Source: Bacteroidales bacterium
GTDB taxonomy: Bacteria > Bacteroidota > Bacteroidia > Bacteroidales > Marinilabiliaceae
DNA length: 64,000 bases
Direction of reading: 5' to 3'
Assembly (NCBI GenBank): GCA_024401335.1
Contig: JAKSLH010000012.1
Span: 1 to 64,000 of the forward strand
Shown here: in pieces, positions 1 through 64,000 of the stretch
Layout of the letters: the number at the start of each line of letters is the position of its first letter
Position numbering within the stretch: the first letter of the stretch is position 1
Position numbers and translations under genes: made by a program
The notes under the pieces: generated by a model
The model's database searches: none
Seen by the model: only the letters and a program-made list of their open reading frames with translations
Told to the model about the DNA's origin: nothing

Positions 1-253
1 GACACTTTTTCTTTTGTCATTCTCAATATTACATTCCCCTCCCTCAGGGAGGGCTCCATCCATCTCATGCCACGTCTCATAATGACGTTCGAGCGTTAGT
101 TCATCCTTCCTTCATCACCTCTACCTTTATCGTCAATCCACCGCCTGCTGTTGTCGTGGCGTATGCCGAACCTCCATATTGCAAGGCTATGTTCTTTACG
201 ATGGCAAGGCCTAATCCTGTGCCTCCTATCTGGCGCGAACGACCTTTGTCGAT
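1..253. repeat. Duplicated segment, copy 1 (contains 3' end of sensor kinase gene)
   Basis: Bases 1-253 recur in the same orientation at 2975-3239, nearly identical except for a 12-base insertion (3029-3040) in the second copy. This copy is the functional context: it holds the last 51 codons of the sensor kinase gene plus 100 bases downstream, including a CCCTCCC/GGGAGGG hairpin near 37-53 that could end kinase transcription. The window opens exactly at the first duplicated base I can align, so the repeat may extend further left. Confidence 0.9.
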
Positions 254-1315
254 GCGGTAGAACCTCTCGAAGATGCGCGACAGATGCTCCTGCTGAACAC
301 CAACGCCATTGTCCATGAAGGTGAACTGATACCGCCCGTCGGTTACTGTGGCTTTGACCCAGAAGAGCGTCGCATGGGTGGCGTATGCTATGGCGTTGCT
401 GAAGATGTTGCGAAATAATGAATAGATGAGTGACGCATCGCCTGTCATGGGTAGCGATTCGGGTATGTCTATTTGTAGCTCTATGTTGCGCTCGGCAAAT
501 TGTGATGCGGTCTCCTCCTCTATCTGTCGTATGATGACTGCTGCATCAATTGGGGTTTGCGGTCTTGCTATTTCGGCTTCGTCAAGGCGTGTCAGCGTAC
601 TCATGTCGCCTAGCAGACGACTCATGCGCCGGCTCTGGGCATGGCATCTCATTATGAATTCTTGCCGCTTGTCTTCGGGCATGTCTGGGTTCTCTGCTAG
701 TGTCTCAAGATAACCCTCTATGGTGGCAGCTGGCGTTTTGAGCTCATGAGCTGCGTTTTCTGTTAGCTGCCTTTTTATTCGCTGCTTTTCTTGCTCGCTG
801 TTTACATATCGGTGGCGGAAATAGATGGCCGTTGCTATGAGAGCTAAGATGCTTGCCGTGTAATAGAAAAATGTGTAGTCGTGTTCGAGCGATGAGGTGA
901 GTTCTGCAGAATAGGGCACCGACGAGCGCACTATCTTGTCACCAAATCGGGTTGCTGAATAGAAATACTTCTCGCCATTTGTCTCCGACGCTCGTTTTAT
1001 GGCATATCCGCTGCCCGACTGCAGTGCCTTCCACATCTCTTCACGTCCTATGTGGTTGCCCATGTGGCTGACATCGTCCTCTTCCGTGTCCGAGAGAACA
1101 TTGCCCATGGTGTCGATGACCGTCACGCGGATGCCTTCTTCACCTGCTCCGTCAACATAATGATAGTTGTTTAGTTGCAGCTGCGAGTGCAGTATGTCTA
1201 CACGAAACGATAGCTCGCGCCTATATTCATATATGCCGAATACAAGGGCGAAAATGGCTATCAGTATTGTCGCTGTAAAAAAGATGTAATTGGTTATTCT
1301 TTGTGCTCTTTTCAT
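101..1315 (-). CDS. Sensor histidine kinase, PhoR-like
   Basis: Inner-membrane sensor kinase of 404 residues that should phosphorylate the response regulator encoded just upstream. A first transmembrane helix lies at residues 9-29 and a second at about 149-166. Between them is an extracytoplasmic sensor of about 115 residues with the VIDTMGNVLSDT pattern typical of PhoR-like kinases. The H-box AAHELKTPAATI puts the phosphorylated His at residue 190; the N-box (LFRNIFSNAIAYA) and G-boxes (DNGVGV, GGTGLGLAIV) follow. I chose the ATG at 1315 because it overlaps the regulator stop as ATGA; a longer frame upstream only runs through the regulator. A role in phosphate sensing is inferred from the sensor pattern and the ppk/pit genes at 5-10 kb. 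The 3' end is duplicated at 2975-3239. Confidence 0.93.
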   Translation of the reverse strand: MKRAQRITNYIFFTATILIAIFALVFGIYEYRRELSFRVDILHSQLQLNNYHYVDGAGEEGIRVTVIDTMGNVLSDTEEDDVSHMGNHIGREEMWKALQSGSGYAIKRASETNGEKYFYSATRFGDKIVRSSVPYSAELTSSLEHDYTFFYYTASILALIATAIYFRHRYVNSEQEKQRIKRQLTENAAHELKTPAATIEGYLETLAENPDMPEDKRQEFIMRCHAQSRRMSRLLGDMSTLTRLDEAEIARPQTPIDAAVIIRQIEEETASQFAERNIELQIDIPESLPMTGDASLIYSLFRNIFSNAIAYATHATLFWVKATVTDGRYQFTFMDNGVGVQQEHLSRIFERFYRIDKGRSRQIGGTGLGLAIVKNIALQYGGSAYATTTAGGGLTIKVEVMKEG

Positions 1316-2022
1316 CGGCTGAACATATATCCATATCCAAACTTTGTGCGCAGGCATTCGCCATATCTGCCTATCTTCTTTCTGATGCGTGTGATGTTTA
1401 CGTCTACCGTGCGGTCGAGCACGATAGTGTCGCTTGGCCATACTGCATTCAATATCCTCTCGCGCGAAAGCACTTGTCCTGCTTTTGAGAGCAGAAGGGC
1501 TAGTATCTCAAATTCTATCTTGGTGAAAATCACCTCTTCGCCGTCTATGCGACACTCTTTGCGATCTATGTCTAGCACCATGCCTTCATAGCGTATCAGG
1601 CTGTCGGTCGATGGTTGCTTGCTCGTCTCATCTGCCGATGGATGTTCTGGGTTTGTGCGGCGCAGTACGGCTTTCACTCTTGCCTTTACTTCGCTGATGC
1701 GGAATGGCTTGCAGATATAGTCGTCGCTTCCCAACGCAAAGCCGAGCAACAGGTCGTCTTCCATTGTCTTGGCGGTGCAGAATATGATGGGAATGTCGGC
1801 TGTAGCGGCATTCTTTTTTAGCTCTTGTGCCCATTCAAAGCCCGACTTGTGCGTCATCATGACATCGAGCAATATCAGGTCAACGCTTTGCTGGTTTAAT
1901 ATGTCTTGACCTGTTTCAGCCCCGTCGGCGGTCATCACTTCATATCCCTCCATCTCCAGGTTGAAACGCAATATCTCACAGATGTCGGCCTCGTCATCAA
2001 CAATGAGTATTCTTTTTGTCAT
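1312..2022 (-). CDS. Response regulator, OmpR/PhoB family
   Basis: DNA-binding response regulator of 236 residues, partner of the kinase that follows with an ATGA overlap. The receiver domain has the acidic pair D9-D10, phospho-acceptor D53 (LILLDVMM), T83 and K105 (YICKPF). A winged-helix output domain fills the C-terminal half, with the pattern LSRERILNAVWP then RTVDVNITRIRKKIG. PhoB is the closest role I can suggest: the partner resembles PhoR, and the ppk operon 3 kb away carries PhoB-like half sites. Its own upstream region ends at repeat R (2108), so its promoter lies in about 85 bases. Confidence 0.92.
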   Translation of the reverse strand: MTKRILIVDDEADICEILRFNLEMEGYEVMTADGAETGQDILNQQSVDLILLDVMMTHKSGFEWAQELKKNAATADIPIIFCTAKTMEDDLLLGFALGSDDYICKPFRISEVKARVKAVLRRTNPEHPSADETSKQPSTDSLIRYEGMVLDIDRKECRIDGEEVIFTKIEFEILALLLSKAGQVLSRERILNAVWPSDTIVLDRTVDVNITRIRKKIGRYGECLRTKFGYGYMFSR

Positions 2023-2107
2023 ATCGCCATATTCTTTTCGTAGGCAATATTACATATAAACATCGAGCGAAAGGGCTATCGAGATGAAATTTAACAAGAA
2101 TGTAATA

Positions 2108-2147
2108 AGTGTGTGTGGCGCGCTTATTCTACGGTTATCCTATTACT
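2108..2147. repeat. Repeat R, copy A (short form)
   Basis: The segment starting AGTGTGTGTGGCGCGC and running through TTATTCTACG matches repeats at 3240-3313 and 12596-12669. After about 26 identical bases this copy diverges and keeps only CCTATTACT of the longer form. It sits between the response regulator and a gene-tail remnant at 2135-2230. Confidence 0.8.
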
Positions 2148-2230
2148 TCTTGCAACTTACGTCCAGTAATGTCGTACTTCACTATATGCCCATATTTGTC
2201 TCGCCTCGCTGCATCTACTTGTCGCGGAAT
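2135..2230 (-). pseudogene. C-terminal fragment of a secreted protein (KYDITGRKLQ tail)
   Basis: The minus strand reads in frame for about 30 codons, including GHIVKYDITGRKLQ, then stops at TAA. The same KYDITGRKL ending closes the secreted protein at 3398-4309, and 25 bases around it are shared at DNA level. No start codon or body of a gene precedes it, so it is read as the leftover 3' end of a second member of this family. It also carries the plus-strand promoter candidate for the next gene. Confidence 0.6.
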
Positions 2231-2234
2231 GTTT

Positions 2235-2242
2235 TAATTTTG
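2235..2242 (+). promoter_or_regulatory. Bacteroidota -7 promoter element
   Basis: TAATTTTG matches the Bacteroidota -7 consensus TAnnTTTG and lies 38 bases before the ATG of the NTF2-like gene. No convincing -33 element is visible at the usual spacing, so this is a moderate call. Confidence 0.5.
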
Positions 2243-2280
2243 CAGTAGAATATGTATTAACGTCTAATTTTAAATGTGCT

Positions 2281-2904
2281 ATGAGAATCTTTACTAAATG
2301 CCTTTGTTTTATCTTTTTGTTGATACTGATTTATCTGATTTTCAGTATTTGGGCTGAGGCTGACAAGGAGGTTGATTGTCCAAGGTCAATTCCCGGAGAG
2401 GAGTTGTCTGTCGATTTGAGGAATGGTGCCTTGCGACCATTGAAGGTATTGGATGGGTATTACCAAATGCGTGATCCAAAACTTGTTGAGGCTTGTATTG
2501 ATGAAACAATTGTCTCTGATGAGATATTGATTCTGGGAACGAATCCAGGGGAGATATTTCGAGGTTGGGATGGAGCAAGAAACTTGTTGCTTGGCGATTG
2601 GAATTATTGGGGGCATTTTTACCTCGATTGGGAGAGGGCGTCTCTCAGCAGTGTGGGCGATGCCATATATTTTGCCGTCAATAGTAAGGTAAATCTGGAT
2701 ATCTACCATTTCTTGATTCCTGTAAGGGTGACGGGTGTTTTGGTTGAACGCGATGGGCAGTGGTATATCAGTAAAATGCAGTTCATCAATAATCTGAATA
2801 CTAACTATTTGGTTTTTTCTATGGTGGCTGTTGTCCTGCTTATTCTGAGTATATTGTTGTACGGGGGAGTGTGTCTGTTTTCGAAGAGACCAGCAAAAAA
2901 ATAG
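2281..2904 (+). CDS. Membrane-anchored NTF2/SnoaL-like protein
   Basis: Protein of 207 residues with a transmembrane or signal-anchor helix at 5-24 and a second helix at about 178-200, just before a short RPAKK basic tail. The middle (about 55-170) has the layout of an NTF2/SnoaL-like fold: an opening helix (YYQMRDPKLVEACI), GWDGARNLLLGDW, then strand pairs ending in VTGVLVERDGQWYISKMQF. This fold often binds small ligands or serves as a sensor domain, but no function can be assigned. The gene stands alone, divergent from the two-component pair, and is followed by the duplicated kinase tail. Confidence 0.65.
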   Translation: MRIFTKCLCFIFLLILIYLIFSIWAEADKEVDCPRSIPGEELSVDLRNGALRPLKVLDGYYQMRDPKLVEACIDETIVSDEILILGTNPGEIFRGWDGARNLLLGDWNYWGHFYLDWERASLSSVGDAIYFAVNSKVNLDIYHFLIPVRVTGVLVERDGQWYISKMQFINNLNTNYLVFSMVAVVLLILSILLYGGVCLFSKRPAKK

Positions 2905-2974
2905 ATGTATGTAACAGAGAATTGAAAAGCAATATATGATTAAGAATCTGATATTTGATAGATGTGCCTGTCAA

Positions 2975-3239
2975 GACACTTTTTCTTTTGTCATTCTCAA
3001 TATTACATTCCCCTCCCTCAGGGAGGGCTAGGGGGGGGGCTCCATCCATCTCATGCCACGTCTCATAATGACGTTCGAGCGTTAGTTCATCCTTCCTTCA
3101 TCACCTCTACCTTTATCGTCAATCCACCGCCTGCTGTTGTCGTGGCGTATGCCGAACCTCCATATTGCAAGGCTATGTTCTTTACGATGGCAAGGCCTAA
3201 TCCTGTGCCTCCTATCTGGCGCGAACGACCTTTGTCGAT
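2975..3239 (-). pseudogene. Duplicated segment, copy 2: detached 3' end of the sensor kinase gene
   Basis: This repeats 1-253 almost base for base, so it includes the last 51 codons of the kinase gene on the minus strand with no gene body attached. It differs by a 12-base insertion at 3029-3040 containing nine consecutive G. The match stops at 3239 (CGAT), and the next base begins repeat R copy B. The near identity indicates a recent event or ongoing gene conversion. Confidence 0.9.
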
Positions 3240-3313
3240 AGTGTGTGTGGCGCGCTTATTCTACGATTCTCCTATTACTGTCCTATTACTTTCGTATAGA
3301 GGGAAAAAAGAGG
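3240..3313. repeat. Repeat R, copy B (74 bases)
   Basis: This copy matches 12596-12669 over 74 bases with one mismatch (A versus G). Both begin AGTGTGTGTGGCGCGC and end in GGGAAAAAAGAGG. Its left edge directly abuts the truncated kinase duplicate, and its right end merges into the terminator of the secreted-protein gene. No open frame makes sense of it. Confidence 0.88.
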
Positions 3314-3337
3314 CGCTGCCCACCGGCAACGCCTCTT
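3304..3337 (-). terminator. Rho-independent terminator of the secreted-protein gene
   Basis: AAGAGGCG and CGCCTCTT form a perfect 8-base stem, extended by TGCC/GGCA around a CACC loop. On the minus strand the stem is followed by CTTTTTTCC. It sits about 60 bases after the stop of the 3398-4309 gene. A second stem, GAGACG/CGTCTC, lies at about 3355-3393. Confidence 0.85.
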
Positions 3338-3397
3338 GATATATTTATTTTCGTAGAGACGTTTTATAACTGTGATACGTCTCTCACAACGGAGCTC

Positions 3398-4309
3398 TTA
3401 CAACTTACGTCCAGTAATGTCATACTTCTTATCACCACGGATAATCACAACCTTGCCATTCTCGAGGGTCTTGAGGGCCTTACCACCCTTCTCCACATCG
3501 ATGCTTTCAACAGCGGTTGGAGTACCGGCTGGTATATACTCTATATCGATAGTAGTGATTGAGTAACCATAACCACACCCAATAGGAAGAGTCGTCGCTT
3601 CACCTGCCCATTCAACGATGTTTCCACTTCTAGTCCAATAACCACCGTCTGTCTGATCAGCTATCCATGATGCAGCATCGGCATAGGGACAAGTAATGAC
3701 AACTTTCGTCATCGTTGAGCCATCGGCCATAGACAAATAAAGAGCATCAGGACCCTTGCCAAAAGAGTATATTAAATCATCACTGTCTATTCCTATGACA
3801 TTGTCTATTACAACTCCACTGTCGGTAATTTTACCTTTGTTTTTGCTTATGAAATCTGCATACACAAACGTGGCTGATATTGGAGTGCCGTTGTTTATGC
3901 CCTCAACCTCAATAGAAGTAAAGACATAGCCACTTCCATTTCCAATAGGAAGAGTCGCCGCTTCGCCTGCCCATTCAACGATGTTTCCACTTCTAGTCCA
4001 ATAACCACCGTCTGTCTGATCAGCTATCCATGATGCAGCATCGGCATAGGGACAAGTAATGACAACTTTCGTCATCGTTGAGCCATCGGCCATAGACAGA
4101 TAAAGTGGTTGGTCATCTATACTGTAGATAAAGCCCTCGTCATACAATCCGATTACATTGCTTATTACAATACCATTCTCATCAATAACCTGCGTGATAG
4201 CATCAGGTCGCTGGGCATTCGCATATACAAACTTAACAGATGCAGGTTCCTCGGCCCACGCTGAGGTGAAAACCAATATTGTCAACAAGAAAGTAAACAA
4301 ATGCTTCAT
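3398..4309 (-). CDS. Secreted protein with two tandem repeats and a Prevotella-type C-terminal tail
   Basis: Protein of 303 residues with a signal peptide (cleavage probably after SAWA). It then has two repeats of about 120 residues, each containing the block DGSTMTKVVITCPYADAA then WIADQTDGGYW. Their central 164 bases are nearly identical DNA. The C-terminus, NGKVVIIRGDKKYDITGRKL, is a short tail seen on many exported Prevotella proteins; a role in sorting is inference. The function of the repeat domain is unknown; it could be a lectin-like or adhesive beta domain. A TATATTTG -7 element lies at 4346-4353 on the minus strand. Confidence 0.8.
   Translation of the reverse strand: MKHLFTFLLTILVFTSAWAEEPASVKFVYANAQRPDAITQVIDENGIVISNVIGLYDEGFIYSIDDQPLYLSMADGSTMTKVVITCPYADAASWIADQTDGGYWTRSGNIVEWAGEAATLPIGNGSGYVFTSIEVEGINNGTPISATFVYADFISKNKGKITDSGVVIDNVIGIDSDDLIYSFGKGPDALYLSMADGSTMTKVVITCPYADAASWIADQTDGGYWTRSGNIVEWAGEATTLPIGCGYGYSITTIDIEYIPAGTPTAVESIDVEKGGKALKTLENGKVVIIRGDKKYDITGRKL
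3579..4105 (-). repeat. Two near-identical 164-base internal repeats within a coding gene
   Basis: Bases 3579-3742 and 3942-4105 match with only a few differences near the edges (such as GTCGTCGC versus GTCGCCGC). The flanking parts of the two protein repeats differ much more. This pattern suggests gene conversion or a recent partial duplication inside the gene. Confidence 0.9.
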
Positions 4310-4432
4310 AGTATAATTAATTTTAAAGTTTTATTGCATGCTACGCAAATATATCAAATATGTTTGTTTTGAATGCAGAAAAGTGTTTTTTTACCGAGCA
4401 GCACCACACCACACAACAAATCTCTCACCTTT

Positions 4433-4515
4433 TGACGAAAGTGCCCTTTTCATTGACGAACAACGTTTTTTTTTCGCCCCAACTGGTGACGAACGGCGCC
4501 CGAGGTGGTGACGAA
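4433..4515 (+). repeat. Four TGACGAA direct repeats at helical spacing
   Basis: TGACGAA starts at 4433, 4454, 4487 and 4509, giving spacings of 21, 33 and 22 bases, close to two, three and two turns of the helix. The last two are extended as GGTGACGAACGG. The region is non-coding and lies between the secreted-protein promoter and an ATPase-like remnant. A protein-binding array is possible but unproven. Confidence 0.45.
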
Positions 4516-4560
4516 CGGTGAATAATTTTACCTTAGTGATGTCCTTGCAGACAAGAATTT

Positions 4561-4613
4561 TTGAAGTACTACTTCAGATTTTAAGCGAAATTTTGAAGTA
4601 GCACTTCAGATTT
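4561..4613 (+). repeat. Pair of 13-base inverted repeats, 32 bases apart
   Basis: GAAGTACTACTTC and GAAGTAGCACTTC are dyad-symmetric and sit in the common frame TTTTGAAGTA...ACTTCAGATTTT. They begin 32 bases apart, immediately upstream of the ATPase-like remnant at 4645. They may be operator or binding sites of that lost gene. Confidence 0.5.
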
Positions 4614-4644
4614 TTGTGTTTTTGTTTGTGTGAAAGTGGTATAA

Positions 4645-4821
4645 ATTGCATATGTTGCAGACACAAAAGGACTACTGGCCTTCGGAGAAGAACACTCACA
4701 GGCACGGCTCGTAATTGTGAGTATGGAAGAACGCCCACGCAAAAATGGCAATATAGAGATTTGGCCTGCCACCGAATTTCTGAAACGCTTATGGGACGGC
4801 CGATTCTTGATTGACAAATAA
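4645..4821 (+). pseudogene. C-terminal remnant, probably of an AAA ATPase
   Basis: The frame from 4645 reads 58 codons to a TAA with protein-like composition, including LLAFGEEHSQARLVIVS and PATEFLKRLWDGRFL. An in-frame stop lies directly before it and no start codon is placed well. From memory it resembles the final region of DUF4143-type AAA ATPases (an ERPRKNGNIEI segment, then FLKRLW), the same broad class as the intact gene at 55686. The family call is an inference; the remnant status rests on the missing 5' part. Confidence 0.45.
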
Positions 4822-4827
4822 CACAAA

Positions 4828-4861
4828 AAACGGACATCCCCAATAATGGAGACATCCGTTT
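4828..4861. terminator. Possible terminator hairpin
   Basis: AAACGGA at 4828-4834 pairs with TCCGTTT at 4855-4861, just after the remnant's stop. A degenerate relative (AAACGGACTTCCCC...CCCGTT) occurs at about 5009-5038. The stem is short and no long T run follows, so strength is doubtful. Confidence 0.4.
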
Positions 4862-4935
4862 CCCTAATTATTTATCCACGCTACGTGTCAATTACATCTT
4901 GCTTTTGTGTCCGAGGGCAATACCCCCGGTTACTT

Positions 4936-4971
4936 ATTCGTGTGATTCGTCCGATTCGTAAGATTCGTGTT
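4936..4971 (+). repeat. Tandem 9-base repeat, four units
   Basis: ATTCGT followed by three variable bases (GTG, CCG, AAG, GTT) repeats at an exact 9-base step from 4936. A fifth ATTCGT lies apart at about 4994. It is non-coding and no function is apparent. Confidence 0.7.
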
Positions 4972-5053
4972 TAAGCGGTAGCGCCCATAAAAGATTCGTA
5001 CACAAAGAAACGGACTTCCCCTCCAAGAGATACCCGTTCCCATATCATTCATC

Positions 5054-5078
5054 GTAGAGCCTCGGCATGCCGCGTCTC
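5054..5078. repeat. Palindromic dispersed-repeat relic (GTAGAG...CGTCTC)
   Basis: A perfect CGGCATGCCG core (5063-5072) is flanked by GTAGAGCCT and CGTCTC. It fits, with decayed left arm, the GTAGAGACG...CGTCTC dispersed palindromes common in Bacteroidota. A better preserved arm pair occurs at 3355-3393. Confidence 0.4.
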
Positions 5079-5164
5079 AATCTTCAATTCAACAGACATT
5101 CCGTAGCAGGCGGCACATCTATCATTTATACACTTCTTTTGAGATAGTATCTTTCTTCATCAAA

Positions 5165-5193
5165 TCTTAACATCTCTGTAATTTTCTTGTAAC
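5165..5193 (+). promoter_or_regulatory. PhoB-type box: three half sites upstream of ppk
   Basis: TCTTAAC (5165), CTGTAAT (5176) and TTGTAAC (5187) are spaced exactly 11 bases apart, the period of PhoB boxes (direct repeats of roughly CTGTNAT). The last half site ends 10 bases before a CACTTTTG -7-like element at 5204-5211, the position expected for an activator replacing the upstream promoter element. It supports control of the ppk-ppx-pit operon by the PhoB-like regulator at 1312-2022. Confidence 0.6.
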
Positions 5194-5260
5194 ACCCTTG
5201 GTGCACTTTTGTAGCGCAACAAGAAAGAATCTTGCTGCGCTAATTTTATTGAAGTGGACT

Positions 5261-7294
5261 ATGGCTAAACTAACGAAACACAACTACATCGAGCGTGACA
5301 TCTCATGGATGTATTTCAATCACCGCATCTTGGAAGAGGCTCTCCGTGATGATGTGCCTGTTCTTGAACGTTTGTCGTTCCTGGGAATCTATTCTAACAA
5401 TCTAGATGAGTTTTTTAGGGTCAGAATGGCTAGTCTCGGCCGTGTGGCTTCTTTGGACGGCCGTCATGCCTCAAAGGAACTCAAGGCTGAAGCTGAAAAG
5501 GCTGCCCAGCAGCTGAAGACTATTAATCGCCTCAATGCTAAGTATTCCAAGGAATATGCTCATGCTGTCGATGCCGTTACCGAGGCGTTGGCTGCCAATA
5601 AGATTCATATTCTGAAAGAAGACTCTCTGACCGACGATCAGAAGGAGTCTGTCTATAGTTTCTACAGGTCAAAGCTCATGGGACGTATCTCGCCAATATG
5701 GTTTGAGAATCTGCATACCTTCGACCAGGAGGCCGACGACAATATCTACATGATTGTTCGCATGAAAAACGAAGATTCTAAGTCTCGTTATGCTCTGTTC
5801 CCTCTGCCGGTCGATGCTGTGGGACGTTGGTTCGTTGTCCCTGGCGACGAAGCTAATGTGATGTATCTCGACGATGTGGTGCGTGTATGTCTTCATCTCG
5901 TGTTCCCTGGCTTGCAATATGATAACTTCGAGGCATGGACGTTCAAGTTTACGCGTGATGCGGAAATGGAGATCGACAACGATTTGCGCGAGGGCTTCCT
6001 GCAGAAAATACAGAAGGGTGTCAAGTCGCGTAAGGTTGGCGACCCTGTGCGCATTGTCTACGACGCAAGCATGCCTGGCGGCGCTCTCAAACGCATCATG
6101 TCGTTGCTTGCCGAGGGCGAGAAACTCGATACTGTCATTGGTGGTGGACGCTATCAGAACCATCGCGACTTCATGTCGTTCCCTGGTTGTGGCATCGCTG
6201 GTCTTACATACCCTAAATGGCAGCCTTTGTCTATTAAGGAGATGAACAGCGCCGGAAGCATATTCAAGATTATTCGCGAGAAGGACCGAATGCTTCATGT
6301 GCCATATCATTCGTTCGACGGTTATATTCGTCTGCTCAACGAGGCTGCTATCGATCCAAAGGTCAAGTCTATAAAGACAACGCTTTATCGCTTGGCTAAA
6401 GACTCTAAGGTGATAAGTGCTCTGATTTGCGCTGCCCTTAATGGCAAGAAGGTTACGGTGATTATTGAACTTCTGGCTCGTTTCGACGAAGCTAGCAACA
6501 TATTCTGGTCTAAGAAGATGCAGGATGCTGGCATCAACGTCATTTTTGGCGTCGAAGGTCTCAAGGTGCATTCTAAGATAACTCATATTGAGTTCAAGAA
6601 TGGGCAGAACATTGCTGTCGTTTCAACTGGTAATTTCCACGAGGGTAATGCTTCGCGATATACCGATGTCATTCTGATGACTGCCAACAGAAATGTTGTT
6701 CAAGATGTCGACCGTGTGTTCAAGTTCATTGAAAAGCCATATTCTCCTGTTAAGTTCAAACATCTGCTCGTTTCGCCTAACGATATGAAGAGCCGTTTCC
6801 TGCGTCTTATTGATGGCGAAATCAATAATCATCTGGCGGGTAAGCCTGCTTGGATAAAGATGAAGGTCAATCATATTACTGAGCCTATGATGGTCGACAA
6901 GCTCTATGAGGCTGTTGGCGCTGGCGTCCGTGTTGAGGCGTTGGTGCGTGGCAACTGTTCGCTTGTTGATAACGACGACTTCGAAGACCGTCTGAAGATT
7001 ATTGGCATAATCGACCGCTATCTTGAGCATTCGCGCATCTTCATCTTTGCCAATGGCGGAGAACCGCTGTTCTTCATCGGTTCGGCCGACTGGATGCCTC
7101 GCAATCTCGATTGCCGTATTGAGGTCGTTACTCCTGTTTATGACAAGGATGTTCAGCAAGAACTGCTGACAATCGTTGATTGTGGTCTCAACGACTCAAA
7201 GCAGGGACGTGTCGTGGCCGGAAAGCAAGAAGGTGTATCTGACATTGGTAGTCAAGAGTCTTTGTATAATCACTATATGGAGGAGCAAAAATGA
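5261..7294 (+). CDS. ppk1: Polyphosphate kinase 1
   Basis: Makes long-chain polyphosphate from ATP, reversibly. The 677-residue length is normal for Ppk1. It has the N-terminal helical domain (ERDISWMYFNHRILEEA, then SNNLDEFFRVRMA). Two catalytic phospholipase-D-like domains follow, with the autophosphorylated His motif VHSKITHIEF and the second His motif EHSRIFIFANGG; STGNFHEGNA is the loop between them. I start at the ATG at 5261 because the frame upstream overlaps the promoter and adds no conserved sequence. It is the first gene of an operon with ppx, which overlaps its stop. The PhoB-type box just upstream suggests induction by phosphate starvation. Confidence 0.96.
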   Translation: MAKLTKHNYIERDISWMYFNHRILEEALRDDVPVLERLSFLGIYSNNLDEFFRVRMASLGRVASLDGRHASKELKAEAEKAAQQLKTINRLNAKYSKEYAHAVDAVTEALAANKIHILKEDSLTDDQKESVYSFYRSKLMGRISPIWFENLHTFDQEADDNIYMIVRMKNEDSKSRYALFPLPVDAVGRWFVVPGDEANVMYLDDVVRVCLHLVFPGLQYDNFEAWTFKFTRDAEMEIDNDLREGFLQKIQKGVKSRKVGDPVRIVYDASMPGGALKRIMSLLAEGEKLDTVIGGGRYQNHRDFMSFPGCGIAGLTYPKWQPLSIKEMNSAGSIFKIIREKDRMLHVPYHSFDGYIRLLNEAAIDPKVKSIKTTLYRLAKDSKVISALICAALNGKKVTVIIELLARFDEASNIFWSKKMQDAGINVIFGVEGLKVHSKITHIEFKNGQNIAVVSTGNFHEGNASRYTDVILMTANRNVVQDVDRVFKFIEKPYSPVKFKHLLVSPNDMKSRFLRLIDGEINNHLAGKPAWIKMKVNHITEPMMVDKLYEAVGAGVRVEALVRGNCSLVDNDDFEDRLKIIGIIDRYLEHSRIFIFANGGEPLFFIGSADWMPRNLDCRIEVVTPVYDKDVQQELLTIVDCGLNDSKQGRVVAGKQEGVSDIGSQESLYNHYMEEQK

Positions 7295-8226
7295 AAAGAG
7301 AGGTGACTTCAGACAAGTTCAATCTTGCAGCTATCGACATCGGCTCTAATGCCGCACGCATTCTCATAAAGTCTGTAGAACGCACTAAAGGTGACGACGG
7401 CAGACCTGTTCAGCGCATGAAGAAGCTGCAATTCCTTCGCATCCCTCTGCGATTGGGCATCGACGTGTTCGGTATCGGAAAGATAAGCGACGAACGTGAG
7501 AAGCAGCTTATACGCACTATCAAGGTCTTTAGGCAATTGCTTATTATCTACAATGTGTGCAACTACCGCGCTTGCGCTACGTCTGCCTTTCGCGATGCTA
7601 AGAATGGTAAACGTATCTTACGCCACATCCGCAAAGATTTGAAAGTGGATATAGATATCATTACGGGCGAAGAGGAGGCTCGCATTCTGCGCGATTGCAA
7701 CAAGACTATGGCTGGCAATCTGCTCTATATGGATGTCGGTGGAGGCAGCACTGAGATATCGCTTCTCTCTAACGGACAGCTTATCGATAGTCGTTCGTTC
7801 AATATAGGAACATTGCGACTGGTCGCTCAAACTATAAGCCAGGCCGATATGGATGCCATGCGTGATGAGGTAGAGCATATCTGCCATGGTTTCGACGGCA
7901 TTCGCATCGTGGGGTCTGGTGGTAATATCAACAAGCTCTATCGACTGGCTCCTAAACGTGAACGAAAGAACGATCAGATGACTGTCAGTTCGCTCGCAAC
8001 TACTCTGTCAACTCTTTCGGCTCTTTCTGTCGAGCGCCGTATGGAGCAGTTCGACCTGCGCGAGGATCGCGCCGACGTCATTGTGCCTGCCGCACAGCTT
8101 TTTGCTATGGTGGCTGAAGCATCAAGGGCCGATGTTATAGTGGTGCCGACTGTCGGACTGGCTGATGGCATAATCAACGAATTGGCCGATAATGTGTTTG
8201 AAGAGGCTTTGTCTAATAAGATATGA
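7291..8226 (+). CDS. Ppx/GppA family exopolyphosphatase
   Basis: Actin-like (ASKHA) phosphatase of 311 residues that removes terminal phosphate from polyphosphate and possibly pppGpp. Visible motifs are the first phosphate loop AAIDIGSNAARILI, the catalytic-Glu region GEEEARILRD, the second loop LYMDVGGGSTEISLL and VGSGGNINKLYR. It is the short, two-domain form without the C-terminal HD domain of E. coli Ppx. The start overlaps the ppk stop as ATGA, so translation is probably coupled and synthesis and breakdown of polyphosphate are co-expressed. Confidence 0.93.
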   Translation: MKREVTSDKFNLAAIDIGSNAARILIKSVERTKGDDGRPVQRMKKLQFLRIPLRLGIDVFGIGKISDEREKQLIRTIKVFRQLLIIYNVCNYRACATSAFRDAKNGKRILRHIRKDLKVDIDIITGEEEARILRDCNKTMAGNLLYMDVGGGSTEISLLSNGQLIDSRSFNIGTLRLVAQTISQADMDAMRDEVEHICHGFDGIRIVGSGGNINKLYRLAPKRERKNDQMTVSSLATTLSTLSALSVERRMEQFDLREDRADVIVPAAQLFAMVAEASRADVIVVPTVGLADGIINELADNVFEEALSNKI

Positions 8227-8233
8227 CTTGTTT

Positions 8234-8338
8234 ATGGATATAGAGAAAGCAAGGAAGATTCAACGCTGTTATGAATATCTGCGTCTGATACTGGCAATTC
8301 TGATTATTGCATTGATAGTCTATTTTTCAAATAAATAA
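8234..8338 (+). CDS. Small single-pass membrane protein (34 residues)
   Basis: A short frame starting ATGGATATAGAGAAAGC lies 7 bases after the ppx stop and ends 11 bases before the pit start. It encodes a charged N-terminus (MDIEKARKIQRCYEYLR), one hydrophobic helix of about 16 residues (LILAILIIALIVYF) and the tail SNK. Its position inside the operon, tight spacing and clean amphipathic-then-hydrophobic design suggest a real product, perhaps an accessory subunit of the transporter. No homologue is recognised. Confidence 0.55.
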   Translation: MDIEKARKIQRCYEYLRLILAILIIALIVYFSNK

Positions 8339-8349
8339 TAATCATATAT

Positions 8350-10653
8350 ATGAATACTTTCTTTTTGATTTTGGTCGTGTTTCTCTGCGTATTGGCAGTG
8401 TTCGATCTCGTAGTCGGGGTTAGTAACGATGCTGTCAATTTCCTCAACTCGGCCATTGGTGCCAAGGTGGCTCGTTTTAAAACAATTGTTTTCATTGCTG
8501 CTATAGGTGTGTTTGCCGGCGCTGCTTTGAGCAACGGAATGATGGATGTGGCTCGCCATGGTATCATGACGCCTCAATACTTCTCTTTCTATGAGGTGAT
8601 GTGCGTCTTCTTGGCTGTCATGGTGACCGACGTCATTCTGCTCGACATATTCAATACTCTCGGTATGCCGACATCTACAACGGTTAGCATGGTGTTCGAA
8701 TTGCTCGGCGGTGCCTTTGCCGTAGCTATTCTCAAGATTGCTCATGGTGCTACTGCTGCCGATGGCTCGCTCTTGACGCTTGGCGACTTGCTCAACACTG
8801 AGAAGGCTATTAGCGTCATTCTGGGTATATTCCTTTCTGTGGCCATCGCTTTCGTTGTCGGCTCGCTGGTGATGTGGATCAGCCGTATGGTTTTCACCTT
8901 CACCTATAGGACCAATGGACGCACAACTGCATATAATGGCGATATGGGCGGACTCACTAGCAGCTCGCTTAAGATTGGTGTCTTCGGCGGTCTGTCAACT
9001 ACAAGCATCATCTGGTTCCTCCTCGTCAACGGATTGAAGGGTAGCTCTTTCATGTCACCAGAACTGAAATCTATTATCAACGAAAATACATGGCTGATAT
9101 TGGGCGGAGGAACATTGGTGTTCTCTACTATAATGACTTTCCTGAGCGCCTTGAAAATGCCTGTACTTAAGTTTGTCGTGCTGCTTGGCACATTCGCTCT
9201 CGCTATGGCGTTTGCTGGCAACGACCTTGTTAACTTTGTCGGTGTGCCTCTTACTGGCCTTGAGGCTTATCAGGATTATATGGCTAACGGTAATGGCGAT
9301 GCTGACTCGTTTCTTATGCAGTCGCTTATGGGTAGCGCTCATACACCTGTTATCTACCTCGTTATCGCTGGTGTTGTAATGGTGCTCTCGCTCATCTTCT
9401 CTAAGAAGGCTCAAAACGTTGTCAAGACGAGTGTCGACCTTAGCCGTCAGGATGAAGGCAATGAGATGTTCGGATCGTCTCCTGTGGCTCGCTCTATCGT
9501 GCGCAACTCCAACGCAACTTCCAAGGTCGTCAGCAAGATTATTCCTGATGGCTTGGCTAGTTGGATTGATTCGCGATTCAATAGCGATGAGATGAAACTT
9601 CCACAAGATGCTGCTTTCGACCTTGTGCGCGCTGCTGTCAACTTGGTTATTGCCGGACTTCTTGTGGCTATAGGTACAAGCCTCAAACTGCCATTGTCTA
9701 CTACATATGTGACGTTTATGGTCGCTATGGGTGCGTCTCTCGCCGATCGCGCTTGGAGCCGCGACTCTGCAGTGTTCCGCATCACCGGTGTCCTGAGTGT
9801 CATTGGCGGATGGTTTATTACTGCAGGCGCTGCTTTCATATTCTGCTTCATGCTTACCAACATTATGCACTTCGGAAGCTATGTCGCTATGTCTCTTTCT
9901 ATCGTATTGGCTATATTCCTCCTTGTGCGTAGCAACTTAAAATCCGAGAAGAAAACTTCGCAAAAAGAAGACGATTTGTTTGTTAAGATGATTAAGGCTA
10001 AAGACAAAGATGTTATCTGGCGTCTGCTTTGCGAACATATCCGTATGGGCAACGCTGAACGCTTGCAGTTTGTCATAAATACTTATTATACTATGACTAA
10101 TTCCTTCCTTGACGAACATTATCAGCCTATCAAACGCTCATCCTCTCTTATCGACGAAGAACGCCATGCATTGAAGCGTCAGCGCAAGCAAGAGATTATT
10201 GCTATGCAGCGTCTCGACCCTGTGACTGTTATTGGACGTAATACTTGGTATTTCCTCGGCATCAATTCTTGCCAGCAGATGCTCTATAGCCTCAAACGTA
10301 TCAACGAACCTCTGCGTGAGCATATTGGCAACAGTTTCCAGCCTCTGCCATCGCAATACCATAGCCGTTTCATTGGTATGCGCGATGAGGTATCGTCTCT
10401 CTATCAGCGCGCTCTATATATGCTTACAACGGGCGACTTCACTAATGCTGAACAGCTGCGTGTTGAGGGCGATGTCATTCAGCAACGTATTGCCGAAGAC
10501 CGCAAGCGTGCACTCGATACAATACAGCGTGGTACAGCTAATCTCAACACTCTCTTCCTTACCATTCATATCATGCAAGAGAGCCAGGAACTCATCAGCT
10601 CTCTCCGCCATATGATAAGAGGTATGAATAAATTTGCAGGTACGAGCGACTAG
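8350..10653 (+). CDS. PiT-family phosphate transporter with C-terminal helical (PhoU-like) domain
   Basis: Inner-membrane symporter for inorganic phosphate, 767 residues. Two PiT signatures are visible: GVSNDAVNF at 23-31 and AGNDLVNFVG near 290; PLSTTYVTFMVAMGASLAD marks the second repeat. The membrane part ends near residue 530. The remaining ~230 residues are soluble, helical and rich in charged residues (KMIKAKDKDVIWRLLCEHI, EGDVIQQRIAEDRKRAL), resembling a fused PhoU-like regulator. Many PiT genes have PhoU as a separate neighbour; here no separate phoU is seen. It is the last gene of the ppk operon and is followed by a strong terminator. Confidence 0.93.
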   Translation: MNTFFLILVVFLCVLAVFDLVVGVSNDAVNFLNSAIGAKVARFKTIVFIAAIGVFAGAALSNGMMDVARHGIMTPQYFSFYEVMCVFLAVMVTDVILLDIFNTLGMPTSTTVSMVFELLGGAFAVAILKIAHGATAADGSLLTLGDLLNTEKAISVILGIFLSVAIAFVVGSLVMWISRMVFTFTYRTNGRTTAYNGDMGGLTSSSLKIGVFGGLSTTSIIWFLLVNGLKGSSFMSPELKSIINENTWLILGGGTLVFSTIMTFLSALKMPVLKFVVLLGTFALAMAFAGNDLVNFVGVPLTGLEAYQDYMANGNGDADSFLMQSLMGSAHTPVIYLVIAGVVMVLSLIFSKKAQNVVKTSVDLSRQDEGNEMFGSSPVARSIVRNSNATSKVVSKIIPDGLASWIDSRFNSDEMKLPQDAAFDLVRAAVNLVIAGLLVAIGTSLKLPLSTTYVTFMVAMGASLADRAWSRDSAVFRITGVLSVIGGWFITAGAAFIFCFMLTNIMHFGSYVAMSLSIVLAIFLLVRSNLKSEKKTSQKEDDLFVKMIKAKDKDVIWRLLCEHIRMGNAERLQFVINTYYTMTNSFLDEHYQPIKRSSSLIDEERHALKRQRKQEIIAMQRLDPVTVIGRNTWYFLGINSCQQMLYSLKRINEPLREHIGNSFQPLPSQYHSRFIGMRDEVSSLYQRALYMLTTGDFTNAEQLRVEGDVIQQRIAEDRKRALDTIQRGTANLNTLFLTIHIMQESQELISSLRHMIRGMNKFAGTSD

Positions 10654-10677
10654 TTTTTTGATTGTATAGATGTTTCT

Positions 10678-10730
10678 CTTCAGTTATGCACCGACGGCAC
10701 ATACACCGTCCTGCATGACTGAAGTTTTTT
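10678..10730 (+). terminator. Rho-independent terminator of the ppk-pit operon
   Basis: CTTCAGT...ACTGAAG closes a long hairpin with GACGG/CCGTC inside, followed by six T. It lies 25 bases after the transporter stop. Confidence 0.88.
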
Positions 10731-10807
10731 AGTATTGACACGGGGAAAAGCAAGTAATATCTATATAATCATGCGTTACTTTATTCGCACTTCTATCTTG
10801 AATCTTC

Positions 10808-10839
10808 AGCCGTTCCAGATTGTGATGTCTAGAACGGCT
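10808..10839 (-). terminator. Hairpin downstream of the arabinofuranosidase gene
   Basis: AGCCGTTC and GAACGGCT form an 8-base stem with a 16-base loop, 23 bases beyond the stop of the minus-strand GH51 gene. There is no clear T run, so termination is likely but not certain. Confidence 0.45.
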
Positions 10840-10861
10840 CATTTGTGTGATGTTTTGTTCT

Positions 10862-12400
10862 TTATTTTATCTCAAGTGTTACAATTGACATCTTTGGAAG
10901 TGTGATTATTAATACGTCCTTTGTGATCTTTGCACCTTTGAATTCTTTTGTAGTCACGAGATTTGGGTTCTCAAACGAGTTGAAGTCGTCCGCGCATCCT
11001 GCTGTGAGGATTGTTCCATTTACGCTTTTTGCCTTCAGGCCATTGAGGTTTACAGTAACCTCTTCGCTCTTGTCGAGTGAAGTGTTTGACAAAGAAATGT
11101 GTGTTATTCCTTGTGCATCTTTCGAAGCAGTAGCAGAAAGGTAAGGCACTATACGGTCGCCGTCGGCAGCCATCTTGTCGCAAGTCACCTTTGTAGGGAT
11201 ATAGGTAGCGTCCTGATGCACATTATACATCTTGAAAACGTGGTAAGTAGGAGTCAGAGTCATCTTGTCGCCCTTTGTGAGAATCATCGACTGGAGTACG
11301 TTGATAACCTGCGCGATGTTGGTCATCTTGATACGGTCAGTGTATTTGTGGAAAATGTCAAGAGTCAACGAAGCTACAAACGCGTCTCGCATGGTATTCT
11401 GCTGGAAGAGGTGGCCAGGGTTAGTGCCCGGTTCCACGTCCCACCAAGTACCCCATTCGTCAACAAGGAGACCAACCTGCTTCTCAGGGTCGTATTTATC
11501 CATTATGGCAATATGCTTCTTCACCACAGGCTCAATCTCCAGTGCCTTGCCCAAAGTCCAGTAGTATTCGTCGTTGGTGAACTTTGTAGCCGAACCCTTC
11601 GAACCGTCCCAGCCCTTCACTGTATAGTAATGAAGCGAAACGCCGTTCATCCTGTTGCCCACCTGCTTCATCAAAGTCTCAGTCCAGTCATAGTCGTAGT
11701 CCGATGCGCCTGAAGCGATCTTGTAGAGCTTGTTGCCGTCATATTCTCTGCAATATGTCGAGTATCTTCTGAAAAGGTCAGAGTAATACTCAGGTCTCAT
11801 AGAGCCTCCGCAGCCCCAGCTCTCGTTGCCCACGCCTAGGTACTTCACGTGCCAAGGCTTCTCGCGGCCGTTCTCTTTTCTGAGCTTAGCCATTGGGCTT
11901 CCGCTTTCCGAAGTCATATATTCAACCCACTTAGCAAGTTCTTCAACCGTTCCGCTTCCCACGTTGCCACTGATATAAGGTTCGCAACCGATCATCTCGC
12001 ATAAGTTAAGGAACTCATGTGTGCCAAATGAGTTGTCTTCGACAGTGCCGCCCCAGTTGTTGTTCACCATCACAGGGCGATTCTCCTTTGGTCCGATGCC
12101 GTCAGTCCAGTGGTATTCATCAGCGAAGCAACCGCCAGGCCAACGCATCACAGGCACCTTGAGTTCTTTCAAGGCGTTCAATACGTCATTTCTATATCCA
12201 TTAGTGTTAGGTATCGACGATTCTTCGCCCACCCAGATACCTCCGTAGATGCATGAGCCCAGATGTTCGGCAAACTGGCCATATATCTCTTTGTTGATAA
12301 TCTGCTTGGCATTCTCGTTGTCGAGTGTGACAGTCGCTTTGAGTTGCGCAGCGGCCGGCATAGCTGCAAGCAGCGCGAATGATAATAACGTTTTTTTCAT
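10862..12400 (-). CDS. Alpha-L-arabinofuranosidase, glycoside hydrolase family 51
   Basis: Exported retaining glycosidase of 512 residues that removes arabinofuranose side chains from arabinan or arabinoxylan. A signal peptide ([19 protein letters not shown]) is followed by a (beta/alpha)8 barrel. The acid/base Glu is E193 in [12 protein letters not shown] and the nucleophile is E315 in [24 protein letters not shown] is a further GH51 hallmark. A C-terminal beta-sandwich ends in [14 protein letters not shown]. There is no lipoprotein Cys, so the protein is probably periplasmic. It stands alone, not in a SusC/SusD locus. A TATATTTG -7 element lies at 12433-12440. Confidence 0.94.
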
Positions 12401-12432
12401 AGTCTATGATTTTGCTTGTTTTTTGCTAGTCA

Positions 12433-12440
12433 CAAATATA
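12433..12440 (-). promoter_or_regulatory. -7 promoter element of the GH51 gene
   Basis: On the minus strand TATATTTG matches the TAnnTTTG consensus, 33 bases before the start codon. A -33 element is not clear. Confidence 0.45.
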
Positions 12441-12503
12441 TGTAAAAAACCTTCACCTTTTTTCTCTATTGCTATGGAATGGCGTTTTGTGCACCTATTG
12501 TGG

Positions 12504-12594
12504 ATATTTGTCCACCATTTGGAACCTTTTTTGGCACTATGCGTGTATATGAATAGGTGTAATTCTAAAAAATCTAATGATGAAACGTATTATT
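12504..12594 (+). repeat. Truncated duplicate of the GIN-domain gene's upstream region and first codons
   Basis: The 91 bases from ATATTTGTCCACC to AAACGTATTATT match 15073-15162 with several substitutions and small indels. They include the promoter-proximal sequence and the ATGATGAAACG start of the gene at 15148. The copy breaks off after six codons and, two bases later, repeat R copy C begins. The mutations between copies show this is old and not an assembly echo. Confidence 0.85.
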
Positions 12595-12595
12595 T

Positions 12596-12669
12596 AGTGT
12601 GTGTGGCGCGCTTATTCTACGATTCTCCTATTGCTGTCCTATTACTTTCGTATAGAGGGAAAAAAGAGG
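12596..12669. repeat. Repeat R, copy C (74 bases)
   Basis: Matches 3240-3313 with one mismatch. As at copy B, its left edge meets a truncated duplicate of a neighbouring gene. The sequence after it (GCGTATAGGTCTAA) is unrelated to that after copy B. Confidence 0.88.
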
Positions 12670-13014
12670 GCGTATAGGTCTAAAAGAATATAATTTATCT
12701 GGTTTGAAAAAAATAATGAAGAAACGAGGCATGAACGAAAATCAATGTGTCATTGCCCCATCTGATATTCTATAATTGCCAATCGATTTTAGTATCCTTT
12801 GGGTGTGATATCGTTTCATTCGGCGTAATATGGTTGGTGAACCTTATAACTCGTAAAATGCATAAGTCTGCATGTCGAGCGTCTTATGTTCTTGGATATA
12901 AGAATAAGATATTGTTTATGAAATAAGTCATCATGTACGCAAATGGTGAACGTAGCTTTATTCCGATTTCAAACGTGTGTGAAAAAGAATGCAGCAAATA
13001 CTAGAATCGCTTTG
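12670..13014. other. Intergenic region without recognised content
   Basis: About 345 bases between repeat R copy C and the 3' end of the next minus-strand gene. Only very short frames are present. I see no convincing terminator, RNA or promoter. GGTCTAA near 12676 echoes a GGTCTAA just after the GIN-domain gene (15857), which may mark decayed sequence from the same duplication. Confidence 0.5.
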
Positions 13015-14160
13015 TCAATACAAAACATATTTCTTAGGTATGGCTTGTAGTTTCTCTTCATTAAGGCGTTCTTCCTTAGATACAATTATTTTCATGTACC
13101 ATGGTTTGGGGAGTTCTATGTATTTATTCTCCTTGTTGTCTGGTGACGTCTTTAGACAAATGCTTGATTCCACAGACTCAAATCGGGTGCCTTTGTACTT
13201 CTCCTTGTCGGATTCACTGCATATCAGCATTTTGTATTTATAATCCTCGGGATATGCGTTCTCGCCATCTGTTCTGTAGAGAGTTTCTATACTAACGAAC
13301 CATCGTGTATATCTGTAACCTGTTGCTAGTCTTATAGAAGATCTGGTTACTCCGTCGGTGTTGGTGTTAAGATTATAGTCAAGGCCTGTTTCTCTCTTTG
13401 CAGACAATATAAGACATCTTGCAGTATCGACTGTAATTAGTCCCTTGTCGCCGTCGCCGTATTTTGTCGACTTGAACAGCAACTGGATGATATTCTTGTT
13501 TTCTGAAACAAAGGCGTCGTTTTCCATGAATGAGTGTTTTTTCAGGAATTTGTCATCTAGTAGATCAACGAAGTCATTGTATAACATGCGTTTCATGTTA
13601 CTGAAGTCACATCCAGCAGTTGAGTCTTTGTAATGGATAATGCCAAGGTTCGGGCTGATTTTACATATTATTCCCTTATTGTCATTTTGAATTCTGATTT
13701 TGCCATCGCTTTCAAACCAGTATCCGCTTGAATCAGATACATTACGACTTACATAGTCATAGTCAAAATGAATGACTCCCTGACTATATCGTTTCTTGTT
13801 CTCACGAATAAAGCGTTTCATAAATGGGCGAATCCATGATGGTTCACCGCTTTTTACAACTACTTCGTTGAGAATTCCTACTTTTGGAACGAGATAAATA
13901 GTGTCGTTAAGTGTGCCGTCTATCACTACACTTTCGTAGTTTATGTGGCTGATGTTTAGTTGTTTGTATTCGAAATCGATGGTGAACGAACCATTTTCAT
14001 CACTAACAGTACCAATAATTGTCTTTTCCTCTGACTTGTATACATTGGCATATGCAACAGGGGCATTGTTGGTCCTGTCAAAAAGTACACAAGTGTTCTG
14101 GGCGGCTATATTAACGCCAAGTAACACATTGGCAATAGCATAAAAAAGTATTTGCTTCAT
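13015..14160 (-). CDS. Carboxypeptidase-regulatory-like domain protein
   Basis: Exported protein of 381 residues. A signal peptide (about 1-20, ending NIAAQ) precedes a carboxypeptidase D regulatory-like beta-sandwich at about 21-95 (PVAYANVYKSEEKTIIGTV, then DENGSFTID). The remaining 280 residues, starting with VKSGEPSWIRPFMKRFIREN, are typical of Bacteroidota envelope proteins that lack the TonB barrel; their function is unknown. Its start follows the neighbouring frame by one base, so the two are probably co-transcribed. Codon use is more AT-rich than in the surrounding housekeeping genes. Confidence 0.72.
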   Translation of the reverse strand: MKQILFYAIANVLLGVNIAAQNTCVLFDRTNNAPVAYANVYKSEEKTIIGTVSDENGSFTIDFEYKQLNISHINYESVVIDGTLNDTIYLVPKVGILNEVVVKSGEPSWIRPFMKRFIRENKKRYSQGVIHFDYDYVSRNVSDSSGYWFESDGKIRIQNDNKGIICKISPNLGIIHYKDSTAGCDFSNMKRMLYNDFVDLLDDKFLKKHSFMENDAFVSENKNIIQLLFKSTKYGDGDKGLITVDTARCLILSAKRETGLDYNLNTNTDGVTRSSIRLATGYRYTRWFVSIETLYRTDGENAYPEDYKYKMLICSESDKEKYKGTRFESVESSICLKTSPDNKENKYIELPKPWYMKIIVSKEERLNEEKLQAIPKKYVLY

Positions 14161-14161
14161 C

Positions 14162-14700
14162 TTAGTCTATAAATTTAATTATCCCATATGTATTAAGTTT
14201 GCTAATCATGTTGATTGCGAACTCCAATGTTTTGTCGTAACTTTTGTTCTCTGTACGTAATAGCTTGTTTATTCCATTTGCCACAGAAGATATTGACTGA
14301 AATTCCCTGGCTAGAACATTCTGGACAATATACGCGCAGATGTTATTGGTGAAGACAGTGTAAATGGAGTGGTCGAAAGGAGTATACATAAACAAGGCAT
14401 AATGTCTTGTATTTTTGATGCTATCTTTTTTATAGTGCGTTATGCTGGACTCCTTGATGATATCGTCTGTTTTGTTGATTTCATCCCATGGTAGGGTATA
14501 ATACAAACAGTCAATGTAACAGTCGTTCAAGCACACCTGAGTTCTCTCATTTATATTTCTAATGTATGAGTAGTCTTTGCGTTCACATACTGATGAAAGA
14601 CCATCAGCATGGCTTAAACACTTTTGTTTGTACTACAGGAATGCTCGTTTATTTTTTCATCAAAGAATTCTCTGATGTGATCATTTAATTCTTTATCCAT
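14162..14700 (-). pseudogene. Uncharacterised gene, probably frameshifted
   Basis: A 124-residue open part (14162-14536 from a GTG) has no good start of its own. The same frame stays open upstream to about 14632. A separate frame with a clean ATG at 14700 (MDKELNDHIREFFDEKINEH) stops near 14614. The two overlap by about 20 bases, so a one-base shift there would give a single protein of about 178 residues. The product is not recognised; it is Cys-containing (VCLNDCYIDCLYY) and AT-rich. It precedes the 13015-14160 gene by one base. A real frameshift, a sequencing error or programmed slippage are all possible. Confidence 0.5.
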
Positions 14701-15144
14701 TTAATATAGTTTTTCATGCTATCAATTACGCCAATATAATTATAAATGGCTGATTGGAATGAAGTCTGTCATTTTTTTTGTTCAAAAATATGAATATAAT
14801 TTGTTTGTTGCAAGATGATTATGAATCATTAACAGAGTTTGTGAATTGTTAATGATGAATGTTGTATGTGTTTATTAAATGATTATGTTATGTTTTATGT
14901 GGCCAACTTTGTATTTGATGTTGGGTAGTTTACTAATTGAAATTATTTAAATATAAGGCTATTGTGTAATGGTTGCTTCCCATTTGGAATTTTCTTGTCT
15001 AATTCCCAGATTTATTATCATAAATGTATGTTAATCATATGCTGTGAATGATACTTTATGTTCCCTCCGCCAATATTTGTCCACCAATTGGAACCTTTTT
15101 GGCACTATGCTTGTATATTTGTGAGTGTAATTCTAAAAAATCTA
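14701..15144. other. AT-rich intergenic region
   Basis: About 440 bases, strongly AT-rich, between divergent genes. It contains the source copy (15073-15162) of the segment duplicated at 12504. I see no other gene, hairpin or repeat. Confidence 0.6.
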
Positions 15145-15147
15145 ATG

Positions 15148-15849
15148 ATGAAACGTATTATTGCAACATTGCTGCTAGGTGTCCTTTGCCTCTCGTCGGC
15201 ATTCGCTGATGACAATGTTAATAAGGAAACACGCGAAATATCTGAGTTCTCAGTTGTCGAAGCAGCTAAGGGCCTTAACATCATTCTCGTTCAGTGTGAC
15301 CATTATGCCATTGAAGTCGTTACGCAGGGCTGTCCTACTTCAGATGTCGAAACAACAGTAAAAAAAGGTACTCTCGTTGCTAAGATGAAAAAACGCACTC
15401 CCGGCTCTGCTGTTAGTGTGTTTGTCTATTTCAAAGATATAGAAGCTGCATACGTAAAGACTGGCGCTTCAATCGAAACACACGACGGCTGCCATTTCGA
15501 ACATCGTGGCTCTTTCCTTCTCGATGTAGCAGCCAAGTGTGAAGCCATAATGGACATTGACGTTGACGAACTAGTTGTCAGCTCAAATTCATGTCAGATA
15601 ACACTTAGTGGTAAAGCCACAAAGCAGAAAGTCGAGATGGCGGGCACAGTTCAGGATTCTAAATACGATGCACTCTCACTTCGCAGCGAGGAGATTGACA
15701 TATATGCCTCTGGTTGTGATTCGGAAGTCTTTGCTACCAAACGTATCAAGGCCGAAGCCGCAGGTTGTACCATCACCTGTCGCGGTGGGGCAGAGGTAGA
15801 GAAGACCGCCACATCGGGCGGTGAGGTAGTCGTGATGCCAGCCAAATAA
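15148..15849 (+). CDS. GIN-domain (DUF2807) exported protein
   Basis: Protein of 233 residues with a signal peptide (MKRIIATLLLGVLCLSSAFA). It then has a repetitive beta structure with short alternating strands (EFSVVEAAKGLNIILVQCD, VYFKDIEAAYVKTGASIE, SGKATKQKVEMAGTVQD), the pattern of the putative auto-transporter adhesin head GIN domain. These are probably right-handed beta-helix proteins of the periplasm or surface with no known activity. The ATG at 15145 gives one extra Met; either start is possible. A terminator follows at 15877. Its promoter and first codons are duplicated at 12504-12594. Confidence 0.8.
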   Translation: MKRIIATLLLGVLCLSSAFADDNVNKETREISEFSVVEAAKGLNIILVQCDHYAIEVVTQGCPTSDVETTVKKGTLVAKMKKRTPGSAVSVFVYFKDIEAAYVKTGASIETHDGCHFEHRGSFLLDVAAKCEAIMDIDVDELVVSSNSCQITLSGKATKQKVEMAGTVQDSKYDALSLRSEEIDIYASGCDSEVFATKRIKAEAAGCTITCRGGAEVEKTATSGGEVVVMPAK

Positions 15850-15876
15850 CCCGTTAGGTCTAACTAGCAACATAAT

Positions 15877-15912
15877 AAGCCTCAGCGAATGCGCAGGGGC
15901 TTTCTTTTTTTT
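15877..15912 (+). terminator. Rho-independent terminator of the GIN-domain gene
   Basis: AAGCCTC pairs with GGGGCTT (one G-T pair) and is followed by TTCTTTTTTTT. Confidence 0.75.
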
Positions 15913-15920
15913 GTAGGACG

Positions 15921-15960
15921 AAAAAAGAGCCGCCTCGGATATGCATCCTCGGCAGCTCTT
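15921..15960 (-). terminator. Rho-independent terminator of ppnP
   Basis: AAGAGC/GCTCTT with GC and CGAGG/CCTCG inside forms a long stem. On the minus strand it ends in CTTTTTTCG, 26 bases after the ppnP stop. Confidence 0.85.
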
Positions 15961-15985
15961 CAAAAATATGGGTTGGTTCGATTGT

Positions 15986-16267
15986 TTACTTGTACAAGCA
16001 GAGATATGGAGTGTCCTGGCTGCATTTTACCTTGTACTTTACGTCTTTGGCAACTACAAACGACTCGAACTTCTTGTAAGTCTTCCATTCAGTCTCGCCA
16101 GGCTGCTGGATAGTAAGCTCGCCTGAGATTACAGTCATTATCTCGACTGTCGATGTCCCGAATTCATACTCACCTGCTGCCATGATGCCTACTGTAGCCT
16201 TGCCTTCTGCACTCTCTAGCGACATTGATACTACGTCGCCGTTGAAATATTCATTTGTCTTGAACAT
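15986..16267 (-). CDS. ppnP: Pyrimidine/purine nucleoside phosphorylase PpnP (DUF1255)
   Basis: Small cupin-fold enzyme of 93 residues that splits nucleosides with phosphate to give free base and ribose 1-phosphate. The start (MFKTNEYFNGDVVSMSL), the central GEYEFGTSTVEIMTVISGEL and the end (SFVVAKDVKYKVKC, YLCLYK) follow E. coli PpnP along the full length. It is monocistronic, with its own -7 element at 16294-16301 and its own terminator. Confidence 0.93.
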   Translation of the reverse strand: MFKTNEYFNGDVVSMSLESAEGKATVGIMAAGEYEFGTSTVEIMTVISGELTIQQPGETEWKTYKKFESFVVAKDVKYKVKCSQDTPYLCLYK

Positions 16268-16293
16268 GATTATTTGTTGTTTTGATTTGATTG

Positions 16294-16301
16294 CAAATAT
16301 A
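16294..16301 (-). promoter_or_regulatory. -7 promoter element of ppnP
   Basis: TATATTTG on the minus strand, 26 bases before the start codon, with ATTGAC about 15 bases further upstream. Confidence 0.55.
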
Positions 16302-16429
16302 TAGTTTATGTGTCAATCTAAAACTAAAACAAGGTTAAATATTGTATATTGTTTGATTATCCCGGCTAGCGCAACTCGTCTGTGAATTCTGTGTTAGCCT
16401 TTTTCTGTCATTTCATCTCTATCCACTTA

Positions 16430-16460
16430 TTGAAAATGTCGAACATTCGTTATATCTTTG
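16430..16460 (+). promoter_or_regulatory. Promoter of the 16487 gene
   Basis: TTG at 16430-16432 and TATCTTTG at 16453-16460 are separated by 20 bases, a good fit to the Bacteroidota -33/-7 consensus. The start codon is 26 bases downstream. Confidence 0.65.
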
Positions 16461-16486
16461 CATATATATTAAGGTGACAATAAGCA

Positions 16487-17011
16487 ATGCAAATAGCTCT
16501 TATATCTGATGATCCACATACCATAAAGCAGGCGCGTAGCCTCTTCCGTCGCAAGGTCGGCCACTCTCGACTGACTCTTCGCAACGGTAAGGTCTATACT
16601 ATGCGCTACAATCCTGGCATACAGCCTCGCACTGAATGTCAGGAGAAGAGCTGGTCTTTGTTCAAGGAGGCTAACCGTCGTGTGGCCGAAGATTTCGCCG
16701 ATCCACATAAGAAGGCTCGTTGGCAAAGACTCCAGAAAGAACAGTCGCAATATAAGACGGCTCGCGGACTGGCCCGCGCTCACTATATGACTGCACTCAG
16801 ACTCGAGATGCAAAGCAGACATCAAGATAAGGCTCGCGCCAACCAAGCCGCCGCCTCAAATCTACGTCTCCATCGTACGGCTTTCCTGGCCTTTGGACAT
16901 GATGCCAATATCAAACCTTGTTACATATCTTCATCCAGCAATATATCTTGGTCCCACCACCGTAACGTCCACTGGTGGCGCTCTTCTATCTGCAATATTG
17001 TCGATGTCTGA
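16487..17011 (+). CDS. Uncharacterised basic protein
   Basis: Protein of 174 residues, not recognised. The first ~125 residues look genuine: they are strongly basic and helical (LFRRKVGHSRLTLRNGKVY, EKSWSLFKEANRRVAEDF, KKARWQRLQKEQSQYKTA), which suggests nucleic-acid contact. The last ~40 residues (SSSSNISWSHHRNVHWW) have an unusual composition and may read past a frameshift or reflect a poorly constrained tail. No signal peptide or membrane segment is present. It has a good promoter and is monocistronic. Confidence 0.55.
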   Translation: MQIALISDDPHTIKQARSLFRRKVGHSRLTLRNGKVYTMRYNPGIQPRTECQEKSWSLFKEANRRVAEDFADPHKKARWQRLQKEQSQYKTARGLARAHYMTALRLEMQSRHQDKARANQAAASNLRLHRTAFLAFGHDANIKPCYISSSSNISWSHHRNVHWWRSSICNIVDV

Positions 17012-17132
17012 TATAGATTCATTGTTCATGTCTTTGGATTTGTCAACAATGATAAATATCTCACTTTATTTGCAACTTTTATGCTTCTTGCTCGTAACTA
17101 TCAAAAAACAAAAATTTCAAAATCTATAAGTT

Positions 17133-18020
17133 ATGGCAACTAATTCTAAACCATCAGCAGCAGCTCTTCGTGCAGCAGCTGCACAGGCAGAAGAACAAGA
17201 ATCAGGTAAGAGAGCTAATACAGCTTTGTGGCGCGTATTCGCATTTGTATTGTGGGCTCTCGCAGCCGTTGCAATGTACTGTCCTCAGATTGGCGACATG
17301 GATCTTCCATTTGGCGCATGTCGTATGCTATTCTTGGACTGTGTTACAGAATGTATTATTGATATCGTAGTAGCGGGCGTACTTTGCCTCATTGCTGCAT
17401 ACCTTTGGCGCAAGGCCAACCACATTCATCCAACAGAATCTCACAACAAGTTTGTTCAGATTGTATGGAACCAGCTTGGTGTAGTGATGGCAGGTATCAT
17501 CTTTGCACCACTCGCTTACATCATCATCAAGAAGAGCGACAAGCTTGACGAGAAGACACGTAACACAGTACTTGGTGTTCTCACAGCAGTGTTCCTCGGT
17601 ACAGCAGCTGGTTCTGCTGACTACCATCCTGTGACTCAGGACGAGGTTAACGAGGTGCTTGCAGAGGCTCAGGGTGAAGGCTTCAATACTGGCGATGTAT
17701 GCTGGACTAAGTACGGTAAGAGCTACCACTTCAGCAATGAATGTAAGACTTTGTCTCGCTCTAAGAAGGAAAATATCATGAATGGTACCCTCGAAGAGGC
17801 TCTCAACTCTAACCGCCACGATGCTTGCGACTTCTGCGCAAAGGCAGACGCAGCTAAGCAGAACGCTCTCAAGGAGGCTAAGGGTGCTGTAGAGACTGCA
17901 GTAGAGAAGGCAGGCGAAGCAGTAGAAGAGGCAAAGGAAGGTTTGTCGGAGGCTTCTAAGGAGCTCAAGGCAGAGATGGAAGAGGCTGCAGAAGCACTTC
18001 AGAATGAAATTGATGACTAA
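17133..18020 (+). CDS. Membrane protein with Cys/His metal-site-like motif and Ala/Glu/Lys helical tail
   Basis: Protein of 295 residues with no recognised name. Four hydrophobic segments are visible at about 31-50, 72-92, 115-133 and 143-160. Then comes a small domain with the pattern WTKYGKSYHFSNECKTL at 191-207 and CDFC at 232-235, which resembles the YHxxxC...CxxC zinc-site-like module found on varied bacterial proteins. The last ~55 residues are an amphipathic helix of Ala, Glu and Lys repeats (GAVETAVEKAGEAVEEAKEG) like LEA-type proteins. It is monocistronic and ends at a strong terminator. Codon use is optimised, suggesting good expression. Confidence 0.65.
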   Translation: MATNSKPSAAALRAAAAQAEEQESGKRANTALWRVFAFVLWALAAVAMYCPQIGDMDLPFGACRMLFLDCVTECIIDIVVAGVLCLIAAYLWRKANHIHPTESHNKFVQIVWNQLGVVMAGIIFAPLAYIIIKKSDKLDEKTRNTVLGVLTAVFLGTAAGSADYHPVTQDEVNEVLAEAQGEGFNTGDVCWTKYGKSYHFSNECKTLSRSKKENIMNGTLEEALNSNRHDACDFCAKADAAKQNALKEAKGAVETAVEKAGEAVEEAKEGLSEASKELKAEMEEAAEALQNEIDD

Positions 18021-18041
18021 TTAAATCGTCAACAATAGTAT

Positions 18042-18077
18042 CAAGGGACTGAATTCCGATGGGATTCGGTCCCTTTT
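18042..18077 (+). terminator. Rho-independent terminator
   Basis: AAGGGAC and GTCCCTT form the stem, with GAAT/ATTC inside, followed by six T; it lies 22 bases after the stop of the 17133 gene. Confidence 0.88.
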
Positions 18078-18144
18078 TTATGTGTCAAGGCGTCTGTGGC
18101 CCATGATTCATGCTACAGATTTCGCCATGTTGCAGGATAATATG

Positions 18145-18174
18145 TTTGTATTACTCATTATTATATTATCTTTG
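18145..18174 (+). promoter_or_regulatory. Promoter of the GH3 gene
   Basis: TTTG at 18145-18148 and TATCTTTG at 18167-18174, 18 bases apart, match the Bacteroidota consensus. The start codon is 39 bases further on. Confidence 0.7.
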
Positions 18175-18213
18175 CAGAACAACGAATTTTAGATTACAAA
18201 TACAATAATTTCA

Positions 18214-20706
18214 ATGAAAAAACGACTTTTGCCAATAGCATTGGCAGTCCTGACTTTGGTGGCATGCTCTCCAAATCAGAAGAATCAGGTGGAACCAGCT
18301 ATTCCGCAGGATCCACAGATCGAAAAGAACATCCAGGAATGGCTCAAGAAGATGACGCTTGACGAGAAGGTAGGTCAGATGCTCGAACTCAACCTCGACC
18401 TCATGGGATCGATAAAGGTTAAGGGCGAAGTTAAGGTTGACCGTAACAAGCTCAAGCAAGTGCTTTCACAGTTTGGCAACTCATCACAGGCTCAGATAGA
18501 CGACATGATGTCGAAGAGCGATGAAGAGATAGACGCCATGTTGGGTAAGTATGGTCTGGACATCTATGACAACAGTGTAGTTCGCGAGTGGACACTTGAC
18601 GAGGCAGCCCTTGACTCGATGATAGGCAAGTGGAAGGTAGGTTCCATCCTCAATGCTCCAGGACATGCGCTCAGCGTAGAGCATTGGCAGACAATCATCC
18701 CAAAGATTCAGGAACTCTCAATGAAGTATATCGGCATACCATGTATCTATGGTCTCGATAACAACCATGGTGTGACATACGTCAGTGGTGGTACACTTTT
18801 CCCACAGAACATCAATGTCGCAGCATCGTTCAATACAGACTTGGCGTTTACATCTTCTGAGATATGTGCCTACGAGAGCCGCACAGCAGACTGTCCATGG
18901 GTATATAACCCAACAATCGACCTTGGTCGTGATCCACGTTGGAGCCGTATCTGGGAAAGCTATGGTGAGGATGCTGTTGTCACATCGCGCATGGTAGAAG
19001 CGGCAGTTCGTGGCTACCAGGGTCCAGATAACAACCATATCGATGGCAACCATGTTGCAACATCTGTAAAGCACTATTTCGCATACGGTGCACCATGGAC
19101 AGGTAAGGATCGTACTCCAGCATACGTTGCGCCACAGATGCTTCGTGAAAAGTACTTCGAAGGCTTCAAGAATGCAATACGTGCAGGTGCAATGACCATT
19201 ATGGTCAACTCAGCATCCATCAACGGCGTTCCAGTTCACTCATCATACGAATACCTTACCAAGTGGCTTAAGGAAGACCTCAACTGGGACGGTATGATCG
19301 TTACCGACTGGGCAGACATCAACAACCTCTTCAGCCGTGAGAAAGTAGCGAAAGACAAGAAAGATGCAATCCGCATAGCAATCAATGCCGGTATTGACAT
19401 GAGTATGGACCCATATAGCACAGACTTCTGTGTGCTCCTCAAGGAACTTGTTGAAGAAGGTGCTGTACCAATGTCACGTATCGATGATGCCGTAGCCCGT
19501 ATCCTTCGTTTGAAGTATCGTCTTGGTCTTTTCGATGCCCCAGACACAAAGGCAGAAGATCACCCTCAGTTCGCTTGCGCAGAGTATGCCGAGACAGCAC
19601 TCCGTGCAGCAGAAGAGACAGAAGTTCTCCTCAAGAACGACGGTATTCTTCCACTTGCAAAGGGCAAGAAGATCTTGGTAACTGGTCCTAATGCAAACCA
19701 GATCCGTTGCTTGAATGGTGGTTGGAGCTATACATGGCAGGGTAGTAACGATCCTCAGTTTGTTGAGCAGTATAACACCATCTATGAGGCCCTTTGCAAC
19801 AAATTCGGTGAGAAGAATGTATCACTCGAGCAGGGCGTAACCTACAACGAAAAGGGCGCATACTGGGCAGAGAACGAGCCACAGATCGCTAAGGCAGTTA
19901 GTGCAGCAGCCAAGGCAGACATCATCGTAGCCTGCATCGGTGAGAACTCATACTGTGAGACTCCTGGTAACCTTACCGACCTTACTCTCTCTGAAAACCA
20001 ACGTAACCTCGTAAAGGCTCTCGCTAAGACTGGTAAGCCTATCATTATGATTATCAATGGTGGACGCCCTCGTCTGATTGCTGATATCGAACCGTTGGCT
20101 AAGGCTGTTGTCGATATTTTCCTCCCTGGTAACTATGGCGCCGACGCTTTGGCTAACCTCTTGGCTGGCGACGCTAACTTTAGCGCAAAGATGCCATATA
20201 CATATCCTAAGGAGATCAACTCGCTCATCAACTACGACTATAAGGTAAGTGAGCAGGTTAGTACAATGGCAGGTGCATACGACTACGACGCCAAGGTTAC
20301 CCAGCAGTGGGCTTTCGGCTTCGGTCTTTCATACACCACATACGAGTACAGCAACCTCAAGGCAGCCGTTTCAGAGTTCAAGGCAAGTGATAAGCTCACC
20401 TTCACTGTTGATGTCAAGAACACAGGCAGTGTAGCAGGCAAGGAGCCGGTGCTCCTTTACAGCAGTGACCTCGTAGCATCAGTAGTGCCAGACAGTCGTC
20501 GTCTCCGTGCGTTCCAGAAGATAGAGCTTCAGCCAGGCGAGACAAAGACAGTTACATTCACAATTCCAGCCAGCGACCTCGCATTCGTCGGCGCAGATGG
20601 TAAGTGGATCCTCGAAGCCGGTGAGTTCGCTATCACATGTGGCGGTCAGGCAGTGACAATCAATGCAACTGAAACAAAGAAGTGGGAGACACCAAACATC
20701 CTCTAA
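18214..20706 (+). CDS. Glycoside hydrolase family 3 lipoprotein (beta-glucosidase-like)
   Basis: Exported retaining glycosidase of 830 residues. A lipoprotein signal ends LTLVAC with the lipid-anchored Cys at 18. The GH3 N-terminal barrel carries KHYFAYG near 286-292 and the nucleophile D365 in [11 protein letters not shown]. The C-terminal alpha/beta domain ([20 protein letters not shown], then [12 protein letters not shown]) supplies the acid/base residue, and a fibronectin-like domain closes the protein. Beta-glucosidase or beta-xylosidase activity is typical, but substrate cannot be read from sequence. It is monocistronic and close in role to the arabinofuranosidase at 10862, though not linked by operon. 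Confidence 0.92.
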
Positions 20707-20746
20707 TACACGTGTAGAGAGATACAGTTGTTCCTACTAAATAATA

Positions 20747-20782
20747 AACGGAAGAAGCCGAAACAGCTTCTTCCGTTTTTTT
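20747..20782 (+). terminator. Rho-independent terminator of the GH3 gene
   Basis: ACGGAAGAAGC pairs perfectly with GCTTCTTCCGT around a 7-base loop, followed by a run of T. Confidence 0.92.
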
Positions 20783-20833
20783 TATGCCTAATAGAAAGGA
20801 TGTTTTGTTGATAATAACAGGGGTTGTTTTCGG

Positions 20834-22027
20834 CTATTTGTTAAGCTTCTTGAGGTTAGGCAGTAATATCGCCACAAGACCAAGCAAAGGAGTATATGCG
20901 CAGAACTTGTAAACGGCCTCTATTCCGTATGTGTCTGCAAAATTGCCTATCACAGCACTAGCAATACCCGCAATGCCGAAAGCCAGTCCGAAGAAAAGTC
21001 CCGAGACAAGGCCCAGGTTGTATGGCAGCATCTCTTGTGCGTAGAGGAGTATAGCAGGGAAAGCCGACGAAAGCATGAGGCCCACAAAGAAGCTTAGGAC
21101 TATCGTAGCTGTGAGTCCTACATGTGGCATCATTATGCTGAATGGCGCCGTACCTAATATCGAGATCCATATCACGTGTTTTCTGCCTATCTTGTCGCCT
21201 ATTGGCCCTCCTATAATAGTTCCTATCGCAGTGGCTACAAGGAAGACAAATAAGCATATTTGCGAAGACTGTATTGTTACACCGAATTTCTCTATCAGAT
21301 AGAAAGTGTAGTAGCTAGATATGCTCGCCAGATAGATATACTTAGAGAATATGAGTATAAGTAGTATTGCAAGACAGAATATGGTCATCTTTATGCTCAA
21401 CGGACGCTCTGTCTGCACTTTCATCTGCTTGCGCTCTGCCTTCATCTTCTTCAGATACGCCGAAAACCATCTCTGTATCGGTATCGCCACCCCAAAGGCT
21501 ATGGCTGAGAATGTCAAAAACCATAGTAATTTTTCTCTACCATATGGCGCGACGATTATTGCAACTAATAATGGCCCCACTGAGCCTCCAAAGTTGCCTC
21601 CTACCTGAAACAACGATTGAGCTAACCCTCTTTTTCCTCCCGACGCCAACGACGCTATCCTCGACGCCTCTGGATGGATTATCGACGATCCTAGCCCTAC
21701 GACAAAGACTGCTATGAGTAACATTGTTAAACTCGTGGCTGAAGATAGCATTATTATTCCTGTAGATGTTAATGTCATGGCTAGCATAGGGCTCCATGAG
21801 ATAGGATGTTTGTCGAAGAACAGGCCCACGATAGGCTGGAAAACCGATGCCGCCATCTGATAGACCAGAGTCACGGTGCCAATCTGTGCAAATGTAAGCG
21901 ACATGTCTTCCTTTATGAGAGGGTAGGACGCCGTCAATACTGATTGTAATAGGTCATTCAGTAGATGCGACATACATAACGCAATGAGTACTGGCATCGC
22001 AATCGCTACGTTTTTTTTAGTTTCCAT
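20834..22027 (-). CDS. MFS exporter, fosmidomycin-resistance (Fsr) family
   Basis: Twelve-helix inner-membrane exporter of 397 residues. The opening SHLLNDLLQSVLTASYPLIK, then LTFAQIGTVTLVYQMAASVFQP, follow the Fsr subgroup closely. GLGSSIIHPEASRIA and GGPIGDKIGRKHVIW are the major-facilitator loops between helices. The family extrudes fosmidomycin in E. coli; the native substrate here is unknown. It is monocistronic. A 14-base palindrome (22074-22087) overlaps the upstream promoter region and may be an operator. Confidence 0.88.
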   Translation of the reverse strand: METKKNVAIAMPVLIALCMSHLLNDLLQSVLTASYPLIKEDMSLTFAQIGTVTLVYQMAASVFQPIVGLFFDKHPISWSPMLAMTLTSTGIIMLSSATSLTMLLIAVFVVGLGSSIIHPEASRIASLASGGKRGLAQSLFQVGGNFGGSVGPLLVAIIVAPYGREKLLWFLTFSAIAFGVAIPIQRWFSAYLKKMKAERKQMKVQTERPLSIKMTIFCLAILLILIFSKYIYLASISSYYTFYLIEKFGVTIQSSQICLFVFLVATAIGTIIGGPIGDKIGRKHVIWISILGTAPFSIMMPHVGLTATIVLSFFVGLMLSSAFPAILLYAQEMLPYNLGLVSGLFFGLAFGIAGIASAVIGNFADTYGIEAVYKFCAYTPLLGLVAILLPNLKKLNK

Positions 22028-22073
22028 TGTCTTCTATCGAGGTTTGTATGTGCGAAATTACATCTATAGTTAC

Positions 22074-22087
22074 TCATTTGCAAATGA
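22074..22087. promoter_or_regulatory. Perfect 14-base palindrome upstream of the Fsr-like gene
   Basis: TCATTTGCAAATGA is fully symmetric. It lies 47 bases before the start codon, next to a TAATTTCG -7-like element on the minus strand, and contains the TTTG that would serve as its -33 element. This is the usual place for a repressor site. Confidence 0.45.
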
Positions 22088-22239
22088 TCCCCATCTGCTT
22101 GCTTTTTTATCTGAAATTCTTTTGGCTTTTTTCTGGATGATTGTCATGCTTTTTTTTTATGTTATAATAGCCTGATAGCATGTTTTGATATCGTGCCTTT
22201 TGTTGTTTAGTGCTACTTTAGTTGTGTTATTTATACAGA

Positions 22240-22283
22240 TTTCACCCCTAAAATCGCGTATTATGCCAATTTTCACCCCTAAA
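22240..22283. repeat. Pair of TTTCACCCCTAAA direct repeats 31 bases apart
   Basis: TTTCACCCCTAAA occurs at 22240-22252 and 22271-22283, three helical turns apart, in the gap between the Fsr-like gene and the acyl-CoA synthetases. They lie 32-75 bases before the synthetase -33 element, a position suited to a regulator. Confidence 0.5.
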
Positions 22284-22314
22284 TAATATAATACGTGTCT
22301 TTAAGTTGTTTTCT

Positions 22315-22345
22315 TTTGAGCTTTGTTTATAATGTGGTAATTTTG
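22315..22345 (+). promoter_or_regulatory. Promoter of the first acyl-CoA synthetase
   Basis: TTTG at 22315-22318 and TAATTTTG at 22338-22345 with a 19-base spacer match the Bacteroidota consensus; the ATG is 20 bases downstream. Confidence 0.7.
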
Positions 22346-22365
22346 CAAAAAAATTAAAGTTGATA

Positions 22366-23982
22366 ATGGGACTTAGAACAGACACAATGGGTGGACTTCT
22401 TGAGAAGTGGGCTTTTGAAACTCCTGACAAGAAATTCATTACATATTGCGATCGCAATCTCAACTGGACTTACCGTGAGTTCAACGATAGAGTTGACCTT
22501 TTTGCAAAGGGGCTTATGGAGCTTGGAGTAGAAAAAGACTCGAAAGTAGGCATATGGGCTAATAATATTCCTGATTGGCTTACAGTATTCTTCGCTTCTG
22601 CCAAAATAGGCGCATGGCTTGTTACTGTAAACACTAATTATAAGGCTGCAGAGCTTGATTATTTGTTACAGGACTCTGATATCCATACTTTATGTATCAT
22701 TGATCACTATCGTGACTCTGATTATGTTGAGATGGTTCAAGGTCTCGATCGTTCACACCTTCCTTTTTTGAAGAATGTCGTTGTTATGGATGGAGCTAAG
22801 GGACGTGGTTTCCTAACTGCTGAAGACGTTTTCGATAAAGGTCGTAAGGCTAACGATATTATGTACCAGCGTATGAAGGCCGATGTCGATTGTCAGGATA
22901 TCGTCAACATGCAGTACACATCTGGTACTACAGGATTCCCTAAGGGTGTCATGCTTACTCACTATAATATCGTAAATAATGGTCAGGCTACTGGTGACGC
23001 AATGATGTATACTCCAGATGACAAGTTGCTTGTTTGTGTGCCTTTCTTCCATTGTTTCGGTATTGTGCTGGCTCTTTGCTCAGTTATGACTCATAACATG
23101 TCGATGGTTATTACTGTCGATTTCGATGCTGAACAGGTGCTTAAGTCTATTCATCAGGAACGATGCACAGCTCTTTACGGTGTTCCAACTATGTACGTTG
23201 CCGAACTTAACCATGAGAACTTCAGTAAATATGATCTTTCATGTCTGCGTACCGGAATTATGGCTGGTTCCCTTTGTCCAATTGAGACTATGCGAGAGGT
23301 GATGGATAAGATGTATATGAAGGATATCATTAGCGTATATGGTCTTACTGAATCGTCTCCTGGTATGACATGCTCACGTACATTCCACACTATGGAACAG
23401 CGTGCCACAACAGTTGGTACTGAGTTCCCTGAGGTTGAAGTTAAGATTTTCAACCCTGAGACAGGTGAAGAGTGTAAGGTTGGTGAGCATGGTGAGATAT
23501 GTTGCAAGGGTTATAATGTAATGAAGGGTTACTATAAGAACCCTAAGGCTACTGCAGAGACTATCGACGCAAATGGTTGGCTTCACTCTGGCGACCTCGC
23601 TATGAAGGACGAAGATGGCTTCTATCATATCACTGGTCGTATTAAGGATATGATTATTCGTGGTGGTGAAAATATCTACCCAAGAGAAATTGAAAACTTT
23701 ATTTACCGTATGCCAGAGGTGCGTATGGTTGAAGTAGTTGGTATTCCTGATCCTAAATATGGCGAGATAGTTGGTGCATTCATCATCCTCAAAGATGGTC
23801 AGAAACTTACGCAAGAACAAGTGCAGGACTATTGCAAAGGTCAGATAGCTCGTTATAAGATACCTAAGTATATATTCTTCGTAGAAGACTATCCAAAGAC
23901 AGGTAGCGGTAAAGTGCAGAAGTTCAAGCTTCGTGAGATGGCTAAAGAAATGGTTGATAAGATTCTCGCTGAGCAGAACTAG
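22366..23982 (+). CDS. AMP-binding acyl-CoA synthetase, paralogue 1
   Basis: Adenylate-forming ligase of 538 residues that activates a carboxylic acid, probably a fatty acid, to its CoA thioester. The P-loop is YTSGTTGFPKGVMLTHYN. VYGLTESSPG is the adenine-binding motif. SGDLAMKDEDGFYHITGRIK, then DMIIRGGENIYPREIE, is the hinge into the C-terminal domain, and GSGKVQKFKLRE holds the catalytic Lys. I use the ATG at 22366 rather than the TTG at 22360. A very similar gene follows in tandem, separated by its own promoter. The chain length accepted is not readable from sequence. Confidence 0.92.
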   Translation: MGLRTDTMGGLLEKWAFETPDKKFITYCDRNLNWTYREFNDRVDLFAKGLMELGVEKDSKVGIWANNIPDWLTVFFASAKIGAWLVTVNTNYKAAELDYLLQDSDIHTLCIIDHYRDSDYVEMVQGLDRSHLPFLKNVVVMDGAKGRGFLTAEDVFDKGRKANDIMYQRMKADVDCQDIVNMQYTSGTTGFPKGVMLTHYNIVNNGQATGDAMMYTPDDKLLVCVPFFHCFGIVLALCSVMTHNMSMVITVDFDAEQVLKSIHQERCTALYGVPTMYVAELNHENFSKYDLSCLRTGIMAGSLCPIETMREVMDKMYMKDIISVYGLTESSPGMTCSRTFHTMEQRATTVGTEFPEVEVKIFNPETGEECKVGEHGEICCKGYNVMKGYYKNPKATAETIDANGWLHSGDLAMKDEDGFYHITGRIKDMIIRGGENIYPREIENFIYRMPEVRMVEVVGIPDPKYGEIVGAFIILKDGQKLTQEQVQDYCKGQIARYKIPKYIFFVEDYPKTGSGKVQKFKLREMAKEMVDKILAEQN

Positions 23983-24105
23983 ACGCTTTGTTATAAATAT
24001 TTATGCATCATTCTTCATCATCTATCAATTAATAGGTGGTGATGAGTGATGTTTTGTTTATTTGTTAATGTTTTTTAAACAAAGGTCCTGTATTGTGTAT
24101 TATTA

Positions 24106-24113
24106 TATCTTTG
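24106..24113 (+). promoter_or_regulatory. -7 promoter element of the second acyl-CoA synthetase
   Basis: TATCTTTG lies 32 bases before the ATG. A weak hairpin built from CATCA/TGATG repeats (about 24005-24055) precedes it and may terminate the first gene. Confidence 0.5.
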
Positions 24114-24145
24114 CGGTCAATTAATTATAATTTGACTATTCTGAT

Positions 24146-25771
24146 ATGGTATATATAGAGGATACTTTGGGTGATTTGCTTAACAAATGTGTTGATGATA
24201 TCCCCGATAAAAACTTTATTACTTATCATCGTCGTAATATCAGGTGGACCTACCGTGATTTTAACGATAGAGTCGATTTGTTCGCCAAAGGTCTTGTCGC
24301 TCTTGGAGTTACCAAAGACTCCAAAGTAGGAATATGGGCTAATAACATTCCAGATTGGCTTGTTGTTTTTTTTGCAACTGCCAAGATCGGTGCTTGGCTC
24401 GTCGCTATCAATACTAATTATAAAGCGTCTGAAATTGAGTATGTTTTGGCCGATGCCGATATTCATACTCTTTGTACAATAGAATCATATAGAGATACCG
24501 ACTGCTTGGGCATAATACATGATCTCGTTGATAAGGGACATTTGCATAAGCTCAAGAACGTTGTCGTTATGGATGGCGGTAGATCGTCGGGCTTTGTTAA
24601 GGCTGAAGAGGTATTCGAGCTTGGGAAGAAGGCTAATGATATTGTTTACCGACGTATGCAGGCTGAAGTTAGCTCAAGTGATGTTGTCAACATGCAATAT
24701 ACTTCAGGAACGACTGGTTTCCCTAAAGGTGTGATGCTTACCCATTTTAATATTGTCAATAATGGATATGCTGCCGGACAGGCATTGGCATATACCCCTG
24801 ATGACAGATTGCTGGTTTGTGTGCCGTTGTTCCATTGCATAGGAATTGTACTGGCTGCATGTGCATCGTTGACCCATAGGATGTCAATGGTCATTACTGT
24901 CGATTTCAATGCAGAAGAGGTGTTGGAAGCTATTGAGGCTGAACAATGTACGTCGCTTTATGGTGTGCCGACAATGTTTGTAGCAGAGTTAGGACATGAG
25001 AGTTTCTCTAAATATAACTATTCATCATTACGCACAGGTATCATGGCTGGATCGTTATGTCCAGTGGAGACGATGAACGAGGTGATGGACAAAATGAATA
25101 TGCGCGAGATTATTAGCGTCTATGGTTTGACGGAAACGTCGCCTGGAATGACTTGTTCGTGTACTACCGATTCCGCTTTCTTGAGAGCTACGACAGTTGG
25201 ACGACCATTCCCTGGCGTTGAGGTCAAAATTGTTGATCCTTCTGATGGCCACGAATGTGGTGTCGACGAAAATGGTGAGATATGTTGTCGCGGCTATAAC
25301 CTAATGAAGGGGTATTATAAGAATGACAAGGCTACATCAGAGACTATTGACTCCGATGGATGGCTCCATTCTGGAGATATAGCTTTTAAAGATGAACATG
25401 GCTTCTATCATATTACAGGACGTATTAAGGATATGATAATACGAGGAGGAGAGAATATTTATCCTCGTGAAATAGAGAATTTTATATATAGTATGCCTGA
25501 AGTTAGTATGGTTGAGGTCGTGGGTATTCCAGATGAAAAATATGGCGAGATAGTGGGCGCTTTTATAATACTTAAAGATGGATGCGTACTGACTCAAGAG
25601 CAGGTGAGGGAGTATTGTATGGGACAGATCGCTCGTTATAAGATCCCTAAATATGTATTCTTTTTAAAAGAGTTCCCTAAAACTGGTAGCGGAAAAGTAA
25701 TGAAGTATAAGCTTCGAGAAATGGGTGCTAGACTGGTGGATGATATGTTGAATGAAACAATTGTTAACTGA
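24146..25771 (+). CDS. AMP-binding acyl-CoA synthetase, paralogue 2
   Basis: Tandem paralogue of the gene at 22366, 541 residues and colinear throughout. Long stretches are identical (FNDRVDLFAKGL, YTSGTTGFPKGVMLTH, DMIIRGGENIYPREIENFIY). All adenylation motifs are intact: VYGLTETSPG, SGDIAFKDEHGFYHITGRIK and GSGKVMKYKLREMG. Differences cluster in the region after the P-loop and around 350-390, which shape the acyl pocket. The two probably differ in substrate or in regulation. truA follows six bases after the stop, so they are likely co-transcribed. Confidence 0.92.
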   Translation: MVYIEDTLGDLLNKCVDDIPDKNFITYHRRNIRWTYRDFNDRVDLFAKGLVALGVTKDSKVGIWANNIPDWLVVFFATAKIGAWLVAINTNYKASEIEYVLADADIHTLCTIESYRDTDCLGIIHDLVDKGHLHKLKNVVVMDGGRSSGFVKAEEVFELGKKANDIVYRRMQAEVSSSDVVNMQYTSGTTGFPKGVMLTHFNIVNNGYAAGQALAYTPDDRLLVCVPLFHCIGIVLAACASLTHRMSMVITVDFNAEEVLEAIEAEQCTSLYGVPTMFVAELGHESFSKYNYSSLRTGIMAGSLCPVETMNEVMDKMNMREIISVYGLTETSPGMTCSCTTDSAFLRATTVGRPFPGVEVKIVDPSDGHECGVDENGEICCRGYNLMKGYYKNDKATSETIDSDGWLHSGDIAFKDEHGFYHITGRIKDMIIRGGENIYPREIENFIYSMPEVSMVEVVGIPDEKYGEIVGAFIILKDGCVLTQEQVREYCMGQIARYKIPKYVFFLKEFPKTGSGKVMKYKLREMGARLVDDMLNETIVN

Positions 25772-25776
25772 TTATT

Positions 25777-26574
25777 ATGCAGCGATATTTCATTGAAATG
25801 GCCTACGATGGCACTAATTATCATGGTTGGCAAGTCCAGCCTAATGCGGTGTCTGTTCAGGAACTTATGAACGACGCTCTTTGCAAGATCTTTCGACAGC
25901 CTAAGGAAATAACTTATATCGTTGGGGCTGGTCGTACTGATACTGGCGTCCATTCTGATTATTTCGTGGCTCATTTCGATCTTCCCGAAGCTGTCGCTCC
26001 CGAAGATATCGAACATATCCTTTTTAAGTTTAATGCCATCCTTCCATCTGATATATCTGTGTTTTCTATGCAACCTGTTGATGAGAAGATGCATGCGCGT
26101 TTTTCGGCCATGAGTCGCACATATCACTACAGGATATCGTTGAGGAAGATACCTAACCTACGTCTGACTCATTTTAACCCCTATTTTGTGCCCGATTTTG
26201 CCAAGATGAATGAGGCGGCGAAGATATTGCTGGAATATACAGATTTTACAAGTTTTGCCCGTCTGCATGCCGATACCAAGACCAATGATTGTTTTGTGAG
26301 TAAGGCCGAATGGCGAGAGGTATCGCCAGGAATATGGATATTTGAGATAAAGGCCAACCGGTTCTTGCGTAATATGGTTAGGGCTGTTGTCGGTACGCTT
26401 CTTGAGGTAGGTAGAGGCAAGATGACGATAGAGCAATTCAGGGCTGTCATAGATGCGAAGGACAGGTGTAAGGCCAGTTCGTCGGCTGAGGCTCGTGGGT
26501 TGACGCTTATTGATATTGAGTATCCGGAGGGGAAGGGGTTTGTATCTAATAGAGATTTGTTTGTAAGATTGTAA
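25777..26574 (+). CDS. truA: tRNA pseudouridine(38-40) synthase TruA
   Basis: Converts uridines 38-40 of the tRNA anticodon arm to pseudouridine. The 265-residue length is normal. The catalytic Asp is D55 in VGAGRTDTGVHS; MAYDGTNYHGWQVQPN at the N-terminus and FLRNMVRAVVGTLLEVG near 195-210 are also TruA hallmarks. It starts six bases after the acyl-CoA synthetase. Downstream lies structured repeat S1, whose last stem has a run of eight T and may terminate this transcript. Confidence 0.95.
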   Translation: MQRYFIEMAYDGTNYHGWQVQPNAVSVQELMNDALCKIFRQPKEITYIVGAGRTDTGVHSDYFVAHFDLPEAVAPEDIEHILFKFNAILPSDISVFSMQPVDEKMHARFSAMSRTYHYRISLRKIPNLRLTHFNPYFVPDFAKMNEAAKILLEYTDFTSFARLHADTKTNDCFVSKAEWREVSPGIWIFEIKANRFLRNMVRAVVGTLLEVGRGKMTIEQFRAVIDAKDRCKASSSAEARGLTLIDIEYPEGKGFVSNRDLFVRL

Positions 26575-26621
26575 ATCTTTTTTTCATTTTTCTTTTTATC
26601 CGCTGTCGCGGGGACCTTGCA

Positions 26622-26810
26622 TTTTTCTCTTCTGTCTTCCAGAAGAGAAAAACGAAGCAAAGAGAAGACTCGCCGCTGACGTTTCTTCGCCTAAAAATCA
26701 CTTCTTTATGCTACGCCGCCCTAACTCGCTTCGCTCAGACAAAGTCCGGCGCTTACGCCTAAAGAAGCGATTTTTTTTACGGCTTGTAAATGAGGCGGCA
26801 GGATGGCCGG
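26622..26810 (+). repeat. Structured repeat S, copy 1
   Basis: The element has three parts. First is a hairpin TTTCTCTTCTG/CAGAAGAGAAA followed by AACGAAGC and AGAGAAGA. Second is a stem CTTCTTTA (about 26701-26708) / TAAAGAAG (26760-26767) with inner stem CGCCG/CGGCG enclosing the loop AACTCGCTTCGCTCAGACA (26723-26741). Third is TTTTTTTTACGGC and GGCGGCAGGATGGCCGG. Copy 2 is at 27963-28214. The two long stems differ in sequence but both pair, while the loop is unchanged. On the plus strand it can end truA transcription; on the minus strand it is the 3' region of the NADAR gene. Confidence 0.85.
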
Positions 26811-26841
26811 GCGGGGCTGGTCAGGGGGAGGTTTCACGGGG

Positions 26842-27339
26842 TTATCGGCAATGAGTGCGGACGGACATTAGGATTTGACCTAGGAGGTTTTGGCCGGGCC
26901 AGTTGGATGGTGGTGTCTTCATGGCTGTTTGGGCGTCGAGTCCTATGCCCCATATCTTGTCGAATGGGCTGGCTTCGGCGAGTGGTGCGTTGCCGGTGGA
27001 GAGGAGATATTCTTTGAGCTTGTGGTTGCGAGGATCGGAGAACTTGGCGATGTTGCCTTTGGTGACTATTGCGACACGTTGACTCTGCCAGATATCTTCA
27101 TCATAGTTCCTCACCTGTCGGCCGAGTTTCTTCATTACAGATGGATCAGTGGTCTGCATTATCTGCTGGGCAATATATGTGTCTTTGAAAAGAAGAGCTT
27201 TCTGTGCCATCATATATTGCTCTGCGCAGGCATATTCTATGTTGTCAGCAACAAATGGGGCTATGTACCACTGAGTAAGACACGTTGTGATGTCGCCTTG
27301 TATTGGTTGCCAGAAGTATATGGTTTTTAGTTGTTCCAT
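26842..27339 (-). CDS. NADAR-family N-glycosidase (YbiA-like)
   Basis: Protein of 165 residues of the NADAR/YbiA fold, which cleaves N-glycosidic bonds in riboflavin intermediates or in ADP-ribosylated guanine. Visible features are IYFWQPIQG at the start, the conserved YACAEQYMMAQKALLF helix, and IWGIGLDAQTA then NWPGQNLLGQILMSVR at the end. I start at the ATG at 27339; a longer frame upstream runs antisense-like through the next gene. It follows the Sel1-repeat gene by 16 bases, so the two form an operon. Confidence 0.87.
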   Translation of the reverse strand: MEQLKTIYFWQPIQGDITTCLTQWYIAPFVADNIEYACAEQYMMAQKALLFKDTYIAQQIMQTTDPSVMKKLGRQVRNYDEDIWQSQRVAIVTKGNIAKFSDPRNHKLKEYLLSTGNAPLAEASPFDKIWGIGLDAQTAMKTPPSNWPGQNLLGQILMSVRTHCR

Positions 27340-27355
27340 TGCTAGTGTCTTTTTG

Positions 27356-27892
27356 TTATTGGAGGAAGTTCCATGTTTGGAGGCGTTTTTGGGCGAGGTG
27401 GTGACCTTCGAGGTAGGCCATGCGGTAGTAGGTCTTGGCTTGGTTGAGGTCTTGGGGTACGGCCCAGCCTTTTTCGAAGAATTCTCCGACGCGGTAGTGG
27501 GCGTAGGGTAGGCCGCAAGAGAGGTAAAGACTGAAGGCTTTGGGCAGGTTGACTGGCACGCCATTGGTGCCTTTGCGGTAGATGTCGGCGAGGTTGCTAC
27601 GTGCCAGATCGTCGTCGAAGATTATAGCTCGTTCGTACATTGCGATAGCAAGATCCATGTTGCGCTCTACGCCGAGTCCGTTCTCGAATATGATGCCGAG
27701 GTTGTTGAGGTTCTCAGGGTCGCGCATAGCGTCGCTATCAGGCTTCATGACCATGGCATAGACAAGTTCCTCGACATATTGAAGTGAGAAACCGTAGTCG
27801 GTGACAGTAGGGTTTGGTTCCAGGACCAGACGGAACTGCTGATGGTTGACTGGGATGTTTTGTCCGTTGATGTTGATAAACTGCTTGTTCAT
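27356..27892 (-). CDS. Sel1-repeat protein
   Basis: Protein of 178 residues with helical Sel1/TPR-like repeats: PENLNNLGIIFENGLGVERN with AIAMYERAIIF, DLARSNLADIYRKGTNGVPV with AFSLYLSCG, and PYAHYRVGEFFEKGWAVPQD with AKTYYRMAYL. Such repeats usually mediate protein contacts; no partner is evident except the adjacent NADAR gene. I chose the ATG at 27892. There is no signal peptide. Confidence 0.82.
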   Translation of the reverse strand: MNKQFININGQNIPVNHQQFRLVLEPNPTVTDYGFSLQYVEELVYAMVMKPDSDAMRDPENLNNLGIIFENGLGVERNMDLAIAMYERAIIFDDDLARSNLADIYRKGTNGVPVNLPKAFSLYLSCGLPYAHYRVGEFFEKGWAVPQDLNQAKTYYRMAYLEGHHLAQKRLQTWNFLQ

Positions 27893-27962
27893 GGCTGCAT
27901 TTTTTTTGTTTACAGGCACAAATTTAAGTATGAGGGTGGCTCAGAATGGAGGCTAGGGGGTG

Positions 27963-28214
27963 TTTTTTTTCTCTTCTGTCTTTTAGAAGAGAAAAACGAA
28001 GCAAAAAGAGAAGAGGTTTCTTCTTCATTCTTCTTCTGGCCGTCAGAAGAAGAACGAAGCAAGAAGAAGACTCGCCGCTGGCGCTCGTTTCGCGTAAAAA
28101 CAGGCTTTATGGCCTGTTCCGATCCGAACTCGCTTCGCTCAGACATGGATCGTCGCGACGGTCATAAAGCCTATTTTTTTTACGGCTTCGAGTTAAAGGC
28201 GGCAGGATGGCCGG
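27963..28214 (+). repeat. Structured repeat S, copy 2
   Basis: It resembles copy 1 at 26622 but has two hairpins at the left (TTTCTCTTCT/AGAAGAGAAA and TTCTTCTTCTG/CAGAAGAAGAA), each followed by ACGAAGC and a purine run. The long stem is AGGCTTTATG (28102-28111) / CATAAAGCCT (28163-28172), with inner stem CGATCC/GGATCG around the same loop GAACTCGCTTCGCTCAGACA (28126-28145). It ends in eight T, TACGGCTT and GGCGGCAGGATGGCCGG. It begins 32 bases after the mnmD stop on the minus strand. Confidence 0.85.
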
Positions 28215-28246
28215 ACGTGGCCGGCCAGGGGGAAGGGAGGACAATG

Positions 28247-28906
28247 TTATTGTTTGGTGGCGCGGAGGATTTCTCTTTTGCCGGCGGGTGGGCCGGGGAG
28301 ACGTTCGACGGTGAAGCCGGCGGACTGGAGCATGCGGCGGACTATGCCTTTGGCGCAGTAGGTTACGAGGATGCCGCCGGGGTTGAGGATGGCGTACATG
28401 CGGTGGAAGATATCTTGCGTCCACATCTCGGGCTGTTTCTCAGGGGCAAAGGCGTCGTAGTAGATGAGGTCGTAGGTGTTGGTGAACTGATATGTGGTGA
28501 AGTCGGTCTCGACTTTGAGGAGATGAAAGGTTGGCAGTATGTCGATGGTTGTGTTCCATGGGGCGTCATGGAGCTGCTGGAAGAAGGGTGATATGGACTT
28601 GTCGACAAGGCTGGCGTAGTCGATCTGGCTGACGATGGCCTGTGACAGTGGGTAGCGCTCGAGGGATGTGTAGTGGATATCGCGATCGTGGATGGCCTCG
28701 GCAACGGTAAGCAGGGCGTTGAGGCCTGTGCCGAAGCCTATCTCGAGTATTCTAGGTGATGGCTTGGCAGAGTGGTGAAGTCCAGACTTGATGAATATAT
28801 GTAGCGACTCGGTAAGTGCGCCTTTTACCGAGTGATAATGTTCGTCGAGTGATGGCACATAGAGTGTCTGGCTGCCATCGTCGGTAAGTTGAATATCTAT
28901 CTCCAT
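28247..28906 (-). CDS. mnmD: tRNA U34 methyltransferase MnmD
   Basis: Adds the methyl group in the last step of 5-methylaminomethyl-2-thiouridine at tRNA position 34, using S-adenosylmethionine. The 219 residues comprise only the methyltransferase half of MnmC. The SAM-binding motif is RILEIGFGTGLNALLT, with DLIYYDAFAPEKQPEMW and GGILVTYCAKGIVRRML following as in MnmC. I start at the ATG at 28906. A TATTTTTG element ends five bases before the ATG, so the mRNA may be leaderless. Repeat S2 lies directly downstream. Confidence 0.92.
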   Translation of the reverse strand: MEIDIQLTDDGSQTLYVPSLDEHYHSVKGALTESLHIFIKSGLHHSAKPSPRILEIGFGTGLNALLTVAEAIHDRDIHYTSLERYPLSQAIVSQIDYASLVDKSISPFFQQLHDAPWNTTIDILPTFHLLKVETDFTTYQFTNTYDLIYYDAFAPEKQPEMWTQDIFHRMYAILNPGGILVTYCAKGIVRRMLQSAGFTVERLPGPPAGKREILRATKQ

Positions 28907-28910
28907 GATG

Positions 28911-28918
28911 CAAAAATA
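28911..28918 (-). promoter_or_regulatory. -7 promoter element abutting the mnmD start
   Basis: TATTTTTG on the minus strand is separated from ATG by four bases. Transcription would begin at or just inside the start codon. No clear -33 element is seen. Confidence 0.4.
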
Positions 28919-28937
28919 CAAAAGATAGGGATAAAAA

Positions 28938-28968
28938 GAAAGCCCGATGGGGGAACCACCGGGCTTGT
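28938..28968 (-). terminator. Rho-independent terminator of pfp
   Basis: AAGCCCG and CGGGCTT with inner TGG/CCA form the stem; the minus strand continues TCTTTTT. It lies 21 bases after the pfp stop. Confidence 0.88.
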
Positions 28969-28988
28969 TATTTAGTTAACCTATCGGT

Positions 28989-30632
28989 TTACTGATGCTC
29001 GAGAACGAGAGTCTTAGTAGTCTGGTCAGCAACGCATGAAGGACCAAAGTACTGGATAGGACCTGGGTAAACGTAAGCAGTCTCAATAGCCCACTCGTCA
29101 CGCTTAGAAGCGAAGAACTTGAATGGACCGCCGTCGAGCTTAACGAGAGCCTTCTGGATAACAGGCTTCATCTTACCGTTACGCTTCTCCATGTTCATCA
29201 TAGCAGTGATAGGAATACCACCAGCGAGCCATTCAGCAGCAGGCTTAGTAGTGTTACGAACAGATGACATGTAACCAGTCTTACCAGAAGCGATGAGGAG
29301 AGCAGCTACGCGACCGAGAGAGTAGCAGTAGTCAGCGTCGAAGTTAGAAGGAGCTGCGCAACGACCTTCGTAACCGAAGAAGTGGTGCTGTGTAGCGAAC
29401 TTACCAACGAACTTACCTTCCTTCTTCCAAGCAGCGAGCTTCTTAGCAACCATTTCAGCGAGGAGCTGTTCAGTCTCGATGAGAGAAACCTGTACGTTGC
29501 CGTGTGGGTCGCGCTCGAGAGCGAGCTGAGTAGAAACGGTAGTAGGAAGAGACTTGAAGAGTTCAGCATTCTCCTTAGAGAGCTTGCTAACAACGTAGTT
29601 GATCTTCTCGTCAGCAGCTACAGTGTCGAACTCAGCCTGGTTAGCAGCGAGCATATCGTTGAGCTCAGCGATGAGCTTCTTGATAGCAGGGATGAACTCG
29701 ATAAGACCTTCTGGTACGAGAACAGTACCGAAGTTAAGGCCCTTAGCAGCGCGGTTAGCAACTGCAGTAGCGATATATGTTACAACGTCGTCGAGAGTCT
29801 GGTTCTTAGCCTCAACTTCCTCACCGATGAGTGTAACGTTAGGCTGAGTCTGGAGAGCAGCCTCGAGAGTAACGTGGCTAGCAGAACGGCCCATGAGCTT
29901 GATGAAGTGCCAGTACTTCTTAGCAGAGTTAGCGTCGCGCTCGATGTTACCGATAACCTCAGCGTAAACCTTAGTAGCAGTATCGAAACCGAAAGAAGTC
30001 TCGATCATCTCGTTCTTAAGGTCGCCGTCGATAGTCTTAGGGCAACCGATAACCTGGATGCCAGTCTTCTTCTGAAGGTAGTATTCAGCGAGAACGCAAG
30101 CGTTAGTGTTAGAGTCGTCACCACCGATGATGATAACAGCCTTGATGCCGAGCTTGTTGCAGATTTCGATACCCTTGTCGAACTGCTCAACTTCTTCGAG
30201 CTTAGTACGGCCAGAGCCGATGATGTCGAAACCACCAGTATTGCGATATTCGTCAATGATGTCAGAAGTGAGTTCGATATACTTGTGGTCAACGAGACCC
30301 GATGGGCCACCGAGGAAGCCGTAAAGCTTGTTGTTAGCGTTGATCTTCTTGATACCGTCGAAGATACCAGAAACTACGTTATGGCCACCAGGAGCCTGAC
30401 CACCAGAGAGGATAATACCAACGTTGAACTCAGTAGCAGCCAACTTGCTGTCACCGTTTTCGAAAGTTACGATAGGCATTCCGTAAGTGTTAGGGAAAAG
30501 CTTCTTAATGTCAGCCTGGTCAGCTACTGATTCTGTAGCCTTACCCTCAACGAGCTTTGTTGCGCCGTTGATAGAAGCAGGGATCTTTGGAGCGTACTTG
30601 CTTCTTTCAATCTGAAGTGCACTTTTGTTCAT
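28989..30632 (-). CDS. pfp: Pyrophosphate-dependent phosphofructokinase
   Basis: Catalyses reversible phosphorylation of fructose 6-phosphate by pyrophosphate in glycolysis. At 547 residues it is the long PFP type. The phosphate-donor loop is [11 protein letters not shown]. The motif [12 protein letters not shown] at 167-178 has Asp where ATP-dependent enzymes have Gly (GGDGS), which marks PPi use. [10 protein letters not shown] at 198-207 holds the catalytic Asp. I start at the ATG at 30632. Codon choice is highly biased, as for an abundant enzyme. It is monocistronic, with its own terminator. Confidence 0.95.
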
Positions 30633-30715
30633 CTTGATTTTATTATGAGTTGTTTTATTTTCTGTCTGCAAATTTGCTCATTTTTTGTCATAAAAGCAAT
30701 AAGCTGCAATACTTT

Positions 30716-32014
30716 TTAGCGCTTAAGGAAGTGGGTGAACACCTTTCTTGCGTAAGCCTGGTCTTTCACGCCTCCGGTCTCTCTTGCGGAGTGCATACCG
30801 ATCATAGGATTGCCCATGTCGACGCCGTGGATATCGATCTGTGACGTGAGCAGGTTGCCGAGGGTAGAGCCGCCCGCATTGTCGCTACGGTTGACAAACT
30901 TCTGGACAGGTACGCCAGCCTCTCTGCACAGTTCCATGAAGATAGCGCTGCTGTCGGCATCGGTCATATACTTCTGGTTGGCAGCGATTTTGATCACCGG
31001 TCCGCCATTGAGAGTAGGGTGGACTTTAGGGTCGTGGACGCTTGACTTGTTAGGATGAATAGCATGGGCCTGGTCGGCAGATATGATGAATGAATTGTAG
31101 GTCATCATCTGAGTCTCTTCGCGTGAGAAGTTCATCTTTTCCGCAATACGTTCGATGATATTCTTGAGAAGAGGAGATTTAGCACCCTGTTTTGTACCGC
31201 TTCCGACCTCTTCGTTGTCGAAGATGCATATTATCTTGTTGGTCTCGGTCTCAGAGGCGTCGCACATGGCGCATGTTGCCGCGTATGCCATAGAGAGGTC
31301 GTCGAGCTTAGGGCTAAGGATCATAGACTCGTCGAGTCCCATGACGCAACCACGTTCGGTATCGTAGAGGTAGAGGTCATAGTCGAGTATTTCGTCGATA
31401 GCGACACCGAGCTGCTTAGCCAGAGCATCCTTGATCATGATGGTGCTAATCACGTTGCCGTTGATAGCCTGCACGAGCAGAGGCATATCAGTCTGCTTAT
31501 TGAGCGACATATTATCGTTGATGCCCCTATCCATGTGTATAGCCAGGCTAGGAATCATTCCTATAGGCTTCTGGAAGTCGTAGAGCACCTTTTTAGGGTG
31601 CATAGGGTTGTCGGATTTGAGGACAACGCGACCGGCGGCCGACAGAGGTCGGTCCATCCAGGTGTGAAGAATTGCGCCACCGTAGGTCTCAGTGTTGAGA
31701 CGTACCAGCTTGTTGTCGGTGATCATCTCAGGCTGAGGCTTGATGCGGAAAGTAGGTGCATCGCTATGCGCGGCGATGATACGCAAGCCTTCGGTAGGCG
31801 CCTTAGTGTTGACGGTGAACGCGATGATAGCTGTACCGCCACGGCGAGTGAAGTATTTACCGTTAGGGAGTATGTCCCAGGACTTCTTGAGGCATAGTTC
31901 CTTGAAGCCCTTAGCCTTGAGCATTTCAGCTATGTTTTCGACCACATGGAAAGGAGAAGGACTCTTATGTATGAAATCCAGCAATCGCTGTGACTCTTCG
32001 ATATATTCGTTCAT
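30716..32014 (-). CDS. M18-family aminopeptidase
   Basis: Cytoplasmic di-zinc aminopeptidase of 432 residues in the aspartyl/lysyl aminopeptidase family M18. Metal and catalytic segments are visible: IIAAHSDAP with the first His ligand, the MDRGINDNMS region, CIFDNEEVGSGTKQGA with the catalytic Glu, and the final His ligand in MIGMHSARETGG. The N-terminus RLLDFIHKSPSPFHVVENIA is also typical. It follows trmD by eight bases, so the two are probably co-transcribed. It generally acts in peptide turnover. Confidence 0.93.
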   Translation of the reverse strand: MNEYIEESQRLLDFIHKSPSPFHVVENIAEMLKAKGFKELCLKKSWDILPNGKYFTRRGGTAIIAFTVNTKAPTEGLRIIAAHSDAPTFRIKPQPEMITDNKLVRLNTETYGGAILHTWMDRPLSAAGRVVLKSDNPMHPKKVLYDFQKPIGMIPSLAIHMDRGINDNMSLNKQTDMPLLVQAINGNVISTIMIKDALAKQLGVAIDEILDYDLYLYDTERGCVMGLDESMILSPKLDDLSMAYAATCAMCDASETETNKIICIFDNEEVGSGTKQGAKSPLLKNIIERIAEKMNFSREETQMMTYNSFIISADQAHAIHPNKSSVHDPKVHPTLNGGPVIKIAANQKYMTDADSSAIFMELCREAGVPVQKFVNRSDNAGGSTLGNLLTSQIDIHGVDMGNPMIGMHSARETGGVKDQAYARKVFTHFLKR

Positions 32015-32022
32015 GATAAAAA

Positions 32023-32697
32023 CTATTTTAGCAAGTCGGGTCTTAGTCGTTTAGTTCTCTCGAGAGCCTGTTGCATACGCCACTCTTCAATCTTAGCTTC
32101 ATGTCCGCTGAGCAGAATGTCTGGCACCTTCCATCCGTTGTAATCAGATGGACGAGTATATATTGGTGGCGCGAGAAGATTGTCCTGAAACGAGTCGGTT
32201 AGAGCAGACTCTTCGTCAGACAACACACCAGGCAGTAGTCTCACAACGGCATCGACGACAACACACGCAGCTAATTCGCCACCAGTAAGGACGTAGTCGC
32301 CTATGGATATCTCATCTGTTATGTAATGATCTCTAAGTCGTTGGTCAATACCTTTGTAGTGGCCACATAAGAGTATTATGTTGCCAGATAATGACAGATG
32401 GTTGGCAAGACCTTGGTTGAGTGTCTTTCCGTCAGGTGTCATGTATATGATATGATCGTAATCTCGTTCCGATTTGAGGTGGTCGATGGCATCGGCTATC
32501 GGTTGGATAGCCATAACCATGCCAGCTCCTCCTCCGAATGGATAGTCGTCAACTTTTCTGTGTTTGTCTTTCGAATAGTCTCGAATGTCGTGCAAATGAA
32601 TTTCAACGTGTCCTGCTTCGCAGGCTCTTTTTATCATTGACTCGCTGAATGGTCCCTCGAATAAAGCGGGGAAAAGTGTCAATATGTCTATTCTCAT
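32023..32697 (-). CDS. trmD: tRNA (guanine37-N1)-methyltransferase TrmD
   Basis: Methylates G37 next to the tRNA anticodon and thereby prevents frameshifting. The SPOUT knot features are clear: [20 protein letters not shown] at the start, [13 protein letters not shown], then [13 protein letters not shown] and the SAM-binding knot [16 protein letters not shown]. The 224-residue length is normal. It is not beside rimM or rplS as in many bacteria but lies between lrgB and the M18 gene. Confidence 0.96.
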
Positions 32698-32761
32698 TTG
32701 GTACTTATTCTTGTTTTATGCAATATTGTCGAAAAACAATGAATTATGCAAGTTCTGAGCA

Positions 32762-33457
32762 TTATTCAAAAACGAATGATTCGATTATCGGAATAACAAC
32801 AGCGGTCAGCACTCCCATTAAGCCTATTGCCATGCCAGCAACTGCACCTTCGACCTGTCCCATCTGTATGGCTCTTGATGTGCCTATGCCATGAGCTGCT
32901 GCGCCCATCGCCAGTCCACGTGCCACTTGACTTTTGACTTTGATAGTATCTAGAAACCACGGACCAACAACACTTCCGAGAATGCCGCATATAACAACCA
33001 CGATAGCTGTTAACGAAGGAATCCCACCAGAACGTTCTGAAAGTCCGATAGCTATAGGCGTTGTTACTGATTTTGGTTCCATCGAGACCATTATCTCTTT
33101 GGGACTTCCAAACAATGAACATATCAGCAATACGCTGACGACTCCAACAATGCTACCTACGGCTACAGATATAAGTATAGAGCGCACATTGTCTCTAATA
33201 TAATCGATTTGCTTGTGCAGCGTATAACCTAGTGCTACTACAGCCGGCCCGAGCATAAACGATATGATATGGCTGCCTTTTGAATATGCTTCGTAGTCTA
33301 TATCTAATATCAGCAGTATTGGAATAATCAGAATCAATGATATTAGCAATGGATTTGTGTAAGGTTTCTTTGCCCAGTTATTGACTAATGTTCCGACGTA
33401 GTAGCATGCTATAGTCAGAGACAGAATAAAAGGTTCGCTTGTTAATATATCTCTCAT
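32762..33457 (-). CDS. lrgB: LrgB-family membrane protein
   Basis: Multi-pass protein of 231 residues, the antiholin-like LrgB/CidB partner. SEPFILSLTIACYYVGTLV opens the protein; MLGPAVVALGYTLHKQID, then SVTTPIAIGLSERSGGIPSL and AAAHGIGTSRAIQMGQVEGA, are diagnostic. I use the ATG at 33457, which overlaps the lrgA stop as ATGA; a longer start at 33472 is less likely. The pair is linked in other bacteria to lysis control and to pyruvate or glycolate transport; which applies here is not visible. Confidence 0.92.
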   Translation of the reverse strand: MRDILTSEPFILSLTIACYYVGTLVNNWAKKPYTNPLLISLILIIPILLILDIDYEAYSKGSHIISFMLGPAVVALGYTLHKQIDYIRDNVRSILISVAVGSIVGVVSVLLICSLFGSPKEIMVSMEPKSVTTPIAIGLSERSGGIPSLTAIVVVICGILGSVVGPWFLDTIKVKSQVARGLAMGAAAHGIGTSRAIQMGQVEGAVAGMAIGLMGVLTAVVIPIIESFVFE

Positions 33458-33801
33458 TGTTTTTTCCCCCATCTATCTTGCATTTTGCCTACGAACGCCA
33501 ATACTAGCAATGTGCTGATGACGGATCCAAAGACTATTGCTACGAGGTTGGCTGTTACAATTTTGTATGCGACCATAAGCCCAACGCCAGCCGGAAGGAA
33601 CATGATGGCCATATTACTTGTGAGTAAATCGGCAACTTTGCCTACGCTATTACCTTTTACAATTCCTGTCTGTAAAGCGACAAACAACAGGACCATGCCG
33701 ATAACGTTGCCTGGCACGAAATGATTTATAGTCCAGCTAATTAGTTCGCCGCCTGCCAAGAATGCGAGTATTATCAATATGCCTTTTAACGATTGAGCCA
33801 T
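33454..33801 (-). CDS. lrgA: LrgA/CidA-family holin-like protein
   Basis: Membrane protein of 115 residues with four hydrophobic segments. GGELISWTINHFVPGNVIGM and SNMAIMFLPAGVGLMVAY fit the family signature. It overlaps lrgB by four bases and follows the HAD phosphatase gene by six, so all three are probably one transcript. Confidence 0.92.
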   Translation of the reverse strand: MAQSLKGILIILAFLAGGELISWTINHFVPGNVIGMVLLFVALQTGIVKGNSVGKVADLLTSNMAIMFLPAGVGLMVAYKIVTANLVAIVFGSVISTLLVLAFVGKMQDRWGKKQ

Positions 33802-33807
33802 GGCGTT

Positions 33808-34587
33808 CTATTTGAAAAAGTGATTGATCGCATTTTTAATGCCTTCTTCATCGACAGAAGTAGTCACGTAGTCGGCAACAGATTTCACCTTGTCTTCTGC
33901 ATTACCCATGGCAATACCAATCTTTGCCCATTGGAGCATTTCTATGTCATTACCTCCATCACCGAAAGCCATTGTCTCATCTTGACTTATGCCGAAGTGC
34001 TCGCATATCTTTTCTATGCCAGTTACTTTGCTTGTGCCTTTAGCTATTATGTCTGCAAAGATTGGGCTCCATCGCGCTGTTGTACAGTTGGGAATCTGAG
34101 ATATGATTTCGGACTCTTTATCTTCCTTAAAGAATGAAATCATCTGGTATACGTTTTCGTCCTTCAATGATCTGAGGTCATCAACAGGGATGTTTGGGAA
34201 GTTGATTAGTCGTTTTATCTCTTCAACATCGTCGTTGCTGTAGTTAATGGCTATTCTGTCTTTCAGAACAAAAACGCATGGGAAACGATAGCCGCTTTCC
34301 ATGTATTCGATAATCTTGTTGATGTCATTATGCGGGATAGGATTACTGTCAATCATTTCCCCGTTTACAAGTGTTATGGCTCCATTGATCGTCACGTATC
34401 CGTCAAACTGTAGATTCCCCAGGTTGTTTATGAGTCCGAATTGTCTACCACTTGAAATGAAAAGTTTGACACCATTCTCGCGCAGGAACTCAAGGGCTTC
34501 AATGGTTGCTTGTGGCACTTTGTGAGTCTTGAAACTAACGAGAGTGCCGTCAATGTCGAAAAATACCGCCTTTATCTTTCCCATCAT
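33808..34587 (-). CDS. HAD-superfamily hydrolase, Cof type
   Basis: Cytoplasmic phosphatase of 259 residues. The nucleophile motif is AVFFDIDGTLVSF near residues 8-20, the second motif is LFISSGRQF, and the metal-binding motif is TMAFGDGGNDIEML near 215-228. The long C2 cap between them is the Cof (IIB) type, commonly acting on sugar phosphates or flavin precursors. Two adjacent ATG codons (34587 and 34584) are possible starts. It is the first gene of the cluster with lrgA and lrgB. Confidence 0.9.
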   Translation of the reverse strand: MMGKIKAVFFDIDGTLVSFKTHKVPQATIEALEFLRENGVKLFISSGRQFGLINNLGNLQFDGYVTINGAITLVNGEMIDSNPIPHNDINKIIEYMESGYRFPCVFVLKDRIAINYSNDDVEEIKRLINFPNIPVDDLRSLKDENVYQMISFFKEDKESEIISQIPNCTTARWSPIFADIIAKGTSKVTGIEKICEHFGISQDETMAFGDGGNDIEMLQWAKIGIAMGNAEDKVKSVADYVTTSVDEEGIKNAINHFFK

Positions 34588-34666
34588 TACTTTTATTATA
34601 CGATTGCAAAGTTAGAATAGGGTGGGGTGATATTCAAATATTCAAGACTAAAGAGTGTTAATTGAT

Positions 34667-36259
34667 TCATTTATCCCAAGGAGTTGTGTTTTTGCTGATG
34701 ATATCCCACTTGGTGAATATGATGGTGTCCATAGGTGTTTTAAGTCCTTTGGGGCCATACAAGTTGTGGTAGCCTCTAAAGAAATAAGTGCCATATTTGA
34801 CGTAATCAAACTTTCTTATTATTGCGTTCATTCTTGTTGTGTCAACTTCTTCGTCATCGTGAACAACAATAAAATCAGGCTTTTTACGTTCGATGTCTGC
34901 AAATCTGTCTTGTTCCATTTCATCGGTCGCAGATAGCTGATGAGCCCAATATTTACATCCAGGAAGGGCGTTGCCGAGAATTCCCATTCCCACATCGAAG
35001 TTGTTGTATACTATTGTTGGATGGTCTATCTGTTGGATTACATATTCACACTTATAGAATCCATTACGTCTTTTTGACTTTGATAATCCCCATTCATTAT
35101 GGTAGTGTATTATACATTTTAGAGGAATTAAAACTGTGATTATAAGTAGTATTATAAATGGCCCTTTCTTGTCCTTGTGTATTATTTGTATGATCTTTTT
35201 GTTTTTATCTTCCGCTTTGTTGAGGTAAATTATAGGTAGAAAGATTATCCATGATGAGAATATATTGAAATAGTAATTGAAGGCATGTAAAGAGTTTATA
35301 AACAAGAATACTATCGAAGCGATAAAAGGAAGATAATTCGTGTGTTTGTGTCTTTTACAAAAATAATATATGGCTATAATATATAATAAGCATATTAACC
35401 TTAGGTAATGTTTAGTTGGATGAAGAGAAAAAATACCGGCAAGTGACCATACGTCTTTTATTATTGATGCTATTGCTTCGTTATATGGTAAAGATATGGT
35501 TGAGTATGTAGTTAAAAAATACTCATCTATGCAGGCTTTTAAGCAATCTCTATATGCTAAGTATCCTGCGAAAGGTGCAACTATGGCAACAGAAGAGACT
35601 GTTGTAATAACAATCATTGTCGCCATTTCATTATATTTCTTCTCACTTATTTGTTTTACTAGCATTATAAGTGGGAATACTAGTATCATAGCTGCAATGT
35701 TGTATTTTATTAAAAGACAACCACCGAATGCTATTCCGATACATACTGACGTTGTCTTGTATTGTCCCGTGATCAGCCATTTCATCATGTAATATAAACA
35801 AGACATTACGAAGATGTGACAAAAGTCTTCGGCTCTTACTTGATTATGAAATGTGTTTATGTAGGCAAAGGCTACAATACTCATTACTATAAAAGATTCT
35901 CTTTTATCAACATACATTTTGGCCAGTTTATAGGCGAAGTTGAATGTGATGAAATAGAATATGCATGTGATCCAGAATACACCTACGTATGAAGTGTTGT
36001 CGATCAGATATCCCAGTCCGTATATGAGCCAGAGTAATGGACCTTTTGAGTCGGAGAAGTCGATATATGGTCGCATGCCGTTCATGAGGGCTTTGCCACA
36101 CATGAAGAACCATGATGAGTCGTCGCGTCCGCAAAGATCATAGAGATAAGAGTCGGTTGAACCAAGCATCAGTACTATTACGGTAAATAATAGAATACAG
36201 ATGCCAACTCTATAGTCGTTTTTGTCGGCCCATTTTAACGGATTGAATATATAACCCAT
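34667..36259 (-). CDS. Membrane glycosyltransferase, ArnT/PMT-like
   Basis: Polytopic protein of 530 residues with roughly ten hydrophobic segments. The first periplasmic loop carries GRDDSSWFFMCGKAL then GMRPYIDFSDSKGPLLW, the DD-containing layout of GT-C family enzymes that transfer sugars from polyprenyl-phosphate donors. The C-terminal ~120 residues are soluble (DFIVVHDDEEVDT, then FRGYHNLYGPKGL). It follows a dolichyl-phosphate-mannose-synthase-like GT2 by 13 bases, which would make the lipid-linked sugar, so the two probably act together on surface polysaccharide or lipid. Confidence 0.78.
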   Translation of the reverse strand: MGYIFNPLKWADKNDYRVGICILLFTVIVLMLGSTDSYLYDLCGRDDSSWFFMCGKALMNGMRPYIDFSDSKGPLLWLIYGLGYLIDNTSYVGVFWITCIFYFITFNFAYKLAKMYVDKRESFIVMSIVAFAYINTFHNQVRAEDFCHIFVMSCLYYMMKWLITGQYKTTSVCIGIAFGGCLLIKYNIAAMILVFPLIMLVKQISEKKYNEMATMIVITTVSSVAIVAPFAGYLAYRDCLKACIDEYFLTTYSTISLPYNEAIASIIKDVWSLAGIFSLHPTKHYLRLICLLYIIAIYYFCKRHKHTNYLPFIASIVFLFINSLHAFNYYFNIFSSWIIFLPIIYLNKAEDKNKKIIQIIHKDKKGPFIILLIITVLIPLKCIIHYHNEWGLSKSKRRNGFYKCEYVIQQIDHPTIVYNNFDVGMGILGNALPGCKYWAHQLSATDEMEQDRFADIERKKPDFIVVHDDEEVDTTRMNAIIRKFDYVKYGTYFFRGYHNLYGPKGLKTPMDTIIFTKWDIISKNTTPWDK

Positions 36260-36272
36260 CGCCTTCCCCTGT

Positions 36273-37238
36273 TTATTCTTTGTTTTCGTCAGCTAAAAGA
36301 ATGCTTTCTATGTTGTAGCGAGGTCGAGCTTTGACCTCTGTGTAGATCTTGCCGATGTATTCTCCTATGATTCCGAGACTTATTAGCAGACAACCCGAAG
36401 TGAACCATATCGAAAGTATGAGGGATGTCCATCCGCTAATGGCGGCTCCTTTTATATAGCTATACATTGTATAGATGAATACGCAGAATGCTATGAGGAT
36501 GAATATGAGGCCTAAGTTGAATATGAGGCGGACTGGCTTGACGGAGAAGCTCGTTATGCCGTCGATGGCGAAGTTGAACATCTTGGCAAGAGGGTATTTC
36601 GATTCTCCTGCGAAGCGTTCGGCGCGGTCGTAATAGACGCAGTCGGTCTTATAGCCGAGGAGAGGTACGATGCCCCTGATGAAAAGGTTGACCTCGTTGT
36701 AGTTGCTAAGCTGTTGCAAAGCACGTCGACTCATGAGTCGGTAGTCGGCATGGTTGTAGACAGACTTGACACCCATAGAGCGCATAAGCTTATAGAAGCC
36801 CAATGCTGTATTTCTCTTGAACCAAGTGTCGGTCTCTCTGCTTTTCCTTACACCATATACGATGTCGCATCCCTCTTCGTATTTCTTTACCATATCACCA
36901 ATGACATTCACGTCGTCCTGAAGGTCGGCGTCGATAGATATGGCAATGTCGCACTTGTCTTTAACAGTGTGGAGACCGGCCATGAGAGCGTTCTGATGGC
37001 CAACGTTGCCAGCCAGGTTGATGCCGGCGAAATGTTTTCTTGTCTCGTGGTATTCCTTGATTAGCGGCCAGGTATTGTCGCTACTACCATCATTCACATA
37101 ACATACATAACTATTGTCACTTATCATACCGTTGCTGATAAGCGAGTCGATAACAGCCGACAACCTCTCTGTTGTCTCAGGCAGAACTGCTTCTTCCTTA
37201 TAGCAAGGCACTACTATAGCTAAAACTGGTGCATTCAT
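36273..37238 (-). CDS. Glycosyltransferase family 2, polyprenyl-phosphate sugar synthase type
   Basis: Protein of 321 residues: a GT-A catalytic domain, then two transmembrane helices (about 232-256 and 267-292), as in GtrB and ArnC. The nucleotide-binding start is LAIVVPCYKEEAVLPET, and the DxD-type motif is ISIDADLQDD. GVRKSRETDTWFKRNTALGF is the amphipathic region at the membrane. It likely charges a polyprenyl phosphate with a sugar for the ArnT/PMT-like transferase encoded downstream. No promoter of its own is obvious just beyond the rplT terminator. Confidence 0.88.
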   Translation of the reverse strand: MNAPVLAIVVPCYKEEAVLPETTERLSAVIDSLISNGMISDNSYVCYVNDGSSDNTWPLIKEYHETRKHFAGINLAGNVGHQNALMAGLHTVKDKCDIAISIDADLQDDVNVIGDMVKKYEEGCDIVYGVRKSRETDTWFKRNTALGFYKLMRSMGVKSVYNHADYRLMSRRALQQLSNYNEVNLFIRGIVPLLGYKTDCVYYDRAERFAGESKYPLAKMFNFAIDGITSFSVKPVRLIFNLGLIFILIAFCVFIYTMYSYIKGAAISGWTSLILSIWFTSGCLLISLGIIGEYIGKIYTEVKARPRYNIESILLADENKE

Positions 37239-37277
37239 AGCTTATGTATGTTAAGTGGATATCTAAGTTTACTATTA

Positions 37278-37315
37278 TGAAAAAACTCCTGCCAGAATGT
37301 TTCGTCCGGCAGGAG
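37278..37315 (-). terminator. Rho-independent terminator of the rpmI-rplT transcript
   Basis: CTCCTGCC and GGCAGGAG form the stem; on the minus strand it is followed by TTTTTTC. It lies 35 bases after the rplT stop. Confidence 0.9.
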
Positions 37316-37350
37316 ATATGCTTCAATTATTTGTTTAAAGATTCCGTTAA

Positions 37351-37707
37351 TTACTTCGCAGCTTCCTTAGCCTTATTTACTACAGCCTTGAATGCCTCTG
37401 GGTGGTTAACAGCGAGGTCAGCAAGAACCTTACGGTTGATCTCGATACCCTGCTTGTTGATAAGACCCATCAACTTGCTGTAAGAAATATCCTCAAGACG
37501 TGCTGCTGCGTTAATACGCTGAATCCACAATGCACGGAAGTTAGATTTCTTTTTACGTCTGTCGCGGAAAGCGTACTGCTGACCTTTTTCCCAAGTGTTC
37601 TTGGCAACTGTCCAGACGTTCTTACGACGACCAAAGTTACCTTTGGTGAGCTTCAAAATGGCCTTGCGACGTGCGCGTGAAGCCACATGATTTACTGATC
37701 TTGGCAT
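37351..37707 (-). CDS. rplT: Ribosomal protein L20
   Basis: Protein of the large ribosomal subunit, 118 residues, needed early in 50S assembly. The N-terminal basic helix [18 protein letters not shown] and [20 protein letters not shown] are fully typical. In other bacteria L20 represses its own mRNA. Here an unusually long 183-base gap separates it from rpmI and could hold such a site. Confidence 0.98.
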
Positions 37708-37890
37708 TTCGTTTTGTTTTTAAGGAATGGTGAGCGCCCCTTTTGGCGTCAGTTAAGCTATTTGGCCTTATAGGGTCTTTTCCGGCTCAACCACTCGGTT
37801 AATAAATTTGTTTTTGTTTACATCTCCTTCAGGCATCTCTGCCGGACGCTTGATGTGTTTAGCTTAGTTTCCTCTAATCGAGTTAATCAA
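37708..37890 (-). promoter_or_regulatory. Long rpmI-rplT intergenic leader
   Basis: Most bacteria have a few dozen bases here; this gap is 183. On the minus strand it contains a GACGCC/GGCGCTC hairpin with one bulge next to the rplT start, and a GC-rich stretch (GGTTGAGCCGGAAAAGACCC) upstream of it. It may hold an L20-binding operator, an internal promoter or a processing site. This is inferred from length and known L20 autoregulation. Confidence 0.35.
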
Positions 37891-38085
37891 TTAGATGTGG
37901 AGGAGAAGACGTACTTCCTTAACGTCAACGTTAGCGATGAGGCCAGCGTGTGTAAGGTTTCTCTTCTGCTTAGTAGTCTTCTTAGTCAAAATATGACGCT
38001 TGAAGGCATGCTTTCTCTTAATCTTACCCGAGCCAGTGAGAACGAATCTCTTCTTTGCGCTCGAGTTTGTCTTCATCTTTGGCAT
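37891..38085 (-). CDS. rpmI: Ribosomal protein L35
   Basis: Small basic protein of 64 residues of the 50S subunit. [20 protein letters not shown], then [20 protein letters not shown], is diagnostic. It lies 30 bases after infC, in the conserved thrS-infC-rpmI-rplT order. Confidence 0.97.
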
Positions 38086-38115
38086 TGTACAAACTATTTT
38101 ATTAATTGAAGCATT

Positions 38116-38721
38116 CTATTTCTTTTGCGACTTAGGGCTAAGCATGAGAATCATTCTCTTGCCTTCGAGGCGTGGCATCTGATCGACACGAGCCACTTCT
38201 TCGAGATCGTTTGCGAAACGGAGCAAAAGTATCTCACCCTGTTCCTTAAAGAGGATTGAGCGTCCCTTGAAGAACACATAGGCCTTCACCTTGTCACCAC
38301 CCTGGAGGAATTCTTTCGCATGACGAAGCTTGAATTCGTAGTCGTGGTCATCAGTCTGAGGTCCGAAACGAATCTCCTTGACAACAACCTTAACGGCATT
38401 CGCCTTCATCTCTTTCTGTCTCTTCTTCTGCTGATACAAGAACTTTTGGTAGTCGATGATGCGGCATACTGGTGGTTCCGCATTTGGTGAAATCTCTACC
38501 AAATCAAGATCCATATCGTCAGCCATCTTAAGAGCTTCCGAAGTTGCATATATACCAGGCGCTTCGATGTTGTCGCCAACAAGACGCACCTTAGGAACTC
38601 TGATGCGGTTGTTGATGCGATGTTCGTCATCGTTCTTCTTTGGCGCTGGCGCCTGAGGTCCTCTAGGACCTGATGGTCTCTGACCTTGATTGTTGCGGTC
38701 GTTGTTTACCGGTGTTTCGAT
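38116..38721 (-). CDS. infC: Translation initiation factor IF-3 with non-canonical start codon
   Basis: IF-3 binds the 30S subunit and checks start-codon pairing. The conserved body ([20 protein letters not shown], then [19 protein letters not shown]) needs sequence upstream of the first GTG (38589). That upstream frame stays open to a TAA near 38745 and contains no ATG, GTG or TTG. A strong AGGAGG (38731-38736) is followed by ATA after 3 bases and ATC after 9. I place the start at ATC (38721), giving 201 residues with a flexible N-terminal extension ([13 protein letters not shown]). In other bacteria infC uses AUU or AUC for autoregulation, which this fits. Confidence 0.85.
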
Positions 38722-38730
38722 AGCTATTGC

Positions 38731-38736
38731 CCTCCT
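38731..38736 (-). promoter_or_regulatory. Strong ribosome binding site of infC
   Basis: AGGAGG is a full Shine-Dalgarno sequence, rare in this window where most genes lack one. Its spacing of nine bases to ATC decides the choice of that codon over ATA. Confidence 0.7.
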
Positions 38737-38782
38737 AAATCGTTAGATTATTTGTTTTTTTACTTTAATTCGTTCTGAAAGG

Positions 38783-40735
38783 TTACTTCATCATGAATGC
38801 TTTTGTTGTAGCATCAACCTCTTCGTTGACCTTCTTTGCGAATTCTTCAGTTGTCATAACTCCCTGATCGCCACCGCCTTGCTTTCTTACACTTACAGTG
38901 CCTTCAGCAGACTCGCGTTCGCCAACTATCAAGAGGTAAGGGATTCGTTTCAACTCGTTGTCACGTATCTTCTTGCCGATCTTCTCGTTACGGTCATCAA
39001 TGACGGCGCGAATATCGTTATTTTTCAGAAGTTTTGCAACTTTTTCTGCATATTCGTTATATTTTTCGCTGACAGGCAGAACTACAGCCTGTTCTGGTGT
39101 GAGCCACAATGGGAACTTACCTGCTGTGTGCTCAATAAGTACTGCGCAGAAGCGTTCCAAGCTACCGAAAGGAGCTCGGTGGATCATTACTGGACGGTGC
39201 TTCTGGTTGTCAGAGCCCATGAATTCGAGGTCGAAACGCTCAGGAAGGTTGTAGTCGACCTGGATAGTACCAAGCTGCCAACGGCGGCCGATAGCGTCCT
39301 TAACCATGAAGTCGAGTTTAGGACCATAGAAAGCAGCCTCGCCATATTCAACTACAGCAGGAAGACCCTTCTCCTTACATGCCTCTACGATAGCACTCTC
39401 TGCTCTTTCCCAGTTTTCGTCTGAGCCGATATACTTCTCATGGTCGTTAGGGTCGCGGAGAGATATCTGTGCCTCGAAATTCTCGAAGTTAAGAGCCTTG
39501 AACACAACGCTGATGATGTCCATCACGTTGAGGAATTCCTGCTTAACCTGGTCAGGACGGCAGAAGATATGGGCATCGTCCTGTGTGAAGTTACGTACAC
39601 GTGTCAAACCGTGAAGCTCACCGCTCTGTTCGTAACGGCTTACTGTGCCGAACTCTGCGATACGCAATGGGAGATCCTTGTATGATCGTGGAGCGTTCTT
39701 ATATACAGTACAGTGGTGAGGGCAGTTCATTGGCTTCAGCATATATACTTCGCCCTCTTCAGGAGTAGTAATAGGCTGGAAGCTGTCCTTGCCATAGTGA
39801 TCCCAGTGGCCAGATGTGATATAGAGGTTCTTGCTTCCGATAGGTGGAGTCAACACCTCACGGTAGTCGTAGCTGTTCTGAATCTTGCGGAGGAACTCCT
39901 GCAGACGGAGGCGTATTGACATACCCTTTGGCAACCAGATAGGAAGTCCCTTACCAACCATGTCGGAGAACATGAAGAGATCCATCTCCTTACCTATCTT
40001 GCGGTGGTCGCGCTTCTTAGCCTCCTCGAGGAGTACGAGATACTCGTCGAGCATTTTCTGCTTAGGGAATGTGATGGCATAGAGACGAGTGAGCTGTGGA
40101 CGCTTCTCGTCACCTCTCCAATATGCTCCAGCAACACTCAATACCTTGACAGCCTTGATAGGCTCTGTGCTTGGAATATGTGGACCACGGCATAGGTCTG
40201 TGAAGTTACCCTGCTTATATAGTGTTATCTTGCCATCTTCAAGCTCACTGATAAGCTCTGTCTTGTATATCTCTCCCTTGTCACCGAACAACTTGAGCGC
40301 TTCATCCTTGCTTATGTCGCAACGAACGTACTCGCTCTTATTCTTAGCGAGTTCCTTCATCTTGTCCTCAATAGCCTTGAGGTCGCTATCTTTGATAGTA
40401 TTGCCTTCGCCTGGATCAACGTCGTAGTAGAATCCGTTTTCGATGGCTGGGCCGATACCGAATTTCATGTTAGGGTAAAGTGCCTGCAATGCTTCTGCCA
40501 TAAGGTGAGCTGACGAGTGCCAGAATGCATGCTGACCTTCCTTGTCTTCCCACTTGTAGAGCTTGATTGCTGCGTCCTCATTGATAGGACGGCTGAGGTC
40601 GTACAACTGACCGTTTACTTCAATCACGAGAACTTCCTTTGCGAGGCGAGGACTGATAGCTTCTGCTATCTGCATACCTGTTGTGCCCTGCTCGAACTCA
40701 CGCATTGAGCCGTCTGGAAATGTAATCTTTATCAT
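38783..40735 (-). CDS. thrS: Threonyl-tRNA synthetase
   Basis: Charges tRNA-Thr. The 650 residues contain the TGS domain (1-60, [20 protein letters not shown]), the editing domain with the [11 protein letters not shown] zinc-type motif near residue 74, the class II catalytic core (motif 2 [20 protein letters not shown], motif 3 [16 protein letters not shown]) and the anticodon-binding domain. It heads the thrS-infC-rpmI-rplT cluster. A TAATTTTG -7 element is present on the minus strand at 40788-40795. Confidence 0.97.
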
Positions 40736-40864
40736 CTTGTTTTATAAACTTTTATTGTGCCACATACAACATGGCCTATTTTTTGCGCAAAATTAATAGT
40801 TTCTCTAATTTGACGTGCATTATTATGCTTTTTTTTAATCACATTAATGATGCCAAATGAGAGT

Positions 40865-43732
40865 TTATAACTCAAACGATATGCCTGCCATATAGGTGCC
40901 CTTAGTCTTGTCGGCGTATGGAGAAGCGATGCTCGTGCTGTTGAAGATGTTATGACCATTCACGAATATCTCAATGCCGGTCACTGGAGCGTATGACACT
41001 TTCAAGTCTGCATTGAACTTGGCATCCAGATCTACATGGCCATACATAGTTTCGTACTCACGTTTCCCGATGAAGCTAAGGTTGGTTGCCACTTCGAACT
41101 GCTTTACAGGCTTGTAAACCAGACCTATCGAGCCATAGAAGCTAGGTGTAGCCTTATGCTTGTGCTTGTTGCTGAGCTGTGGGCGCTGATAAGGCTGAGT
41201 AGCGAAGTAGTATGTCTTTCCGTCGGAACGAATGTCGTATTTGAGGCCATAGTAGGCAGCGAGGTAGTGGTTGGTCTTAATGTCGGCAGGGTCGAACCAA
41301 GCACTTTCGTAGCCATCGAGTTCGAAGAGAGGCACATTCTCCATGCCGTAGAGGATGTTGAAGCCCTCGATAGTAGCTCTCTCGTAGGCCATCTTGTAGA
41401 TTTCGACGCCATCCTTGTCGTTAGCCATCTGGTAGCTTGTCATGTCAGGCAGATGGTATTTGGCATCTTGAGCATATTTGACATAGTCGCGACCCTCCAA
41501 TGCGCAACTTGTAAGGTCGGCAACAAATTCGTTGATGAATGAATTGTCGGAGAACGTCTTAGTGTTATAGTCGTAGCCGATAAGATTCTTCAATGTAGCA
41601 TAGCGTGAGGCAGCCAACTGCTCCTTAATCGATGAGTTCTGATTGTAAGAGTAGTAGTTGTTTATGAACGTCTGCTGAGCATTGAGGTTGATCTTAGCGA
41701 TGAGCTTAGGGCTGATAATCCAGTCGATACCAACAGTTACGCCGCCCTGATGAACCTCGTAAGGGAGATTCTGGTATTGAATGATAGCCTGAGAGCCGAA
41801 ATTCTCGTTGATATTGCCTATTTCGTTTCTTGTGAAATCGTCGATAGCCGTTGACTTTTGACCAGCCATCTGAGCCTGGAACTGTTCGCTCCATGCAGTG
41901 ACAAGACCCGTGATGAAGTCAGATAGCTGACCATCTTCGAGGTAGATGCGAGAACTCTGTGAGTGGAGGGCACCATAGTCCGACGACTTAGAATAGAACA
42001 GTTCGGCGTCGATAAGGAGGCGTTCAGAAGGACGGAGGCGGTAACCGAACTCGAAGTTGTCGATGTGCATGATATTCGCTTCCTCGTTGCCTATATAGTG
42101 AACTTTTTCAGGCGTAGGAAGAGATTCACGATCCCAAGTGTAGTTGGCCGACGTGTTGGTCAAGTTAGCAGAACGCATAGCGCGGCTATAAGACAGACGG
42201 ATGAAATTGTTGTTGTTTATAGCCTTAGATGATGCTATCTGCCAAGAGTGGTTCCACTTGTCGGGAATGTTAGTCTTGTCGGAGCGGAAAGCAGCGATGA
42301 AGCGCCATCCATCCTTCTGGTAGTCGAGGCGAAGGCTTGGAGCGATATCAGTGATCTTAGCGCAGCCATTGAAATAGCCATTGTTCACATAATCCTCGTA
42401 CTGGACATTCTGATAGTAGATCTCAGGTCGAACAGAGAGTCCGAACGGAAGTTGAGCGTCGTAGCTAGCCTGTGCGGAGAACACCTTGCTCTTCTCCTTG
42501 AAGCCATTTACGCCCACGGCAAAGTTCTGAGGACCTTGGGAATAGTTGGCATTAAGGTGGAGGCTAGATATGTTAGCGTCGAGGTTGACATAGGCCGTCT
42601 TGCTAGTGCGGTAGTTGAGCGAGAAGAAATCGTCGCTGATAGGTGAGCAAGCGGCAAGAGAGTTCTGGTAGCCAGCCTGAAGGTTGACTTCGGCAACCGG
42701 AGTAGGAGTGAAAGTCGCGTAAAGGTTGAATGTAGCCTGTCGGCGGCCCACCTTAGGATTAGGGAACATATCGGAAGCCTTGATAGATGGCTCGATAATG
42801 TCGTAGTGGTGAGTAGTTTGTGCGCCAGTGATGACGTTAGTCTCCTCCTCGATATACTTGATGTTCTGAAGATTATGTGTTGATACCCAGCCGCCGTTAG
42901 CGAATGAAGCAGGCGAAGAAGAGACACCTTCGTCTTGAAGATTGCTGTTAGGCATGACATAAATGTCGCTAGTGCTGCGGTCGTTTTTTTGAATGCCAAT
43001 CGTTGCACCGAGGGCAAGCTTGCTGTTGATAGCAGTGTTGAAAGCGATATTGCCGTAGGCAGTGCCCATAGAGCCGATAGTGTATGAGCCCATGACAGGG
43101 TGTTCGGCAGTGTTAGGCTTAGATGTGATGATGTTTATTACACCCTGTACAGCGTTAGTGCCATAGAGAGCACTTGTAGCGCCGCGCACAACCTCTATAC
43201 GTTCGATATCGGCAAGAGAGACCGGTAGCATGTCAAAACATACATTGCCTATTGCATAGTTGTGGCAAACGCGGCCGTTGACCATCAGGAGAGTATTAGC
43301 GTTCTCGGTGTAGAGAAGCATCTGATTGTCAGGGATGTTGTTGAGGCCACGGATGATGACATCGTAGTTACCATTAGTCTTCTGCTGAACGACAACGCCA
43401 GGAATAAGCTTAAGAGCCTCTTCGATAGTGTTGGCTCCATACTTCTGAATCTCGGCGCGAGTGAGGGTAGAAGAGGAGAGAGGCGAATAGAAAGCGTTCT
43501 CTTCCTTCTTGCTGGCAGAAGCCACGTTTTTGTTCATTATCAGTGCGAAGAGTTCGTCGACAGAGCTTACGCCCAATGTCTCGACAGCCATCATCAGATT
43601 TTCGAGAGGAAGTTCAGAAAGCTCTTCGATGCTCATAGCGAGGATCTGCTCGCGTGTAAGTTTATTATCTTGTGCATTAGTGGTCGTTGCGAGGATGACC
43701 AATGCGAAAAAGAGTGTCAGTATTCTTTTCAT
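40865..43732 (-). CDS. TonB-dependent outer-membrane receptor
   Basis: Outer-membrane receptor of 955 residues. After a signal peptide (1-20) comes an N-terminal extension of about 50 residues (LTREQILAMSIEELSELPLE), then the plug (TLTRAEIQKYGANTIEEALK, IERIEVVRGATSALYGTNAV) and a 22-strand-type barrel ending in YMAGISFEL with the terminal aromatic-hydrophobic pattern. It has no SusD partner, so it is not a SusC pair; the plug looks like the siderophore/cobalamin/metal class. It follows a SUMF1-type lipoprotein by nine bases, suggesting the two work together at the surface. The substrate is unknown. Confidence 0.9.
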   Translation of the reverse strand: MKRILTLFFALVILATTTNAQDNKLTREQILAMSIEELSELPLENLMMAVETLGVSSVDELFALIMNKNVASASKKEENAFYSPLSSSTLTRAEIQKYGANTIEEALKLIPGVVVQQKTNGNYDVIIRGLNNIPDNQMLLYTENANTLLMVNGRVCHNYAIGNVCFDMLPVSLADIERIEVVRGATSALYGTNAVQGVINIITSKPNTAEHPVMGSYTIGSMGTAYGNIAFNTAINSKLALGATIGIQKNDRSTSDIYVMPNSNLQDEGVSSSPASFANGGWVSTHNLQNIKYIEEETNVITGAQTTHHYDIIEPSIKASDMFPNPKVGRRQATFNLYATFTPTPVAEVNLQAGYQNSLAACSPISDDFFSLNYRTSKTAYVNLDANISSLHLNANYSQGPQNFAVGVNGFKEKSKVFSAQASYDAQLPFGLSVRPEIYYQNVQYEDYVNNGYFNGCAKITDIAPSLRLDYQKDGWRFIAAFRSDKTNIPDKWNHSWQIASSKAINNNNFIRLSYSRAMRSANLTNTSANYTWDRESLPTPEKVHYIGNEEANIMHIDNFEFGYRLRPSERLLIDAELFYSKSSDYGALHSQSSRIYLEDGQLSDFITGLVTAWSEQFQAQMAGQKSTAIDDFTRNEIGNINENFGSQAIIQYQNLPYEVHQGGVTVGIDWIISPKLIAKINLNAQQTFINNYYSYNQNSSIKEQLAASRYATLKNLIGYDYNTKTFSDNSFINEFVADLTSCALEGRDYVKYAQDAKYHLPDMTSYQMANDKDGVEIYKMAYERATIEGFNILYGMENVPLFELDGYESAWFDPADIKTNHYLAAYYGLKYDIRSDGKTYYFATQPYQRPQLSNKHKHKATPSFYGSIGLVYKPVKQFEVATNLSFIGKREYETMYGHVDLDAKFNADLKVSYAPVTGIEIFVNGHNIFNSTSIASPYADKTKGTYMAGISFEL

Positions 43733-43741
43733 CGTTGTTTG

Positions 43742-44770
43742 TTATTTTGTGAGGGCTAAACGGAAACCATAGCAGCGTATGTTACTGCCGTATGCGCGGC
43801 AGTCAATGCCACGGTAGTTCGAGAAACAGTAGTCTGACAACGACTCCCATCCTCCACCTTTGATAGAGCGGAACAATGATGGGGTGGTGCATATAGGGTC
43901 GACACTGTTGATGTCGCTTTTGTCTTCCTTGTAGAATGTTGTGCTGAAGTAGTCGGCTGTCCATTCCCATACGTTACCCGACATGTCATAGAGTCCGAGT
44001 TCGTTTGGTTCCTTTGTGCCGCCTTTTTGCAGGTATGGCTTGCCAAATTCAAAATTCGGGTTGCCATATACGCATACCTTGTCGGCGTCGTCCGACCCGG
44101 CCCAGTAATGGTAGCGTGTGCCTCCTGCCTGGTTGGTGATGATTGTTGCTTTGTGCCCGCCATTTGATGCGTATTCCCATTCTGCTTCGGTAGGGAGTCT
44201 ATATTCAAGGCCTGTCATCTTGTTTAATTCTGAGAGAAATTCAACGATGTCTGGATAGTCTATCCAATAGGCAGGTAGTTCGTCGTCGAGGCCATCACCT
44301 TCGCTTGTGTCGTTAGGGTTGTTATAGCGAGTGTCTACACAGTAGCGGTTCATTATTCCGTCGCCATTGACATCGGCATATGGAGTCCATTTGGCGACAA
44401 CGGCGTCGGTTGTGCCCATCACGGCTCGCCAGAGGGCTTGTGTCACTTCGTATTTGCCTATGAGGAAGTCCTTGGTGATCTTTACCTCGTGCACCGGTCC
44501 TTCGTTGCCTTGGGCTGTCTCGCGATAGTTTGGTTTAGATGCGTCACGGCTTTGTGCACCCATATAGAAGGTGCCTTTTTCAACTGTAGCAAAAGAGCAG
44601 ACAAGTTTGTTGTCGACGTAGAGGTTGCCTTCTGCGTCGGCAGTTACTTTCTGTTGTCCGATGTGTTCGTAGGTCTTTTCCTGTGTTTCTGGGATGCTGT
44701 TGTTGTCATCGTCACAACTAGCAAAAACTGCAGTTGCCAAAATAAGCGCTGCGGTAGTTTTTTTATTCAT
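43742..44770 (-). CDS. SUMF1/formylglycine-generating-enzyme-like lipoprotein
   Basis: Lipoprotein of 342 residues with signal ending VFASC (lipid Cys at 19) followed by DDDN, an Asp-rich start linked to surface or retained lipoproteins in Bacteroidota. The SUMF1-fold domain has KGTFYMGAQSRDAS, the KYEVTQALWRAVMG segment, LEYRLPTEAEWEYASNGG, GLYDMSGNVWEWTADYF and RCYGFRLAL. The paired Cys of true formylglycine enzymes is not evident at the expected place, so a binding or structural role (as in gliding proteins of this fold) is as likely as catalysis. It is the first gene of an operon with the TonB receptor. Confidence 0.85.
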   Translation of the reverse strand: MNKKTTAALILATAVFASCDDDNNSIPETQEKTYEHIGQQKVTADAEGNLYVDNKLVCSFATVEKGTFYMGAQSRDASKPNYRETAQGNEGPVHEVKITKDFLIGKYEVTQALWRAVMGTTDAVVAKWTPYADVNGDGIMNRYCVDTRYNNPNDTSEGDGLDDELPAYWIDYPDIVEFLSELNKMTGLEYRLPTEAEWEYASNGGHKATIITNQAGGTRYHYWAGSDDADKVCVYGNPNFEFGKPYLQKGGTKEPNELGLYDMSGNVWEWTADYFSTTFYKEDKSDINSVDPICTTPSLFRSIKGGGWESLSDYCFSNYRGIDCRAYGSNIRCYGFRLALTK

Positions 44771-44857
44771 AAAAATGATAGTTAATAATGTTCTATAGTG
44801 TGTCGTCAGTCGTCTATATTGTTAATAGCAGGAACGGACTCCGCAACTGTACTATCG

Positions 44858-44865
44858 CAAAAATA
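44858..44865 (-). promoter_or_regulatory. -7 promoter element of the SUMF1-TonB receptor operon
   Basis: TATTTTTG on the minus strand implies a 5' leader of about 80 bases before the lipoprotein ATG at 44770. The rest of the 195-base gap to the next gene is AT-rich with no other clear feature. Confidence 0.5.
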
Positions 44866-44965
44866 TAAATAAAAATGAAATAATATGCGCTTATAAGTAT
44901 TAATAAGTTTTTATGGTACAAATGTGATAATATATATGTAATACAGATGTATAATGGTGTATTTG

Positions 44966-46036
44966 TTATATCACTATATACCCAAGTGATATGACGCTTA
45001 TGCTTATCCAGAGTATGATGCCTTGGAAAAGTGGACGTATGCCGACAGTCTTTAGTGTTTTGCGTGTGAGTCCGGCACCGATGAAGAAAAGTGAAAGGGT
45101 TATCATGCTCTTGGCCAGGCGGTTTACACATCCGCTTATAGCCGTGCCTATGGTGGATGCCTCTTCTCCGATGACACTTGCGTTGGATAGAATGTAGGTG
45201 TTGACCAGTATTGCTACGACAAACCAGATGATAAATGTAGGGATCGTCTTATACCATGGTTTGCTTACGCCTTCGTTGTTTTTGTCGCTACGGAAGAAGA
45301 ATGGGGTAGTGAGCACCAGTGCGACTATCCATAAGGCTCGTGTGAGTTTGACTGTGGTTGCAACTTCGAGGGCTGATATGCCTTCCGAATGTAGCATTTC
45401 AGGGTGCATCTGGTCGTAGGCTGCGCCTGCTCCAACTACCGAACTCGTGTCGTGGATGGCTATAGCGGCCCACATGCCGAACTGCTTCATTGTCATGCCT
45501 ATGGCATCGCCGATATACGGGAAGACAAACAGGGCTATGGCGTTGAGCACGAAGACTACACCGAGTGCAACAGACATCGATTCTGAACGAGCCTTTATTG
45601 TTGGTCCTACAGCAGCAATGGCCGAGCCGCCACAGATGGCAGTGCCCGATGATATGAGGTAGCTGGTCTGAGAGTCTACCTTGAGCATTTTGCGGCCGAT
45701 GACATATCCGAGTGCAAGAGTGCCGAATACGCTTATGATGGTGAACATCATGCCTTCGCGGCCCGAGGCTATTGCGGCGTTGACATTCATGCCAAATCCG
45801 AGTCCGATGACAGAGTACTGGAGCATCTTCTTTGACATCAGTTTGGTGAAGTTTTCATACGTGGAGCCAAATATGAGTGCGAATGCAATGCCGATGAGAA
45901 GTGCGACAGGCGATGACACCCATGAGCCTATCCATGCCATAGGGCCGAGGTCGAGTCCAAATTGTTTGATGGCAAATTCAGCCAGAAGAGATATGGCCAG
46001 TACGGCCACGATTGCTACATATAGAATCTTGTTCAT
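44966..46036 (-). CDS. YeiH-family (UPF0324) putative sulfate/anion exporter
   Basis: Inner-membrane protein of 356 residues with about ten helices. The family signature is visible in YSVIGLGFGMNVNAAI, SYLISSGTAICGGSAIAAVG and IAIHDTSSVVGAGAAYD. UPF0324 members are listed as putative sulfate or anion exporters; the substrate has not been settled for most. It is monocistronic. A TAACTTTG -7 element at 46071-46078 precedes the start by 35 bases. Confidence 0.88.
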   Translation of the reverse strand: MNKILYVAIVAVLAISLLAEFAIKQFGLDLGPMAWIGSWVSSPVALLIGIAFALIFGSTYENFTKLMSKKMLQYSVIGLGFGMNVNAAIASGREGMMFTIISVFGTLALGYVIGRKMLKVDSQTSYLISSGTAICGGSAIAAVGPTIKARSESMSVALGVVFVLNAIALFVFPYIGDAIGMTMKQFGMWAAIAIHDTSSVVGAGAAYDQMHPEMLHSEGISALEVATTVKLTRALWIVALVLTTPFFFRSDKNNEGVSKPWYKTIPTFIIWFVVAILVNTYILSNASVIGEEASTIGTAISGCVNRLAKSMITLSLFFIGAGLTRKTLKTVGIRPLFQGIILWISISVISLGYIVI

Positions 46037-46193
46037 GCTTTTCGTGTCGCGCTAAATTTGTTTTGCAACGCAAAGTTAATGATATTCTATTGCATTATGC
46101 GTTGGTTCTATAAATTATAGTTTTTAAATCAGTCTTCTTTGATGATTATTGTCGTGTTATAATGTTTCATATCCAAAATTTCGTTTGATGTTT

Positions 46194-49100
46194 TTATTCT
46201 TCTGCAGCCATCGGGAGCTCCTCTTCATCAGCAGTGTCATAGTTTTTTATTGACACACTCTCGCTTCTATGTTCTTCGAAGTTTTCTACCTGATCCATAA
46301 CCTTAGAGAACACCTCTGGGCTATACTGAGGTGGATAGCCATTCTTTATAAGACAAATCTTGATGTCGAGCTTAAGCTGGTTGCGTACGTTCTGATTGTT
46401 GAGCCAGTCGGCAAAGCTGGATTTTGTGTCTATAATCTCTTTTACTTTCTTGGCTAGTGTTCTGCATTTCTCATTGATAACAATCCCATCTACATTCTTA
46501 TCTTCTCCATAAACAAAATTATGCTGGTCGCGAAGCGCTAAAAGAATATCATAGAATGCTTTTTCTTCGAATGTGAGTCCCATCTTGCGGAAACTCTCTC
46601 GACTCTCATTCATCTTCGTTAGAATCTCAAGAGCTTGTTCTGTAGCTGACTTGATGATGTCTTCAGACGCTTGTTCTTGCGTTGCGCCTGCTTCTTCTGC
46701 CGTCAGATGTTTGCGACGTTCGTGATATTCAGCAATGGTCTTCTCGAGCATCTCTTGGAATTTCTTGGCCTCCGTTTGGTTGGTTTTTCCATACTCCTTT
46801 ATCTGCTTTTTGAGCATCTTGATGAGCAGTTCTAGTTTTGTCGCCGGCATCTTGACATCAGAAAGGCGTTCGAAATACTCTGCAGAGAAGATGTCTTCTT
46901 CTTCGCCTGTCTCAAGAACACTTTCGACCTTATTGTATTTCAACGCCTGCTCTACCATCTTTGAAACTGTGCAGTTCATGGTGTCGGCATCGATATCGGA
47001 TGTGCCGCTCATTTTGCGGACAAAGCCAGCTATCGCCATGAAACTCTGCGCAAGAGCAGACTCTTCTTCTCCCAGTTCACCAGATGGCTGGCAGATGTCG
47101 TACGCTGTACGCATACGCTTGACAGACTGGAGGAAATATGTCTTGAAAGATACTTGCTGTGTTTTCTTTTTGCCTTCGGAATTGAGAACTTTAGTCGACA
47201 TGAAAACGAATTCCGCTGCTTCTGCAAGAAGTTTGTAGCGAAGCATTGCTTCACATTCAGGGTTCATGAATGGTGTAATGTCAAAACCTACAAACAGGCG
47301 TTTGATTATCTCCAGTTCTTCACGGAAAATCATGGTAGCTTGCTCCACATCATCGGATGTCGGAGCAACTGATGTGTCTCCACCATATATTTTCATGGCT
47401 TCGCGCATATTGTCTCGAATGCCAATATAGTCAATGATGAAGCCATAATCCTTACCTTTGTATTTGCGATTTACACGACTAATCGTCTGAATAAGCAGAT
47501 GTTTCTGCAGCGGTTTGTCGTTATAGAGGTATGTAAGAGAAGGAACGTCAAAGCCTGTAATCCACATATCTACCACAATGACAATGCTGAAATTAGACTT
47601 AGGTTGCTTGAACGCAGCATCAAGGTCGGCCGATCGTTGGTCGTTCTTGACTCCTCCTAGATAGTTATACATTTCCGCCTCGTCGTTGCTTCCAACGCTA
47701 GACACCATGGCGATAAATGGCATTGGCTTTAGTTTACGTAACTCCTTGTCGGTAACAGCAATACCATCAGGAGATTTTTTCTCCTCGAACCACTCCGGAT
47801 ACTTCTCCCTGAATACACTTAATAAGTTATATGCGATTGTGCGGTTTGCACAAGTAATCATGGCTTTCTGTACTCGATCTGGATCGGCTTCACAAGCTTT
47901 AGTGTAATGATCGTGAATATCTACAGCCAAACGCTCAAGACGATTCTTGTCGCCAAGAATAACCTCCATTGAGCTCATAGCCTGCTTGCTTGCCTCAATA
48001 TCCTCTGCAGTGGCACCATCTTCAGAACACTGCTTGTAGTAGTTTTCGATATCCTCAACTTTCTGATTGTCAAGCAGTACTTTTGCTATGCGAGGATGGT
48101 ACTTTATGGCAACTGTAAGGCCATCGGCAACTGCCTGGTCCATGGTGTAACGGTCAATCTCCTCACCGAAGGTCTGATAGGTCTCGGCTATAGGTGTACC
48201 AGTAAAGCCAACGAAAGTAGCATGAGGAAGAGCCTCTTTGAGCACCTTGGCGTATGGCTTGGATATCATCGCCTTCATATTCTCGTTTTCATCCTTGGAG
48301 AACTGTATCTTCTTGGAATGCTCGAGCTGGGTGCGATGTGCTTCATCAGAGAAGCAAATGATATTACGACGGTCGTTGATGAGACCTATCTTATCGTCTT
48401 TGCGGTCGCAGAACTTCTGTATGGTACAGATGTAGAATCCACCGCTTTGGCGAGAACCTAACTCGCTTCGCAAATGGGCTCTGTTCTTTACGACGGATAC
48501 CTCGCCAAGGTTGAGAAACTCCTTGCTCTTGGTAAAGAGTTTTGCTCCTTGTTGCTGGAGGTCTTCTCGGTCAACGATAAGAATGATGGTTGGAGAACCA
48601 ATCTCGGGAACATCTGTGCATCGGAGTGCCAACTGACGGGCAAGAAAAGCCATGGTGTATGTCTTTCCGCAACCTGTGGCTCCGAAATATGTTCCTCCTT
48701 TGCCGCTCTTGGTGGCAACTGAGTTTATGATGCTTTGTTTGAGGAGCTTTGAGGCAAAGAACTGTGGATAACGACAGACTATCTCTTGTTCGTCACTATC
48801 GTAAATAGAGTCTTGAAAATATATGTAGTCACGGAATATCTCAAGAAAACGTTGAGGTGAATAGACTCCTTTTATCATGGTCTCCATCTCCTTAAATGGA
48901 AGAGTGGATACCTTGTCGCCCTCGTTGACACGGCGCCATGCGTAATAGTGTTCGTATGGTGTACGCACAGTGCCAAAACGAGTCTTCACACCATCGGAGA
49001 TGCAAGAAAGAGGACAATAGTGGAGCAGGTGAGGAATGTCTCGCCAATAACGGATGGTGATTTGCTCCCATGCGTCTTTTATGGTGGCATGTGCATCAGC

Positions 49101-49586
49101 CGGATTTTTAAGTTCGATGATACACAGTGGCATTCCATTGACAAAAAGCATCACGTCTGGTCGGCGGTCTTTTATTGCACCGTTGTTGACGTAATCGACA
49201 GTGAACTGATTGACAACACGGAAAATGTTGTTCTTGTAGTTGTTGAAGTCGATAAGCGACACCATGCGTGCCATTCCGTTTTGAGGCGTAAACTGCACAC
49301 CATCGACCATCCAATTGTAAACTTTATGGAGTGTGGCAAAGTCGGTTTCGGCACCAACGAGACGGACGTTGTCGAATATCTGACTGACCTCGTCGGTAGT
49401 AAGGTCACTGTTAGTATCGGCAATGAACTTCTTGAAATCGTCAGCAATAAGCACATCGGTGCGACGGCTACGCACAATCTTATCGCCAGCAATGTAAGTC
49501 CACCCCTCGGCTTCGAGATAGCCGACGAAGGCGTATTCGTAGTCGGATTCGCAGTAACGACCGTTATAGTTGGTGAGTTTGGACAT
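46194..49586 (-). CDS. hsdR: Type I restriction enzyme, R subunit (HsdR)
   Basis: Motor and nuclease subunit, 1130 residues. The PD-(D/E)xK nuclease has D144 (RRPDVMLF) and E158/K160 (PLCIIELKNP). The SF2 translocase has Walker A GATGCGKT at 302-309, the DEAH box (ICFSDEAHRTQ), motif III-like FVGFTGTPIAE and motif VI-like LIQTISRVNRKYKGKDYG. The C-terminal helical region that contacts the methylase core follows. It is the last gene of the operon and starts six bases after the reverse transcriptase stop, so its translation depends on an mRNA that also encodes the transcriptase. Confidence 0.96.
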   Translation of the reverse strand: MSKLTNYNGRYCESDYEYAFVGYLEAEGWTYIAGDKIVRSRRTDVLIADDFKKFIADTNSDLTTDEVSQIFDNVRLVGAETDFATLHKVYNWMVDGVQFTPQNGMARMVSLIDFNNYKNNIFRVVNQFTVDYVNNGAIKDRRPDVMLFVNGMPLCIIELKNPADAHATIKDAWEQITIRYWRDIPHLLHYCPLSCISDGVKTRFGTVRTPYEHYYAWRRVNEGDKVSTLPFKEMETMIKGVYSPQRFLEIFRDYIYFQDSIYDSDEQEIVCRYPQFFASKLLKQSIINSVATKSGKGGTYFGATGCGKTYTMAFLARQLALRCTDVPEIGSPTIILIVDREDLQQQGAKLFTKSKEFLNLGEVSVVKNRAHLRSELGSRQSGGFYICTIQKFCDRKDDKIGLINDRRNIICFSDEAHRTQLEHSKKIQFSKDENENMKAMISKPYAKVLKEALPHATFVGFTGTPIAETYQTFGEEIDRYTMDQAVADGLTVAIKYHPRIAKVLLDNQKVEDIENYYKQCSEDGATAEDIEASKQAMSSMEVILGDKNRLERLAVDIHDHYTKACEADPDRVQKAMITCANRTIAYNLLSVFREKYPEWFEEKKSPDGIAVTDKELRKLKPMPFIAMVSSVGSNDEAEMYNYLGGVKNDQRSADLDAAFKQPKSNFSIVIVVDMWITGFDVPSLTYLYNDKPLQKHLLIQTISRVNRKYKGKDYGFIIDYIGIRDNMREAMKIYGGDTSVAPTSDDVEQATMIFREELEIIKRLFVGFDITPFMNPECEAMLRYKLLAEAAEFVFMSTKVLNSEGKKKTQQVSFKTYFLQSVKRMRTAYDICQPSGELGEEESALAQSFMAIAGFVRKMSGTSDIDADTMNCTVSKMVEQALKYNKVESVLETGEEEDIFSAEYFERLSDVKMPATKLELLIKMLKKQIKEYGKTNQTEAKKFQEMLEKTIAEYHERRKHLTAEEAGATQEQASEDIIKSATEQALEILTKMNESRESFRKMGLTFEEKAFYDILLALRDQHNFVYGEDKNVDGIVINEKCRTLAKKVKEIIDTKSSFADWLNNQNVRNQLKLDIKICLIKNGYPPQYSPEVFSKVMDQVENFEEHRSESVSIKNYDTADEEELPMAAEE

Positions 49587-49592
49587 AAGTTA

Positions 49593-51095
49593 TTATAAGA
49601 CAAATGAAACATTGGCTCCCTTTAGCGTTTTCCAATCATCATCAGGCAAATCGCTTGCAGGTAAACTTTCATAAATGAACAACCAATTTCTATCAAAATC
49701 TTCTTGGTTGTTTTTTAAATCAACTGCATGTTTTCTAAGAAGAGCTATTTCTACTTCATTGTTGTATTTTTTGAAATATAAAAAAGACAATAATTTAAAA
49801 ATACAAGATTCATTATCAATGGAATCTTGGGCTTTTACACTGTTTATATGAAAATCATATTTTCTAGCAAAAAACAAGGCATAACAAACCGCATCAAAAT
49901 TTTTTGCTTTTATTTCTTGATCAAATAATTTATTTGCAAAATATTCTATTTCGCCTTTGTCAACATTGAATTTTTTAAATACATATTCATCAATACATTG
50001 TACTAAATATGGATATAGTAAACATAAATGAAATATGGTTTTGACACATAATATTTTTGCTTGATTTGTCATTACGTCAATTGGCAAAGCTTTTATAGCA
50101 TAATTAAGGACAGCACTATTCCCATTATTTTTCTGCATTAACTCAATCGCATTGTCAAAATAAGATTGAGCACTTATGTAATCAAATTTGTCATCTCGAA
50201 AGAAGTTTTTTGTATTACTTATTTGCCTAATCCATTGTTCTGCCAAAGCTTTGGGCAACATAGAAATTTCAGTTTTTTTGTCATTGATAGAAAGGTCAAA
50301 TTTTCTCAATTCTGAATTAAGATCAATTAGAAATAAATGCGCTTTCTCGAAACTATCAACATAACATGTATAGTCGTCAATGTTACGGATGAATTTCCAA
50401 CCTTTTGAATATAATTCTTTATCTACAACAGTTAGTATTATTTCTCCTAACAAATTTGATATGTGCGGTCCAATCAGCAAACCATGCGTTTCTCCATATT
50501 TACAATTTTGAACATAATGATCTATTTGATTATACCACAGATTTCTTCCTCCTCTACCCGCATGCAACTTTGCCTCATTCTTGCCTACTAATGCCCAAGG
50601 CAACGAATGTGTATATATGCTTGGAAAACATTTTGATATATCTGCATGGACAATATATTTGCTTCCAATCAGTAGATCTAATTCTGGACTCCCATCTTCT
50701 TTCCAATTATCATAATTCATTTTGAAAAGCATTCTGGAATTGTTCATCTTTCGAAGATGAATTCGACTAACAATATAGTCTTGATTATTTGTGTTTTGAG
50801 AGAAATGATTTGTTAGTTGCTCCCAATTCTCTTCTACGCATTTACATAACTGTTGGTAAGACATTGGCGTAGGTATTCCGAGCTCGCGAACGCTGTTCGT
50901 ATTCCTTACACTATCATACCTGACAAAAGAATGCCATTTATCCTCGAAAGCAGGAGAATTGGCTTTACAGTAATCATAGAATGACTTTGATGTAAACATC
51001 GGAGGTATCTTTTCTGAGAACATACCAAAGCCCAACAGGCCTTCATAAAGTTCATCCGACGATATTTCCATTATAAAATCAGAGTATGTTTTCAT
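49593..51095 (-). CDS. Reverse transcriptase of the UG/Abi (defence-associated) type
   Basis: Protein of 500 residues with a reverse transcriptase palm. The first catalytic Asp is D152 in IVHADISKCFPSIY. In place of the usual PQG motif it has THGLLIGPHISNLLGEIIL (204-221). The active-site pair is D240-D241 in FIRNIDDYTCYVDS, and LSINDKKTEISMLP follows as motif D. The C-terminal ~210 residues are helical with no maturase, endonuclease or integrase domain and end FDRNWLFIYESLP. This architecture fits the unknown-group/Abi transcriptases used in phage defence; the exact group is uncertain. It lies 3 bases after hsdS and 6 before hsdR, and is more AT-rich than hsdR and hsdM, which suggests separate acquisition. 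Confidence 0.88.
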   Translation of the reverse strand: MKTYSDFIMEISSDELYEGLLGFGMFSEKIPPMFTSKSFYDYCKANSPAFEDKWHSFVRYDSVRNTNSVRELGIPTPMSYQQLCKCVEENWEQLTNHFSQNTNNQDYIVSRIHLRKMNNSRMLFKMNYDNWKEDGSPELDLLIGSKYIVHADISKCFPSIYTHSLPWALVGKNEAKLHAGRGGRNLWYNQIDHYVQNCKYGETHGLLIGPHISNLLGEIILTVVDKELYSKGWKFIRNIDDYTCYVDSFEKAHLFLIDLNSELRKFDLSINDKKTEISMLPKALAEQWIRQISNTKNFFRDDKFDYISAQSYFDNAIELMQKNNGNSAVLNYAIKALPIDVMTNQAKILCVKTIFHLCLLYPYLVQCIDEYVFKKFNVDKGEIEYFANKLFDQEIKAKNFDAVCYALFFARKYDFHINSVKAQDSIDNESCIFKLLSFLYFKKYNNEVEIALLRKHAVDLKNNQEDFDRNWLFIYESLPASDLPDDDWKTLKGANVSFVL

Positions 51096-51098
51096 ATT

Positions 51099-52217
51099 TT
51101 ATTCCTCCTTTCTCCCTTCCTCAATACTCCCTTTTATCAATATCGGACAAATATCCTTTATCTGCGCTTTCATACGCTCGTTGATAGTTTGCCTCTTTTG
51201 ATATACAGTAAAAATGTCAACAACACTTTGCTGGATATTAATATCTGGAATAGGAATTGTTATTTCGCCCATGTCATCAAATGAAAATATGTCACGAGTC
51301 GTTCCAAATGAAATAAAACCCGCATATCGTTGAGTTTCTGCACGATTCATCCATAAGAGCAAGTATTTCGGCAATAACTTATCTTTTTTGATAACTTCAA
51401 ATACTTGATAAGAATTTGAAACTACACAATCAGGTCCTTCTCTAAGTGCAATAGGAAGTTTTGTGTTATGTGCTTTCATTACTTTATTAAAAGCGAATTG
51501 CCCAGTTCTCACGACACTTCCATTTTCTGAATCTTCTGCAATTCGTTTAGGCTCAGTAAAAACATGTTCAACATTTACACCTTGAAATAGAGTTATAGCA
51601 TTGTTCTCATTTTTTTCATTCCTTTCTTCAATATACCCTCCAATCTTCTCGCAAGGCATTTCCCTTCTCAAATCCTCAATATACCCATCACACACCAGTT
51701 TCAAATCCTCCAGCCCACGCTCGTATGCCTGCTGGTTTTTAAGCATGGCATTGTAGATGTTGACGTATTTTTGCTGGATATCAAGGGAGGGAAGGTTAAT
51801 GGTGATATCACTCATATCGGCAAAACTAAATTCGGGACGTTGACTTCCAAAATTTCTAAAAGTGACTTCCCTACAAAATTCCCTTCGCCTAAAGTAAATA
51901 TACAAATAAGTTGGATCTATTATTTTTTTCCCTTCTTCGGTAAGGTAAAACACTATGTAAAGATGAGAAACTATACACCGTCCTTCTGTTCTATACGCCA
52001 AAGAACCTAAATCAATTCGAGTTGGGTTATAAACAAACGCTCCATTATCCACTATCTTATATGGCTTCAGATTAACATCTATAGGCTCTCCTTTGGGAGT
52101 TGCAAAAACACCTTTTGTATTAACCCCAACAATCATATCTTCCTTATAGAGTAAATCTCTATTATTCTTTGTAGAGCGTATGATATAGTCTCCTAATCTA
52201 ATCTTATTCAATCCCAT
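51099..52217 (-). CDS. hsdS: Type I restriction enzyme, specificity subunit (HsdS)
   Basis: DNA-recognition subunit, 372 residues. It has two target-recognition domains (about 1-150 and 190-330), each followed by a conserved helix: IQQKYVNIYNAMLKNQQAY with an adjoining coiled coil, and the related QQSVVDIFTVYQKRQTINER near the C-terminus. PSLDIQQKY and PIPDINIQQS mark the ends of the two domains. Length and symmetry are normal, so the subunit should be functional. The target cannot be predicted. The recognition domains are AT-rich compared with the conserved helices, as is common for exchanged domains. Confidence 0.93.
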   Translation of the reverse strand: MGLNKIRLGDYIIRSTKNNRDLLYKEDMIVGVNTKGVFATPKGEPIDVNLKPYKIVDNGAFVYNPTRIDLGSLAYRTEGRCIVSHLYIVFYLTEEGKKIIDPTYLYIYFRRREFCREVTFRNFGSQRPEFSFADMSDITINLPSLDIQQKYVNIYNAMLKNQQAYERGLEDLKLVCDGYIEDLRREMPCEKIGGYIEERNEKNENNAITLFQGVNVEHVFTEPKRIAEDSENGSVVRTGQFAFNKVMKAHNTKLPIALREGPDCVVSNSYQVFEVIKKDKLLPKYLLLWMNRAETQRYAGFISFGTTRDIFSFDDMGEITIPIPDINIQQSVVDIFTVYQKRQTINERMKAQIKDICPILIKGSIEEGRKEE

Positions 52218-52227
52218 AGCTCGAATA

Positions 52228-52779
52228 TTAATCTTGTTCGTCGCCTATCAGTTCTGCCAATTCTTGCATTTTGCGTTGTAGAAGTGCCTTGTTGGGCAGT
52301 TTCAATTCGTATTCAGCCACCAAAGTTGGTGATAGACTACGGCTAAGGGCATACTCCACTACTTCGTCATCCTTGCTTTTACAGAGCAGTACGCCAATGC
52401 TTGGATTTTCGTGAGGCTTCTTCACATCGCGGTCGAGAGTCCAGCTAATTTCTCTCAGCAGTGCTGAGAGTTTTTCATCGGCATCTTTATAGGCCTCATA
52501 AAACTGCTTCATACGCCACAAGTTCTGCTTCGAGAAACCTTCGGAATTCGGTTCCTGTGTGCGTATGTAGTTGGCCAGTTCTTCCACCACCGACTTGCCC
52601 CAGCCAGCTTCATCTATCTGATGGCTAATGTAGCTACCGACCTGCCAATAGAGGTCTATCAATGATGTGTTTACGGCAGCAAAGACCTTTTGCTTCGCCA
52701 CCTTAATCATTTCCATCACTTCGTCAAACTGGTGTGGAATATTATTATTTGTTCTTGCAATTTCGTTATTCGATTTCAT
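52228..52779 (-). CDS. DUF1016 (YhcG-like) protein lacking the nuclease core by internal deletion
   Basis: Protein of 183 residues. The first ~114 residues are a DUF1016 N-terminal winged-helix domain (AAVNTSLIDLYWQVGSYISH, then QNLWRMKQFYEAYK) ending ALLREISWT. The next residue begins LDRDVKKPHENPSIGVLLC and VVEYALSRSLSPTLVAEYEL, which in full-length relatives lies after the nuclease active site. About 160 residues, including the Asp and ExK, are missing, and the frame is kept. It therefore looks like a catalytically dead protein that retains its outer parts. It sits 12 bases after the intact DUF1016 gene and 10 before hsdS. Confidence 0.85.
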   Translation of the reverse strand: MKSNNEIARTNNNIPHQFDEVMEMIKVAKQKVFAAVNTSLIDLYWQVGSYISHQIDEAGWGKSVVEELANYIRTQEPNSEGFSKQNLWRMKQFYEAYKDADEKLSALLREISWTLDRDVKKPHENPSIGVLLCKSKDDEVVEYALSRSLSPTLVAEYELKLPNKALLQRKMQELAELIGDEQD

Positions 52780-52791
52780 AACCTATCCCCC

Positions 52792-53901
52792 TTATTTGTT
52801 AGAAGAGTTAAGTTCGTTTTCGATTTCCTCGATAGAAGGAAGCGAAGACTTGAAGTTTTCGGGAACGAGTTTAGAAAGCTCATATTCCGAAATGCCAAGA
52901 GGTATGTTTGTCATCTCAAGGGCGTATTGTGCCAGGATATTGTCTTTCTTCTTACAGATCAACAAGCCAATTGTTGCGTCGTCGCGGTCAGTCTTGAGTT
53001 GGTGGTTGACGGCTACGACGTATGTACCTAATTGCCCTATATTGTCGGAGTCGAATTCGTCGGTCTTTATCTCAATCACCACATATCGGTGGAGCGGTAT
53101 ATGATAGAAGAGCATGTCTATAAACTTTTCCTTCTCGCCAATCATTATGCGATACTCGCGACCTACGTAGGCGAAGCCCTTGCCAAGTTCGGTGAGGAAG
53201 CGCATGATGTTGGTCTCCAAAGCGTTCTTCAACTCCCTCTCGTTATAACTTTTGGTCATCGAAAGGAAGTCGAAACTATATGGGTCTTTTGTTATCTGCT
53301 GTGCCAAATCGCTGTCAACCTCAGGCAATGTGCGCTTGAAGTTTGTTACAGCTTTTCCCTGACGTTCATATAAGTCGGTATCGAGAAAGTTGAGCAACAC
53401 GGAGCGACTCCAATTGTTTATGTATGTCTGATGAACATAGAACATGGCTTTGGGCATGTCTTTGCTAAATTTATCCATGATATACTTGTGGTGATTCCAT
53501 GGAATAGACATCAACTCATTAAATACCATTTTTTCGGCAGAAATATTTACCCCAAGTTGGGGTAAACTTTCTTTACCTAATTCTTCCCCAAGTTGGGGTA
53601 ATTTTGCAAATAGCTTATAATAAGTAACATAGAACCTCTTGATATAATACAAGTTGGAGGTTGACAAACCTTTCACATCAGGCAACGCCGATTGCAAATC
53701 GTGGCTGACAGAAGCCATGACACCTTGTCCCCAACGCTCTTCGACTTTGAGTTCAACAATGTCTCTGCCTAAAGACCAGTAGAACTGCAGGAGTTCGCTG
53801 TTCACCTTTATGGCAGCCTTTATTTGACTCTGCTTGAAGCGCAGACTCAAATTATTTATCCACGTCTTGTATTCTTCGTCTATATGTATCAAATTACTCA
53901 T
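52792..53901 (-). CDS. DUF1016 (YhcG-like) PD-(D/E)xK nuclease
   Basis: Protein of 369 residues. The DUF1016 N-terminal domain (1-140) has AAIKVNSELLQFYWSLGRDI, TSNLYYIKRFYVTYYKLF and FNELMSIPWNHHKYIM. The nuclease has D262 (KFIDMLFYH) and E277/K279 (YVVIEIKTDEF), so the active site is intact. A 36-base in-frame duplication gives two LPQLG segments at residues 101-117. The family is frequently found inside type I restriction loci, but its role there is unclear. It follows hsdM by 7 bases. Confidence 0.9.
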   Translation of the reverse strand: MSNLIHIDEEYKTWINNLSLRFKQSQIKAAIKVNSELLQFYWSLGRDIVELKVEERWGQGVMASVSHDLQSALPDVKGLSTSNLYYIKRFYVTYYKLFAKLPQLGEELGKESLPQLGVNISAEKMVFNELMSIPWNHHKYIMDKFSKDMPKAMFYVHQTYINNWSRSVLLNFLDTDLYERQGKAVTNFKRTLPEVDSDLAQQITKDPYSFDFLSMTKSYNERELKNALETNIMRFLTELGKGFAYVGREYRIMIGEKEKFIDMLFYHIPLHRYVVIEIKTDEFDSDNIGQLGTYVVAVNHQLKTDRDDATIGLLICKKKDNILAQYALEMTNIPLGISEYELSKLVPENFKSSLPSIEEIENELNSSNK

Positions 53902-53908
53902 ATCGCTA

Positions 53909-55522
53909 TCATTCTATTCCATAACCAATTCCCTTGAAAGCCTCAATAAGCATGTTTTGCGACTTCTTCTCGGCTGCCATAATCTCTTTCATCTCATTTT
54001 GTATGCGAGCCATCTCCTTGGCATAATCTATGTCGAGATCGTGGTCGATAAACTCGATGTATTTGCTTGGGGTGAGTGCCCATCCTTTTTGCTCAATCTC
54101 TGCAATATTGACACTGCGATAGAGTTCCGCAACTTCGTAGTTTGAACCGTCAGTGTCTTTCTCCTGCCACTTGTGGTAGATAGATGCAGCCCGATCAATC
54201 TGGTCTTGCATAAGAATAACCTTTTTCTTTTGCTCGCCCTTGACAGGATTCTCTGTCCATTGACGCAAATCCACAAAGAGGATTTCGCCCTTGCGACTGC
54301 GCAGATTACGACCATGATAGTCTCCACCTCCTTTGTTCTGATTAAGAATCCAAAGAGTGACACTGATGTCGGTAGTGATAAACAATTCTCTAGGAAGTAC
54401 AATGATGGCTTCTACCTTGTCGTTTTCAATAAGTTTCTTTCTGATTTCTAATGTATCGCTATCGTTCAACGCACCATTGGCGAGAAGAAAACCGGCTACA
54501 CCTGTGGCAGGTTTAAGGTGCGAAAGCATGTGCAGTATCCAAGCATAGTTGGCGTTGCTCTCAGGAGGTGTTGCATAGTCGGCCCATCGAGCATCATCTT
54601 TAAGATTGAAATCGTACCAGCTCTTGAGATTGAATGGCGGATTGGCCATGATGTAGTCAAAGTACAAACCTCTATGCAAATCATTGGTGAACGAAGAGTC
54701 GCTACCTTCGCCAAGGTTGTGGCTAAGGCCACGAAGCGCCAGGTTCATCTTTGCCAATCGGTATGTAGCAGCCTCTTTTTCCTGCCCATAAATGTTAATG
54801 CGGTTTATGTCGCCTTGACGAGACTTCACTAGTTCGGCCGACTGTATGAACATACCGCCAGAACCACATGCTGGGTCATATAGAGTGCCTTCGAATGGCT
54901 CTATCATTGCAGCAATAAGCTGAACAACATCATGAGGTGTATAGAATTCGCCCTCCTCTTTGGTGGCATTTACTGCAAACTCTTTGAGAAAATATTCATA
55001 TACTCGGCCAATGAGGTCGCGTTCCTCACCAAAAGCCTTGTGGCTAATCTTGTTGATTTCGTCAACAAGTTTCTTGATGTCGTTGGCGGCAAGGTTGCGC
55101 TGCGTAAACGTACCCTCAACAAAACAGCCTTTCAGTAGTTTGTTGCTCGTTGCTATGCTATGCAAAGCCGTATCGAGAGCGACATTCAAACCAGGAGCAG
55201 ATGTATTGATGATAGTGGACCAACGTGCTTCGAGAGGCAAGTCGTAAGTACCATCGGCAAAAGAGGCATCTTCAAAGAATGCCTTGAAAATCTCTTCGTC
55301 GTCAGGATTAAGACCTTGCTCTATAAGTGTCTGACGCAGAGCTGCAACGCCATCTTCATACTTTTCGCCAATAAAACGAAGAAATATAAGCGTAAGCATC
55401 ATGTCACGTTTCTCGAAGAATGACCCCGAATTGCGTGCAGAACGAAGTATATCGCGACAATTGAAAAGAATGTCGTCTATGTTGAGAGGCTTTTCTGCCT
55501 TTGTTTTTAATTGCTTTGCCAT
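53909..55522 (-). CDS. hsdM: Type I restriction enzyme, methylase subunit (HsdM)
   Basis: N6-adenine methyltransferase of 537 residues. The N-terminal helical domain (DILFNCRDILRSARNSGSFF) is followed by the SAM-binding motif LYDPACGSGGMFIQ (215-228) and the catalytic NPPF at 294-297. GEFYTPHDVVQLIAAMI precedes the SAM site as in other HsdM proteins. It is the first gene of the operon; I start at the ATG at 55522. It should form the M2S core that both methylates host sites and directs restriction. Confidence 0.95.
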   Translation of the reverse strand: MAKQLKTKAEKPLNIDDILFNCRDILRSARNSGSFFEKRDMMLTLIFLRFIGEKYEDGVAALRQTLIEQGLNPDDEEIFKAFFEDASFADGTYDLPLEARWSTIINTSAPGLNVALDTALHSIATSNKLLKGCFVEGTFTQRNLAANDIKKLVDEINKISHKAFGEERDLIGRVYEYFLKEFAVNATKEEGEFYTPHDVVQLIAAMIEPFEGTLYDPACGSGGMFIQSAELVKSRQGDINRINIYGQEKEAATYRLAKMNLALRGLSHNLGEGSDSSFTNDLHRGLYFDYIMANPPFNLKSWYDFNLKDDARWADYATPPESNANYAWILHMLSHLKPATGVAGFLLANGALNDSDTLEIRKKLIENDKVEAIIVLPRELFITTDISVTLWILNQNKGGGDYHGRNLRSRKGEILFVDLRQWTENPVKGEQKKKVILMQDQIDRAASIYHKWQEKDTDGSNYEVAELYRSVNIAEIEQKGWALTPSKYIEFIDHDLDIDYAKEMARIQNEMKEIMAAEKKSQNMLIEAFKGIGYGIE

Positions 55523-55685
55523 TGTTAACAACGTTTTTCAATAGAATTAGGATAATTGTTCATGTTTGTGTGTAATTACCCGAATTATAGACCGTAAGTA
55601 TAACACATTTTTACGGACTACATGGTATAATGGACACTTATTTTACATTTGAAATCATCATAGTCATTACATCTTACTTGTGCCA
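55523..55685. other. Gap upstream of the restriction operon
   Basis: A 163-base AT-rich gap that should hold the hsdM promoter. TAATGGACAC and TTTACATTTG are present, but I cannot assign a clear -33/-7 pair on the minus strand. Confidence 0.4.
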
Positions 55686-56879
55686 TCAGTACATCAACCC
55701 GAAAAGCCACATTGGAATCTTGTTGTCAAAACCTATCTCGCAGTCGTCGGCAACTATATAGCTGTTCTTTATGTCCTTGATCTGTTTGTATCCTTTACTT
55801 CGGCCTCCTACTTCAAGAGTATGGAGTTCGTCAACAAAAATATCGCCAGATGAAGGCATGCTCATTTTGTGTTCTACACACAACTGCGATGCTATGAATG
55901 TTTCGCGTAGTGTTCCTTTGTCGGTCGAAGGTGTCAGCGCGTACATAATATTGCTGTTGGCAAATAGTATCTTTTCTGGCTTGGTCAGAGTTTTCATCCC
56001 TGTAGACTCAGAGTATAATCTGCGAATTATTGCAGCTTTGTCCAACAAATCTAATAGTTTTATGAGGTTGTTTCTGGAAACACTTAGTGTTGTGCATAAA
56101 TTAGATATGTTGAGTGTGTAGGGCACTGTTTCTGCCATCACGCCGAGTAGTTTTCTTGTCTTATATATTGAATCATATTCTATTCTGCTCACTGCAGGTA
56201 TTTCACTTTCTATTATCGAATCAAGAACCGATTGTAGTCTTTCGTAGAAACCATCGCCCGAGTCTCTGTAGAAAGGGTAATATCCTGTTTTCAGGTATTT
56301 GTCGAAGTGCTGTAGTACTTTTGTTTTTGCTGTTATTGATGCGGCTTTTTTGATATGGTTTGTCAGTATTTCATCAAATGTCAGCACAGGCAGGTCGGCG
56401 ATGCCTTCCAGTTTCAGATATTCTCTGAACGAGAGGCCTTCCAGTGTGTACATGCGGCACCTTCGTGAAAGGTCTGCAATCATTGTCTCGCCAATTCTTA
56501 ACATTGATGACCCTGTTATGACGATATTCATCGTTGGGTATGAGTCGTATATATTCTTCACTTCTCGTTCCCAATTACGATATTTATGTATTTCATCAAG
56601 AAACAGATGTGTTCCGCCGTGTGTGTAATGGTATTCAGCAAGTTCGGCAATAGTGTGGTTCGCAAACCACAGATTATCCAATGATGCGTAAATAGCGGTG
56701 TCGGAGTCTCCAAATGACTTTTTGATATGCTGGAGCATAAGAGTCGTTTTCCCTGTTCCTTTGGCTCCTTTTATTGCAATCAATCTGTTGTTCCAGTTGA
56801 TATGGTCGTATAGGTATCTAACGTACGAGATCTCTGTACTTTCGATAAGTCTGTGATGTATGGCAAATAAGTTCTGCAT
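55686..56879 (-). CDS. AAA-family ATPase (DUF4143-like)
   Basis: Protein of 397 residues. Walker A is AIKGAKGTGKTTL near residues 36-47, Walker B is HLFLDEIHKYRNWEREVKNI near 91-110, and the sensor is IVITGSSML. The C-terminal half contains a winged-helix-like part (TLNISNLCTTLSVSRNNLIK) and the segment GDIFVDELHTLEVGGRSKGY, similar to DUF4143-class ATPases with a degenerate nuclease-like end. Such proteins are common, mobile and poorly understood; some act with toxins. It is separate from the restriction operon and is preceded by 33-base-period repeats. Confidence 0.85.
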   Translation of the reverse strand: MQNLFAIHHRLIESTEISYVRYLYDHINWNNRLIAIKGAKGTGKTTLMLQHIKKSFGDSDTAIYASLDNLWFANHTIAELAEYHYTHGGTHLFLDEIHKYRNWEREVKNIYDSYPTMNIVITGSSMLRIGETMIADLSRRCRMYTLEGLSFREYLKLEGIADLPVLTFDEILTNHIKKAASITAKTKVLQHFDKYLKTGYYPFYRDSGDGFYERLQSVLDSIIESEIPAVSRIEYDSIYKTRKLLGVMAETVPYTLNISNLCTTLSVSRNNLIKLLDLLDKAAIIRRLYSESTGMKTLTKPEKILFANSNIMYALTPSTDKGTLRETFIASQLCVEHKMSMPSSGDIFVDELHTLEVGGRSKGYKQIKDIKNSYIVADDCEIGFDNKIPMWLFGLMY

Positions 56880-56913
56880 ATCAATAACGTATTAAGTGTT
56901 GCAAATATAAAAA

Positions 56914-57053
56914 TTTTACTTTCCAATGATGAAAATGAAGTGTATTTTTTACTTTCCAATGACGAAAATGATGCGCCTTTTTTACTTTCCAATGACGAGT
57001 TGTAATAAATGTACGGTATAAATTAAGTGATATTGTAATAAATGTACGGTATA
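56914..57053 (+). repeat. Two direct-repeat families sharing a 33-base period upstream of the AAA ATPase
   Basis: TTTTACTTTCCAATGA starts at 56914, 56947 and 56980, exactly 33 bases apart, each followed by a similar YGAAAATGAWG tail in the first two units. Then TTGTAATAAATGTACGGTATA (20-21 bases) occurs at 57000 and 57033, again 33 bases apart. The array begins 35 bases before the ATPase start on the minus strand. It could be a regulator-binding array, three helical turns per unit. Confidence 0.85.
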
Positions 57054-57218
57054 TCTTATTCCTATTGCGAGGTCGTCTCACCTGTCTTTTAAAATCCCTG
57101 TTTCGAAAGATAGCACATAGATGCCAAATGTTAATCGGCAACTGTTTTGTGGAAAAAATGAATAGAATGTAACAAAAGTTATGTGGACGCGTATTATCCA
57201 CAAAAAAAGCAATCTGGT

Positions 57219-57632
57219 ATGGGAAACTGTAGCATTAACAATAGCGTTGAGCTTACTTCTGATCTTCAGAATATAAGTATCGTCGAGAAGTTGATTAATA
57301 ATCAGGCTGTGGCTTGTAAGCTGAATACTGAGGTGTATGGCAAGCTGTTGATCGCTGTGGTTGAGGCTCTTAATAATGCCATCGTTCATGGTAATAACAT
57401 GGACAAGGACAAGAAGGTTAAGGTGGCTTTTGAGATTGATAGCGAGAAAATTGAATATACCATATCCAATGAGGGCGAAAGCTTCGACCCTGAGTCTGTC
57501 CCTGATCCTACTTCACCTGAGAATCTCGAGAATGAAGGGGGTAGGGGAGTATTCCTTATAAAGAATCTTGCCGATGAGGTGCATTATAGCGATGAGGGAC
57601 GCACTGTTACTATGCGTTTCAACTTGCATTAA
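57219..57632 (+). CDS. RsbW-like anti-sigma/HATPase protein
   Basis: Cytoplasmic GHKL ATPase of 137 residues, of the anti-sigma-factor serine kinase type. The N-box is LLIAVVEALNNAIVHGN, G1 is SNEGESFDPESVPDPTSP, and G2 is EGGRGVFLIKNLADEV. The ATG at 57219 gives a compact single domain. RsbW-type kinases bind sigma factors or phosphorylate antagonist proteins; no partner lies next to it. The gene is convergent with the DUF4421 gene and their ends overlap by four bases. Confidence 0.85.
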   Translation: MGNCSINNSVELTSDLQNISIVEKLINNQAVACKLNTEVYGKLLIAVVEALNNAIVHGNNMDKDKKVKVAFEIDSEKIEYTISNEGESFDPESVPDPTSPENLENEGGRGVFLIKNLADEVHYSDEGRTVTMRFNLH

Positions 57633-58654
57633 TAACGCGCTGTCTTCTTGCCGAATAGTATACGGTATGACAGATAGCCTCGCATGAATGAGTCGACTGC
57701 ACTGAAGGCTCCTTGATTGATGAGATTGATGTCGACGACAAGGTTGAGATTAAGCGAATGATTGCCATAGTGCCATTGTACGGCGCCTCGTAGTTTGGCG
57801 TTGATATTAAAATCCCACAGGTTGGTCGCGTATTCTGCACCATCCATATTCACAATCTTTTTTGACATATAAAGTGGTAGCGAAGGCTGAGCCGACCAGT
57901 GTAGCATCACATGCTGGTATACTGCATTGCGCCCGTAGCCGCATCCGACACACACCATCGACTGGCGCATGTGTGAAAACATGACGTTTTGCGTTAAGAG
58001 CGAATCAAGTGCTACAGGTACGCGCGAACGGTTGAGGGTTATGAGTGTGTTGGTGATGTTGGCGTCTATTATGATGCTGCCTGCTGTCTTTTTCTGCACG
58101 AACGATTCGTTGAATACGGCTGGCATCGAGAACATGTCTTTTCTTATTACATAATAAAGGCTGGCCTGCATGCGTGATGATGAGAAGCAGTCGGCCTCGT
58201 CTTCTGTCAGCAGTCTGTTTTTGTTGTTTCTCACACGGGCTCTGTCTTGGGTCGAGAAGAAGAAGTCACATCCTGCCGCCTGCCCAAAGACACTGCAGTT
58301 GAAGTCATAGCCCGAGCGTTTCTTGTGCCCGAAGACTTCCGACGGATTGAAGTCGTAGCCGAATGAGAATCCTTTATAGGCCACTTCGAGACCCGTCAGT
58401 AGGGTGGCCTTGTCGTTGATGCCAAACGAGAAGTTGTCACCCGTTATGGTGTCGGCATACTGGAAACTGGTCAGCCCCTGCTCGGTCTTGATGTATGGCT
58501 TGAGTGAGAAGTTGGAAGGTCCTTCGGCTATATATGACTTGTTGATTTCATATCTCAGGAAAGGGAATATCCTATAGATGAATGGCTCACGCTCGGCTAC
58601 AGCTCTCGTGGCGAATGTCAGCAGGAGGATGAGTATTGCGGTGTGGCGTTTCAT
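57629..58654 (-). CDS. DUF4421-family outer-membrane-like protein
   Basis: Exported protein of 341 residues (start at 58654). A signal peptide ends near residue 20 (TFATRAVAE). The rest alternates short amphipathic strands (NFSFGINDKATLLTGLEVAY, FSFGYDF, LRGAVQWHYGNHSLNLNLVV) and ends in LSYRILFGKK, as in barrel proteins of Bacteroidota. SVEVFGHKKRSGYDFN-like segments fit DUF4421. Function is unknown. It is monocistronic. Confidence 0.72.
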   Translation of the reverse strand: MKRHTAILILLLTFATRAVAEREPFIYRIFPFLRYEINKSYIAEGPSNFSLKPYIKTEQGLTSFQYADTITGDNFSFGINDKATLLTGLEVAYKGFSFGYDFNPSEVFGHKKRSGYDFNCSVFGQAAGCDFFFSTQDRARVRNNKNRLLTEDEADCFSSSRMQASLYYVIRKDMFSMPAVFNESFVQKKTAGSIIIDANITNTLITLNRSRVPVALDSLLTQNVMFSHMRQSMVCVGCGYGRNAVYQHVMLHWSAQPSLPLYMSKKIVNMDGAEYATNLWDFNINAKLRGAVQWHYGNHSLNLNLVVDINLINQGAFSAVDSFMRGYLSYRILFGKKTARY

Positions 58655-58691
58655 CTGTGTGTTGTTTGATGCAAATATAAACATTCCCTTG

Positions 58692-58943
58692 CTATAACTC
58701 AAGCATGGTCTCTAGCAATTCTACTGCTTCTGCAAGGTCATCACCGAAATGTTCGTGCTGACGCAGATAGTGCTGGCGCCCTTGAGATAACTTATCGTAT
58801 AGCTCGGCCGACATTGTGTCAAGGTAGCTCCCGATGGCATACTCTATGTCTTCTTTTTGCCAGTCCATTGTTGAATATTGAAAAACCCTCTGCTTCTGAT
58901 GAAAGAAGCAATATGCGGTCTCTATGCACTCTTTCGTTATCAT
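58692..58943 (-). CDS. Small uncharacterised protein
   Basis: Protein of 83 residues, acidic and helical, with no signal peptide. It has MDWQKEDIEYAIGSYLDTMS then LRQHEHFGDDLAEAVELLET. It overlaps the DUF4250 stop as ATGA, which supports it as a real, translationally coupled gene. The first ~25 residues are less typical, and the internal Met before DWQKED is an alternative start. Confidence 0.6.
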   Translation of the reverse strand: MITKECIETAYCFFHQKQRVFQYSTMDWQKEDIEYAIGSYLDTMSAELYDKLSQGRQHYLRQHEHFGDDLAEAVELLETMLEL

Positions 58944-59152
58944 TTGCCGTTGTTTGAGTCGTATCCTATTGGACGCATCTGTCTTTGCTCTTCGCTATAT
59001 GTGTAGCCGTTTTGCTCGAGATATGCTTTTATCTCTTCTGGCTCACGGTTGAAATAGTAACATAACGCTTCTAGCGTGTCAAACTCCTCATCTCGCAGCA
59101 ACATGTTGATGCTCGAAACGAGTATGGCGGGATCCTGCGGTAAAAAATCCAT
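58940..59152 (-). CDS. DUF4250 protein
   Basis: Small cytoplasmic protein of 70 residues. MDFLPQDPAILVSSINMLLR, then LEALCYYFNREPEEIKAYLE and NGYTYSEEQRQMRP, follow the DUF4250 pattern. I chose the ATG at 59152. Its role is unknown. It is the first gene of a two-gene operon with the 83-residue protein. Confidence 0.75.
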   Translation of the reverse strand: MDFLPQDPAILVSSINMLLRDEEFDTLEALCYYFNREPEEIKAYLEQNGYTYSEEQRQMRPIGYDSNNGK

Positions 59153-59287
59153 CTTGTCTGTTTCTTTTATCCTCTGATGCAAAGATATGTTTTTTTGCTG
59201 TGTTTTGTATAGTTGATTATGTTTAGTGATTTGTTACTCTAAGTTTTTTATTTGTATTTTTATTCTATATATTTGTGTATAAAAATC

Positions 59288-60091
59288 ATGTTTATGAAAA
59301 CTGTCGTTAACATTATTCGTCTCATTTTTGAGCCTTTTCTGTTTTTTATCTTGTACGCTATAATGTGCTCACTGATCTATATGAGCGATTCTCGTTTGTA
59401 TGTCATCGTGGCTTCACTGCTGATGTCTGCGGTTATGGTCGGTATATATGCTCTTGTGCAGCATTTCGCTGATCATCGTAGTTGGAGTGATATATTTCAT
59501 TTCCATCGTCTGCCTGAAATAGCTAAGGGCTTTGGCATCGGTGCTGTGTTTATGTCTGTCGTAGTTGCCGTGATTGCGATTCTTGGCTGTTACCATGTTA
59601 TTGAAACTGATCTTAACCTGTCTCTGATTTCTACGCTTTTCCTGTTCCTTTTTGTGGCTGTCGGTGAAGAGGTCACTTTTAGAGGTGCTGTTTATAAACG
59701 TGTAGAGGCTCTTTCCAATAAATATGTGGCTATTGTTATGTCTGGCCTTGTCTTCGGTTTCATACATATTATGAATGATAACGCTACGGTTTGGTCTTCT
59801 GTGGCTATCGCAATCGAGGCGGGCTGTATGTTGGCTGCTGCATATATCTGGAAACGTACTCTTCTTTTCCCTATCGGTATCCATTGGGCTTGGAACTATT
59901 TTGAAGGTTGCATATTCGGAACTGCGGTCTCTGGCAGTGATACTGCTAAGTTGTTTGTTTCTGAAATATCGGGCAACGACCTGATTTCTGGTGGCCAGTT
60001 CGGACCTGAGGCTTCTGTCGTGGCTGTGGTGCTGGGTACGGCGTTGACTGTGCTGTTCTTATATCATGCACGTAAAATGAACGTAGAGTAA
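59288..60091 (+). CDS. CPBP-family intramembrane metalloprotease
   Basis: Membrane protein of 267 residues with about seven helices (CAAX protease/bacteriocin-processing family). The catalytic pair EE is at 127-128 in AVGEEVTFRGAVYKR. H160 lies in LVFGFIHIMND, and H199 with N203 in IGIHWAWNYFEG, so all active-site residues are present. Members process peptides in the membrane or give bacteriocin immunity. An ATG at 59294 is an alternative start. A terminator follows. Confidence 0.9.
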   Translation: MFMKTVVNIIRLIFEPFLFFILYAIMCSLIYMSDSRLYVIVASLLMSAVMVGIYALVQHFADHRSWSDIFHFHRLPEIAKGFGIGAVFMSVVVAVIAILGCYHVIETDLNLSLISTLFLFLFVAVGEEVTFRGAVYKRVEALSNKYVAIVMSGLVFGFIHIMNDNATVWSSVAIAIEAGCMLAAAYIWKRTLLFPIGIHWAWNYFEGCIFGTAVSGSDTAKLFVSEISGNDLISGGQFGPEASVVAVVLGTALTVLFLYHARKMNVE

Positions 60092-60110
60092 TAGTTTCTC
60101 ATAAGATATT

Positions 60111-60149
60111 GAGCGACATTGGTGTTAGGCCGATGTCGCTTTTTTTTTT
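60111..60149 (+). terminator. Rho-independent terminator of the CPBP gene
   Basis: AGCGACAT and ATGTCGCT form the stem with GG/CC inside, followed by ten T. Confidence 0.9.
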
Positions 60150-60213
60150 GTTCGCCATTCATAAAAAATCTAAAAGTTGTTTTCCCTTTCGTCGCGTGTA
60201 TGCTATTCTATTG

Positions 60214-60221
60214 TATATTTG
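60214..60221 (+). promoter_or_regulatory. -7 promoter element of the MATE gene
   Basis: TATATTTG lies 28 bases before the ATG at 60250. Because it is downstream of earlier in-frame start codons, it supports the later start. Confidence 0.55.
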
Positions 60222-60249
60222 CGCCGATTTTTCTGACTCATACGAAAAA

Positions 60250-61617
60250 ATGACAACGATACAAGCTGAAAAGAGCATCAACTTGCGAAGGCAAGTGCGC
60301 AAACTTTCAATCCCTATCTTCATAGAGATGCTTCTTGTGACAACAATGGGTGCCACAGATACTTTTATGCTGTCCCAGTATGCCGACGACGCCGTGGCTG
60401 CCGTGGGTGTCGCTAATCAGCTCATCACTTTTGCTTTCCTTGTTTTCCAGATTATCAATATCGGAACTACGGTTCTCTGCTCTCAATATCTTGGCGCTGG
60501 ACGTCGCGACAAAATGGTGCAGGTTACGGCTATGGCTCTCTTGCTCAATATCGTTAGTGGCGTTCTCCTGTCTATGCTTCTCTCGCTCGGCGCTCCTTTC
60601 TTGCTCGACTTGATGGGCCTCGATAACGACCTTATGTCTCATGGCTGTCCTTATATGGAACTTGTGGGCGCTTTCGCCTTCTTCCAGGCGCTTCACATGA
60701 CTGTCTCTGCCTCTCTGCGTGCCGACAATAAGGCTTTCTATCCTATGTTTGTCGTGCTGCTGGTCAATGTCGTTAATGCAGTGGGCAACTATGCCTTTAT
60801 CTTCGGCCATTGGGGATGCCCTGCTATGGGTGTCCTGGGTGCGGCTACTTCTACCGTTATCTCGCGCGGCGTGGCTACGGTTACTCTTTTCATAATCTTG
60901 TTCAATCGCCATATCCCTTACCGTCAGCTTATGGATGCTTTTCATGCTCCGATTGCTGAACTGAAGAACGTGATGCATAACTTGCTTCGTATTGGTCTCC
61001 CTTCTGCTGGCGAAAATATGTCATACAACGCTCAGCAGGTGGTTATTACCTATTTTATTAATATGCTTGGTAATGAGGCTCTCACAACACGTATGTATGT
61101 TGTCAATGCTGTTATGTTTGTCTATATCTTCTGCATTTGTATATCTCAGGGAGCAAGTATAACTATCGGTCATCTGGTTGGCGATAACCGCTATCATGCT
61201 AGCTATAAGCTGGGGTGGTATTCTCTCAAATTGGGCATTGCGGCCACTATGGTTATGAGTGTCGCCTGCGCTTTCGCTGGCGGTACGGTGCTATCGTTCC
61301 TTACCGATAACGCCGAGATAATCGCTCTCGGTAGCACTATCTTCTTTGTTGATATAGCCGTTGAGATAGGTAAGGTCTGCAATATCTTCTATACTACAGT
61401 CCTCCGTTCCGTTGGTGATGTTAACTTCCCATTCTATGTCGGCATTACTGTGCAGTGGCTTGCCGGCGTTTTTTGCGGATGGCTGTTCGGACTGGTCTTC
61501 GGATGGGGACTTGTCGGTATGTGGTGCGCTTTCATCCTTGATGAGGGTATCCGTGGACTCATTTTCGTGTGGCGTTGGCATAGCAAACGCTGGCAGCAGA
61601 GGTCTTTCGTGAAATAA
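60250..61617 (+). CDS. MATE-family efflux transporter
   Basis: Inner-membrane exporter of 455 residues with twelve helices, using a Na+ or H+ gradient. The two MATE halves begin LSIPIFIEMLLVTTMGATDT and RIGLPSAGENMSYNAQQVVI. GTTVLCSQYLGAGRRDKMVQ and SQGASITIGHLVGDNR are the paired conserved loops. The substrate is unknown. I reject the longer frame from 60109 since it overlaps the previous terminator and lies upstream of the -7 element. Confidence 0.92.
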   Translation: MTTIQAEKSINLRRQVRKLSIPIFIEMLLVTTMGATDTFMLSQYADDAVAAVGVANQLITFAFLVFQIINIGTTVLCSQYLGAGRRDKMVQVTAMALLLNIVSGVLLSMLLSLGAPFLLDLMGLDNDLMSHGCPYMELVGAFAFFQALHMTVSASLRADNKAFYPMFVVLLVNVVNAVGNYAFIFGHWGCPAMGVLGAATSTVISRGVATVTLFIILFNRHIPYRQLMDAFHAPIAELKNVMHNLLRIGLPSAGENMSYNAQQVVITYFINMLGNEALTTRMYVVNAVMFVYIFCICISQGASITIGHLVGDNRYHASYKLGWYSLKLGIAATMVMSVACAFAGGTVLSFLTDNAEIIALGSTIFFVDIAVEIGKVCNIFYTTVLRSVGDVNFPFYVGITVQWLAGVFCGWLFGLVFGWGLVGMWCAFILDEGIRGLIFVWRWHSKRWQQRSFVK

Positions 61618-61773
61618 GATTTGTTGATCCCCGTCTTTTGTTGTTCTTACTTCGTCTGACTTCTATTGTTGACTCTCTAAGATGCAATGTGTAAAAAAAA
61701 TCTGTTCTGCGTGATATTTATGGAGCATATTTATTAAATTGCGTTCCAAATGCATTTTGATACATAGGTCGCG

Positions 61774-62589
61774 ATGGCAGAAGAGACGTTTACCATAGAT
61801 ATTGACAAGGTTCTTGAGGCAAAAAGCCCACGACTAAAGCGCATTTTGCCCCAATTTGTCATCAATTATCTTAAGCGAATCGTTCATCAGGACGATATAA
61901 ATCAGTTCATACTCAAGACTACTCATATTCAAGGCATGCCTTATGCCGACGCTATAATCGAAAAGTTTGGCGCGTCTGTAGATCTCTATGGTCTAGAGAA
62001 CATTCCTGACAGTGGTCGTTTCGTGTTCGCTTCTAATCACCCGCTCGGAGGACTTGATGGTATGGCTTTCCTCTATGGTGTTGAACAGAAGTTCCAGAAT
62101 GTGAAGTTCCCTGTCAACGACATTCTTCTCTATATTCGTAATTTTAAAGATGTTTTCCTCCCTGTCAATAAGGTCGGAACAACAGGCCGTCGTGCAGCTC
62201 AGCTAATGGAAGAGGCATTTGCGTCGGACAATCAGATACTAATGTTTCCTGCCGGGCTCTGTTCGCGCAAGCGTGATGGTAAGATTGCTGACCTAGATTG
62301 GAAGAAAGGTTTTGTTACAAAGGCCATTCAGTATGAACGCGATATTATACCGGTCCATATTACTGGTCGTAATAGCGATTTTTTCTATAACCTCAGCAAT
62401 ATCCGCACTAAGCTTGGTATTAAGGCAAATATAGAGATGCTCTATCTTGTTGATGAAATGTATAAGCAACAGGGACAGCATGTCGATGTGCATTTTGGAA
62501 AACCTATTGATTATCGCACTCTTGTCGGTAAGAATCCGGTAGAAGTAGCTCAAGCCATTAAAGAGACAGCTTATTCATTATCAAAATAA
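61774..62589 (+). CDS. glsA: Acyltransferase, glycine-lipid O-acyltransferase (GlsA) type
   Basis: PlsC-like acyltransferase of 271 residues. The catalytic motif is SNHPLGGLDGM with H89 and D95, spaced by five residues rather than four. LPVNKVGTTGRRAAQ and FPAGLCSRKRDGKI are the acceptor-binding motifs. In Bacteroides the neighbouring pair GlsB and GlsA make N-acyl-3-acyloxyacyl glycine lipids, GlsA adding the second acyl chain. The same two-gene arrangement here supports the name. An ordinary lysophosphatidate acyltransferase role cannot be excluded from sequence alone. Confidence 0.8.
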   Translation: MAEETFTIDIDKVLEAKSPRLKRILPQFVINYLKRIVHQDDINQFILKTTHIQGMPYADAIIEKFGASVDLYGLENIPDSGRFVFASNHPLGGLDGMAFLYGVEQKFQNVKFPVNDILLYIRNFKDVFLPVNKVGTTGRRAAQLMEEAFASDNQILMFPAGLCSRKRDGKIADLDWKKGFVTKAIQYERDIIPVHITGRNSDFFYNLSNIRTKLGIKANIEMLYLVDEMYKQQGQHVDVHFGKPIDYRTLVGKNPVEVAQAIKETAYSLSK

Positions 62590-62622
62590 TTCTATCAATA
62601 ACAGACAAATTGATTTCTATAT

Positions 62623-63564
62623 ATGTCACATGCTCAACCAATAATAAACCCAGTCGACAGAGCTCTTCTTGAAAGTGAGCTTACTCGTGAACGTTTCGTT
62701 CGCACTACTAATAAGGGTAACAACAAGATATTCGATTTCTCGGCAGCAGAGGCTCCAAATCTTATGCAGGAGGTAGGTCGTCTGCGTGAGATCTCTTTCC
62801 GTATGGCAGGAGGCGGTACGGGTCTGAGTTCTGACATTGACCAGTATGATGTAAGCGATATACCATTCCGTCAGCTCATAGTGTGGGACCCTGAAGAAAA
62901 AGAGATCTTAGGTGGATACCGTTATATTCTTTGCAAAGATCTTCCTCAGACACAGGAGGGTACTAAATACCTTGCAACGTCGCACATGTTCCATTTCTCA
63001 GATGAGTTCATTCGTGACTTTTTCCCTTCTACGATCGAGTTGGGCCGTTCTTTTGTTCAGCCAATTTATCAGAGCAGCAAAGCAGGAGCAAAGAGTCTAT
63101 ATGCACTTGATAATCTTTGGGACGGATTAGGGTCTCTTTTCGTTGACCACCCAGAGGTTAAGTATTTCTTTGGAAAGGTGACAATGTACACCCATTTCAA
63201 CCAGCAGGCCCGCGACTATATTCTTGGCTTCTGGAGAAAGTATTTCTATGGAGACCAGAAGCTCATATACGCATATAATCCTATCCATATCGGACTGTCG
63301 GAAGCCGACTGTGATGCAGTGTTTACAGCTGGCAATCTGCAAGATGACTACAAGTTGCTAGTTCGTAAAGTCCGTGAATTAGGATGTAATATACCACCTC
63401 TTGTTAATGCATACATGACTCTTTCGCCTACCATGAAGGTATTCGGTACAGCCATCAACGACGAGTTTGGTGATGTTGAGGAGACTGCTATTCTTATCAA
63501 CCTTCATGAGTTGTATGCGCAGAAGGCTGCTCGTCACGTAGATACATATAAAAAACAGGTTTAA
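62623..63564 (+). CDS. glsB: N-acyltransferase, glycine-lipid synthase (GlsB) type
   Basis: GNAT-fold acyltransferase of 313 residues, 33 bases after glsA. LREISFRMAGGGTGLSSDID, then DPEEKEILGGYRYILCKD, SDEFIRDFFPSTIELGRSFV and DNLWDGLGSLFVDHPEVKYF, are the conserved segments of the hemolysin/OlsB-like family. It should join a 3-hydroxy fatty acid from acyl carrier protein to glycine, giving the substrate of GlsA. These lipids are typical of Bacteroidota and help stress survival. A TPR gene follows 28 bases later. Confidence 0.83.
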   Translation: MSHAQPIINPVDRALLESELTRERFVRTTNKGNNKIFDFSAAEAPNLMQEVGRLREISFRMAGGGTGLSSDIDQYDVSDIPFRQLIVWDPEEKEILGGYRYILCKDLPQTQEGTKYLATSHMFHFSDEFIRDFFPSTIELGRSFVQPIYQSSKAGAKSLYALDNLWDGLGSLFVDHPEVKYFFGKVTMYTHFNQQARDYILGFWRKYFYGDQKLIYAYNPIHIGLSEADCDAVFTAGNLQDDYKLLVRKVRELGCNIPPLVNAYMTLSPTMKVFGTAINDEFGDVEETAILINLHELYAQKAARHVDTYKKQV

Positions 63565-63592
63565 AAATACCCATATCCATTCCCGTAATTCA

Positions 63593-64000
63593 ATGAATAG
63601 ACTAATATCAGTCATATTTATTTTCTTTTTACTGTTGTTGGGCAACAATGGCGGTCTGGTAACATATTCTCAAGTAAATCCCGAGAACATGTCAGAATCC
63701 GATCGTCTGATACAGATTGCCGAAGCTTTCATTCAGGCAGGTAATACTGAGAAGTCATTAGATCTGCTTAGGGATGCTGTAAATAGCGCTTCTAATGCTG
63801 ATGAAAAATGGAGATCGTCTTCACGTTTGTCTGATGTATATTCTTCTGTTGGTCGTAGCCGTGAAGCCTTGACATGTCTTGAGGCTATTCTGTCTCAGGA
63901 AGATGTTCTTCGAGATTCTACTATTCTTGCCAACGCATATGGACGTATAGGTCGTATATATTATGATCTTCATGACTACGTCAAGTCGATGAAGAATTAT
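63593..64000 (+). CDS. TPR-repeat exported protein (partial, cut by window end)
   Basis: Open frame of 136 codons running off the window. It begins with a signal peptide (MNRLISVIFIFFLLLLGNNG), then helical TPR-like units: ESDRLIQIAEAFIQAGNTEK with SLDLLRDAVNSA, SSSRLSDVYSSVGRSREALT with CLEAILSQ, and NAYGRIGRIYYDLHDYVKSM. In Bacteroidota such starts often belong to TPR-containing sensor kinases or LuxR-like regulators, but the rest is outside the window. It lies 28 bases after glsB and may share its transcript. Confidence 0.75.
   Translation, partial: MNRLISVIFIFFLLLLGNNGGLVTYSQVNPENMSESDRLIQIAEAFIQAGNTEKSLDLLRDAVNSASNADEKWRSSSRLSDVYSSVGRSREALTCLEAILSQEDVLRDSTILANAYGRIGRIYYDLHDYVKSMKNY

Follow-up and report, generated by a model that had tools for sequence, protein, structure and literature searches.

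Why should a reverse transcriptase (RT) gene lie between the specificity and restriction genes of a type I restriction-modification operon? The original prediction for the 64,000-nucleotide stretch analysed here (the window) was of a composite defence, in which restriction acts first and cDNA synthesis serves as a backup or as a sensor of restriction failure. We consider it probable that the RT is an abortive-infection polymerase of the DRT4/UG15 type that acts on its own, and that it travels as cargo between hsdS and hsdR of the type I operon, with which it is co-expressed.

Operon layout and RT family

Six genes were found in one direction on the minus strand, as predicted, in the transcription order hsdM, long DUF1016, short DUF1016, hsdS, RT and hsdR, separated by gaps of 7, 12, 10, 3 and 6 bases respectively.

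55523..55685, minus strand: gap of 163 bases upstream of hsdM, the sole sizeable gap of the operon
53909..55522, minus strand: hsdM, type I DNA methyltransferase (N6_Mtase and HsdM_N; motifs DPACGSG and NPPF)
52792..53901, minus strand: full-length DUF1016/YhcG protein (D...E-x-K stretch at 262; PD-(D/E)XK nuclease domain)
52228..52779, minus strand: short DUF1016 protein (DUF1016_N and the last part of YhcG_C)
51099..52217, minus strand: hsdS, type I specificity subunit (two Methylase_S matches; GC 0.358)
49593..51095, minus strand: DRT4/UG15-type RT of 500 residues (D152, D240 and D241 intact; GC 0.315)
46194..49586, minus strand: hsdR, type I restriction subunit (motifs PD...ELK, GATGCGKT and DEAH)

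The type I set is complete (hsdM, hsdS and hsdR), with the HsdM and HsdR motifs intact, and the short DUF1016 protein, at 183 residues, is without the nuclease core. The RT starts 3 bases past hsdS, with AAAGGAGG lying ahead of its start within the 3' end of hsdS, and hsdR starts 6 bases past the RT. Gene spacing points to a single transcript for the operon, the likely site of its promoter being the 163-base gap upstream of hsdM. A scan for sigma-70-type promoters gave 30 sites against 24.3 +/- 5.3 expected, a set not above chance, which includes a 9/12 match on the minus strand ending directly before the RT start (51124-51096) and two overlapping matches near the RT end (49819-49790); the former would allow separate expression of the RT. 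A Bacteroidota-type promoter pattern was matched 6 times in the window, where 2.07 matches are expected; a single one of the 6 is on the minus strand, inside hsdS (51821-51851). Terminator-like sites numbered 15 against 8.1 +/- 3.2 expected. Three of them are on the minus strand: within the first part of the RT gene (51043-51027), within the first part of hsdR (49466-49454) and beyond hsdR (46009-45993). These scans do not show a separate promoter and terminator around the RT, the arrangement named as a refutation of the original prediction.

By its sequence the RT is assigned to the UG/DRT defence group, as a divergent polymerase of the DRT4/UG15 type. The expectation of a UG/Abi-type defence RT was borne out by the PADLOC Drt4 profile PDLC02178 (E 8.6e-207, residues 1-499) and by the solved UG15 chain 21ou (E 1.7e-50, residues 28-483). 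Further PADLOC matches were to Drt6 (2.8e-89), UG30 (1.2e-61) and AbiK (5e-41); among the five PADLOC models named Drt4, three outscore Drt6, and PDLC02177 and PDLC02179 score below it. The catalytic aspartates D152, D240 and D241 are intact, as predicted, within HADIS and NIDDY, and are invariant in RT alignments of 6 and 7 sequences; Tyr 4, 80, 128, 161, 242, 245, 363 and 475, candidates for the priming residue, are invariant across the 8 close relatives. On the RT tree a 17-row branch with support 99/99 contains both the window RT and L060, an E. coli-type Drt4 form with 89.5% DNA identity to a gene of E. coli S30 that bears the drt4 annotation. This tree omits L056 (split frame) and L061 (truncated, beginning like L060), both also left out of the counts, together with the viral RT loci L064, L065, L067 and L070-L094 and the weak relatives L002-L020. 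Identity of the window RT to L060 is about 30%, and its score against the NCBIfam Drt4 equivalog NF041749 is 389.5 bits, below the 450-bit cut-off, so that its activity may differ from that of the E. coli type. The RT thus appears to belong to the Drt4 family in the broad sense, with equivalence to E. coli Drt4 not proven. Its family, its intact active site and the operon-like spacing are established here.

Arrival of a retron, a diversity-generating element or a group II intron would also place an RT gene within another operon. This explanation was already contradicted by the profile scores and is scarcely credible: the group II maturase profile TIGR04416 gave 43.9 bits, far under its cut-off of 300, RVT_1 is the only Pfam domain of the RT beside the close Drt4 profile, and an Rfam search of positions 44500-57500, up to E 1, returned no match. 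The claims that the RT is not a group II intron maturase and carries no maturase, integrase or endonuclease part accordingly stood.

Recurrence of the placement and the cargo slot

Among RTs at least 40% identical (n=8 including that of the window), three are flanked immediately by hsdS on one side and followed by hsdR on the other, the order being found also in two distant genomes (L095 and L021). For the remaining five (L029, L096, L099, L103 and L055) the visible DNA shows no hsd genes, the upstream side of L055 lying outside it. The predicted linkage to hsdS and hsdR in related genomes, followed by listing neighbours, therefore recurs at a distance, but within the window's own family a strong Drt4 match was present in only 1 of 71 genomes, namely the window's own, so that close to home the refuting condition of no recurrence in related genomes holds. 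A wider scan of 79 RT loci for hsd genes, which included the five stand-alone close relatives, counted the same places twice in L022-L028 and L029-L035 and covered at most 1.5 kb each side of the matched stretch in 26 loci (L002-L020 and L022-L028), gave a single match, located at the outer edge of L034, which was HsdM-like and weak (36%, 97 residues).

A clade uniting the HsdR of the window with that of L095 was rejected (AU p 5.4e-64) on a tree with long branches, the window's among them. The HsdR fragment of L021 shares a broad branch with that of the window, so that the backbones that clearly differ number only two. The RT tree is compatible with a common origin of the three embedded RTs (AU p 0.17). 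These three share 4 diagnostic positions, and at least 4 are shared by 20 of the 56 possible triples of the 8 close RTs, among which neither a clear embedded-only signature nor a diagnostic indel was found. A built-in composite system is disfavoured by these triples and by the five close RTs lacking hsd genes in view.

The gap itself was surveyed in type I operons sampled from the window's family, and other genes were found between hsdS and hsdR in 17 of 18; this count omits L109, L114, L115, L137 and L138 (hsdS outside view or not tested) and includes near relatives that are not independent (L106/L107, L129/L139 and L133/L135/L136). The slot takes many unrelated protein families. Between L133 and L135 nucleotide identity is 95.6% in hsdR and 97.9% in the hsdM region, with no similarity reported in the cargo, which makes the gap a good place to seek unnamed defence genes. 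AAA_13 proteins, which are linked to PrrC/RloC, occupy the slot in two operons of the window's family, L132 and L134. The hsdS-hsdR gap is a general cargo slot in related operons, and a built-in composite system with the RT as sensor of restriction failure is not supported by this result. Recurrence of the RT placement with no fewer than two different restriction backbones, and varying cargo at the slot in related bacteria, are established here. As a separate observation, hsdS is followed immediately by the embedded RT in 3 of 3 cases (gaps of 3, 14 and -14), a regularity that a loose cargo site would not require and that counts against the cargo view.

The RT might instead be guarded as PrrC is: the type I complex would bind and silence it, and a phage anti-restriction protein would free it, punishing restriction failure. 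For PrrC, whose gene is nested in the EcoprrI operon, PMC3874165 describes retention by the type I complex and release by T4 Stp. The AAA_13 proteins in the slot and the position of the RT immediately 3' of hsdS would fit such control; the stand-alone close RTs (five of eight, with the reservation on L055), the pairing of the RT with different HsdR backbones, the lack of a clear signature or diagnostic indel in the embedded RTs and the many unrelated occupants of the slot argue against it, and we regard it as unlikely. If true, it would be new chemistry, with untemplated DNA synthesis rather than tRNA cutting ending the infection.

Composition, insertion and assembly

The GC content is 0.315 for the RT, 0.358 for hsdS, 0.447 for hsdM and 0.451 for hsdR. 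The RT gene is AT-rich, as predicted, but it is not so alone: the AT-rich stretch takes in hsdS, which is usual among the type I operons measured by part (13 of the 18 survey operons and L095). Insertion of the RT into an older operon remains likely. The longest common word near the RT ends is 8 bases, with no direct repeat that would be a clear insertion mark. Seven other genomes of the genus carry a homologue of the YeiH-like gene of the downstream flank, which makes 8 of 15 when the window's own is counted. In 6 of these 7, on stretches of 3.6 to 20 kb, only the YeiH-like protein of 13 window proteins was matched, and the pre-insertion site was thus not found. Plasmid records with matches numbered 213 and 210 and phage records 9, none covering 80% of the query.

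Foreign composition and the solitary strong Drt4 match among the family's 71 genomes would also suit a passenger with little or no function, retained only since hsdR lies downstream. We hold this to be improbable, as the open frame of 500 residues is maintained with its catalytic aspartates and a full-length profile match, AAAGGAGG precedes the RT start, and the placement recurs in other genomes. That an RT piece was joined to the restriction operon during assembly is highly improbable. The source genome is a draft (33 contigs, 84.64% complete, contamination 0.11) and the composition step is sharp, but the window is without any N, the junctions of 3 and 6 bases are clean, and two further genomes repeat the order, in one case on a contig of 4.04 Mb.

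Proposed action and comparison with known systems

For a self-sufficient polymerase carried as cargo, the mechanism would follow that of DRT4, described in passages of the reviews PMC13213688 and PMC13314766 as template-independent, Tyr-primed synthesis of single-stranded DNA triggered by a phage protein. Type I restriction would form the first layer by cutting unmodified phage DNA. The RT would make Tyr-primed, untemplated single-stranded DNA, normally cleared by host nucleases; a phage protein shielding that DNA would lead to its build-up, and the cell would stop. Restriction and polymerase would then be two co-inherited layers for which physical contact is unnecessary. The operon would add a DNA-synthesising abortive-infection enzyme to the known hsdS-hsdR effectors, on at least two restriction backbones, and it makes a general question testable: are nested genes passengers that share expression, or are they under the control of the restriction complex like PrrC?

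The window RT resembles the E. coli-type Drt4 (solved chains 21ou and 9vdo) in full-length homology and catalytic aspartates. DRT4/UG15 systems are single genes with no RNA partner, and the Rfam search of 44500-57500 gave no known RNA partner for the window RT. Enzymes of this type combine the RT domain with a helical C-terminal domain and form hexamers; the alignment of the window RT to the solved chain extends to residue 483. It differs from the E. coli type in its divergence from L060, in falling below the equivalog cut-off and in its location inside a restriction operon. In the EcoprrI operon, the PrrC gene occupies the hsdS-hsdR slot. The prrABCD operon is described in PMC3874165 as an abortive effector gene nested in a type I operon, whereas the effector in the window is an RT-type polymerase (RVT_1 only) and not an anticodon nuclease. 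Defence genes (DarTG2) also lie between hsdS and hsdR on the RptR island of enteropathogenic E. coli, a defence island, at a site termed a potential recombination hotspot by the authors; DarTG2 is a toxin-antitoxin pair, in contrast to the RT of the window (PMC12255303, in part). TgvAB of Vibrio cholerae VPI-2 is a two-gene defence system similarly embedded in a type I operon, but as a GmrSD-like type IV enzyme it acts on phages with modified DNA (sections of PMC11411939). AbiK and AbiA are, in extracts from PMC8934634 that give no position between hsdS and hsdR, RT genes near restriction genes, and belong to Abi RT families other than that of the window.

The restriction operon and the identity of its reverse transcriptase

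Profile searches assigned six genes on the minus strand, in the order hsdM, full-length DUF1016/YhcG, short DUF1016, hsdS, reverse transcriptase (RT) and hsdR, separated in transcription order by 7, 12, 10, 3 and 6 bases. Features of the window referred to by position are:

49593-51095, minus strand: RT, 500 residues, between hsdS and hsdR
52228-52779, minus strand: short DUF1016 protein
55686-56879: AAA_14-type ATPase, immediately upstream of hsdM

The RT start follows the hsdS end by 3 bases, with AAAGGAGG lying within the final hsdS codons. HsdR retains its nuclease PD...ELK, Walker A and DEAH motifs, both DPACGSG and NPPF are present in HsdM, and the RT keeps D152, D240 and D241 of its active site; the original prediction of six genes on one strand, with short gaps and intact RT Asp residues, was correct. 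We infer a single transcript for the operon. Scans around it yielded 30 sigma-70-like sites (24.3 ± 5.3 expected), one of which, a 9-of-12 match, ends immediately 5' of the RT start, and 15 terminator-like sites (8.1 ± 3.2 expected), of which the minus strand carries three; these scans are not decisive. The short DUF1016 protein has the N-terminal domain and the last part of YhcG_C but not the D...E-x-K nuclease stretch present in its full-length neighbour, of which it looks like an internally deleted paralogue. A counterpart of the AAA_14-type ATPase, 40.6% identical, adjoins hsdR in a type I operon of the same genus (L117, 14118-15314).

The proposed kinship of the RT with UG/Abi defence transcriptases was borne out by profile searches, in which the best of 39 PADLOC matches was Drt4 (PDLC02178, E 8.6e-207, residues 1-499); when PADLOC models named Drt4 were compared with those named Drt6, three of five scored higher on the RT and two of five lower. 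Solved UG15 chains also matched (21ou, E 1.7e-50, residues 28-483), and a 26-row tree placed the RT within one 17-row branch (support 99/99) together with L060, an E. coli-type Drt4 form whose DNA had a single counterpart in 5,426 E. coli genomes, a gene annotated drt4 at 89.5% identity. The RT scored 389.5 bits against the NCBIfam Drt4 cut-off of 450, and a group II intron maturase identity was rejected at 43.9 bits, well below the cut-off of 300. Because the profile, structure and tree matches agree on Drt4/UG15 but the NCBIfam cut-off was missed and the maturase score was far too low, we call it, on sequence grounds, a divergent DRT4/UG15-type reverse transcriptase. No Rfam family matched 44500-57500 up to E 1.

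Recurrence and lineage of the placement

Drt4 profile matches, counted in overlapping groups and including the own genome where it belongs to the group, were found at E 1e-40 in 8/395 genomes of the window's class, in 4/391 of the class to which G538 belongs (a MAG with the title 'uncultured Clostridia bacterium') and in 1/71 of the window's family, this one being the window's own genome. At E 1e-100, matches were found in 5/296 genomes of the window's phylum, 2/348 of the phylum of G628 (the genome carrying locus L095) and 1/67 of its order. The RT protein matched 15 of 149 relatives at E 1e-3, all but its own partially and at no more than 42% identity, and a single search of genome contigs returned one relative, L021.

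Among the eight RTs at least 40% identical to the window RT, itself counted, three are embedded between hsdS and hsdR, so that the linkage put forward for the window recurs in L095 and L021. In L095 (a contig of 4,044,777 bases) the order is hsdM, hsdS, RT, HD-domain protein, further ORFs and hsdR, the RT start overlapping the hsdS end by 14 bases; in L021 (a 3,821-base contig of the Clostridia MAG) it is hsdS end, RT, DUF3791, DUF3990, a small ORF and hsdR start, with 14 bases between hsdS and RT. No hsd genes were found in the DNA in view beside L029, L096, L099, L103 (an 8.1-kb contig) or L055, which starts at a contig end with its upstream side outside view. The same holds for the DNA in view of nine other members of the 17-row branch (L030, L031, L032, L057, L058, L059, L060, L104 and L105; in L059 and L104 the RT sits at the end of the visible DNA), giving 3/8 seen to be embedded among close relatives versus 0/9 among more distant ones. 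The L095 protein between RT and hsdR (10992-12938) carries HD and HD_assoc domains and appears by eye dGTPase-like; a nucleotide-depleting partner for a DNA-making RT would be worth attention.

On the RT tree the three embedded RTs require two changes, and their grouping as one clade was not rejected (AU p 0.17). A clade of the window and L095 HsdR was rejected (p 5.4e-64) in a tree with long branches, the window's among them, and the 155-residue L021 HsdR fragment shares one broad branch with the window HsdR, being nearest by path to RT-less operons and 53% identical to L108; embedded RTs are therefore paired with at least two different backbones. An RT specially adapted to restriction-modification is disfavoured, with the little power of three sequences, because the four positions common to the embedded RTs and missing in the other five are unexceptional (mean 2.9 over all 56 triples, 20 of which have four or more) and no diagnostic indel was found among the eight.

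The hsdS-hsdR slot and its cargo

Starting from HsdR relatives in the genus and family of the window, we took the surrounding DNA for many and counted ORFs of at least 60 residues in the hsdS-hsdR gap (the slot) of 18 operons with hsdS confirmed by Pfam (10 + 8); five other fetched loci, whose hsdS lacked this check, were set aside. The slot held one to six ORFs in 17 of the 18 operons and was empty only in L112.

Families named among the slot proteins tested
AAA_13: L132 (2943-5171) and L134 (8283-10961), directly after hsdS, two genomes, window's family; presumably PrrC/RloC-type
DUF6088: L139; which we take to be akin to AbiEi
PDDEXK_4: L133
FRG: L108
AAA_15: L110
SIR2_2: L135
GmrSD: L117
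AAA_21: L131
Mrr_cat: L106

No family was found for three of the ten slot proteins in the first set tested, and one of four in the second (L117, 4652-6466) was under its cut-offs. For the slot proteins of L130 (8599-11007, 802 residues) and L129 (7637-8623, 328 residues) Pfam gave nothing at E 0.001, which makes them candidate unnamed defence genes.

L133 and L135 are 95.6% identical at the DNA level in hsdR, 97.9% in the hsdM region and 89.7% in the first part of hsdS, and no similarity was reported from there up to hsdR; since unrelated cargo and differing remainders of hsdS lie between conserved ends, we read this as cargo exchange. In all 14 operons measured for GC (13 of the 18 and L095), hsdS was lower than hsdM and cargo lower than hsdR, the latter two being barely apart in L113 (0.437 vs 0.440) and L131 (0.314 vs 0.329). 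The window fits this pattern (hsdS 0.358, RT 0.315, hsdM 0.447, hsdR 0.451).

Proposed working and relation to known systems

In the simplest model, restriction and DRT4 would be two layers inherited as one package, with restriction acting first and DRT4 as a fallback that has a trigger of its own. A tighter, PrrC-like coupling, with the RT silenced by the type I complex, is possible by analogy, since the type I complex of EcoprrI retains PrrC, which is embedded in that operon, until T4 Stp causes its release (excerpt of PMC3874165). Both effector and slot are known; their DRT4/UG15-in-slot pairing was not seen in the literature examined, in a search that missed the likeliest places for such a description (the survey of UG/Abi transcriptases, the primary DRT4 publication and the preprint on embedding). 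Defence genes lodged between hsdS and hsdR are already described for DarTG2, at a site termed a potential recombination hotspot (excerpt of PMC12255303), and for TgvAB; among related transcriptases, one AbiK is seemingly part of a restriction system and one AbiA shares an operon with restriction genes (excerpts of PMC8934634).
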